Source: a virus
Virus record (IMG/VR): IMGVR_UViG_3300045282_000166
Location: 1-32,181 of that record
Reading direction: 5' to 3' (one strand)
Length of the DNA stretch: 32,181 nucleotides
Positions 1 through 32,181 of this stretch are shown piece by piece. Position 1 is the stretch's first letter, and each line of letters begins with the position of its first letter. The notes below the pieces were generated by a model. That model was not told the origin of the DNA. It saw nothing but the letters and a program-made list of their open reading frames with translations, and made no database searches. The position numbers and the translations under genes were made by a program.

Positions 1-574
1 TGAGGTAGACGATCGCTTCGTTGGGCGCCACGGTGAGCGACGTCGGCACGGTCGGCGCGTCGGGTGCGTCGGTCGAGCCCGAGCTGAAGATGGAGCCCAT
101 CCGCCAGCCCATCGACGTCGTCAGGGGGCCGAGATCCTCGGGGCCAGTGATCTCCAGCGATTCGAGCAGGCAGTCGCCGTACTGGAACCAGTCGGTGGTG
201 ACGTCGTCGCCGAACTCGTAGGTGTAGACGTCGACAGCGTCAACCGTCGTGGATGCCGGCGCGAAGGTCCACGTCCGCGACGGGCCCGCGCCCACCGGCG
301 TCACGCCGTCGCCGAGGCTGGCCGAGAGCAGCAGCGGCAGGCTGTTGTAGCGCAGGGCCGGGTCGGTGAGCGGCGCCGTGAGGTCGGGCGCCAGGCGGTA
401 CGGCGCGGCGATCGGGTCGATGGAGCCGACGTCGATGTCGGGGTCGGTCCAGTTGAGGTTGTGGGCGGGCACGCCCTTGAAGGGGTAGGCGCGCTTGGCG
501 GCGATGCGCGTGCCGTGCGCGGCCTGGCGGCCGAACTGGTGCCTGCGAAGCCTGGTGAAACCCTGGATGGGCAC
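1..574 (-). CDS. Major tail tube protein, allele A (3' end cut by window edge)
   Basis: The encoded N-terminal 191 residues are a close relative of the complete protein at 30073-31125. They share stretches such as YPFKGVP, HNLNWTDPDID and PIAAPYRLAPDLTAPLTDP. The start is GTG at 574 with a GAGGAGA ribosome site just upstream; allele B uses ATG at the same place. The role is inferred from position between the tail terminator and the tail chaperone/tape-measure genes, and from length: it should form the hexameric rings of the tail tube. The C-terminal half is missing because the window starts here; this is not a biological truncation. Confidence 0.75.
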   Translation of the reverse strand, partial: MPIQGFTRLRRHQFGRQAAHGTRIAAKRAYPFKGVPAHNLNWTDPDIDVGSIDPIAAPYRLAPDLTAPLTDPALRYNSLPLLLSASLGDGVTPVGAGPSRTWTFAPASTTVDAVDVYTYEFGDDVTTDWFQYGDCLLESLEITGPEDLGPLTTSMGWRMGSIFSSGSTDAPDAPTVPTSLTVAPNEAIVYL

Positions 575-644
575 TGGCGTCTCCTCGCGCTGCATGTGAG
601 TGCGCCCTACCGACCGGGCGCCGGTCATGGAGACGGGCGGCAAT

Positions 645-1091
645 CTATGTCGAGGCGAAGCCCTCCAGGGTGATCCGGGTGCCGTAGTACTGGCGCTGAT
701 CCTGCGGCTGCTGCCAGTCGGGCACGTAGACGGGGATGTCGGTGACGTCGGTCACCGCGACGAGCGTGTTCGTTCCGAAGGCGTGGTAGCGGTCTGCCAC
801 CCAGTCGAGGAAGCCGTCCACGAAGGCATCGCGCTGGGCGACCGTCTCGCCGTAGTCGAAGACGCCGTGGAGGACGATCACCTCGACAGACGGCACGCGC
901 TGGCGCGTCGTCAGGGTGTACTCGGTCAGCGTCTCGTTGATGGAGTCCACGAACGCCGTCGGCGGGTTGATGCTGCGCGGGCGGCCCGGATAGATCTGCA
1001 GGTTGATGCCCGCGTCGGCCTTGTACGCGGCGAGGAGCGCCACGGCGCCGGCGCGGGCATCGGCAGCAAACGGGATGCGGGCGAGAACCAT
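645..1091 (-). CDS. Tail terminator / tail completion-like protein, allele A
   Basis: A 148-residue protein between the gp10-like gene and the tail tube gene. That is where HK97-like and many actinophage genomes encode the tail terminator that caps the tube and contacts the head. The ATG at 1091 overlaps the stop of the gp10-like gene (TGATG), implying translational coupling. Allele B at 31193-31636 is the same length within one codon, and most changes are conservative. The core VPSVEVIVLHGVFDYG and the segment DGFLDWVADRYHAFG are the same in both. No catalytic motif is visible. The call rests on gene order and size, not on a recognised motif. Confidence 0.6.
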   Translation of the reverse strand: MVLARIPFAADARAGAVALLAAYKADAGINLQIYPGRPRSINPPTAFVDSINETLTEYTLTTRQRVPSVEVIVLHGVFDYGETVAQRDAFVDGFLDWVADRYHAFGTNTLVAVTDVTDIPVYVPDWQQPQDQRQYYGTRITLEGFAST

Positions 1092-1504
1092 CAGCCGGCC
1101 GCGTTCCAGAGCCTGATCAGCTCGGCCGCCATCGGGTTCTTGGCGAGCGCGTCGATGGCCGACGGTTTCAGGAACGGCTGCGCCCGCGTGGCCGGCTTGT
1201 GGACGCGCTTGGCGAAGATGGTGCCCTGCGCATGGAAGCGCATCGCCCGCTTGCGGCGCGGCTTCTCGTCGTGGGCCCGCGTGCCGCCCTCGATGAAGCG
1301 GGCGCCCCAGATGGCGACGACGACGGCCCGCTTCTGGCTCGCGTTGCGGACGCGGATGGAGCGCCGCGTGGCACCCGTCCGCACCGGCACTCGCTGCTGC
1401 GCCAGGTGGACGGTGTCGGTCGCCCACGCCTTCCCGACCGGCTTGAACGTCTGCTTGATCGCCCGCATCCGCGCCCGGAGCTGCGGAGCGCCCTTGACGC
1501 TCAC
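1091..1504 (-). CDS. HK97 gp10-like head-tail joining protein, allele A
   Basis: A basic 137-residue protein with the typical layout of the HK97 gp10 family: an N-terminal helix rich in R and K (QLRARMRAIKQTFKPVGKAW), the VPVRTGATRRSIRV segment (usually V..TG.L..SI in the family), and a GARFIEGGT stretch before a basic C-terminus. Proteins of this family join the neck to the tail. The start is GTG at 1504, overlapping the connector stop by four bases (GTGA). Allele B (31636-32049) uses ATG. The two alleles differ at 22 of 137 positions with no gaps. Confidence 0.75.
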   Translation of the reverse strand: MSVKGAPQLRARMRAIKQTFKPVGKAWATDTVHLAQQRVPVRTGATRRSIRVRNASQKRAVVVAIWGARFIEGGTRAHDEKPRRKRAMRFHAQGTIFAKRVHKPATRAQPFLKPSAIDALAKNPMAAELIRLWNAAG

Positions 1505-1815
1505 GCGACGCCGAAGCTGCGGCGGTGGCCGAAGAGCAGGCGGAAGTAGGTCGGGTCGCCCTGCGTGCCCGCCGCCGCCTCGGGCCGCAGCGCCATCAAC
1601 TCGGCCATCCGCAGGGCGGCCTGGGACAAGGCCTCGTCCGGGGCGTCAGAGCCCTCGTCCCAGTCACCCACGTCGAGCTTCACCCGGGCGATGGCGGCCT
1701 CGAGGAGGCGCGTCAGGCGGGAGGTGGTACCGCCCGACGCTTCCTCGCCGTCCCACTCGTCGCCGGTGATGTCGAGGATCTGCTTGAGCTCCTCGACATC
1801 GGGCCAGTCGACCAT
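1501..1815 (-). CDS. Head-tail connector protein (gp6-like)
   Basis: A 104-residue acidic, mostly helical protein directly behind the capsid gene. It starts at ATG 1815, immediately next to the capsid stop at 1816. The opening VDWPDVEELKQILDI followed by a long helix with RLLEAAIARVKLDVG resembles the helical connector proteins that ring the portal in HK97-like phages. The C-terminal 40 or so residues lie in the segment repeated at the right end of the window, where only V to I differs near the last residue. Function is inferred from family resemblance and position. Confidence 0.65.
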   Translation of the reverse strand: MVDWPDVEELKQILDITGDEWDGEEASGGTTSRLTRLLEAAIARVKLDVGDWDEGSDAPDEALSQAALRMAELMALRPEAAAGTQGDPTYFRLLFGHRRSFGVA

Positions 1816-3429
1816 CTAGCTGCCGAGGTCGTACGTCGTGAACGCCGCGGGGTAACGCGGGATGAAGAACAGGATCGACACGAGCGCGATGTCCCGGCCG
1901 GCCAGGGTCGGGTTGTCGGCGCTGAGCTGGAAGCTGCCGTCCTCGGCCCAGGCGAACCCGGCCGACGGGCCGACCATGACGTCGACGCTGGTGTTGTTGA
2001 GGGCCGGCACGTAGACCGGGCGCAGGGCCGACACGCTGCCGCCGGGCGCGTTGCCGGCGCCGAAATTGCCGTTGAGGGTGAAGTACAGCGAGCGGTTGGT
2101 GCCGTTGTCCTTGGCGTCGATGAAGGCCGCCACGCCTGCGCTCGACATCCAGATCGTGTCGGGCGGCTGGCCGTAGTTGTCGATGGAATTGGCCCACGCC
2201 TCGCCGAGGAGCAGGTCTTCGGGGTTGATGTTGGCGCCGCCGGGCGTGGTGCCCGCGGCCAGCAGCGTGGCGATGGCCTCCTCGTCGCAGTTGCGGGCGA
2301 GGGCGGTGCCGAGGTCGCTGATGAGGAGGTCGAGGTAGGAGCGCGTCGCGCGGCGGATCATCTGGATCGACACGTCGGCGCCGCCGGCGATGGTGATGGC
2401 GTCGAAGGACTGGCTGGTGACCTTGAGCGGGTTGGACGCGATGGCCGTCTTCTCTGCCGCCTGGACGCCCGTCTCGCTGCGTGACGGCCCGAGGACGGGG
2501 ACGACGATGCTCATGCCCGTGTCGGGCGCCGTGATCTGGCGCGTCGACTCGAGGAACGGCCGGCTGCGGTCGATGATGCCGATGATGTCGGTGCTGACCG
2601 CGTCGGGCACGACGCCCGGGTTGTCGGCGGTGATGATGTCGTCGAGGGCCCGCTCATGGAGCTGGGCGGCGCTGTAGGGGACGCCCGAGAGCGTCTTGAG
2701 CGCGTAGTCGGCCCAGTCGAGCAGGCGCATCTTGCGGTCGGGCTCGGCGGGCTGGCGCGGCACGATGATCTGCGAACGGTCGCGCTCCTCGATCTTCTCG
2801 AGGCGCTCCAGCATGCGCTGGCTGGCGGTGTCGTTGCGCTCCTGGAGCGCGGTGATGGCGCTGGTGACGGGCGTGAGATCGATGGCCGCCGCGGCCTGTG
2901 CGACGTCCTGCTGTTCAGACACCTTGTCCTCCGCTTCGTGCTCGTTGCGCATGGCGATAACCCCCGCCTGCTGGTACGCCGGGCGCCACGTCAGGGCGAC
3001 GTGGTCGACGTCGATGTGCTCCTGGACGCGGACCCGCTGACCGGCCCGCTGTTGCACCGAGAAACCGCCGGCCCGCTCGATGAAGCCGACAGACGCCTTG
3101 GTGACGACGCCGTCGCTGACGAGCGTCAGGGCCTCGTCGCCCGCCTGCGTCTTTGAGACGCGGAAGGTGATGACGGCGCCGTCGGCGTCGTCGCGCTTAC
3201 TGAGGCCGCGGCCGATGGCGACCGCGTTGTGCTTGCCCTGCGGGTCGGGCCCCTTGAGGACGACGCGCGTCGGGTCGACGCCGTCGAGGGCGCCCCTTGC
3301 GAACATCTCGGGGCCGAGGTCGTGGCTGATGACGACGTCCCACGGCACGACGCGGATGTCCAGCTCGCGCAGCGAGGCGTCCCGCAGCTCGACCGCCTGC
3401 TCGCTCTCTGTGTAGCGGATCTCGTCCAA
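1816..3429 (-). CDS. Fused prohead protease and HK97-fold major capsid protein
   Basis: One uninterrupted 537-residue frame. Residues 1-160 look like an HK97 gp4-type (S78) prohead protease: PWDVVISHDLGPEMFARGAL near the start, then a candidate catalytic His67 (GKHNAVAIG) and Ser113 (TKASVGFIE). Residues 170-230 are a charged, coiled-coil-like scaffold or delta-domain segment. Residues 260-537 resemble the HK97 capsid fold, with a PDTGMSIVVPVLG stretch and a PRYPAAFTTYDLGS end. Normally protease and capsid are separate genes; here self-cleavage of one polyprotein would release the shell protein. The start is TTG at 3429, chosen because GGGAGG lies eight bases upstream and no ATG fits. Residue roles are inferred, not proven. 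Confidence 0.85.
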   Translation of the reverse strand: MDEIRYTESEQAVELRDASLRELDIRVVPWDVVISHDLGPEMFARGALDGVDPTRVVLKGPDPQGKHNAVAIGRGLSKRDDADGAVITFRVSKTQAGDEALTLVSDGVVTKASVGFIERAGGFSVQQRAGQRVRVQEHIDVDHVALTWRPAYQQAGVIAMRNEHEAEDKVSEQQDVAQAAAAIDLTPVTSAITALQERNDTASQRMLERLEKIEERDRSQIIVPRQPAEPDRKMRLLDWADYALKTLSGVPYSAAQLHERALDDIITADNPGVVPDAVSTDIIGIIDRSRPFLESTRQITAPDTGMSIVVPVLGPSRSETGVQAAEKTAIASNPLKVTSQSFDAITIAGGADVSIQMIRRATRSYLDLLISDLGTALARNCDEEAIATLLAAGTTPGGANINPEDLLLGEAWANSIDNYGQPPDTIWMSSAGVAAFIDAKDNGTNRSLYFTLNGNFGAGNAPGGSVSALRPVYVPALNNTSVDVMVGPSAGFAWAEDGSFQLSADNPTLAGRDIALVSILFFIPRYPAAFTTYDLGS

Positions 3430-3525
3430 AACAAAGACCTCCCAGAGTCTCGGGGACTCGGAAGGTCCGCAGGTGACGGCCGGGGCGCTGGGCCCGCTGG
3501 TTCAGTTGCCGCGCACTATAGCGCC
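3430..3525 (-). promoter_or_regulatory. Intergenic gap before the capsid gene, possible leader or promoter
   Basis: This is one of the few gaps inside the otherwise packed late operon. Read on the minus strand it holds a TATAGT hexamer (3520-3515) that could be a -10 box, without a convincing -35, and a small GAGTC/GACTC hairpin just before the GGGAGG ribosome site. It could be a booster promoter or a leader for the highly expressed capsid gene. The evidence is weak. Confidence 0.25.
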
Positions 3526-4593
3526 CTACGCCGCCAGCAGCAGCACCGCGATCGCCAGCTCGTCGTCGCTGTAGTCGCCGGTCGCCGCGATGGCGGGGGA
3601 CGCCAGCCTCACGCCGCCCGATCCGACGACTTCCAGGTAGCCCCGTCCCGCGATAGCAGGGCCCGCGAACGCCACGCCGCCTGAGCCGGTGACGGCCCGG
3701 ATGGGGCGTGGCTTCAGCCGCAGGATGGAGACAGGGCGCTCGGCCGCCACCACGGCACCCTCGCCCGCGATGGCGGGCCCGCCGATGGTGACGCTGGCCG
3801 TTCCCGCGAACTCGCCCGCCGCGACGGTGACGCCCAGGCCGTCGATGGCGGGGAGGCCGATGCTGACGCTGGCCGTCGCCGTGAACGCTTGGCTGCCGCT
3901 TGCGGCGATGGCCGGCGTGCCGAACGTCTCGGACGCCGCGCCGCTGACCGACTGGCTGCCGCTGCCCGAAAGGGCAGGCGCCCCGAAGGTGACGTCGCCC
4001 GTTGCCGCGGCACCCTGCGTCCCTGTGCCCTGTAGGCCCGCCAGGCCAACTGAGACGGCGGCTGTGCCCGAGAACGTCTCGGTGGCCGACCCGGCGATTG
4101 CGGGGCCGCTGAGGGCAACTGTGGCGGTGCCCGAGATGGCGGGCAGCATGGTGCCGGAGCCCGCGATGGCCGGGCCGCCCAGCGTCTCGGCGGCGGTCCC
4201 GGTGAACGCCTCGCTGCCAGACGCGGCGAGCGCCGGGCCGCCGAAGGCGATGGTGCCTGTCCCGGTGAATGTCCCGGCGCCAGTGGCAGCCAGCGCCGGG
4301 ACGCCGAATGTCTCAGAGCCGGTGGCGGTGAAGGCTTCCGAGCCCGACGCCGCCAGAGCCGGGCCCGTGATCGCTACGGTAGCGGTGCCGGAGAACGCTT
4401 CCGATCCCGAGGCCGCCAGGGCGAGCGGGCCGAACGTCTCGGTCGCGGTGCCGCTGAACGTCTCGGTGCCGGTGGACGCGACGGCCGCGACGGCGAAGGT
4501 GACGTCGCCCGTGCCGGTGATGGCGAGCGCACCGGACGGCGGGGTCCCCTTGACGGGCTGCTGCGGCCTCGGCGGTTGCCGCCAGAAGGACAC
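3526..4593 (-). CDS. Tandem-repeat (about 21-residue) beta-rich protein, probable virion decoration
   Basis: A 355-residue protein made almost wholly of about 14 tandem copies of a roughly 21-residue unit. The consensus is close to SGTATETFGGPALAASGSEAF: a T/S-rich strand, then GGPA(I/L)A, then SGSEAF. The first 25 residues (FWRQPPRPQQPVKG and on) and the last 15 are not repeats. Composition is Ala, Gly, Thr and Ser with almost no Lys or Arg, suggesting a regular beta-solenoid or extended fibre. It sits between other probable virion proteins and the capsid gene, so a head fibre or decoration protein is plausible. The start is GTG at 4593. I recognise no named family, so function is inference from repeat architecture and neighbours. 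Confidence 0.7.
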   Translation of the reverse strand: MSFWRQPPRPQQPVKGTPPSGALAITGTGDVTFAVAAVASTGTETFSGTATETFGPLALAASGSEAFSGTATVAITGPALAASGSEAFTATGSETFGVPALAATGAGTFTGTGTIAFGGPALAASGSEAFTGTAAETLGGPAIAGSGTMLPAISGTATVALSGPAIAGSATETFSGTAAVSVGLAGLQGTGTQGAAATGDVTFGAPALSGSGSQSVSGAASETFGTPAIAASGSQAFTATASVSIGLPAIDGLGVTVAAGEFAGTASVTIGGPAIAGEGAVVAAERPVSILRLKPRPIRAVTGSGGVAFAGPAIAGRGYLEVVGSGGVRLASPAIAATGDYSDDELAIAVLLLAA

Positions 4594-4597
4594 GGCG

Positions 4598-4807
4598 TCA
4601 GTCCGCTACGAAGTCGATCACATCCGACTGGTGGAAGCCGATCGCCGTGATACTCGGGTTTTCGACGATCTCGTGGTCGATCACGATCTCCCAGCGCGTC
4701 GCGGCGTCATCGTCCACGAATGAGCGGATCGTGCCGTGGGCCTGTCGCGTGTCGTCGCCGTCCACGAGCGTGATCGTGCCGACCGCGCCATCAGCGGGTG
4801 CGGCCAT
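4598..4807 (-). CDS. Small protein of unknown function in the head-gene cluster
   Basis: A 69-residue acidic protein starting at ATG 4807, overlapping the upstream stop (TGATG). The sequence reads as a short beta domain (GAVGTITLVDG, then RWEIVIDHEIVEN). It lies between two probable virion proteins and is translated in the same run, so a virion or assembly role is likely. I do not recognise its family. Confidence 0.6.
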   Translation of the reverse strand: MAAPADGAVGTITLVDGDDTRQAHGTIRSFVDDDAATRWEIVIDHEIVENPSITAIGFHQSDVIDFVAD

Positions 4808-5304
4808 CAGTTCATTTCCTCGAATACGATGCCCGCCGACCAGTTGGTGAGCGTCGTGGGCGTGCCGATCAGCGCCAGGACGATGGCCGTGTCCGAGGGC
4901 ACTGCGATCCGTTCCTCGGGCACCGGCACCCATAACCAGCCGTTGAGGTTGTTGAAGCCGTCCGAATAGAGCGGCGTCTTGGTCCCGGCAGCGTTGGCCG
5001 ACGAGTCGGTGCCCGCCGTGCCCGCAGCACCCGCCGTGCCGCCCGTGATGCCCGACACGTTGCCGCCCGCGACGGTAGGCGCCGGCGTCGTCGCGGTGTA
5101 GGTGCCGAATGCGCTGGCCTGGACGGCGAGCTGGATGCCGAGCTGCTGGGACGTCGTCGTGCCCGACTGGCCGCACCACGCCCGGAGCAGGCGGATGAAC
5201 GACGCCCGGCTGGTGATGCCGCTGGCCGTGTGGATGATGACCATCTCTGAGTTGGCGATGATGGTCTGCTGGGACATCACGACCGCGTAGGTGCCGCTAG
5301 CCAT
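4807..5304 (-). CDS. Probable virion structural protein, unknown family
   Basis: A 165-residue protein with ATG at 5304. The N-terminal 75 residues look folded (SGTYAVVMSQQTIIANSEMV, then a helix ITSRASFIRLLRAWCGQSG). A Gly/Ala/Thr-rich linker follows (about residues 78-105), then a domain with LNGWLWVPVPEERIAVPSD. This alternation is typical of surface-exposed phage proteins. It is part of a five-gene set between portal and capsid and probably decorates the head. No recognised family. Confidence 0.6.
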   Translation of the reverse strand: MASGTYAVVMSQQTIIANSEMVIIHTASGITSRASFIRLLRAWCGQSGTTTSQQLGIQLAVQASAFGTYTATTPAPTVAGGNVSGITGGTAGAAGTAGTDSSANAAGTKTPLYSDGFNNLNGWLWVPVPEERIAVPSDTAIVLALIGTPTTLTNWSAGIVFEEMN

Positions 5305-5313
5305 CGGTGCTCC

Positions 5314-6549
5314 TCAGTGGGCCAGGATCTGGGGGTATGGGGAAACGCGCGGGCCGGGTGGTGTGACGGGCGAGACGTACTCGGTCAGCGCTTGGGTGAA
5401 GGTGAGATACGTGTCGCCGGTGGCCGCGGCGCTACCCGCGTAGAGCAGGGTGGCGGTGCTGCCCGACACCAGCAGGCCGCCTGTCGAACTCGAGGGCTGG
5501 TCGTCGATGTAAAAGCGGATACGGAGCCGCTGGCCCTGGGTGACCGCGAGGTCGTCGCCGCTGATGAGCATTCGGAACGTCTGCTCGGAGGGCGCGAGCA
5601 GATCGGCATTGGCGTGGGTCCCTACCGCCCACACGGTTGCGCCGGTTCCGTCCCCGGCGACGACCGCGATCTCATAACGGAACGTCGCATGCGACGCCGT
5701 GACTCCCGAGCCCCGGGCGTTGACGCGCACGGCACCGCCCAGCGTGAAGGCGGTGAGCGGACGGGTGAACCAGTCCACGACGGTGCCGCCTGCCGTATCG
5801 GTGACCTGGACGCCGCTCGTCGGGCCCGTGGCGGTGTTGGTGACGCCGGTCGTTACGCCCGCGCCGCGGCTCGTCCACGCTTCGAGGTCGGTTGATGCCG
5901 TCGAGACAGCTGAGGCGGTGGCAGTTGGGAACACCTGCGACCCGGCCGGTTCAGCGGCGAATGACAGCGTCTCGGTGAGCGTGAAGTAGGAGTCGCCATC
6001 GGCGGCTGCCGTCGGGCCGTCGATGCCGAAGCTGAAGTTGAAGCCGGTCGCCATCGTCCCTGCGTCATCTCCGAAAACCCTGACGCGGAGACGGTCGCCC
6101 CGCTTGCAGGCCACGCCTGCGGCGGGCGTCTTCGCGAAGTTGTTGACGGCCCGCGTGGTGAGCGCAACCTCGGTCGTGCGGGCCGTCGTGTCGATGACGG
6201 TGATGGCGCCCGTCGCACCGTCGACCTTCTCGATGCGGCCGTTGATGGCGACGTTGGCCGAGGCGCTGTTCTCGGCCGACCAGAGGTTCCAGGTGATGCT
6301 GCCCGAGATCGTGACGTCGGCGTCGATCGGGGGCGTGTACCAGACGAGCGGGTTGCTGGTGCCCACCTCGACGCCGGCCGTCGCGCCTGCCACTGTCAAC
6401 GCCGTACCCGCGTTGGTCGCCGATGAGCCTGCGGTCGTGCTGAGCTGCCGTCCGATCCAGATTGCGGTAGCCGTGCCACGCAGGTTGGCGTCGTTGTTGC
6501 CCGTGGTGTAGTCGCTGTCCAGGGCGCGAAAGAATAATTTGGTCGCCAC
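5314..6549 (-). CDS. Two-domain beta-sandwich virion protein with an internal duplication
   Basis: A 411-residue protein whose two halves look alike. Each half (about 30-195 and 210-395) runs from a Thr/Ala-rich strand region, through a WYTPP or DWFTRP turn, to a (K/Q)(R/G)(D/Q)RLR(V/I)R(V/F) strand, and ends GDSYFTLTETL or GDTYLTFTQAL. This suggests a duplicated jelly-roll or Ig-like module. It is neutral, lacks a signal peptide, and lies in a portal-to-capsid gene run. I infer a head-surface fibre or decoration protein; a stray adsorption protein is the alternative. ATG at 6549. Confidence 0.65.
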   Translation of the reverse strand: MATKLFFRALDSDYTTGNNDANLRGTATAIWIGRQLSTTAGSSATNAGTALTVAGATAGVEVGTSNPLVWYTPPIDADVTISGSITWNLWSAENSASANVAINGRIEKVDGATGAITVIDTTARTTEVALTTRAVNNFAKTPAAGVACKRGDRLRVRVFGDDAGTMATGFNFSFGIDGPTAAADGDSYFTLTETLSFAAEPAGSQVFPTATASAVSTASTDLEAWTSRGAGVTTGVTNTATGPTSGVQVTDTAGGTVVDWFTRPLTAFTLGGAVRVNARGSGVTASHATFRYEIAVVAGDGTGATVWAVGTHANADLLAPSEQTFRMLISGDDLAVTQGQRLRIRFYIDDQPSSSTGGLLVSGSTATLLYAGSAAATGDTYLTFTQALTEYVSPVTPPGPRVSPYPQILAH

Positions 6550-6556
6550 GGACGGG

Positions 6557-6964
6557 CTACGTCTTGGACTGCGTATACGTCAGCGACGTGACCGACACCG
6601 CCGCGCCCGAGCTGATGGCGACCGAGTTGAGGTTGAGGTTGGCACCCGACGTGCCGACCGATCCGTCGAAGATGACCGTGCTGCCGTCGGACTTGAGGGC
6701 GCGGAACCACGTCGCCGTGCCGGTGTTGTCGGCGCTCGTGTCGCCGGTGATCGCGTTGGCGGTGGCGACGCCCGCGACGGCGGAGCCGAAGGCCGGGTTG
6801 CCGAAGGTCAGCTCGGCCAGCAGCACCTGGGACACGATGGCCGTGTCGGCGTCGGTCGGCTGCGTGAGGCTGTAGATCCGCAGCTTGCCCGAGTTGAGGA
6901 GGGTGCAGGTTGCGTCGGCCGCCGCGTTGGCGCCGGTGTTAGACAGCTTCGGGTTGAGCGCCAT
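6557..6964 (-). CDS. Probable virion protein behind the portal, unknown family
   Basis: A 135-residue protein starting at ATG 6964, overlapping the portal gene by 26 bases. GGAGG stands inside the portal coding sequence, upstream of this start. The protein is rich in small and polar residues with alternating strands (GKLRIYSLTQPTDADTAIVS, then ATWFRALKSDGSTVIFDG, then NLNLNSVAISSGA). This style is common in small phage surface proteins in actinophage genomes. The family is not identified; the structural role is inferred from the neighbours. Confidence 0.6.
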   Translation of the reverse strand: MALNPKLSNTGANAAADATCTLLNSGKLRIYSLTQPTDADTAIVSQVLLAELTFGNPAFGSAVAGVATANAITGDTSADNTGTATWFRALKSDGSTVIFDGSVGTSGANLNLNSVAISSGAAVSVTSLTYTQSKT

Positions 6965-8588
6965 CGGGGACGTCCTCCAGTCCGGTGATGCGACCGGCCT
7001 CGTCGCGGGTCACGATGCGCTTGCGGGCCCGCGCCTCGGCGATGTGGACGACGGGCGCCGCCGTCTCGACGAGGTTGACGGCCCCCTCGACGAGCGGGGG
7101 CGGGATGACGTTGTTGACGGTGATGGCCGGTGACGCTGGCGCCTGCACGACGATCGGCTCCTGGCGCGCGGGCTCGCGCCATTCGGGGATGTTGTTGTAG
7201 ACGTTGATGACGGGCGCCGGCGCCAGCTGCGGCTGGCTCTGCTCGGATCGGAGCTGCAAGCGCTCGCCCGAGCTGAACTGCGTGCCGCACTTGCGGCACA
7301 CGACCTCGGCATAGCCCTCGTAACGCCCGTTGAGGCGGTTGCACTTCGGGCAGCGCGCGTCCTGCAACGAGCGGGTCTGGACGGGGAGGCTGGCCGGCAC
7401 CGCCGCGGGGGGCGCGAACGGCACCGGCCTGTTCTCGACGTCGCCCGGGCCGAAGCCCTCGGCGGCGCGGGCCTCCTCGACGCTGATGACGCCGAGCGGG
7501 ATGCCCACGTTGTAGACGTCATACCGGGTGCGGATGTCGGCCCGCAGCAGCGCCTCGACGTTGAAGCGGCCGATCGTCGCCCGCGTCAAGAGGTCGCTCA
7601 TGGCCTGCTCCATCGGCTCGAGGTAGTGCGGCAGCAGGCACTGGCGCAGGAAGTCGTCGGCGACCTGGCCGACGTTCTGGTAGGTGATCGTGCTGCCCTG
7701 CACGGCGTAGTTCAGCAGCGTGGACGGGATGCTGAACATCAGCGCAATCTCGCCGTTGGCGAAGTTGCGCGCCTCGGTCATCTGCGCCCGCTCGGGGTCG
7801 GTGCCGATGTCCTTGACGTCATCGATGACCGGCCCGCTCACCTTGGGCAGGTTCTCGAAATCACTGATCCAGTCCAGCTTGAGGACCATCGCTTCGTCTT
7901 TGTTCACGTCGACTGCCGACTTGATCCAGGTATTCGATGGGTTGCCGGCGAACCAGTTGGCCGCCCACTCCTGCGCCTCGACCGCCACGCTCACGGCGGC
8001 GCCGCACGCCTGGAGCGGGCCCCAGCCGCGGAGCGGGCTGTTGGGGTCGGGCAGGTAGGTGATCTGGGTCATGTCCTCGTTGCGCATCAGCGCCTCGCGC
8101 CAGTGGATGATCGGGCGCATCGGGTTGGCCGGGTTCTGCTCGACGTTGACCTCACGCGGGTCGACGGGGATCAGGCTCATCGGGCTGTCGTCGGTATCGC
8201 GCTTGGCGGTCCACCACCACGCCTCGCCGAGGCGGGCCATGTTGAACGCGCTGTCGCGCCAGAACTCGTGCGGACGGGTCAGCGGGTTGGGCCTGATGAC
8301 GAGGCGCGGCGTGTCCTCGACGGGCAGCTTGGCGCCCGCGCGGTAGCCCTCCATGCTGAGGCTGCCGACGGTGTTGCTGATGAGGCTGACGGCCTTGAAG
8401 ACGGCGGGGACGCCGAGCGCCTCGCGCTGGCCCGCCGCCCGCCAGGGGCTGCTGCGGATGGGCCGGATGCGGCCGATGAGATCCTCGAGGCTGCTCGCCG
8501 ACGAGCCGTTGAGGGCGGTGCTGATGGTGGCGCGATCCTGCGTCGGGTCGCGCCCGACCAGCCAGCGGAAGCCGTCTCGTAGTCCCAT
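6939..8588 (-). CDS. Portal protein with a C-terminal Com-like zinc ribbon
   Basis: A 549-residue protein. Residues 50-385 are a typical HK97-family portal (VPAVFKAVSLISNTVGSL near the N-terminus, RPNPLTRPHEFWRD, PLRGWGPLQACGAAVSVAVE, then GVISVEEARAAEGF at the end of the core). It should form the dodecameric DNA gate. Unusually, residues 411-436 carry a four-cysteine ribbon (Cys413, 416, 431 and 434; CPKCNRLNGRYEGYAEVVC) resembling the Mu Com zinc ribbon. A Pro/Ala/Val-rich tail with an EAGRITGLEDV end follows. The start is ATG 8588 behind GGGGGAGA. The ribbon fusion is seen directly; what it binds is unknown. Confidence 0.9.
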   Translation of the reverse strand: MGLRDGFRWLVGRDPTQDRATISTALNGSSASSLEDLIGRIRPIRSSPWRAAGQREALGVPAVFKAVSLISNTVGSLSMEGYRAGAKLPVEDTPRLVIRPNPLTRPHEFWRDSAFNMARLGEAWWWTAKRDTDDSPMSLIPVDPREVNVEQNPANPMRPIIHWREALMRNEDMTQITYLPDPNSPLRGWGPLQACGAAVSVAVEAQEWAANWFAGNPSNTWIKSAVDVNKDEAMVLKLDWISDFENLPKVSGPVIDDVKDIGTDPERAQMTEARNFANGEIALMFSIPSTLLNYAVQGSTITYQNVGQVADDFLRQCLLPHYLEPMEQAMSDLLTRATIGRFNVEALLRADIRTRYDVYNVGIPLGVISVEEARAAEGFGPGDVENRPVPFAPPAAVPASLPVQTRSLQDARCPKCNRLNGRYEGYAEVVCRKCGTQFSSGERLQLRSEQSQPQLAPAPVINVYNNIPEWREPARQEPIVVQAPASPAITVNNVIPPPLVEGAVNLVETAAPVVHIAEARARKRIVTRDEAGRITGLEDVPDGAQPEAV

Positions 8589-8597
8589 GTCTCCCCC

Positions 8598-10007
8598 TCA
8601 GAAGACGCGCGGAAGCGCGGCGACGGCGGGCACGAGGCCGACCGCTCGGATGGCGGCGAGAACCGCCGTGATGGGCTTGTCGTCCTGGGCCCGGACGGCC
8701 ATGAACGCACCCGAGTCATGTGACTTGCGAACGGCCCACGGGAGGTCGGCGGCCACGGCGTCGGCGTCGTCCCAGCGGAGGCGCTGGCCCTCTGCCACGC
8801 TCACGAAGGTGAGACAGTCGCCCGCGAACTCGCGGCCGTTGACCGCTTTCGGGTTGCGGAAGTAGCGGGCGAGCTCGGTGTCGGTCCACGGGTCGAAGCC
8901 GACGACGGTGGCGCCCATGCGCATCGCCCGTTGCGACAGCTCGGGGCCCAACATGTCGATGTTGACGGGCTCGCCGTGGACGTCTGCAACGACCTTGAGG
9001 CCGATCGTGCCGTCGGTTTGGCGCCAGGCGATCGCGGCGCTCGCCCGCGTGCCCGAGGGGTCGACGCTCACCGCCATCGCCGGGCGCACCGGCTTCTCGA
9101 GGCGGCTCTTCGCCCGCATCCAGATGGTTTCGTCGATGAGCCGCGGACGCATGGAAACGACCCATCGGCACAGGTGCTCCGTCTCGAATGCGTTCGCCGA
9201 CATGGACGTGAAGTTGTCTTCGAGCGTGTCCATGTCGATCGTGATGCCGAGCGCCGGGTTCGCCTCCCGCCAACCTTCGCGGTCGCCGATGTCGCGCTCG
9301 GGGGCCGCGGACCACTCGAGGTAGGCCAGTCGCGGGTCATCGTCGCGGCGTCCGCGGATGTCGTTGAGGACCGCGCTGGCATCGTGCCCGGCCGAGCTGA
9401 AGTACATGATCTGGGCATTCGGGCGGGCCGCCGTCGTCGGCCGGATGATGCTCTCGACGGTCATGTCCTCGAACTCGCGCGCCTCGTCGACGTAGACGTC
9501 ATCGAAGCTGCCACCGCGTGCGCCGCCGGAGGTGGGGGCGTAGATCGTGTACGACCCGCCGCCGTGGCACAGGATCTGCTCCTGGCCGTTGGCGAAGCGG
9601 ATGTTGCGGATGCGGTAGCGCTCGCGCTGCTCAGCCTCGTTGAGGAAGTCGGCCAGCGGCTCGAACGTCGAGCGCCGCGGACGCAGCCGGTCCTGGGCGA
9701 TGTGGAGCTGGACGCGGCCCATGCGCAGTCCCACGAGGACGCGCGGCTTGATGATCTCGGTCTTGCCCGACTGACGCGCAACCACGACCGCGATCCGGCG
9801 GTACAGCCACTTGTCGTTGGGTCCGAGGGCCATCATGTAGCGGCCGGCGATGTCCTGCCACGGCATCAGCGTCAACGCGATGTCGGCGGCAGCCTCGCGC
9901 AGATCCTTGATCCGGGACCGGGCGGGCATGGGCGGCGCAATCCTAGGAAGGGTGCGCCCCTTCTGGGATTTCCGCGACTTCCGCGGACTAGCGTCAACTG
10001 CCAGCAC
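8598..10007 (-). CDS. Terminase large subunit
   Basis: The ATPase-nuclease motor that packages DNA through the portal. Counting from GTG 10007 (469 residues), Walker A is ARQSGKT at about 77-83 and Walker B is VYVDEA at about 171-176. RNase H-like nuclease aspartates are expected at VDPSG (about 316) and GFDPW (about 372). The start is uncertain. GTG 10007 keeps the conserved-looking LPRIAPP stretch and overlaps the HNH stop by 14 bases. ATG 9929 is the shorter option and GTG 10019 the longer. The portal follows ten bases after its stop. No small terminase gene was recognised next to it. Confidence 0.9.
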   Translation of the reverse strand: MLAVDASPRKSRKSQKGRTLPRIAPPMPARSRIKDLREAAADIALTLMPWQDIAGRYMMALGPNDKWLYRRIAVVVARQSGKTEIIKPRVLVGLRMGRVQLHIAQDRLRPRRSTFEPLADFLNEAEQRERYRIRNIRFANGQEQILCHGGGSYTIYAPTSGGARGGSFDDVYVDEAREFEDMTVESIIRPTTAARPNAQIMYFSSAGHDASAVLNDIRGRRDDDPRLAYLEWSAAPERDIGDREGWREANPALGITIDMDTLEDNFTSMSANAFETEHLCRWVVSMRPRLIDETIWMRAKSRLEKPVRPAMAVSVDPSGTRASAAIAWRQTDGTIGLKVVADVHGEPVNIDMLGPELSQRAMRMGATVVGFDPWTDTELARYFRNPKAVNGREFAGDCLTFVSVAEGQRLRWDDADAVAADLPWAVRKSHDSGAFMAVRAQDDKPITAVLAAIRAVGLVPAVAALPRVF

Positions 10008-10404
10008 GACGCGGGCCACTGAAGACAATACGGTGCGACTTCCGTGAAATACCGACCGAGGGAGAGAGATAGCGAGGCGGGCTATTCTTCTCCTGCGCCC
10101 CATTTAAAAAGCGCGCGCCATAACTGAACCTCGATGGCCTCGCCACACTCTCGACACCACCCATCTCCTGCTGGAAGCGGGCGACGTGACCGCGCCGCAG
10201 GTTGTGGTGCTTGCACGCTGCCCGCAGGTTCGTCGGATCGAAGAACTCCCAGTCGGGCATGCCCTCGTACACGGGGCTGATGTGGTCGACCACCTGCGCA
10301 GGGACGGGACAGCCCGGCACCACCTGGCACACCCAGAGGTCACGCCGCAGCACGTCGAGGCGCAGCATGCGCCAGCGCTTGACCTGGTACCTGCGCTCGG
10401 TCAT
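9994..10404 (-). CDS. HNH endonuclease of the packaging module
   Basis: A 136-residue protein with an HNH (McrA-like) core: Cys26 and Cys32, the DH pair at 40-41 (VVDHISPVYEG), Asn59 in DPTNLRAACKHHN, then Cys64 and His67. Free-standing HNH proteins directly upstream of terminase are usual in HK97-like phages, and in HK97 the equivalent protein stimulates terminase cleavage. The C-terminal 65 residues are disordered-looking and basic. ATG 10404 overlaps the glycosyltransferase stop by four bases. It occupies the place where a small terminase would be expected. Confidence 0.85.
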   Translation of the reverse strand: MTERRYQVKRWRMLRLDVLRRDLWVCQVVPGCPVPAQVVDHISPVYEGMPDWEFFDPTNLRAACKHHNLRRGHVARFQQEMGGVESVARPSRFSYGARFLNGAQEKNSPPRYLSPSVGISRKSHRIVFSGPRRAGS

Positions 10405-11462
10405 GCCACGGCCCTGCGCTTCTCACGCTCTGCCCTGATGGCAAGCTGTCTGTCACGCAACGATGACCTTCGCTCTGCCCATGCCCTTGCCGTAGTTGGT
10501 CGGAATTGGTCTACGTTGGTCCTGGTTGGTGGTGCTGTCCGGTACACCTCCGACAGCATCCCAACCACCACTGGTGCGTCGTGCCATCGCCGGACATGGG
10601 CCATGCCAAGGGCCGCGTACTCGGCCCGCATGTCTGCGCTCTCGACCATGCGCACCAGTGCCTCGTAGATCGTCTGCTCCGTGGCGTCGTACCAGGGCAG
10701 CACGCCCCAGCGCTCGAGCATGGCCTGCCGTACTGCCGGATCCTGCACCCCGGCGATGACCGGGATGCCCATGCCCATCGCCTCGATGGCGTTGTTGCCG
10801 TAGCCGAGGATGACCTGGTCGAACAGGACGTCGGCCTGCGCCTTCAGCGCCAGCACGTCGGCGTTGGGCATGTGCCTCACCCGATTGCCCTGGATGTTGG
10901 TGAGCAGCTCCACCTTGTGCGTCAGGACGAGCCTGCGGTAGGCCGCCATGAACGGGCCCATGCTCTTGATCCTGGGGCTCGTCGGGAAGTAGGCGATGCG
11001 CACTCGCCCGTCGCCATGAGGCCGGCGCATCGCCGCCAGATCATCCACCTCGTAGGGCGAGGGCATCCACGCCACGTCGGGCTCGAGGAGCGTCAGGTCG
11101 ATCGTGGCGGCTAATTGCACGGCGCCGATGTGGCGTGCTTCTTTTGCGATCCGGCCGTGGTTGCTGCGGAACTGGCTGCCGTGGTGGTGGATGATCGTGG
11201 GCTTGCCCATGCCGCGGTCGGCCATCTGCCAGCCGGCGAGGTTGTTGCGCAGGTGGACGACATCGGCGTCGCGGTACAGCGCGAGGATGTCGGCCTTGCG
11301 GTCGGTGATGGGAAGCCACTTCTGCTCGGGGTAGCCGAGGACCGATCGGCCTGCGGCACGGCTCTGGACGTCCCAGTCAGGCGCATGGCGGGCGAAGGCG
11401 TCGGCGATGCGGTAGCCCTGGCCGCCAGTGTCCTGCCCGGTTGCGTAGATGAGCACCTTCAC
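10401..11462 (-). CDS. GT-B fold glycosyltransferase
   Basis: A 353-residue protein that looks like a GT1/GT4-type glycosyltransferase. It has a glycine-rich N-terminal nucleotide-fold start (VLIYATGQDTGGQGYRIADAF), HHHGSQFRS in the middle of the acceptor domain, and the donor-side pattern GYGNNAIEAMGMGIPVIAG where family 4 enzymes keep their E-x7-E motif. It carries no signal peptide or membrane helix, so it acts in the cytoplasm. It overlaps the methyltransferase by four bases and precedes the HNH-terminase pair. Possible substrates are a virion protein, phage DNA or a host surface glycan precursor; the sequence does not decide. ATG 11462. Confidence 0.85.
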   Translation of the reverse strand: MKVLIYATGQDTGGQGYRIADAFARHAPDWDVQSRAAGRSVLGYPEQKWLPITDRKADILALYRDADVVHLRNNLAGWQMADRGMGKPTIIHHHGSQFRSNHGRIAKEARHIGAVQLAATIDLTLLEPDVAWMPSPYEVDDLAAMRRPHGDGRVRIAYFPTSPRIKSMGPFMAAYRRLVLTHKVELLTNIQGNRVRHMPNADVLALKAQADVLFDQVILGYGNNAIEAMGMGIPVIAGVQDPAVRQAMLERWGVLPWYDATEQTIYEALVRMVESADMRAEYAALGMAHVRRWHDAPVVVGMLSEVYRTAPPTRTNVDQFRPTTARAWAERRSSLRDRQLAIRAEREKRRAVA

Positions 11463-11998
11463 GGCTTGACCCGGAACACCGTCTGGCGGCCGATGGGTTC
11501 ACGGCGCACGATCGAATCGCCGAAGAGGGCCTCGTAGTCGTGCAGCCAGTTGTGCGGCGCGGCGGGCTTCTTGATGGGCTCGGTCCAGTCGCACGTCACG
11601 ATGTGGCGGTTGGCGAGGCTGCGCATGGTGGCAACGGCGTCCACGACCTCTTCGGGCGGGACGTGCATCAGGAACTCGACGGCGAGGACGAGGTCGTAGG
11701 TTTCGGTCGGCGCGAACGCTTCCAGGCTCGTCGTCCTGAACTTGCCGTCGGGGAGGCGCTTGCGGGCGGCCCTGATCATCTCGTCGCTGACGTCGATGCC
11801 GGTGTAGTCGACGTCCCGGTCGGCCAGCAGCTCGCCGATGCGGCCGAAGCCGCAGCCGACGTCGAGGACCGACTTGAACTTGATCGGACCGAGCACCTTG
11901 AGCAGGACTGTCTGTTGGGCGAGGTGCGCGTCGCTGGCCTTGTAGCCCTGTTCCATCGTCTGACCCCGCTCCCGCCAGTAGTCCTGCTCGGCGCTCAT
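11459..11998 (-). CDS. Class I SAM-dependent methyltransferase
   Basis: A 179-residue Rossmann methyltransferase. Motif I is VLDVGCGFGRIG (about 45-56), the acidic residue binding the SAM ribose is in YTGIDVS (Asp69), and the post-motif region has LVLAVEFLMHVPPEEV. No DNA-methylase motif (DPPY or PCQ) is present, so it is not an obvious DNA methyltransferase. A small molecule, sugar or protein substrate is more likely, perhaps linked to the glycosyltransferase it is coupled with. ATG 11998 overlaps the preceding small membrane gene (ATGA). Confidence 0.9.
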   Translation of the reverse strand: MSAEQDYWRERGQTMEQGYKASDAHLAQQTVLLKVLGPIKFKSVLDVGCGFGRIGELLADRDVDYTGIDVSDEMIRAARKRLPDGKFRTTSLEAFAPTETYDLVLAVEFLMHVPPEEVVDAVATMRSLANRHIVTCDWTEPIKKPAAPHNWLHDYEALFGDSIVRREPIGRQTVFRVKP

Positions 11999-12132
11999 TG
12001 GGCGATCCAGCTCGCCACGACGAAGGCGAAACCGGCATTCATGAAGTCCACGTCCGCCTCGCGCACCTTGAGCGCCGCCAGCGCGAACGCGATGACGGCG
12101 AGGATGAGCAAGACGAGCCGCAGCGTTGACAT
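11995..12132 (-). CDS. 45-residue two-helix membrane protein
   Basis: A short gene found by reading the overlap chain. It starts at ATG 12132, coupled to the preceding stop, and its TGA lies inside the methyltransferase ATG. The N-terminus STLRLVLLILAVIAFALAAL is a clear membrane helix; a charged hinge (KVREADVDF) leads to a second hydrophobic stretch, MNAGFAFVVASWIAQ. Size and topology fit a small accessory holin or a membrane-anchoring factor of the lysis module, but no family is recognised. Confidence 0.65.
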   Translation of the reverse strand: MSTLRLVLLILAVIAFALAALKVREADVDFMNAGFAFVVASWIAQ

Positions 12133-12353
12133 CAGGCCGGCGGCGTCTCGCCGGTGACCGGCTCTTCGGTGCCCGAGATGTCGGCGATGATCTCGTCGAT
12201 CGTGTCGCCTAGGCCCTCGATGTTGGCCTGGATCTCGTCGAGCGCGTCCTGCGCCACGGTGCTGCCCTTGAACGCCTCGACGGCGGCCTTGAGGTTCGCC
12301 AGCTTCTCGGTGACGGTCTGGACTGCGGTGCGGATTCCGCCAAGTTCTGCCAT
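12132..12353 (-). CDS. 73-residue coiled-coil protein
   Basis: Starts at ATG 12353. The whole protein is a predicted amphipathic helix or coiled coil (AVQTVTEKLANLKAAVEAF, then ALDEIQANIEGLGDTIDEII) with an acidic tail (GTEEPVTGETPPA). It belongs to the lysis-end gene cluster and is coupled to the next membrane gene. Proteins of this look accompany endolysin and holin genes in many actinophages, but the function is unknown. Confidence 0.6.
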   Translation of the reverse strand: MAELGGIRTAVQTVTEKLANLKAAVEAFKGSTVAQDALDEIQANIEGLGDTIDEIIADISGTEEPVTGETPPA

Positions 12354-12354
12354 G

Positions 12355-12507
12355 TCAGCTCTCCTTCGTTTCGGTGGTGGTGGTTGTCGTGGTCGTAACG
12401 CCGTGAGGGTCCGTCTCTTCGTCAACCACCTCGTCATTGGGCGGATCGGGCACCTCGTCGGCGTCCTGGATGTCCTCGCCATTCCCGGGTAGCGGCTGCT
12501 CTGTCAT
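12355..12507 (-). CDS. 50-residue acidic, disordered protein with a poly-Thr run
   Basis: Starts at ATG 12507, overlapping the stop of the peptidase gene by four bases (ATGA). The protein is very acidic in the middle (DIQDADEVPDPPNDEVVDEE), followed by eight threonines in a row and TETKES. It is surely disordered. The overlap and its position in the unbroken chain support it as a real gene; the function is unknown. Confidence 0.5.
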   Translation of the reverse strand: MTEQPLPGNGEDIQDADEVPDPPNDEVVDEETDPHGVTTTTTTTTETKES

Positions 12508-13307
12508 CGCTTGGACTCCACTAGCCGAATGCCCGAAGCGTTGGGCTCGACGTACTTGCCCGCAAGGCTGCCGGCACTGACGCGAACGACGCGCTTGCGC
12601 ATGCCCGAGCGCCACGGGATGGTGATGGGTGCCTCGCAGGGTGCGCTGGTCTTCTTGCTGAAGCGCCGCGACTCGCGGGACCACGGCGGGCCCGAGTAGA
12701 GCCAGAACGACTGCGGGGCGAAGGCGACGCTGTAGCGCTTCGGTGCCACGGCGGGCGCCTTGGCGATGACGGCGAGGGCGCGGCCCTGGCCGAGACTGCG
12801 GTAGGGCGTGCCGGGCGCGGCGATGTTGAGCCTCCCGCAGGCGTTGCGCAGCAGGGCTTTCGGCCATTTCTGCGGGCCCTGCGGGATGCCCCTCCGGCGT
12901 CGGTCGGCGAGCGGGTCGTAGACCATGCCACCCGATAGCACCACGGCGTGGTTGCCGGTGAACCCCGGGCTGCCGTCGTACTGCGTCGGGGCGATCGGGG
13001 CGTAGCTGATGGCGAGGGCGATCGCGACGTCGGCGCTGGCACCGAGAGTCCACATCGCGTCGAACTCCATGCTGCGCTGGTCGAGGACGACGCCATAGGC
13101 ACGCCTGGCCGTCTCGACGATCTGGCTCGGGTTGGTGCCGCCACCGCGGTCGTAGCTGCCGTCGGGGTTCTTGACGTTGGCCCGGAAATCGGAGCCGGTC
13201 GGGTGCTTGGTGCCCGCCGTCTCGACCTGGACGAGCATCGCGCCCGAGCTCGCCCCGCAGTTCTGCGAGGCCAGCGGCCCGCCGTCGAACTGCTTCACGA
13301 GCTGCAC
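12504..13307 (-). CDS. Papain-fold (C39-like) cysteine peptidase, endolysin candidate
   Basis: A 267-residue protein with a plausible Cys-His-Asp triad in papain order: Cys17 in QNCGASSGAM, His120 in GNHAVVLSGG, and Asp131 in VYDPLAD. The segment PSQIVETARRAYGV between them is helical, as in C39-like peptidases. The C-terminal 100 residues are basic and could bind the cell wall. It follows the holin candidate and lies in a lysis-type cluster, so I read it as the peptidoglycan hydrolase. It has no signal peptide, consistent with holin-dependent release. The GTG start at 13307 abuts the upstream stop. A virion-processing role is the alternative. Confidence 0.6.
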   Translation of the reverse strand: MQLVKQFDGGPLASQNCGASSGAMLVQVETAGTKHPTGSDFRANVKNPDGSYDRGGGTNPSQIVETARRAYGVVLDQRSMEFDAMWTLGASADVAIALAISYAPIAPTQYDGSPGFTGNHAVVLSGGMVYDPLADRRRRGIPQGPQKWPKALLRNACGRLNIAAPGTPYRSLGQGRALAVIAKAPAVAPKRYSVAFAPQSFWLYSGPPWSRESRRFSKKTSAPCEAPITIPWRSGMRKRVVRVSAGSLAGKYVEPNASGIRLVESKR

Positions 13308-13607
13308 TTAGTCGTTCACCCGGATCGTCGCGGCGGATCCGACCGGGTCGCCGTTGAACGCGCTGTCGGGAGCTCGCAGCCAGCCCTTCAGCGTGCCCGG
13401 CGTCTTGCTGCCGCCGGTCAGGAAGGCCACCGACTGGATGAACGTGACGGATCCGCCGTCGAGCACCCACTGGGCCGACATGCCGGTGTTGCGGCCTGCG
13501 CCGCCCCCATCGGGGTCGTAGACGATGGAGGCGGCGTACTTGTCGCCCTCCGTCAGCCCGCTCCCGGTCAGCTCGTACTTCGTGCCGTTGATCTCTGCCG
13601 TCGCCAT
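13308..13607 (-). CDS. 99-residue beta-rich protein in the lysis cluster, unknown function
   Basis: The start is ATG 13607 with a strong GGGGAGA ribosome site. The protein is beta-rich and glycine-rich (NGTKYELTGSGLTEGDKYAASI at the start, then SAQWVLDGGSVTFIQSVAF). It lacks a membrane segment or signal peptide. It sits between the holin candidate and the peptidase, so it may be a small tail or lysis accessory. No family recognised. Confidence 0.6.
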   Translation of the reverse strand: MATAEINGTKYELTGSGLTEGDKYAASIVYDPDGGGAGRNTGMSAQWVLDGGSVTFIQSVAFLTGGSKTPGTLKGWLRAPDSAFNGDPVGSAATIRVND

Positions 13608-13617
13608 CAGTCTCCCC

Positions 13618-13806
13618 TCAGTCTTCGTTCTTGCGCCGGCGCAGGCTGATCGCGAAGAGGACGCCGGCGATGGCCGCGAGGAGGGCCGCCCTCTGGTCAA
13701 GGCCGACCTGGCCTGGCGTGAGCAGGGCGCCCACGAGAACCAGCGTGATCGCGATCAGCGCGAAGAGGGCGGCGTCTGCGGGGTCTAGGTGACCGGGCAT
13801 GGTCAT
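13618..13806 (-). CDS. Holin-like small membrane protein
   Basis: A 62-residue protein with two membrane helices (AALFALIAITLVLVGALL and AALLAAIAGVLFAISL) separated by a short hydrophilic turn (TPGQVGLDQR). The C-terminus is strongly charged, RRRKNED. This is the usual pattern of a two-helix (class II-like) holin, which pores the membrane at lysis. It lies just upstream of the peptidase candidate. The start is ATG 13806, inside the stop of the fibre gene (ATGA); a second in-frame ATG sits at 13800, a dual-start layout seen in some holins. Confidence 0.65.
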   Translation of the reverse strand: MTMPGHLDPADAALFALIAITLVLVGALLTPGQVGLDQRAALLAAIAGVLFAISLRRRKNED

Positions 13807-15068
13807 TGGGCGTCCAGGTAGAACTGGAGGTCGGTCGAGTCGAACTGGTACAGGTTCGCCCATGTGCTGCCGCCGTCGGTGGTGCGCTGGCCGTCGCCGT
13901 CGGCGAAGACGCGGGACGCCAAGCCCTTGCTGGTGCCCTGCTGGATGGGCACGGCCGTGTAGCGGGTCGAGGCGTCGGTCGACAGGCGCAGGTTGTAGGC
14001 GCTGCCGTTGGCGAGGACGTGCGACGACACGAAGGGCACCGTCACCCACGTGTCGCCGGCGAGCGAACCCGCGCTGCCGTCGGGCACCTGGCCGATGGCG
14101 ATGCCGGACGCCGGGATGGACACGCTCTCAATGAGCGAGCCGTCGCCGTTCTCAAGGCGGACGACGAGCGCACCCGTGCCGCTGATGCGCTTGAGGCGGA
14201 CGTGGGCCGAGGCGATGGTCTTGGCGCCGCCGGCGATGGTGAAGCGCTCGCGGGTCATGTCCGACGTGCCCCAGATGTTGCCGTAGCGATCCCAGAGCGT
14301 GCCGATGTAGCCCTGGCCGTCGTGGCCGCCGTCGGCGTAGGCGAGGTCGAAGATCGGGCAGTGCTGCGGCTGGATCTGCCACGTCGTGGGCTGCGCGTAG
14401 AGCGTCGCGAAGTCGTCGCTGAAGGCGGCCTGCCTCGGCGTCGGCAGCGAGCCGAAGGTGTAGAGCATGTTGAGGCTGATCCAGTTCGTCGTCGGCGCCG
14501 CGGCGGTGTTCTCGAAGACGAGGTGGTACAGCGTGCCCGCCGTCAGCGTTGCCGGCGCCGAGAAGGTGTGCAGCGTCCAGACCTCCCAGTTGCCGGCTGG
14601 GTTGCCGGGCGTCCAGGTCAGCGACGCGAGGACGGTGCCGGACGGGTTGCCACCCGAGTCGGACTGGATGCTGGCCTTGATCGTGCCGCCGTTGCCGCCC
14701 GAGTACACCGTGCCGCCGCGCTCCTGGACGCGCAGCGTCTGGGCTGCCGAGCTGTGCGTGGCCCGGAAGCGGTACGCAAGCCTGGCGTTGAGGGCTGCCC
14801 CGACCTGCTGGTTGGCACGGCTATCGCCACTGAGCCCTGAGCCGTAGGCGCTGCCGGTGACGGGCACCGGCGTCGGTGGCGGGTACGTTCCGATCCACGC
14901 CTCGACGGCGCTGAGGCGGGCGTTGATGTCGGCCACGGTGGGCCCGAGGACGTCGAGGCGGGCGTCGAGCGCGTTGTCGGCGGCGATCCGGGCTGCTGTC
15001 TCGGTCGTGTCGGCCGACTTGCGGGCTGCCGTCTCGGCGTTGAGCTGCGCTGTCGTCGCGTAGGCCAC
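13803..15068 (-). CDS. Fibre-like virion protein with N-terminal coiled coil
   Basis: Residues 5-65 are an Ala-rich heptad region (TTAQLNAETAARKSAD, then AARIAADNALDARLDVLG), a likely trimeric coiled coil. After a PPPTPVPVTG linker come about 330 residues of beta-rich sequence in two parts (AYRFRATHSSAAQTLRVQER first; SDMTRERFTIAGGAKTIASA later). This fits a receptor-binding or tail-fibre-like protein at the end of the virion genes. I prefer GTG 15068, which has GGGGGGA eight bases upstream; ATG 15170 would add 34 residues and start close to the attP arm sites. It is the first gene read leftward from attP. Confidence 0.65.
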   Translation of the reverse strand: MAYATTAQLNAETAARKSADTTETAARIAADNALDARLDVLGPTVADINARLSAVEAWIGTYPPPTPVPVTGSAYGSGLSGDSRANQQVGAALNARLAYRFRATHSSAAQTLRVQERGGTVYSGGNGGTIKASIQSDSGGNPSGTVLASLTWTPGNPAGNWEVWTLHTFSAPATLTAGTLYHLVFENTAAAPTTNWISLNMLYTFGSLPTPRQAAFSDDFATLYAQPTTWQIQPQHCPIFDLAYADGGHDGQGYIGTLWDRYGNIWGTSDMTRERFTIAGGAKTIASAHVRLKRISGTGALVVRLENGDGSLIESVSIPASGIAIGQVPDGSAGSLAGDTWVTVPFVSSHVLANGSAYNLRLSTDASTRYTAVPIQQGTSKGLASRVFADGDGQRTTDGGSTWANLYQFDSTDLQFYLDAQ

Positions 15069-15179
15069 CGGGACTGTCCCCCCATCGACGAGCGAGCGCT
15101 GGCCGGAAGGCGTCCGCAGCCCGCCGCACGCGTATACGCCGGGGAAGCGCCTCGCCACGCCGCGCAGCATACGCCGCCG

Positions 15180-15220
15180 TTACACCAGAATTACACCAGA
15201 CTTGGTTCGGAAGTGGTGTA
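15180..15220. repeat. Integrase arm-type repeats, left side of attP
   Basis: TTACACCA occurs at 15180-15187 and 15191-15198, eleven bases apart (one helical turn), in the extended form TTACACCAGA. An inverted near-copy, TGGTGTAT, is at 15214-15221. Spaced direct and inverted repeats beside the core are typical binding sites for the N-terminal domain of phage tyrosine integrases. Confidence 0.65.
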
Positions 15221-15268
15221 TTCCAGCGGCCTGATCGTGCTCAGAATGGGCGCCCGAGAGGCCGTTTA

Positions 15269-15318
15269 GAGGTCTGCAAAACCTCTATTCACCGGTTCGA
15301 ATCCGGTCGTCGCCTCCA
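15269..15318 (+). other. tRNA-Cys 3' half forming the attP core (not a complete tRNA)
   Basis: The anticodon stem (GAGGT/ACCTC, 15269-15273 with 15281-15285) encloses loop CTGCAAA, giving anticodon GCA at 15276-15278. A five-base variable region leads to a perfect T arm: ACCGG, loop TTCGAAT, CCGGT. The 3' acceptor strand CGTCGCC, discriminator T and CCA end at 15318. T at the discriminator is the cysteine identity base. Upstream, a D-arm-like GCCCGAGAGGCC (15252-15263) occurs, but only about 13 bases separate a would-be acceptor strand from the anticodon stem and the acceptor pairing has mismatches. The 5' half is therefore not functional, as expected for attP. Confidence 0.85.
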
Positions 15319-15366
15319 CCTTCTGAGCACGAATCGGGCCGTTCTGGCCAGCGGGCGGGTCGGTCG

Positions 15367-15374
15367 TTACACCA
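15367..15374 (+). repeat. Integrase arm-type repeat, right side of attP
   Basis: A fourth TTACACCA stands on the other side of the tRNA-like core, in the same orientation as the two left copies. Its presence on the opposite arm is what an integrase bridging core and arms would need. Confidence 0.55.
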
Positions 15375-15409
15375 AAAGTGCTCCAGACCATTGTCACTTG
15401 ACCGCCCTT

Positions 15410-15442
15410 CGCTGCCGTGCGCGGCGTCATTGCGGCACCTCG
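15410..15442. repeat. 33-base direct repeat, copy 1
   Basis: Identical to 15679-15711, 269 bases away. Each copy covers the last codons of one gene (ending EVPQ and stop) and the overlapping start of the next (MTPRTAA). The pair brackets the 90-residue gene at 15427-15699. Confidence 0.9.
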
Positions 15443-15699
15443 GAGAGCAGGGCGTCGATGAGGGCGAGAACGGCGGAACGGTACAGGCTTACAGAAAGTC
15501 CGCCCGCGCTCTCATCGAACGGCAGGCATGTCAGCCCTTCGATCTCTTGTTGCAGCGCCACCAGCGCACCCCGCGCAGCCTCGTCCAGAGCAGCACTAAC
15601 GAGCACGTCGAGGCGATCCTCGGTGTCATGGCCGCCATATCGGCAGAACAGATCACGGATCGTCTCGCGCAAAGCTCCCGCTGCCGTGCGCGGCGTCAT
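15427..15699 (-). CDS. Small acidic helical protein, unknown function
   Basis: A 90-residue protein from ATG 15699 (ATGA overlap with the gene before). It is mostly helical (ALRETIRDLFCRYGG, then DRLDVLVSAALDEAARGALVAL) and ends in EVPQ, like its upstream neighbour. It is bracketed by the 33-base direct repeat. No family is recognised; as the last intact gene before attP it may be an accessory or regulatory protein. Confidence 0.6.
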   Translation of the reverse strand: MTPRTAAGALRETIRDLFCRYGGHDTEDRLDVLVSAALDEAARGALVALQQEIEGLTCLPFDESAGGLSVSLYRSAVLALIDALLSEVPQ

Positions 15700-15711
15700 T
15701 GCGGCACCTCG
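15679..15711. repeat. 33-base direct repeat, copy 2
   Basis: Identical to 15410-15442. It spans the stop of the 89-residue gene and the start of the 90-residue gene. Recombination between the copies would remove the gene between them exactly, and the arrangement suggests a past tandem duplication of that gene's start. Confidence 0.9.
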
Positions 15712-15965
15712 TCGAAGATGTCGTCCATGTCGTCTGCGGCGTTGCAGATGTCGCAGGGATGGCCTTCGGGGTGCGTGTCGTCGATGGCGGCGCTCACCGC
15801 GTCCCATGCCTCTCGCAGCCTCACCTCGCGGCGTCGCCAGAGATCGGCGTCACAGGGCCAGACGTAAGCACAGCGACCGCAGAACACGATGCCCTCTGGG
15901 TCGGGGTCGAGCGGATAGTGCTGCACCGGTATCCGCCCCAACTCGTCCAGCTTCTCGGGCATCAT
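15696..15965 (-). CDS. Small protein with two CxxC pairs, unknown function
   Basis: An 89-residue protein from ATG 15965, whose start overlaps the integrase stop by four bases. It has CGRC and, 45 or so residues later, CDIC, plus an extra Cys in YVWPCDAD, so zinc binding is plausible. The C-terminus is very acidic (AADDMDDIFDEVPQ). Position behind integrase suggests a role in the early or lysogeny module, but function is unknown. Confidence 0.6.
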   Translation of the reverse strand: MMPEKLDELGRIPVQHYPLDPDPEGIVFCGRCAYVWPCDADLWRRREVRLREAWDAVSAAIDDTHPEGHPCDICNAADDMDDIFDEVPQ

Positions 15966-17071
15966 TGGACACGCCTCAACGCCCTGTCCAGACCATCGGC
16001 CACGAGCTTGAGACGGGAATCGATTGGATGCGAATACGTGTCCGACGTGATGCGGATCGTCGAGTGCCCGAGGATCTGCTTGACGTCCTCGAGGCCGAAG
16101 CCGAGCGAGAGCATCAGGCTGGCCGCCGTGTGGCGCAGCTCGTGGACGCGGACGCGCGGCAGGGCCAGACGCTCGAGGGTCTCGTACCAGCGTGCCAGGA
16201 TGGCGCTGCCGTGGTAGGGCCGGCCCGCCTCGGTCAGGAAGACGAGGCCGAAGTAGCGCCAGTCCGGCCGGCGCAGGTCCGCCAGGTGGGCCTTGTGCGC
16301 GGCCAGGGCAGCCAGCGCCATCGGGCCCAGCGGCACGCTGCGGGTCCGGCCCGACTTGGTCGGCCGCCGCTCCCATGGCTCATCTCGATCCCTCGTCCGG
16401 TGCAGGGTGGCCCTGATCGTCGCCCTGCCGGCGGCGAGGTCGATGTCGTCCCACGTCAGGCCCAGCGCCTCGGCCTCACGGACGCCTGTCGTCAGGAACA
16501 GCGTCCACAGCGGGTGCAGCCAGTCGCCGCGGGTCTTCTCGATGACCGTCATCGCCTGCTCCAGCGTGAGCGTCGCCGCCTCGCGGCCCCGCGGTGTCGG
16601 CAGCCTGGCATGGGCGACCGGGTTCTCGGCGACCAGGCGGTGCGAGGCCGCCCACAGGAAGGCCTGGTGGAGCACGGCGCGGTGGTGGGTCTTGGTGCGG
16701 GTGGACGTCGCCGAACGGGTCAGGCCGTCGCTGATGACGCCCTCCGTCAGGCGCTCGATCGGGTAGTCGCCGAACAGCGGCACGAGGTGGTTCTTGACGA
16801 TGCCGCGGTAGCCGGCCTTGGTCTTGGGCGCCAGGCTCGACGTGTCCACGGCGTCAGCGAGCCACCAGCGGAGGCACTCCGCGACGGACAGCCTCTTCGT
16901 CCGCCGCACGCCCTGCCCTGTCTCGCGCAGCAGCCGCAGGAGCTCGGCCTGCGCCACCCGTTTGTCCATGCTCGTCGCGGTGCGCCTGCTGCCGTCGGGC
17001 AGGCTGACCCGCGCCACCCAGAGGCCGTTGTTGCCGCGCCGGCAGAGGCTGCCCTGGCGATGTCCCCTCAT
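15962..17071 (-). CDS. int: Tyrosine integrase
   Basis: A 369-residue site-specific recombinase. Residues 1-45 form an arm-binding-type start (GSLCRRGNNGLWVARVSLPDG). A SAM-like core-binding domain spans roughly 60-160. The catalytic domain shows Arg198 (TTGVREAEALGL), Lys239 (PTKSGRTRSVPL), His310-x2-Arg313 (HELRHTAASL), His336 (LGHSTIRI) and the nucleophile Tyr346 (SDTYSH). The full set is present, so it should be active. It acts on attP at 15.2-15.4 kb and a host tRNA-Cys gene. ATG 17071 was chosen because the family start is MRGHRQGS; TTG 17077 is possible. The excisionase-like frame overlaps its first 218 bases. Confidence 0.95.
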   Translation of the reverse strand: MRGHRQGSLCRRGNNGLWVARVSLPDGSRRTATSMDKRVAQAELLRLLRETGQGVRRTKRLSVAECLRWWLADAVDTSSLAPKTKAGYRGIVKNHLVPLFGDYPIERLTEGVISDGLTRSATSTRTKTHHRAVLHQAFLWAASHRLVAENPVAHARLPTPRGREAATLTLEQAMTVIEKTRGDWLHPLWTLFLTTGVREAEALGLTWDDIDLAAGRATIRATLHRTRDRDEPWERRPTKSGRTRSVPLGPMALAALAAHKAHLADLRRPDWRYFGLVFLTEAGRPYHGSAILARWYETLERLALPRVRVHELRHTAASLMLSLGFGLEDVKQILGHSTIRITSDTYSHPIDSRLKLVADGLDRALRRVQ

Positions 17072-17240
17072 GGTCAACCACCCTTCGCAGCTCGACGAAG
17101 CGCTCGAGGTCGCCCGAGTCTACCCGCACGCTGCGGCCGATCCGGACGCCGGCCAGCTCGCCCCGCTTGACGAGCAGGTACACCTGGTCCCGGCTCAACG
17201 CGAGGTCGTCGGCCACCTCGGCGACCGTGAGCAGCTTCAC
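16854..17240 (-). CDS. Excisionase-like HTH protein overlapping integrase
   Basis: The first 55 residues are a MerR/excisionase-type winged helix (LLTVAEVADDLALSRDQVYL, then GRSVRVDSGDLERFVE). This is the usual domain of recombination directionality factors, which bias integrase toward excision. The start is GTG 17240, overlapping the preceding 29-codon gene (GTGA). Unusually, the frame stays open for about 70 more codons through the start of integrase, ending at 16854. That tail is Arg/Ala/Gln-rich and may be only a by-product of GC-rich coding on the integrase frame. The DNA-binding part is secure; the length is not. Confidence 0.75.
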   Translation of the reverse strand: MKLLTVAEVADDLALSRDQVYLLVKRGELAGVRIGRSVRVDSGDLERFVELRRVVDHEGTSPGQPLPARQQRPLGGAGQPARRQQAHRDEHGQTGGAGRAPAAAARDRAGRAADEEAVRRGVPPLVAR

Positions 17241-17326
17241 GCCATGAGGCCCGGCAGCCAGGCCACGACGAGAGCGAACAGCGCCCACAGCAGGCCCACG
17301 GCGACGACGTACAGCCGATCGCTCAC
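17237..17326 (-). CDS. 29-residue single-helix membrane protein
   Basis: GTG 17326 overlaps the upstream stop and its TGA overlaps the excisionase GTG, both by four bases. The product is essentially one membrane helix after SDR (LYVVAVGLLWALFALVVAWL). The double overlap in an otherwise gapless operon supports real translation, either for its product or to couple the excisionase to the genes before it. No family recognised. Confidence 0.5.
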   Translation of the reverse strand: MSDRLYVVAVGLLWALFALVVAWLPGLMA

Positions 17327-17628
17327 GGCTTCGGCTCCGGGCGGGCGAGGGCACGGCGCAAACGGTGCTGTTCCGTGTCACATTCACGACAGCGTCGCTT
17401 GCCGTTGCGAACAGGTCCGAGGACGTGGCCTCGCGGGCAATGGGTCTTGCGGGAGTTCCACGGGCCCGAGTCGAGCGCCGCCTTCAGCGCCGCCTCCAAC
17501 TCGTCCACGCGGGCGAGAGCCTGCGCGGCGTCGCAGCCCTTGTCGCCCCACGGTTGAAGGTCGAAGTCACAGGCGTCGAAGCCGAGACGCGGTTGGTGCC
17601 GCTCGCGGATGGCGTCGAGGTCGCTCAC
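17323..17628 (-). CDS. Zinc-finger protein (CxxGH and CxxC), unknown function
   Basis: A 101-residue protein from GTG 17628 (GTGA overlap). The N-terminal half is helical (ALARVDELEAALKAALDSG). The C-terminal half has CPRGHVLGPVRNGKRRCREC, a knuckle common at the start of small actinophage HNH-type proteins, but the HNH histidines are missing. It is probably a DNA-binding early protein. Certainty about the exact role is low. Confidence 0.6.
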   Translation of the reverse strand: MSDLDAIRERHQPRLGFDACDFDLQPWGDKGCDAAQALARVDELEAALKAALDSGPWNSRKTHCPRGHVLGPVRNGKRRCRECDTEQHRLRRALARPEPKP

Positions 17629-17732
17629 GGTGCGCCGATGATGGCGAGGAACGTCGGCACGGCCAGCACGACGAGGGCGTACAGCAGGCCGAAGACGAGG
17701 ACGAACGCCCAGCCCTCCAGCTCGTCTCTCAT
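17625..17732 (-). CDS. 35-residue single-helix membrane protein
   Basis: ATG 17732 lies within the stop of the VRR-NUC gene and its TGA lies within the next GTG. After an acidic start (RDELEG) comes one long hydrophobic stretch, AFVLVFGLLYALVVLAVPTF. This is the second tiny membrane gene woven into the early operon with four-base overlaps on both sides. The two proteins are not obviously related in sequence. Function unknown. Confidence 0.5.
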   Translation of the reverse strand: MRDELEGWAFVLVFGLLYALVVLAVPTFLAIIGAP

Positions 17733-18046
17733 GCCAGCTCCTTGAGGGCGCGATCGAGATCCTCGGGCCACCAGACCCGGAGGCGAACGCGGTCGAGGTT
17801 CGTGGCATTCGGGAAGTCCTCGGACCAGCCGAGGGCGTGCATCCAGGCGAACTGCTCGGCGTCGAGCCGGCCGCGGGCCGACTTCAGCTCGATGAAGTAC
17901 ACGACGCCATGACGGGCGGCGATGATGTCGGGCACCCCGGCATGGCCCATGCTCAGGGCCCGGTCACTGCGCCGGATATGCGTCCAGCGCCACTGGTACA
18001 CCGTCAACGCGTCGGTAATGGCGGTGAGCAGCTCCTCCTCGGTCAC
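17729..18046 (-). CDS. VRR-NUC domain nuclease
   Basis: A 105-residue stand-alone VRR-NUC (PD-(D/E)XK) nuclease. The signature is complete: GVPDII with Asp40, FIELKS with Glu53 and Lys55, then Gln65 in RLDAEQ. Stand-alone phage VRR-NUC proteins are thought to cut branched or structured DNA, acting like Holliday-junction resolvases. It lies in the recombination-replication operon with a YqaJ/RecT pair, which fits clean-up of recombination intermediates. The start is GTG 18046 (GTGA overlap). Confidence 0.85.
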   Translation of the reverse strand: MTEEELLTAITDALTVYQWRWTHIRRSDRALSMGHAGVPDIIAARHGVVYFIELKSARGRLDAEQFAWMHALGWSEDFPNATNLDRVRLRVWWPEDLDRALKELA

Positions 18047-18267
18047 GACGTCACCTCGACGCCGTAGAGCGCCAGGCGGCGGACGTTCCACTCGGCCGTG
18101 GTGAGGCTCAGGGTTTCGCCCGTCTCGCGGTCCTCGACGTCGACGACAACGAGCGGCCCGGCGTAGCCGACGACGGTGCCGCGGCTGCCGCCCGCCACCA
18201 GCAGGCCCTCCTCGCTGCGCAGGCCGCCCGTGACGACGTAGACGCGGCTGCCGAGCTCGAGGGTCAT
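18043..18267 (-). CDS. Small beta-barrel-like protein, unknown function
   Basis: A 74-residue protein starting at ATG 18267. The pattern SRVYVVTGGLRSEEG, then GTVVGYAGPLVVVDVED resembles a small SH3/KOW-like barrel, but no specific family is recognised. Its GTGA coupling to the VRR-NUC gene suggests co-expression with DNA-processing proteins. Confidence 0.55.
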   Translation of the reverse strand: MTLELGSRVYVVTGGLRSEEGLLVAGGSRGTVVGYAGPLVVVDVEDRETGETLSLTTAEWNVRRLALYGVEVTS

Positions 18268-18270
18268 GGC

Positions 18271-19011
18271 TTAGTGGATGTTGTAGCCAAGTTCAGCCAC
18301 ATGACCACGGCTGGGCCATGGCAACGGCCAGATGGCCTCGAATCCGTCCTTCAGTGGCTCTGTCCATTCCGGGTGCTCTGGATAGATCCTGCGGAAATCG
18401 AAGGCACCAATCCTGTGGTCCAATACCAATTCGCCCCATGACCATTCGGCTTGGTCAAGGAAGTCGCGCCAAGTCATGAGTCCGTTCACTTCGGGCGGCG
18501 TCCCGATCCAGACCGACCGCGGCGTTGGGATCGGATACAGCGGATGCTGTTCGACGAGCACAAGCCTGACGCCGGGGTACTCAAGCCAGATTTCGGCCAT
18601 TCGTTCCTGCATGCGCTCCCGGGCCGCGACCCATTCCTCATCGACGATGTGCTCCCGGCTCGCGATCGCAGAACCAACGAACGCGTTGCCGTCCCAGAAG
18701 TCGATCTGCTCCTGCCCGTCCAGATACCGGAATCGCGAATCCTCCCAAGCTGCCGGAGTCTGGTCGATCAGGCAAGACTTCAACTCAACGAACCACTCGG
18801 GCTCAAAACCGTTGAACCTGCTGCTGAGGGCCAAGTCGGGTACATATGTGGTTCCCTGTAGCGGCGGTTCGTACTCGACATGCATCCGCATCCGATCGAA
18901 ACGCTCGTACGCTGCGGCTTCGAGTCGAGACTTGAAAATCCTGCCCCGATAGACCGTCGGCGTACCACGAGTGCCGAGTCCATGGATGTAATTGGGCGCG
19001 TTCTTATCCAT
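18271..19011 (-). CDS. PD-(D/E)XK endonuclease-like protein
   Basis: A 246-residue protein. The N-terminal half has the nuclease pattern: IFKSRLEAAAYERFDRM (Glu31), YVPDLAL (Asp59), then FVELKS (Glu76 and Lys78), as in TnsA-like and very-short-patch-like nucleases. The C-terminal half is rich in Trp and acidic residues and is not recognised. It starts at ATG 19011 behind GGGAGGGA, overlapping the previous gene by eight bases. Its codons look a little less GC-rich than the neighbours, which may mean recent acquisition. Likely roles are junction cleavage or host DNA degradation. Confidence 0.65.
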   Translation of the reverse strand: MDKNAPNYIHGLGTRGTPTVYRGRIFKSRLEAAAYERFDRMRMHVEYEPPLQGTTYVPDLALSSRFNGFEPEWFVELKSCLIDQTPAAWEDSRFRYLDGQEQIDFWDGNAFVGSAIASREHIVDEEWVAARERMQERMAEIWLEYPGVRLVLVEQHPLYPIPTPRSVWIGTPPEVNGLMTWRDFLDQAEWSWGELVLDHRIGAFDFRRIYPEHPEWTEPLKDGFEAIWPLPWPSRGHVAELGYNIH

Positions 19012-19537
19012 CCTGTCCCTCCCTTCTGAGCACCGCTGCCTGGTGCTCATAAATGCGCTCCAGCTCTGGGTCTCTTCGCGGCGCTTCTTTTTGAAGCGCG
19101 TCGGTGCCATGGGTACGGATAGGTAAGGTATGGACGGGACGGGAGTTCAACCGCTCCGCTTCGTTGTCGGTTGAAGCGCCACGGTTGAAGCGTCGCGCTT
19201 CGCCGGAACGCTCCCCGCCGCGCCTCCCCAACTCCCGCATCTGGCGTCGCTTCGTGCGTACATAGTCGGCAGACTCGTTGTAGTCGCCGAAGTCATGAAT
19301 GCGGTAGTTGCCGCCTTCTGATCGCTCCCACAACCCGGCCTTGACGAGGCAATCGGCCAGTTCAACGGTGCCGCCGAGGCGACGAACTCGCGCCCTGGGC
19401 ACCTGTCCATCGGTGAGAAAACGATTGCACCAGCTAATTGCGAGGGCATGAAGACCCACGCACGCCAGTCGATTTCGGCCTAATAGGTCGAGTTTCGGGT
19501 GGTCGTAGAAGCTGTCGTCCAGCCTGCCCCACGGCAT
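19004..19537 (-). CDS. Replication-initiator/replisome-organiser-like protein
   Basis: A 177-residue protein whose first 100 residues (MPWGRLDDSFYDHPKLDLLG, then ALAISWCNRFLTDGQVP, LVKAGLWERSEGGNYRIHDF) form the winged-helix N-terminal domain found in phage replisome organisers and DnaD-like initiators. The rest is basic and disordered, with short polar repeats. It is the only replication gene seen: no helicase, primase or polymerase is present, so the phage must borrow the host replisome, perhaps through this protein. ATG 19537, coupled to the upstream stop. Confidence 0.65.
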   Translation of the reverse strand: MPWGRLDDSFYDHPKLDLLGRNRLACVGLHALAISWCNRFLTDGQVPRARVRRLGGTVELADCLVKAGLWERSEGGNYRIHDFGDYNESADYVRTKRRQMRELGRRGGERSGEARRFNRGASTDNEAERLNSRPVHTLPIRTHGTDALQKEAPRRDPELERIYEHQAAVLRREGQDG

Positions 19538-19743
19538 CACTCCCGCCCCTCCATCGCTCGTAGCCACGCCTGGTGCTGCCACGTTCGCCGGTGCTGCCTC
19601 ACCATCCACAGCACCTGCACCGAGTTCGTCGGGTCGGCCACCAAGACGCCGCCGCAGAGGCACGGCTCGACCCGCACCGGCCGATATTCGAGAGACACGT
19701 CCGTCTCTTCTTCTGCGCCGTTGACACGCTGCGCGTGGCGCAT
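19537..19743 (-). CDS. Small CxCGG protein, unknown function
   Basis: A 68-residue protein from ATG 19743, with GGGGGAG upstream. It contains CLCGG in a beta-like stretch (VRVEPCLCGGVLVADPTNS), then a Trp/His/Arg-rich helix (VRQHRRTWQHQAWLRAM). One cysteine pair alone would bind zinc only as a dimer. It sits between RecT and the replication protein. Not recognised. Confidence 0.5.
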   Translation of the reverse strand: MRHAQRVNGAEEETDVSLEYRPVRVEPCLCGGVLVADPTNSVQVLWMVRQHRRTWQHQAWLRAMEGRE

Positions 19744-19778
19744 GGGACTCCCCCGGGCCCGCGGGCCCCTGACTACCG

Positions 19779-20585
19779 CTACTTGTTGGGCCAGACGCCG
19801 CCGGCGTTTCGATGCGGCCCGCTGTGTCCCGGCGGCAGGCCGCACTCACCTGTGTCGAGGCTCTTGTCCTCGGCGCCACACATCAGCGGGATCGCCGCCG
19901 ATTCGGTTTCGCTCATCGGCTCATCCAGCACGTCGGGCTCGGGCTCGCCGTCCTCGACGGCGGCCGGCGGCAGCACCTGCGCCCGCTTCTGCTCATATCG
20001 GCCGACAATCTCATCGACTACGGGCGTGGACGTCGGCTCATGGTTGGCGGCCATCACCGCCCGCTTCTCGGCGACACGCTGGGCCAGCGTCTGCGGTGCC
20101 ACCGGCGGCTCGGGCAGGTCGCGATCCCAGCGCTCCTCCACGATCGGCGCCGAGACGTCGAACGCGCGCCGCAGGGCCATGACCTCGGCGACCTTGATCG
20201 CCATCTCCGGCGCGAAGCGCGCGTTGCCGCCCTTGACCGGGTAGCGCCCGGGATACACGAACGGTTTCGACATGTCCTTGCGATAGACCGTGGCCGTGGC
20301 GCGCCAGTAGTCGCCATCGAGGACTGGTTCAGTTACCTCGAGGCCGTCGAATTGCCCTGAACGGTGCGCGATATGAAGAAGCGCGTCGCGGGTGACGTAC
20401 GGCCTTCCATCTACCAGCACCAGGTGCTTGAGCATCAGGTCGAGGTCGTAGCGCTTGGCGATCGCCAGCGCCAGGTCGCGCTGCTCGGGCGGCACGCGGT
20501 CCAGGCCGACAGCCTTCAGGATCGCCAGCCGGCGCCTGCGGTCGCTGTCGTCCTGCTCGGTGGACACCGTGATTTCAGTCGTCAT
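19779..20585 (-). CDS. recT: RecT-family single-strand annealing protein
   Basis: A 268-residue protein with RecT-like features: ALAIAKRYDLDLMLKHLVLV, GRPYVTRDALLHIAHRSG, DYWRATATVYRKDM, and APEMAIKVAEVMALRRAF near 150-165. It would anneal the single strands made by the exonuclease encoded just upstream. The C-terminal 70 residues are a linker ending in CGLPPGHSGPHRN, a small Cys/His knuckle often appended to actinophage proteins. ATG 20585 overlaps the exonuclease stop (ATGA). Confidence 0.85.
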   Translation of the reverse strand: MTTEITVSTEQDDSDRRRRLAILKAVGLDRVPPEQRDLALAIAKRYDLDLMLKHLVLVDGRPYVTRDALLHIAHRSGQFDGLEVTEPVLDGDYWRATATVYRKDMSKPFVYPGRYPVKGGNARFAPEMAIKVAEVMALRRAFDVSAPIVEERWDRDLPEPPVAPQTLAQRVAEKRAVMAANHEPTSTPVVDEIVGRYEQKRAQVLPPAAVEDGEPEPDVLDEPMSETESAAIPLMCGAEDKSLDTGECGLPPGHSGPHRNAGGVWPNK

Positions 20586-21526
20586 GCCTGCTCTCCTTGC
20601 CACTGCAGCCGGAACGGCCTCGCGCCGGGGCGGACAGTGGTGTTCAGTGAAATGAGGGCCTCGCGCTGCTCTTCCGGCAGCGTCGTCAGAAGCCCGGTAG
20701 CGATGCTTTGCCAGTCAATGAGCCGCGCGTCTTTGCTCGTTTTCCACGTCACGGTCCAGCCGTTTCCGACGAGCTTTGTGGCCTCTGCCATGCGACTTTT
20801 GACCGCGATCTCGACGAGATCGATGGCGTTCTCGACGTCTTCCCGTCCATTTCTGAGCCGTTTCAGCTCGCGAATCGCCTCCTCCAGCTCCGAATCGGCC
20901 ACCATTTCGGTGCCGTCGTCGGCCGGATAGCGGCGCCGGATGCTGTCCACCGACTGCGCGAAGGGTCCGCCGGCAGCGAGCCGGGCCCGGAAATCAGCGG
21001 CCACCTCGACCATGCCCGCGAAGACCGCCTCGTCGTGCTCGACCGGATAGCGCCGCAGCTCCTCGCCGCCGATGAGGACCGCCACATCGGCCTGCTGCCA
21101 GCCGAGGACGCCGAGCTGCCAGCGCGTCTGGGCTTCCACGTCCTGGGGCAGCCCGTCGGCGAAGCGGGCCCGCCCCGCCGTCCACTTCGTCTCCACCAGC
21201 AGCCGCCGGCCCATGACGCGGTAGTCGGGTGACGCCGCGGCCCAGCTGATCCGCGGGTGGACCTTGAGGCCGTGGAAGCGGCGCAGCGTGTAGCCCGTCT
21301 GGGCCTCGTACTCGGACGCGATCAGCGGCTCGAGGACCGACCCGATGCGCATCCGCAACGTCGACTCGGTCGTGCGCTCGCCCGCCTTCTCGGCCGCCAC
21401 ATCGGCCTCGCACCGCCACGGCGAGACGCCGAGCAGCGCGCCCATGTCCGTGGCCGTGATCCGCTGCCGACGGGCTTCGAGCCACTCGTCCGAACCCTGG
21501 ATGACGGACAGGCGCGGCGGGCTCAT
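20582..21526 (-). CDS. YqaJ-type (RecE/lambda-exo-like) recombination exonuclease
   Basis: A 314-residue YqaJ-family nuclease. The N-terminus has IQGSDEWLEARRQRITATDM, the family signature helix. The PD-(D/E)XK site is complete: Glu66 (VLEPLIA), Asp101 (AASPDYRV), then Glu112 and Lys114 (LLVETKW). It should resect double-stranded ends from 5' to 3' and hand the single strand to RecT. Residues 225-314 form a C-terminal extension with a coiled coil (ELEEAIRELKRLRNGREDVE). ATG 21526 (ATGA overlap). Confidence 0.9.
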   Translation of the reverse strand: MSPPRLSVIQGSDEWLEARRQRITATDMGALLGVSPWRCEADVAAEKAGERTTESTLRMRIGSVLEPLIASEYEAQTGYTLRRFHGLKVHPRISWAAASPDYRVMGRRLLVETKWTAGRARFADGLPQDVEAQTRWQLGVLGWQQADVAVLIGGEELRRYPVEHDEAVFAGMVEVAADFRARLAAGGPFAQSVDSIRRRYPADDGTEMVADSELEEAIRELKRLRNGREDVENAIDLVEIAVKSRMAEATKLVGNGWTVTWKTSKDARLIDWQSIATGLLTTLPEEQREALISLNTTVRPGARPFRLQWQGEQA

Positions 21527-21654
21527 GCCGCGGGCCCGTCGTGGGCCGCCACGATCGCCAGGATGGCCGCGACGTCCTCGGGCGGACACTCGCCCGACTC
21601 GAGGTACAACAGCGCCAGGATGGCGAGATTGCGGTCGGCGTTGTCGGCGGTCAT
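21523..21654 (-). CDS. 43-residue helical protein, unknown function
   Basis: ATG 21654 and the stop both overlap neighbours by four bases. The product is one or two helices (RNLAILALLYLESGECPPED, then VAAILAIVAAHDG); the acidic residues make it an amphipathic helix pair, not a membrane protein. Possibly a small partner of the recombination proteins. Confidence 0.5.
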   Translation of the reverse strand: MTADNADRNLAILALLYLESGECPPEDVAAILAIVAAHDGPAA

Positions 21655-21887
21655 CGGCCGTAGATCTCGCGGAGCTCGGCCTCGGACCAGGAGCTGGGCG
21701 ACGGGGCGGGGGACACCGGGAGTGCTTCCGCCCCGTCGCTCACGCCGCCGGCACGCTCCTCCTCGGCCGGCGCAGGCAAAGGCTTGACCAGCGGCAGCGT
21801 CTCGCCGTCGCGCAACAGGTAGCGGGCGATGCGCTCGACCCACTCCTCGGTCGTGGGTCCGCGCCACACGCCGCCGTCGACTACCAC
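21651..21887 (-). CDS. Small early protein, unknown function
   Basis: A 78-residue protein from GTG 21887, overlapping the RlpA-like stop by seven bases. It has an N-terminal helix (TTEEWVERIARYLLRDGE), a Pro/Ala-rich middle and a C-terminal helix (SWSEAELREIYGR). The two short helical ends joined by a flexible linker suggest an adaptor between proteins. Not recognised. Confidence 0.5.
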   Translation of the reverse strand: MVVDGGVWRGPTTEEWVERIARYLLRDGETLPLVKPLPAPAEEERAGGVSDGAEALPVSPAPSPSSWSEAELREIYGR

Positions 21888-22330
21888 GCCACGCTGACCC
21901 GGACGATGCCGCGCGACAGCGGCGCGAGACTGCGGAACACGCCGGGATGAAGGTCGATCACGCGCCCGAACGGACAGCGGCAGAAGTCGACCAACCGGAC
22001 GCGCAGGCCGTTCACTCTGACGACGCGTCCGCGCCAGGCCCCGACGCGCAGGGCCGGGCCGGCCGCGGCGACGAACTCGCCCGCCGCATGGCCCCGGGTG
22101 CAGCAGTACCAGCTCGCCGGGCCAGTCAGGCGGTGACCGGTCAGCACACCAACCACCGGCGCCTGACCGGCCACCACGCGCTTGGGCTGGTGAGCACGCC
22201 CGCGGAGCTCAGCAGCCACCGACGCCTCTGCGAAAGACGACGGCCCCGTGGCTTCCGGCTGCTGAGCTCCGCCGGCGCCCGCACCGACGCCGATCGCTGA
22301 GAGGAGGACGCTGGCCGCGACAAGAATCAC
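21881..22330 (-). CDS. Exported RlpA-like double-psi beta-barrel protein
   Basis: A 149-residue protein. Residues 1-22 are hydrophobic with small residues at the end (VAASVLLSAIGVGAGAGGA), a likely signal peptide, though with no basic residue in front. Residues 70-149 follow the RlpA pattern: GPASWYCC, then GHAAGEFVAAAG, VVRVNG, VRLVDF (Asp115) and GRVIDL (Asp126), ending in V-x-V strands. RlpA proteins are barrel enzymes that act on glycan strands in the cell envelope. Its place as the second gene of the early operon is unusual; superinfection exclusion or envelope remodelling are possible. The GTG at 22330 overlaps the Cro-like stop (GTGA). Confidence 0.7.
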   Translation of the reverse strand: MILVAASVLLSAIGVGAGAGGAQQPEATGPSSFAEASVAAELRGRAHQPKRVVAGQAPVVGVLTGHRLTGPASWYCCTRGHAAGEFVAAAGPALRVGAWRGRVVRVNGLRVRLVDFCRCPFGRVIDLHPGVFRSLAPLSRGIVRVSVAW

Positions 22331-22563
22331 CACTGGACGTCGGCCGGCGCGAGCTCCTCGACGGCCAGGCGGATCCGCTCGGCCATCTCGGGCGTCAATC
22401 GCCGGAAGCCGCGCAGCAACCGGTTGAGGTGGCCGTCGTTGATCCCGACGCGCTTGGCCACCAGGTCCTGGGACAGGTCGGCCACCCGCATCGCCCGGCG
22501 CAAAGCGGTGCCCGCAGTCAACGGATCGAAGCCCTCGGGCTCGGTGGCTACTTGTAGTCGCAT
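22327..22563 (-). CDS. Cro-like XRE-family DNA-binding protein, first early gene
   Basis: A 78-residue protein with an XRE helix-turn-helix (GTALRRAMRVADLSQDLVAK, then GINDGHLNRLLRGFRRLTPE). It is divergent from the repressor gene and opens the minus-strand early operon, the place of cro in lambdoid phages. ATG 22563 lies only two to four bases after the expected transcription start, so the message may be leaderless. The earlier in-frame ATG at 22638 is rejected because it would lie upstream of the promoter. Confidence 0.8.
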   Translation of the reverse strand: MRLQVATEPEGFDPLTAGTALRRAMRVADLSQDLVAKRVGINDGHLNRLLRGFRRLTPEMAERIRLAVEELAPADVQW

Positions 22564-22630
22564 TGGCAACGAATACTCTACATTGGCAGTGCTGCTGTCA
22601 AGAGGGATTGTTGTTGCCGGGAGCGACAAC
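22561..22630. promoter_or_regulatory. Lysis-lysogeny switch: early promoter and operator-like repeats
   Basis: On the minus strand, TTGACA (22601-22596) and GAGTAT (22578-22573) are separated by 17 bases and point into the Cro-like gene. Two direct copies of CATTGGCA (22561-22568 and 22581-22588) lie exactly 20 bases apart, one between the -10 box and the -35 and one over the start codon. A dyad GTTGTTGC/GCGACAAC (22610-22630) lies behind the -35. These are natural repressor and Cro sites. No strong promoter for the rightward repressor gene was seen. Confidence 0.7.
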
Positions 22631-22646
22631 CGCCGCACGGCTAACG

Positions 22647-22979
22647 ATGGCCGTGATGACTACGGAGGAGGACCAGCGACGTCGGCGCGGCTACTGGTTG
22701 CGTCTCGCGCGCCAGCGTTCGGGCCTGACGCTGAAGCAGGTCGCCGTCGAGATGGGCTACGCCCTCCGGTCGCAGACCACGATCCGTCTCTGGGAGCTCG
22801 GGCAGCGCGACCCGTCGGACATCCAGCTCACGCGCATCGCGCGGGTCTATCGCGTCCCGGTCAGCGTCTTCAGCGAGCCACGCGCCACCGACCAGGAATG
22901 GCTGGACCAGCGCGTCCGCGACGCCATGCGGACAGGTGAGCCCGACGGGGCCAGCAACGCCCACAAGGCCACCGGCTGA
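22647..22979 (+). CDS. XRE-family repressor candidate
   Basis: A 110-residue protein with an N-terminal helix-turn-helix (WLRLARQRSGLTLKQVAVEM, then SQTTIRLWELGQRDPSDIQL). It is the only regulator transcribed rightward and diverges from the early operon, so it is the likely lysogeny repressor. It lacks an S24 peptidase domain, so it would not be cleaved by RecA like lambda CI. The short tail after residue 75 (ATDQEWLDQRVRDAM) may dimerise. ATG 22647 is preferred over ATG 22656; neither has a good ribosome site. Confidence 0.75.
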   Translation: MAVMTTEEDQRRRRGYWLRLARQRSGLTLKQVAVEMGYALRSQTTIRLWELGQRDPSDIQLTRIARVYRVPVSVFSEPRATDQEWLDQRVRDAMRTGEPDGASNAHKATG

Positions 22980-22999
22980 ACCCTACGCAGAATGCCGTA

Positions 23000-23028
23000 T
23001 TGACGCGGCGCCGATCGTCCGCGAGCAT
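23000..23028 (+). promoter_or_regulatory. Promoter of the cargo gene
   Basis: TTGACG (23000-23005), 17 bases, then GAGCAT (23023-23028). It has the same spacing and the same GAG-x-A -10 style as the early promoter. Transcription would begin near 23035, which is the first base of the leader hairpin. Confidence 0.5.
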
Positions 23029-23034
23029 TCCCGG

Positions 23035-23118
23035 CCCGGTCCTGTCGTGTCTTCCAAGGCTCCGACGGGACCGGGATCGATTCGAACCTGAGCCTTGGAA
23101 GAGCCTTGGAGCAATTCC
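23035..23118 (+). promoter_or_regulatory. Structured leader with two overlapping 13-bp pairings before the cargo gene
   Basis: Stem 1 pairs 23035-23047 with 23063-23075 (13 pairs, one G-U). Stem 2 pairs 23050-23062, which is the loop of stem 1, with 23090-23102 (13 perfect pairs). A second copy of the 3' arm, GAGCCTTGGA at 23101-23110, can pair with the same loop and would cover part of the GGAG ribosome site at 23108-23111. The leader therefore has one 5' arm with two competing partners, one of which masks the ribosome site. It may act as an RNA switch or pseudoknot, or as DNA-level operator repeats. Confidence 0.6.
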
Positions 23119-23583
23119 GTGTTGAAAGTCCTGGCGGGGTTGTGCCTCGCGGCGGGCATCGTGGTGATCGGCGGCGGCATCGCCAACCGAATCGAGGCGT
23201 CGAATGTGGCGCAGGGACCGACCGCCGACGTGCCGGCACCCGCAGTCAGCGTTGACATCCCGCCCGTCGGTGCGATCTGGTTCGGCACGTCCTTCAACAC
23301 CGACACACTCGAGATCAGCGGTCGCCTGGCCAAGGTCGGCACGACCGCGCCGTTCTCGTTCGTGGCCCATCTGCCCCGGTCGATGGACGCCAAGGAGCTC
23401 GCCCTGCGGATCTACCTCGACGGCAAGCTCGTGGGGACCACCGGCGTCGGCGAAAAGAGTTCGGGCAGCGGCGACGTCTGGGGCTGGTCGCCGGGACCGC
23501 TCTTCGAGAAGGGCACCTGGAAGTACCAGGTGACGGACATCGGCGGCAACGTGCTGGCCGTCGGGTCGATCAAGGCCGTCTAG
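23119..23583 (+). CDS. Membrane-anchored beta-domain protein, lysogenic-conversion candidate
   Basis: A 154-residue protein with an N-terminal membrane anchor or signal (LKVLAGLCLAAGIVVIGGGI). A Pro/Val linker and a beta-rich outer domain of about 110 residues follow (IWFGTSFNTDTLEISGRLAK, then DVWGWSPGPLFEKGTWKYQV). It lies on the same strand as the repressor and apart from all lytic genes, the usual place for a moron expressed in the lysogen. The GTG at 23119 was chosen because GGAG stands seven bases upstream; the frame also opens earlier at TTG 23095. Its stop shares CTAG with the opposing fibre gene. No family recognised. Confidence 0.7.
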   Translation: MLKVLAGLCLAAGIVVIGGGIANRIEASNVAQGPTADVPAPAVSVDIPPVGAIWFGTSFNTDTLEISGRLAKVGTTAPFSFVAHLPRSMDAKELALRIYLDGKLVGTTGVGEKSSGSGDVWGWSPGPLFEKGTWKYQVTDIGGNVLAVGSIKAV

Positions 23584-24284
23584 AGCGTGCCGCCCCGGGA
23601 GAGGTTCTTGACGACCATGCGCGGGCGGATGACTGCGCTGCGGTTGTACATCGAGGCCGTGCCCGATGCCGTCTTCCAGCGGAGCTTGATCGCGGGCTGC
23701 GTCGATGACGGCATGGTGTAGTAGTAGATCAGGTTCAGGCCGACGTTCGTGGCATTCGTCCAGAACGCCAGCCCCAATGTGTCGCCGACGTCCGTCCCCG
23801 CTACCGAGAAGGTGAGGCCGGTATTGATCGTGCCACTCGACGCTCCTTCCACGAACGCCATGATCTCGAGGATGTCGCCAGTCGCCGCGTTGGTCGGCGT
23901 GATGATGAGGTTCGTGCCGTCCACGTCGGCGAAGCTCGCGCTTGACGTCGTGTAGTCGGCCGAGCCCGAGCCCTGGGCCGTCGCCACCGCGACGCCGCCG
24001 GCCGCCCACGCCGGGGCGACGCCCGCGCCTCCCGAGCGCAGGACCGTCCCGATGGCGCCGGCTGCCAGGCGTGTCGGCGTGCCCGAAGCGCCGCCGACGA
24101 TGACGTCGCCCGTCGTCGTCATCGGATTGGTGAGGCCACCCGTTTCGGCGACGTCATCCCACGACGAGCCGTTGTCGCGCTGCATCTTCGAGTTCGTCGT
24201 GTCGTAGAACAGCCGCCCGGCAATGCCCGCGGCCGGCCGGTTCGCCGCGATGTCGCGCAGGATGACCGATGCCAGCGTCGCCAT
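23580..24284 (-). CDS. Tail fibre-like protein
   Basis: A 234-residue protein from ATG 24284 with GAGGAG upstream. The opening ANRPAAGIAGRLFYDTTNSK and WDDVAETGG is the attachment module found at the start of many phage fibre proteins. A glycine-rich linker (GVAVATAQGSGSADYTTSS) leads to a C-terminal beta domain (ILEIMAFVEGASSGTINTGL, then SMYNRSAVIRPRMVVKNLSR). It is the last gene of the virion-protein run before the control region. Confidence 0.7.
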   Translation of the reverse strand: MATLASVILRDIAANRPAAGIAGRLFYDTTNSKMQRDNGSSWDDVAETGGLTNPMTTTGDVIVGGASGTPTRLAAGAIGTVLRSGGAGVAPAWAAGGVAVATAQGSGSADYTTSSASFADVDGTNLIITPTNAATGDILEIMAFVEGASSGTINTGLTFSVAGTDVGDTLGLAFWTNATNVGLNLIYYYTMPSSTQPAIKLRWKTASGTASMYNRSAVIRPRMVVKNLSRGGTL

Positions 24285-24296
24285 TTCTCGGCTCCT

Positions 24297-24728
24297 CTAG
24301 TTGGGCACGCCGACGACGGTGACGACGTCGCCGCTGGCGAAGATGAAGTTCGACGCCCCGTCCGTCAGCGACTCCGAGTGGAACGGGTAGGCCGGGACAG
24401 CTGTGATCGCACCGTACTGGACGCCGAGCGTCACCGCCGACGCTGCGACAAGCGGGTAGCCGTTCGTGCCCGCCGGCACGCGGGCGTCGAGTGTCGAGTA
24501 GCCCCACAGGTCGCCCTTTGTCGTCAGCGGCGAGACGGCGCCGGTTACGGGTGTTGTCGGCGTCCAGTCGGTCCCGTCGAACGCCAGCACCTGGCCCGTC
24601 GTCGGCGCGGTGGCGCTGACTGGCGTGCCCTGGACGCCCGAGACGACGGGCGCCGCGGCCGAGCCCTCGAGGTCGCCGCCGACGATTGTGGGCGCGCGGT
24701 GCGGTACGGGCGGCGGCGTGATCTTCAT
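24297..24728 (-). CDS. Fibre-associated structural protein
   Basis: A 143-residue protein from ATG 24728 (ATGA overlap with the hub-like gene). It contains the fibre-type motifs GGDLEGSAAAPVVSGVQG, TTGQVLAFDGTDWTP and LTTKGDLWGYSTLDARVPAG, which also occur in fibre proteins with short repeated beta units. It probably caps or extends the fibre encoded next to it. Confidence 0.65.
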   Translation of the reverse strand: MKITPPPVPHRAPTIVGGDLEGSAAAPVVSGVQGTPVSATAPTTGQVLAFDGTDWTPTTPVTGAVSPLTTKGDLWGYSTLDARVPAGTNGYPLVAASAVTLGVQYGAITAVPAYPFHSESLTDGASNFIFASGDVVTVVGVPN

Positions 24729-26818
24729 GCGCTCTGGTTGCCGGGGTAGGGGATGTCGGGCAGCGTGACGCCGGGCGGCAGGCGGATGGCGATGCCGCAC
24801 CAGTTGACGAAGTTGTAGCCGCCGCCCGCCGCCGAGGCGGTGACCCTCGCCGACGCGACGCCGCCCGACGGCAGCGCGAGCAGCCAGCCCCACGACGAGG
24901 TATTCGAGTTGACGGTCGTGTCGTTCATGCCGGTCGGCGAGTGGGCGCCCGGTGCGACCTTCATCGGGCCCCGCAGGTTGGTGCCCGACACGATCGACGG
25001 CGACAGCGGCTGCGTCGTGGCACCGTGGCCCGCCGCGAACGCCCAGTGGATGGCCGCGACGACGTTGCCCGAGATGGTGGGCAGGGTCGCGGTCGAGGGA
25101 GCGCTGCCGCCGCCGGTGCCGTCCGACTCGACGAACGTCCCGTCGGGCGGTGTCGTCGTCGGCAGCTCCCAGAGATACGTGGTCGTCTGGGAGTCGGTGA
25201 TCTCGGTGGAGAACTGCGCCGGCTTGGTCGTGATCTCGCCGGACGCGACGTGCCGCCACGCCGCCGCCACGAGCATGCCGCCGGTGCAGGTGCCCGCAGC
25301 GCCGTGGAACGGCCCCTGGTAGGCCACGCCGCAGGGACCGCCCGTCGACTGGCCCGAGTAGTCGGTCGTCGCCTTGCCGATGATCGTCCAGGCCGCCGTC
25401 TGGAGGGCCGAGAAGGGCGGCGTCGCAGGGGAGGCGGGTGACACGGGCGGGTTGTCGAGCGCCCGGAATGCGGTCGGGAAGCGGGTCGTGTTGCCCGACG
25501 CGAACATGATCGCCAGCAGCACGTTGCCGGGCGTCGTCGGCCGCGGTAGCGTGGGCGTCCCGCTGTAGGAAACGCCGACCAGCCCCGAATCGGCCGCGCC
25601 CGACGGCTCGCCCCGCAGCGGCGTGCATTCGTAGTCGACGTTGTAGAAGGCGTCCGTCTCCTCGTCCTGGCTGACGGTGCGGCGCACGCAGCGCACGCGC
25701 ACGAAGTCGGTGGCGAGGTCGAGGGCGTCGGTGCGCAGGTGGGAGAAGCGCACCGAGGCGTACTGGCCCTCCTTCCAGTCGTTCACGTTGGCGGCCGGCA
25801 GGCGCATGCGGAAGGTGAGCCGCGCGTCCTCGGTGGAGTTGTCGTCGAGGTAGCGGTCGAGGCGGGCCTCGGCCTTGGCGACGGTCTTGAGGTCGGGCGT
25901 GGCGACGTCCATGTCGCGGTGCGCGAACTTGTAGGAGGTGGTGATGAGCTCGCGGCTGACGGCCGTCTTGCCGACCGTCGTGCTGGCCGCGGTGACGACG
26001 CGCATCGGGTCTACCTCGAGCTCGGCGTCCATCGACGGCGGCCATGTCGGACCCGTGAACTCGCCGCCCGTCCGGTCGCAGTCGGTGAGCACGTTGCTGA
26101 CGCGGAAGTCGGGGTCGTTGGCGGGGTAGACCGGCGCGTAGTCGAAGTCGTAGAAGAGGCCGAAATCGCCGGCGCTCGGGCAGTACGTGCCGGCCTCGTC
26201 GTAGAAGACGAAGAAGTTGCGACCCGACGCCTGGGCGCAGTCGTTGAGGACGTCGATCGGGCGCTGGCCCGTGTAGTCGACGGCGTCCATGTCGACCGGG
26301 CTCGAGGCCGTGACGAGGCCGTCGAAGAGCGTCGTGGTGAGGTAGTAGACGTCGAGCAGCGCCTGCACCCGCTCGATGTCCGTCTCGGCCGGCCGGTTGA
26401 AGCTGGCGTCTCCCGACGAGCCCCAGTCGACGAGCAGGCGGAACGAGAGGAACGCGTTGATGTCCTGCAGGTTGACGTCGATCCAGCGGGCGGCGCCGGT
26501 GATGAGCGAGCTGCGCTCGCTGTCGCCGCGGCGGTAGGTGCGCGGCCCGACGTAGCCCGTGAAGATGACGCGCCGGCCGACCGGGCAGGCGCCTTCGCGC
26601 CAGTCGAACTGCTTGAGGCCGACGATGCCGTCGGAAGCGTGGCCGATGTCCGAGAGGGGATCGTCGAGCGGGATCGACGAGCCGTCGACGGCGCCCAGCT
26701 GCGCCTGCGTCGAGAGGCCGCCGATCTTGCCGAGCCTGACCGCCTGGTCGCCGAGATCCTCCGCCCAGCCCGCGCCGGCCGGCGTCGTAGGCGAACGATA
26801 TACAAACGAACCTGACAT
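24725..26818 (-). CDS. Tail hub-like/minor tail protein with a C-terminal lectin-like region
   Basis: A 697-residue protein. Residues 1-430 resemble the large minor tail (hub) proteins of siphoviruses, with RRVIFTGYVGPRTYRR and IDVLNDCAQASGRNFFVFYD. Residues 435-697 are beta-rich and Gly/Thr-rich (TTPGNVLLAIMFASGN, then GNVVAAIHWAFAAG), a style common in carbohydrate-binding domains. It should sit at the tail tip and help bind the host. ATG 26818 has no ribosome site and lies next to the inserted HNH gene, so its original leader may have been displaced. Confidence 0.7.
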   Translation of the reverse strand: MSGSFVYRSPTTPAGAGWAEDLGDQAVRLGKIGGLSTQAQLGAVDGSSIPLDDPLSDIGHASDGIVGLKQFDWREGACPVGRRVIFTGYVGPRTYRRGDSERSSLITGAARWIDVNLQDINAFLSFRLLVDWGSSGDASFNRPAETDIERVQALLDVYYLTTTLFDGLVTASSPVDMDAVDYTGQRPIDVLNDCAQASGRNFFVFYDEAGTYCPSAGDFGLFYDFDYAPVYPANDPDFRVSNVLTDCDRTGGEFTGPTWPPSMDAELEVDPMRVVTAASTTVGKTAVSRELITTSYKFAHRDMDVATPDLKTVAKAEARLDRYLDDNSTEDARLTFRMRLPAANVNDWKEGQYASVRFSHLRTDALDLATDFVRVRCVRRTVSQDEETDAFYNVDYECTPLRGEPSGAADSGLVGVSYSGTPTLPRPTTPGNVLLAIMFASGNTTRFPTAFRALDNPPVSPASPATPPFSALQTAAWTIIGKATTDYSGQSTGGPCGVAYQGPFHGAAGTCTGGMLVAAAWRHVASGEITTKPAQFSTEITDSQTTTYLWELPTTTPPDGTFVESDGTGGGSAPSTATLPTISGNVVAAIHWAFAAGHGATTQPLSPSIVSGTNLRGPMKVAPGAHSPTGMNDTTVNSNTSSWGWLLALPSGGVASARVTASAAGGGYNFVNWCGIAIRLPPGVTLPDIPYPGNQSA

Positions 26819-26840
26819 ATCGGTATTAGAATCCGAGTAA
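26812..26840 (+). promoter_or_regulatory. Promoter of the inserted HNH gene
   Basis: CTGACA (26812-26817), 17 bases, then GAGTAA (26835-26840). It overlaps the start of the divergent tail gene. A transcript from about 26847 would carry an AAGGAGA ribosome site (26884-26890) before ATG 26898. Confidence 0.45.
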
Positions 26841-26897
26841 TAAATGAGGCCGCGACGGGTAAACGTCCGACCTCTTGGCACCGAAGGAGAGCCTCCG

Positions 26898-27392
26898 ATG
26901 CACGAAGATCTTAGCGACTGGTTCTGGTCCCGCGTCGCCCGCGCTGATGGCTGCTGGGAATGGCAGCGAGCCCGCGACAGCAAGGGCTACGGCCAGACAC
27001 ACCTGCGGGGTTTTCCACGACGTAAGCGCTTCCGTGCCCATCGCGTCGCTTGGGAACTGGTGAACGGGCCCATTCCGCCCGGCCTGCTCGTCCTCCACCG
27101 TTGCGATAACCGCGCATGTGTTCGACCGGAGCACCTTTTCCTCGGAACCGATGGCGACAACATCCGAGACGCGATGCGCAAGGGACGACTTCACGGCATC
27201 GCCATCGGTGTAGGCGCGTCGGATAACCGCGGCTCCCGCCACGGCATGGCGAAGCTCACCGAGGACGACGTGCGGCTGATGCGCCAGATGTTGGCCGAAG
27301 GCGCGACTGGGCAGGCAATGGTCCGCCGATTCGGCGTCAGTCCGGCGACGGTCAGCGTGATCCGCAACCGCATCAGGTGGCGCCACATCTAG
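26898..27392 (+). CDS. HNH homing endonuclease with C-terminal HTH, inserted antisense
   Basis: A 164-residue protein on the strand opposite to all tail genes, squeezed between tape measure (its stop five bases away) and the hub-like gene. The HNH core is complete: LVLHRCDNRACVRPEHLFLG with His67, Asn71 and His79. AHRVAWELVNGPIPPG precedes it, as in HNH_3 homing nucleases. Residues 119-158 form a helix-turn-helix (LTEDDVRLMRQMLAEGATGQ, then RRFGVSPATVSVI) for target choice. ATG 26898 follows AAGGAGA at good spacing. It has its own promoter and behaves as a free-standing selfish gene. Confidence 0.85.
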   Translation: MHEDLSDWFWSRVARADGCWEWQRARDSKGYGQTHLRGFPRRKRFRAHRVAWELVNGPIPPGLLVLHRCDNRACVRPEHLFLGTDGDNIRDAMRKGRLHGIAIGVGASDNRGSRHGMAKLTEDDVRLMRQMLAEGATGQAMVRRFGVSPATVSVIRNRIRWRHI

Positions 27393-27397
27393 CCCGC

Positions 27398-29479
27398 TCA
27401 TGTCGCCCCGGCTTCAGCGGGGGAGGGCCCCATGCGCGAGTGGACCACCTGCGCCTTGGTGTTCGAGTTCCAGCCGGTCACCACGTTAAGCCGCACGTTG
27501 GCGAGGACGGGGTTGCCCCGGTTCTGGCCTTCGCGGGGCGTCCTCGGCGTGGTAGGCGTGGGTGCGTTGTTCTTGCGTCGCGGACCCGGCCCCTGCGGCA
27601 GGATGGCCGGCAGTGTCGTGCCGCCGACGATCCTGATGTTGTTGATGGCCGGGATCACGCCATTGATGAGGGCGCCCACGATGCGGGCGGCGGCCGTATC
27701 GCCGTGCGCGATGAGCTGCGCCTGGATGGCCCGCAGATCCTTCACCTTCTGGCCGACGCTCTCGTTGCTGCGGACGATCTTGTTGGCCGCGGCCTTCTGC
27801 TCGGCGATCCACTCGCGCCCCGGCAGCTTGCGCTCGACGCGGGCGAGGGCGGCCATGAGCACCCGCCGCAGGGCCGGGTCCTTCGTCGCCGCGATCTGCT
27901 CCTTCAGCGTCGCGATGATCTCCTTGGTGGTGCCGACGCTGCCCACGCCCTTGACGACCTCGTCGGCGGCTGCCGTTGCCGCCGCCGCGATTGCCGCCGG
28001 GTCCTTGCTCTCCTTGAGGATCGTGTTGTTCAGCAGGAAGTCCTGATGCAGCCGGTCGAGGCCCTTGGCGATCGTTTGCGCCGCACCGGCACCGGCCGCC
28101 CCCAGCGGACCCGGACGGAAGCCAGGCCCGCGGCCCTCGAAGCCGGTGAAGCCGACGCTTCCTATCCCACCGGGGAACATCGGCAGGGTCGTGTTCTTGC
28201 CCTGCTTCCACGACCTGACTTCCTTGCGCAGCTCGTCGACGGGCGAGCCAGGTCCGATGATCGGGGCGAGTTCAATAGCGATACCGGCGCCGATGGCGGG
28301 CACGGTGATACCGCCCGGACCACCAGGAGGAGCGCCCGGAACGGTCGGCGCACCGGGCAGGCCGACCTCCTTGGTGAACATCGGGTTGGCCGGCGAACCA
28401 CGACCGAAGAATCCGCCGACGATCTTGCCGATGGAATCCGTGACGGCGGTACGCGCGATGTCGATCGGGTCGAAGCCAATCGTCATCTTCAGGACCTTGT
28501 TGGCGACGAGGCCGCCGAGCAGCAGCTTGCGGAAGTCGGCCGGGATGCTGTTCCAGGCGTCGGCGATGCCCTTGGCGACGGGTGCCAGGCCCGCGATCGC
28601 ACCGCCCAACTCCTCCGCGCCCTTCACGAGGCCCTTCGCGAACTCCGCGATCTTGTCGCTGTTCTGGTCGACGAACGTGGTCAGCCCGCGCAGCGCCTTG
28701 GTGAGCGTCGGGATCAGGGCGACGCCGACCTTGACGGCGGCATCGCCGAGGGCATCGTTCCAGTCCTTCTGGACCGCGAGCAGCTCGGCCATCTGCCTGA
28801 GCTGCTCCTTGGTGAGCGTGAGAGCCGAACCGAACTCTGCCTCGATGCCCTTGCGGCCCTTGAGCAGCAGCGGGATGAGCGTCTGCCAGCCCTTGCCGTA
28901 GAGCTTGGTGAGCGTGGTCGCCTTTTCGGCCGCGGTGGCGTTGCTGTTGAAGAAATCGGCGCTGCGCTTCAGCAGCTCGTTCGCGTCGACGAGGTGGCCC
29001 TTGTTGTCGACGAGGTTGACGCCGAACTCTTTCTGGAACTTCGTCGCACCCTTGACCGTGCCGCCGTACTTCTCGGCGTTCACGAGCAGCCGGCTGTAGG
29101 TCTTGACCGCCGTGTCGCCGCTGATGCCGAACTTGTCGAGGACGTCGACCCACTTGCTGGCGTTCTCAGCCGACAGGCCGGTGATCGCCGCGAAGTTCTG
29201 GGTGGCCTTGGCGAACTCCTCCGTCTTGGTGATGGCCGCAGTGAGGCCAGCGGCGACGCCGCCGATCCCGAGGCCGACGCCGAGCAGGCCCGCCCCGCTC
29301 GACACGAACGACTTGAGGTTGCTGCCCGCCCGGCCGAGCCCCGTGCCGAGCTTGCTGAAGCTCGACGTCGTGCGGCGCTCGAACCCGGTCAGGGCCCGGT
29401 CGGCCTTGGCGATGCCCGGCGTGAACTTGTCCTGAAGTTCGAGGCTGGCGATCAGCCTCGCCGTCTCGGCGCTAGCCAC
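27398..29479 (-). CDS. Tape measure protein
   Basis: A 693-residue protein behind the tail chaperone. The N-terminus is helical and coiled-coil (RLIASLELQDKFTPGIAKAD), followed by a hydrophobic region (SSGAGLLGVGLGIGGVAAGL) typical of tape measures. Amphipathic helices fill 100-340, a Gly/Pro-rich hinge lies around 380-460, and a helical C-terminal half follows. By the usual 0.15 nm per residue, the tail would be about 100 nm long. GTG 29479 has GGAGG just upstream and overlaps the frameshifted chaperone by eight bases. Confidence 0.9.
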   Translation of the reverse strand: MASAETARLIASLELQDKFTPGIAKADRALTGFERRTTSSFSKLGTGLGRAGSNLKSFVSSGAGLLGVGLGIGGVAAGLTAAITKTEEFAKATQNFAAITGLSAENASKWVDVLDKFGISGDTAVKTYSRLLVNAEKYGGTVKGATKFQKEFGVNLVDNKGHLVDANELLKRSADFFNSNATAAEKATTLTKLYGKGWQTLIPLLLKGRKGIEAEFGSALTLTKEQLRQMAELLAVQKDWNDALGDAAVKVGVALIPTLTKALRGLTTFVDQNSDKIAEFAKGLVKGAEELGGAIAGLAPVAKGIADAWNSIPADFRKLLLGGLVANKVLKMTIGFDPIDIARTAVTDSIGKIVGGFFGRGSPANPMFTKEVGLPGAPTVPGAPPGGPGGITVPAIGAGIAIELAPIIGPGSPVDELRKEVRSWKQGKNTTLPMFPGGIGSVGFTGFEGRGPGFRPGPLGAAGAGAAQTIAKGLDRLHQDFLLNNTILKESKDPAAIAAAATAAADEVVKGVGSVGTTKEIIATLKEQIAATKDPALRRVLMAALARVERKLPGREWIAEQKAAANKIVRSNESVGQKVKDLRAIQAQLIAHGDTAAARIVGALINGVIPAINNIRIVGGTTLPAILPQGPGPRRKNNAPTPTTPRTPREGQNRGNPVLANVRLNVVTGWNSNTKAQVVHSRMGPSPAEAGAT

Positions 29480-30076
29480 GCATCCTCCGCAGGCGCGCCA
29501 CCTGCGCGTCCTCCATCAGTGCCGCCTCTCGCACCCGCTGGCCCACTTCCATCTCGGCAATCACCTGCAAGCGCCAGCGCGCTATGCCGAAATCTCCACG
29601 GTGCCGACCGTCGGGGTAGTGGAGGTCGAGGATTGCCTCAAGTGCAGAGGGCGTGGCCGTTCCGAGCCATTCGTCGCTGACGTCGATTCGTCGATCGGCG
29701 TAGGCGGCGATGAGGTCTGTGCCCGCCTCAGCAAAGGGAGCATCACCGCCTCGGCGTACAGCTCGTCGGCCCTGTCGGACACGACGTCGGCCTCCTCGGG
29801 ACGGGACAGCAGGGCCGACCGGATCGTGGCGGCGTCGACCGGCAGCGGCTTGCCGTCGGCGTCGACCAGCGTCCAGGTCTCGATGCCGTACAGCAGGTAG
29901 CCCTCGGTGAGGGTCGCCAGCACGAGCGCCGAATCGGCCCGCTCGTCCTCCTCCAGGAGCTGCACGCGGTAGCGCAGCGCCTTACCGTGGACGAAGTCCA
30001 TCACCTCGCGCAGGTTGACGGTGTCCCGTTCGTGGGGCGTGCCGGGACACACGCACGCGATCTCGACGGCGCTCAC
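29472..30076 (-). CDS. Tail assembly chaperone GT fusion (programmed -1 frameshift)
   Basis: The G frame runs from GTG 30076 for 115 codons to the CCCTTTG site (29738-29732). A -1 shift there continues for 86 codons to TAG 29472, giving about 201 residues. The T part reads as real protein (TDLIAAYADRRIDVSDEWLG, then GDFGIARWRLQVIAEMEVGQ, ending ARLRRMRG) and has no stop before 29472. This is the G/GT arrangement of lambda and most siphoviruses, in which a small share of product carries T. Both forms help fold the tape measure and assemble the tube. Confidence 0.85.
29582..30076 (-). CDS. Tail assembly chaperone G (unshifted product)
   Basis: The 164-residue main product, stopping at TAG 29582. 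GTG 30076 overlaps the tail tube stop by four bases (GTGA). Residues 1-110 are shared with the fusion (IACVCPGTPHERDTVNLREV at the start). Past the slippery site the unshifted tail is Ser/Thr/Pro-rich (STSATNGSERPRPLHL, then STSTTPTVGTVEISA), which looks like disordered read-on. The first 115 residues carry the chaperone function. Confidence 0.85.
   Translation of the reverse strand: MSAVEIACVCPGTPHERDTVNLREVMDFVHGKALRYRVQLLEEDERADSALVLATLTEGYLLYGIETWTLVDADGKPLPVDAATIRSALLSRPEEADVVSDRADELYAEAVMLPLLRRAQTSSPPTPIDESTSATNGSERPRPLHLRQSSTSTTPTVGTVEISA
29732..29738 (-). other. Slippery heptamer CCCTTTG for -1 frameshifting
   Basis: On the minus strand the G frame reads CTC CCT TTG. The heptamer C CCT TTG has the exact X-XXY-YYZ form, and after the slip the tRNAs read CCC TTT. 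The new frame is open until 29472. No downstream RNA structure was worked out. Confidence 0.85.
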
Positions 30077-31125
30077 AGGGAACCGGCGGCGAGGCTGTTG
30101 ACGACGGTCGAGGTGAAGACGCCGCCCAAGCCGTCGGGGTCGTACCAGGCGTGGGCCGTCAGCACGACGACGGTGTTGCCGCCGACGTCGCCCTCGGTGC
30201 GCGTGAAGTAGCGCGCCGGCAGGGCGAAGACCCACGAGTAGGGCGTGCCGCCGGTGACTTCCTCTGTCGACTCGAAGCGCATCTGGATCCAGCGGTCCTG
30301 GCTCTGGTCGCGCATCCAGGCATCGGACTCGCTGCCCGTGCCGACGATGTCGGACGTCTTGGCGTAGGTGGCCTCGAGCTCGATGGCCCGGGCGCCGCGG
30401 CCGTAGTCGCTGACATCGAAGACCTGGCTGGCGTTGGCGAAGCGCTTCAGGTCGAGGGTGTTGGTGATGCGCAGCGTGAACGTGTGCAGGGCGTCGCTGA
30501 TCTGGCTGCCGTCGAGGTCGTAGGGATCGGACGCGACGTAGATGCCGCCGTCCTTGAGGTAGACGATCGTCTCGTTTGGCGTCACGTCGAGCGCCGTCGG
30601 CACGGTCGGGGCGTCGGGCGCGTCGGTGCTGCCCGAGCTGAAGATGCTGCCCATCCGCCAGCCCATCGACGTCGTCAGCGGGCCGAGGCCCTCCGGGCCC
30701 GTGACCTCGAGGCTCTCGAGCATGGCGTCGGCGTACTGGAACCAGTCGGTGACGACGTCGTCGCCGAACTCGTAGGTGTAGACGTCGATCGGGTCGACTG
30801 TCGTGCTGGCTGGTGCGAAGACCCACGTCTCGGCGGGCCCGCCTGTCGGCGTGACGTTGGCGCCGAAGACCGCCGACAGCAGCAGCGGCAGGCTGTTGTA
30901 GCGCAGGGCCGGGTCGGTGAGCGGTGCCGTCAGGTCGGGCGCCAGCCGGTACGGCGCCGCGATCGGGTCGATGGACCCGGTGTCGATGTCGGGGTCGGTC
31001 CAGTTGAGGTTGTGGCTGGGAACGCCCTTGAAGGGGTACGCCTTCTTGGCGGCGATCCGCGTCCCGAGTGAAGCCTGGCGCCCGAACTGGTGGCGCCGCA
31101 TCCGAACGAAACCGGCGATGGGCAT
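30073..31125 (-). CDS. Major tail tube protein, allele B (complete)
   Basis: A 350-residue protein from ATG 31125 behind GGAAGGAGA. The N-terminal 190 or so residues match the truncated allele A. After about residue 185 the only available version is this one: DTNG-type loops give way to a beta-rich C-terminal half ending TSTVVNSLAAGSL. It should build the hexameric tail tube rings. Differences between alleles cluster in stretches such as SAVFGANVTPTGGPAETW against SASLGDGVTPVGAGPSRTW, which may face outward. Confidence 0.75.
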   Translation of the reverse strand: MPIAGFVRMRRHQFGRQASLGTRIAAKKAYPFKGVPSHNLNWTDPDIDTGSIDPIAAPYRLAPDLTAPLTDPALRYNSLPLLLSAVFGANVTPTGGPAETWVFAPASTTVDPIDVYTYEFGDDVVTDWFQYADAMLESLEVTGPEGLGPLTTSMGWRMGSIFSSGSTDAPDAPTVPTALDVTPNETIVYLKDGGIYVASDPYDLDGSQISDALHTFTLRITNTLDLKRFANASQVFDVSDYGRGARAIELEATYAKTSDIVGTGSESDAWMRDQSQDRWIQMRFESTEEVTGGTPYSWVFALPARYFTRTEGDVGGNTVVVLTAHAWYDPDGLGGVFTSTVVNSLAAGSL

Positions 31126-31192
31126 TGCGTCTCCTTCCGAAGGGTGAGTGCGCCGTACCGTCCCGGCGCTGGACATGGAGACGGGCTGGTCA

Positions 31193-31636
31193 CTACGTCG
31201 CGGCGAAGCCCTCCAGGACGATCCGGGTGCCGTAGTACTGGCGCTGCTGCTCGGGCGGCTGCCAGTCGGGCACGAAGACGGGGATGTCGGTGACGTCTGT
31301 GACCGCGACGAGCGTGTTGGGCCCGAAGGCGTGGTAGCGGTCGGCCACCCAGTCGAGGAAGCCGTCCACGAAGGCGTCGCGCTGGTCGACGGTGTCGCCG
31401 TAGTCGAAGACGCCGTGGAGGACGATCACCTCGACTGACGGCACCCGCTGGCGCGTCGCCACGAGGAACTCGGTCAGGCTCTCGTTGATGCTGTCCACGA
31501 AGGCCGTCGGCGGGTTGATGCTCTTGGGCCGTCCGCGGTAGATCTGGAGGCCGATGCCGCTGTCGGCCTTGTAGTCGGTCAGGAGCTGCACGGCGCCCGC
31601 CCTGGCGGCAGCCTGGAAGGCGACGCGCGTCGGCAT
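31193..31636 (-). CDS. Tail terminator / tail completion-like protein, allele B
   Basis: A 147-residue protein from ATG 31636, overlapping the gp10-like stop (TGATG), one residue shorter than allele A. The middle (INPPTAFVDSINE, then DGFLDWVADRYHAFG) is unchanged. Substitutions lie mainly at the N-terminus (MPTRVAFQAAARAG against MVLARIPFAADARAG) and in the C-terminal loop VPDWQPPEQQ against VPDWQQPQDQ. Same role as allele A by position. Confidence 0.6.
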   Translation of the reverse strand: MPTRVAFQAAARAGAVQLLTDYKADSGIGLQIYRGRPKSINPPTAFVDSINESLTEFLVATRQRVPSVEVIVLHGVFDYGDTVDQRDAFVDGFLDWVADRYHAFGPNTLVAVTDVTDIPVFVPDWQPPEQQRQYYGTRIVLEGFAAT

Positions 31637-32049
31637 CAGGCGGCCTCGTTCCAGAGCTTGATCAGCTCGGCCGCCATCGGGTTCTTCTCGAGCGCCGCGA
31701 TCGCCGCCGGCTTGAGGAACGGCTGCGCCCGGGTGGCCGGGTGGTGGAGGCGCTTGGCGAAGATGGTGCCCTGCGCCTCGAAGCGCATCACCTTCTTCCG
31801 GCGCGGCTTCTCGTCGTGCGCCTTGGTGCCGCCCTCGATGAAGCGGGCGCCCCACCACGCCTGCACCGACGCCCGCTTCATGCTGGCGTTCTTGATGCGG
31901 ATGCTGCGCCGCGTGGCGCCGGTGCGAACGGCGACGCGGGCCTGCGCGCCGTGGACGGTGTCGGTGGCCCAAGCCTTGCCGACGGGCTTGAACGTCTGCT
32001 TGATCGCCCGCATCCGGGCCCGGAGCTGCGGCGTGCCCTTGACGCTCAT
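31636..32049 (-). CDS. HK97 gp10-like head-tail joining protein, allele B
   Basis: A 137-residue protein from ATG 32049, where allele A has GTG. The basic N-terminal helix (residues 7-31) is identical. The 22 differences cluster in the middle (HGAQARVAVR against HLAQQRVPVR; KRASVQAWWG against KRAVVVAIWG) and the C-terminal helix. The ATGA overlap with the connector stop is kept. Confidence 0.75.
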   Translation of the reverse strand: MSVKGTPQLRARMRAIKQTFKPVGKAWATDTVHGAQARVAVRTGATRRSIRIKNASMKRASVQAWWGARFIEGGTKAHDEKPRRKKVMRFEAQGTIFAKRLHHPATRAQPFLKPAAIAALEKNPMAAELIKLWNEAA

Positions 32050-32181
32050 GCGATGCCGAAGCTGCGGCGGTGGCCGAAGAGCAGGCGGAAGTAGGTCGGG
32101 TCGCCCTGCGTGCCCGCCGCCGCCTCGGGCCGCAGCGCCATCAACTCGGCCATCCGCAGGGCGGCCTGGGACAAGGCCTCG
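32046..32181 (-). CDS. Head-tail connector, allele B (5' part cut by window edge)
   Basis: Only the last 45 or so codons are present, ending at TGA 32046. The visible part matches the complete gene at 1501-1815 except for the second-last residue (V to I) and silent change near the stop. The start of the gene is beyond the window and is presumably the shared copy at 1815. Confidence 0.8.
   Translation of the reverse strand, partial: EALSQAALRMAELMALRPEAAAGTQGDPTYFRLLFGHRRSFGIA

Follow-up and report, generated by a model that had tools for sequence, protein, structure and literature searches.

The Shine-Dalgarno (SD) sequences of the T4 genes e, soc, 49 and I-TevI are sequestered in hairpins of read-through transcripts (PMC3014915). 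In the gene 32 leader of T4, T2 and RB69, gp32 is recruited by a pseudoknot and spreads across the ribosome site, and a 2010 review described gene 32 as possibly the only viral pseudoknot acting in translational autoregulation (PMC3014915). Among lysogeny genes, Ltp of phage TP-J34 is a superinfection-exclusion lipoprotein encoded by a moron in the lysogeny region (PMC3952083). Prophage cargo must not harm the lysogen, and mechanisms that restrain it are known for few phages. Translationally coupled hairpins that sequester the SD represent a further general class.

In this study, we analyzed the leader of a cargo gene (positions 23035-23118) in a 32,181-base IMG/VR virus record, referred to as the window. 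The regulator gene upstream of the cargo gene lies on the same strand and probably encodes the lysogenic repressor, judging from its divergent position opposite the early genes; two HTH regulators are located directly upstream of the leader. The likely cargo start is GTG 23119, and a longer predicted open reading frame begins at TTG 23095. A tblastn search with the cargo protein found no relative in IMG/VR or in named phages, and its structure model was of low confidence (pLDDT 44) and therefore too poor for a structure search. The locus comprises the following features:

22656-22979, plus strand: XRE-type regulator (HTH_31/HTH_3; Pfam PF13560, 4e-9; PF01381, 8e-9)
23000-23028, plus strand: weak promoter-like pair TTGACG-17-GAGCAT (8/12 matches), which would start RNA near 23035
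23035-23047, plus strand: 5' arm of stem S1, CCCGGTCCTGTCG
23048-23062, plus strand: 15-nt loop of S1, containing the 5' arm of stem S2 (23050-23062), which is the anti-SD sequence TCTTCCAAGGCTC
23063-23075, plus strand: 3' arm of S1, CGACGGGACCGGG
23090-23102, plus strand: 3' arm of S2 (copy 1, candidate decoy), GAGCCTTGGAAGA, pairing 13/13 with 23050-23062
23101-23110, plus strand: 3' arm of the alternative stem S2' (copy 2), GAGCCTTGGA, pairing 10/10 with 23053-23062 and overlapping the SD
23108-23111, plus strand: Shine-Dalgarno GGAG, recognized from sequence, 7 nt upstream of GTG 23119
23119-23583, plus strand: cargo gene (154 aa) with a signal-peptide-like N-terminus and a predicted beta-rich domain, without family match

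As in the T4 leaders of e, soc, 49 and I-TevI, the SD would lie in a helix with upstream sequence, and shorter or truncated RNAs would alter access to it. Each of those T4 leaders is a simple hairpin that contains a late promoter, whereas in the window the anti-SD sequence sits in the loop of another stable stem, where two partners compete for it. With gene 32, the leader shares an H-type pseudoknot layout with coaxial stems upstream of a phage ribosome site; however, the window stems of ~11-13 bp would mask the SD directly, and the cargo is without known nucleic-acid binding. Based on this comparison, the leader would act like the SD-sequestering leaders of T4 with the topology of gene 32, while being a demonstrated member of neither class. 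Control by SD occlusion is itself already known; what would be new is the pseudoknot arrangement with two copies. Like Ltp, the cargo is a small surface or secreted protein encoded in a lysogeny region, and two related phages (L002 and L003) carry lipoproteins, but no sequence relation to Ltp was found and the window protein lacks the lipobox cysteine of the L002 and L003 proteins.

The two interlocking 13-bp pairings described in the original prediction proved exact in their coordinates, S2 being perfect and S1 consisting of 12 Watson-Crick pairs plus one G-U (U23043-G23067). This only imperfect pair of S1 forms in RNA and not in DNA, and we counted it in favor of an RNA role. The second arm copy, which had been said to take in part of the ribosome site, was likewise found to pair over its entire length and to overlap GGAG; S2' extends to 11 pairs when U23052-G23111 is counted. 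S1 and S2 together show an H-type layout with four abutting, non-overlapping arms and connecting loops of 2 nt (L1), 0 nt (L2) and 14 nt (L3), the L2 abutment being as in coaxially stacked pseudoknots. Neither 830 dinucleotide-preserving shuffles of the window (26.7 Mb) nor 175 kb of DNA from other phages contained interlocked inverted repeats in which both members reach 12 Watson-Crick pairs; at a threshold of 10 pairs, the shuffled sequence yielded 39 cases. The automatic repeat search credited S1 with its uninterrupted 8-bp segment alone, the 4-bp remainder being below the seed, and the 12 pairs of S1 were counted by inspection because the search treats G-U as a break. Perfect inverted repeats of at least 13 bp whose spacer did not exceed 60 were found twice, compared to 0.13 expected per shuffled window. 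The interlocked structure of the leader is far beyond chance.

The original prediction had also held that both full stems at once would be strained, and the geometry bears this out. Based on A-form geometry, S2 spans ~28.6 Å at 11 bp and 33.6 Å at 13 bp. A single-stranded loop reaches ~6 Å per step, which gives the crossing loop 30 Å with 4 nt and 18 Å with 2 nt. A full 13+13-bp pseudoknot with a 2-nt crossing loop is sterically impossible, since its S2 would need ~34 Å; because this loop is too short for 13 bp, S2 is limited to ~11 bp while S1 stands. At these lengths (13 bp for S1, ~11 bp for S2), the interlocking stems are sterically compatible close to the ribosome site, as in H-type pseudoknot translational operators such as those of gene 32 and rpsO. 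Pairing of 11 bp with the S1 loop was calculated at -18.3 kcal/mol for copy 1 and -18.0 kcal/mol for copy 2, and because the two copies are nearly isoenergetic, a decoy function of copy 1 is energetically plausible. For RNA extending to 23140, the pseudoknots outcompete the nested fold up to loop penalties of 13.8 (copy 1) and 12.3 kcal/mol (copy 2), energies that depend on an assumed loop penalty.

In nested folding of RNAs starting at 23020-23035, S1 formed with a probability of ~1.0, and the nested exchange of S1 for S2 was rejected for these starts. RNA starting at 23000 was balanced between S1 (0.38) and S2' (0.61), and with starts at 23040-23052, S2' masked the SD with a probability of 0.88-1.0. 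As the balance at 23000 indicates, the conclusion depends strongly on where the 5' end falls. The proposed switch between a free and a masked ribosome site thus stands only in part: one alternative pairing does mask the SD and a pseudoknot of ~11 bp fits, but the models make an S1-S2 flip unlikely for starts at 23020-23035, and the realistic choice in them would be which copy pairs with the S1 loop. The promoter-like pair, proposed to start transcription at the first base of S1, does set the +1 near 23035; it is weak, however, and was equalled in 16% of cases when the 140-nt region was shuffled, while a promoter scan, which covered the sigma-70 type alone, found none for the leader and none inside it.

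With the regulator, RecE, tail, portal and tape-measure proteins as queries, the same locus was recovered in two phages alone, L002 and L003, whose regulators share 91% and 90% identity, respectively, over the aligned part; a locus search of genome contigs revealed no further carriers. The leader was missing from all relatives' loci examined, including these two. The exact 20-nt repeat pattern had no match in 2.9 million viral contigs, phage and plasmid records gave short chance matches to the leader only, and no Rfam covariance model matched it, even with E values up to 5 allowed. The L002 cargo is a lipoprotein weakly similar to the window cargo (34-residue match, E 3e-5; 32% by alignment). 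Its leader of ~35 nt is unrelated in sequence and consists of CACCTCGTC, 9 nt and GACGAGGTG, the 3' arm being the ribosome site of GTG 4419, so that the cargo SD is buried in a perfect 9-bp helix (fold z = -3.5). The regulator of L003 is followed by different genes, with a lipoprotein gene (ATG 7111) further on whose AGGA lies in an 8-bp helix; the alternative start GTG 7126 is without such a helix. The region behind the L003 regulator (5493-6401 and 7105-8208) encodes a 302-aa protein that appears ParB-type by eye, and it also contains a further gene and two probable lipoproteins. The different genes at the cargo position of L003 indicate that the locus is a hypervariable cargo site.

In order to place the SD helices in context, we used as controls 117 genes annotated in three actinophages, together with 29 other genes of the window. 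The longest Watson-Crick helix involving the SD measured 10 bp in the window, 9 bp in L002 and 8 bp for the L003 lipoprotein gene, compared to 3-7 bp among the actinophage genes and 3-8 bp among the window genes. Upstream shuffles reached the observed helix in 3 (window), 6 (L002) and 5 (L003) of 1500 cases each. The possible S2' helix of 10-11 bp over GGAG is thereby a strong helix of the kind seen in SD-sequestering leaders, but its length does not count as independent evidence because the window was chosen for its repeat. The L002 helix does count as independent evidence; that of L003 is weaker evidence because it depends on ATG 7111 being used over GTG 7126. In the nested partition function with S1 present, the SD was unpaired at ~0.3-0.5, a moderate masking only, and its average pairing was ordinary (77/117 control genes were equally or more paired), and it is therefore the long helix, rather than overall accessibility, that carries the argument. 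That the SD of the L002 cargo gene also lies within a long helix, although the sequence is unrelated, favors an RNA role. Judged by sequence, burial of the SD through unrelated sequences in at least two members of the group appears as selection for the effect, and not for the sequence, would leave it.

We therefore tentatively favor, at somewhat less than even confidence, an RNA leader that gates translation of a moron-type cargo through SD occlusion with a competing decoy partner; the alternative folds would probably turn down the output of cargo protein. S1, very stable by calculation, would form first and present the anti-SD sequence in its 15-nt loop. This loop could then form an H-type pseudoknot of up to ~11 bp with either copy: pairing with copy 1 would leave the SD open, whereas pairing with copy 2 would cover it. 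Since copy 1 is transcribed before copy 2, it would compete for the loop, and cargo translation would settle at a tuned, partial level. Where S1 does not form, the S2' hairpin would mask the SD and translation would be lower. In L002, the hairpin lies 4 nt past the regulator stop codon, exactly the layout of a translationally coupled hairpin; as it all but touches the stop, a ribosome terminating there would be expected to open it. Unlike in coupled hairpins, the stop codon in the window lies ~56 nt upstream of S1, which puts the stem beyond the reach of a terminating ribosome, so coupling would not serve here and the decoy arrangement may replace it. If this is true, the phage group restrains its cargo at the level of translation, swapping the leader wholesale while the ribosome site is kept buried, and in the window phage the decoy copy, as a small RNA device, sets the cargo level. 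A more far-reaching version appears improbable to us. It describes an RNA toggle in which the loop picks between tandem, near-identical partners, decoy or ribosome site, as pseudoknots of equal energy, and in which factors that shift the balance (a ribosome, an RNA-binding protein or transcription speed) set the expression of lysogeny cargo.

Alternatively, the S1 hairpin between the regulator and cargo genes may mark a transcript end, stabilize the RNA or act as a U-less terminator, with S2 and S2' secondary to a sequence duplication, which we regard as unlikely. S1 alone supplies most of the leader's folding energy, and the regulator gene of L002 is also trailed by a hairpin, but this explanation does not account for the perfect 13-bp S2 in the loop. 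S1 was rejected as an intrinsic terminator, as it is followed by ATCGATTCGAACC without a T run and a terminator scan found none.

Slightly less probable still is a DNA operator, in which three GAGCCTTGGA decamers would bind a regulator controlling a cargo promoter and the RNA pairing would be a by-product. The exact decamers at 23053 (minus), 23090 (plus) and 23101 (plus), the direct copies being 11 bp or about one helical turn apart, would suit such a role, as would the two HTH regulators directly upstream. XRE operators are usually palindromic, whereas the decamer is not; and although an operator would be expected at repeated sites, the window has no further copy even when one mismatch is allowed. 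Moreover, an operator leaves both S1 and the burial of the L002 SD by an unrelated repeat unexplained.

We give the same low probability to a functionless mutational by-product, which an 11-bp slippage duplication together with template switching would have produced. The excess of long inverted repeats in this genome makes a neutral origin possible: perfect ones of at least 12 bp with a spacer of 3-60 numbered 5 compared to 0.33 expected from shuffles, and several of them fall within genes. That the relatives are without the leader also agrees with such an origin. Against it, interlocked pairs of this length were missing from shuffles and controls, L002 buries its SD independently, and another long repeat of the window, in a DPBB (RlpA-like) gene, keeps its pairing in the three phages via double-sided, compensatory changes, which indicates that repeats in this group can be selected as RNA. 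An integrase attachment site was rejected, since the integrase lies 6 kb off beside tRNA-Cys and the repeat spacing is unfit for a core site.

The tRNA-Cys (15249-15318) adjoins the tyrosine integrase gene (15962-17077), which is likely the attachment-site neighborhood. The DPBB gene encodes a secreted protein and holds the longest inverted repeat of the window; its early coding part contains a very long RNA hairpin in the window, L002 and L003:

22165-22333 (window), minus strand: hairpin in the neighboring DPBB gene, core arms 22197-22217/22257-22277, fold z = -6.0
3560-3725 (L002): corresponding hairpin, fold z = -3.1
4499-4670 (L003): corresponding hairpin, fold z = -5.0

Compensatory double changes affected 6/57 consensus pairs, with the amino acids changing too. 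From these sequence comparisons, the hairpin resembles a structured RNA conserved within a coding region, and the comparative support for it exceeds that for the leader. In addition, the contig ends (1-1636 and 30555-32181) are alike, with 85% identity over 1641 aligned bases, and represent a diverged duplication of a gene block.
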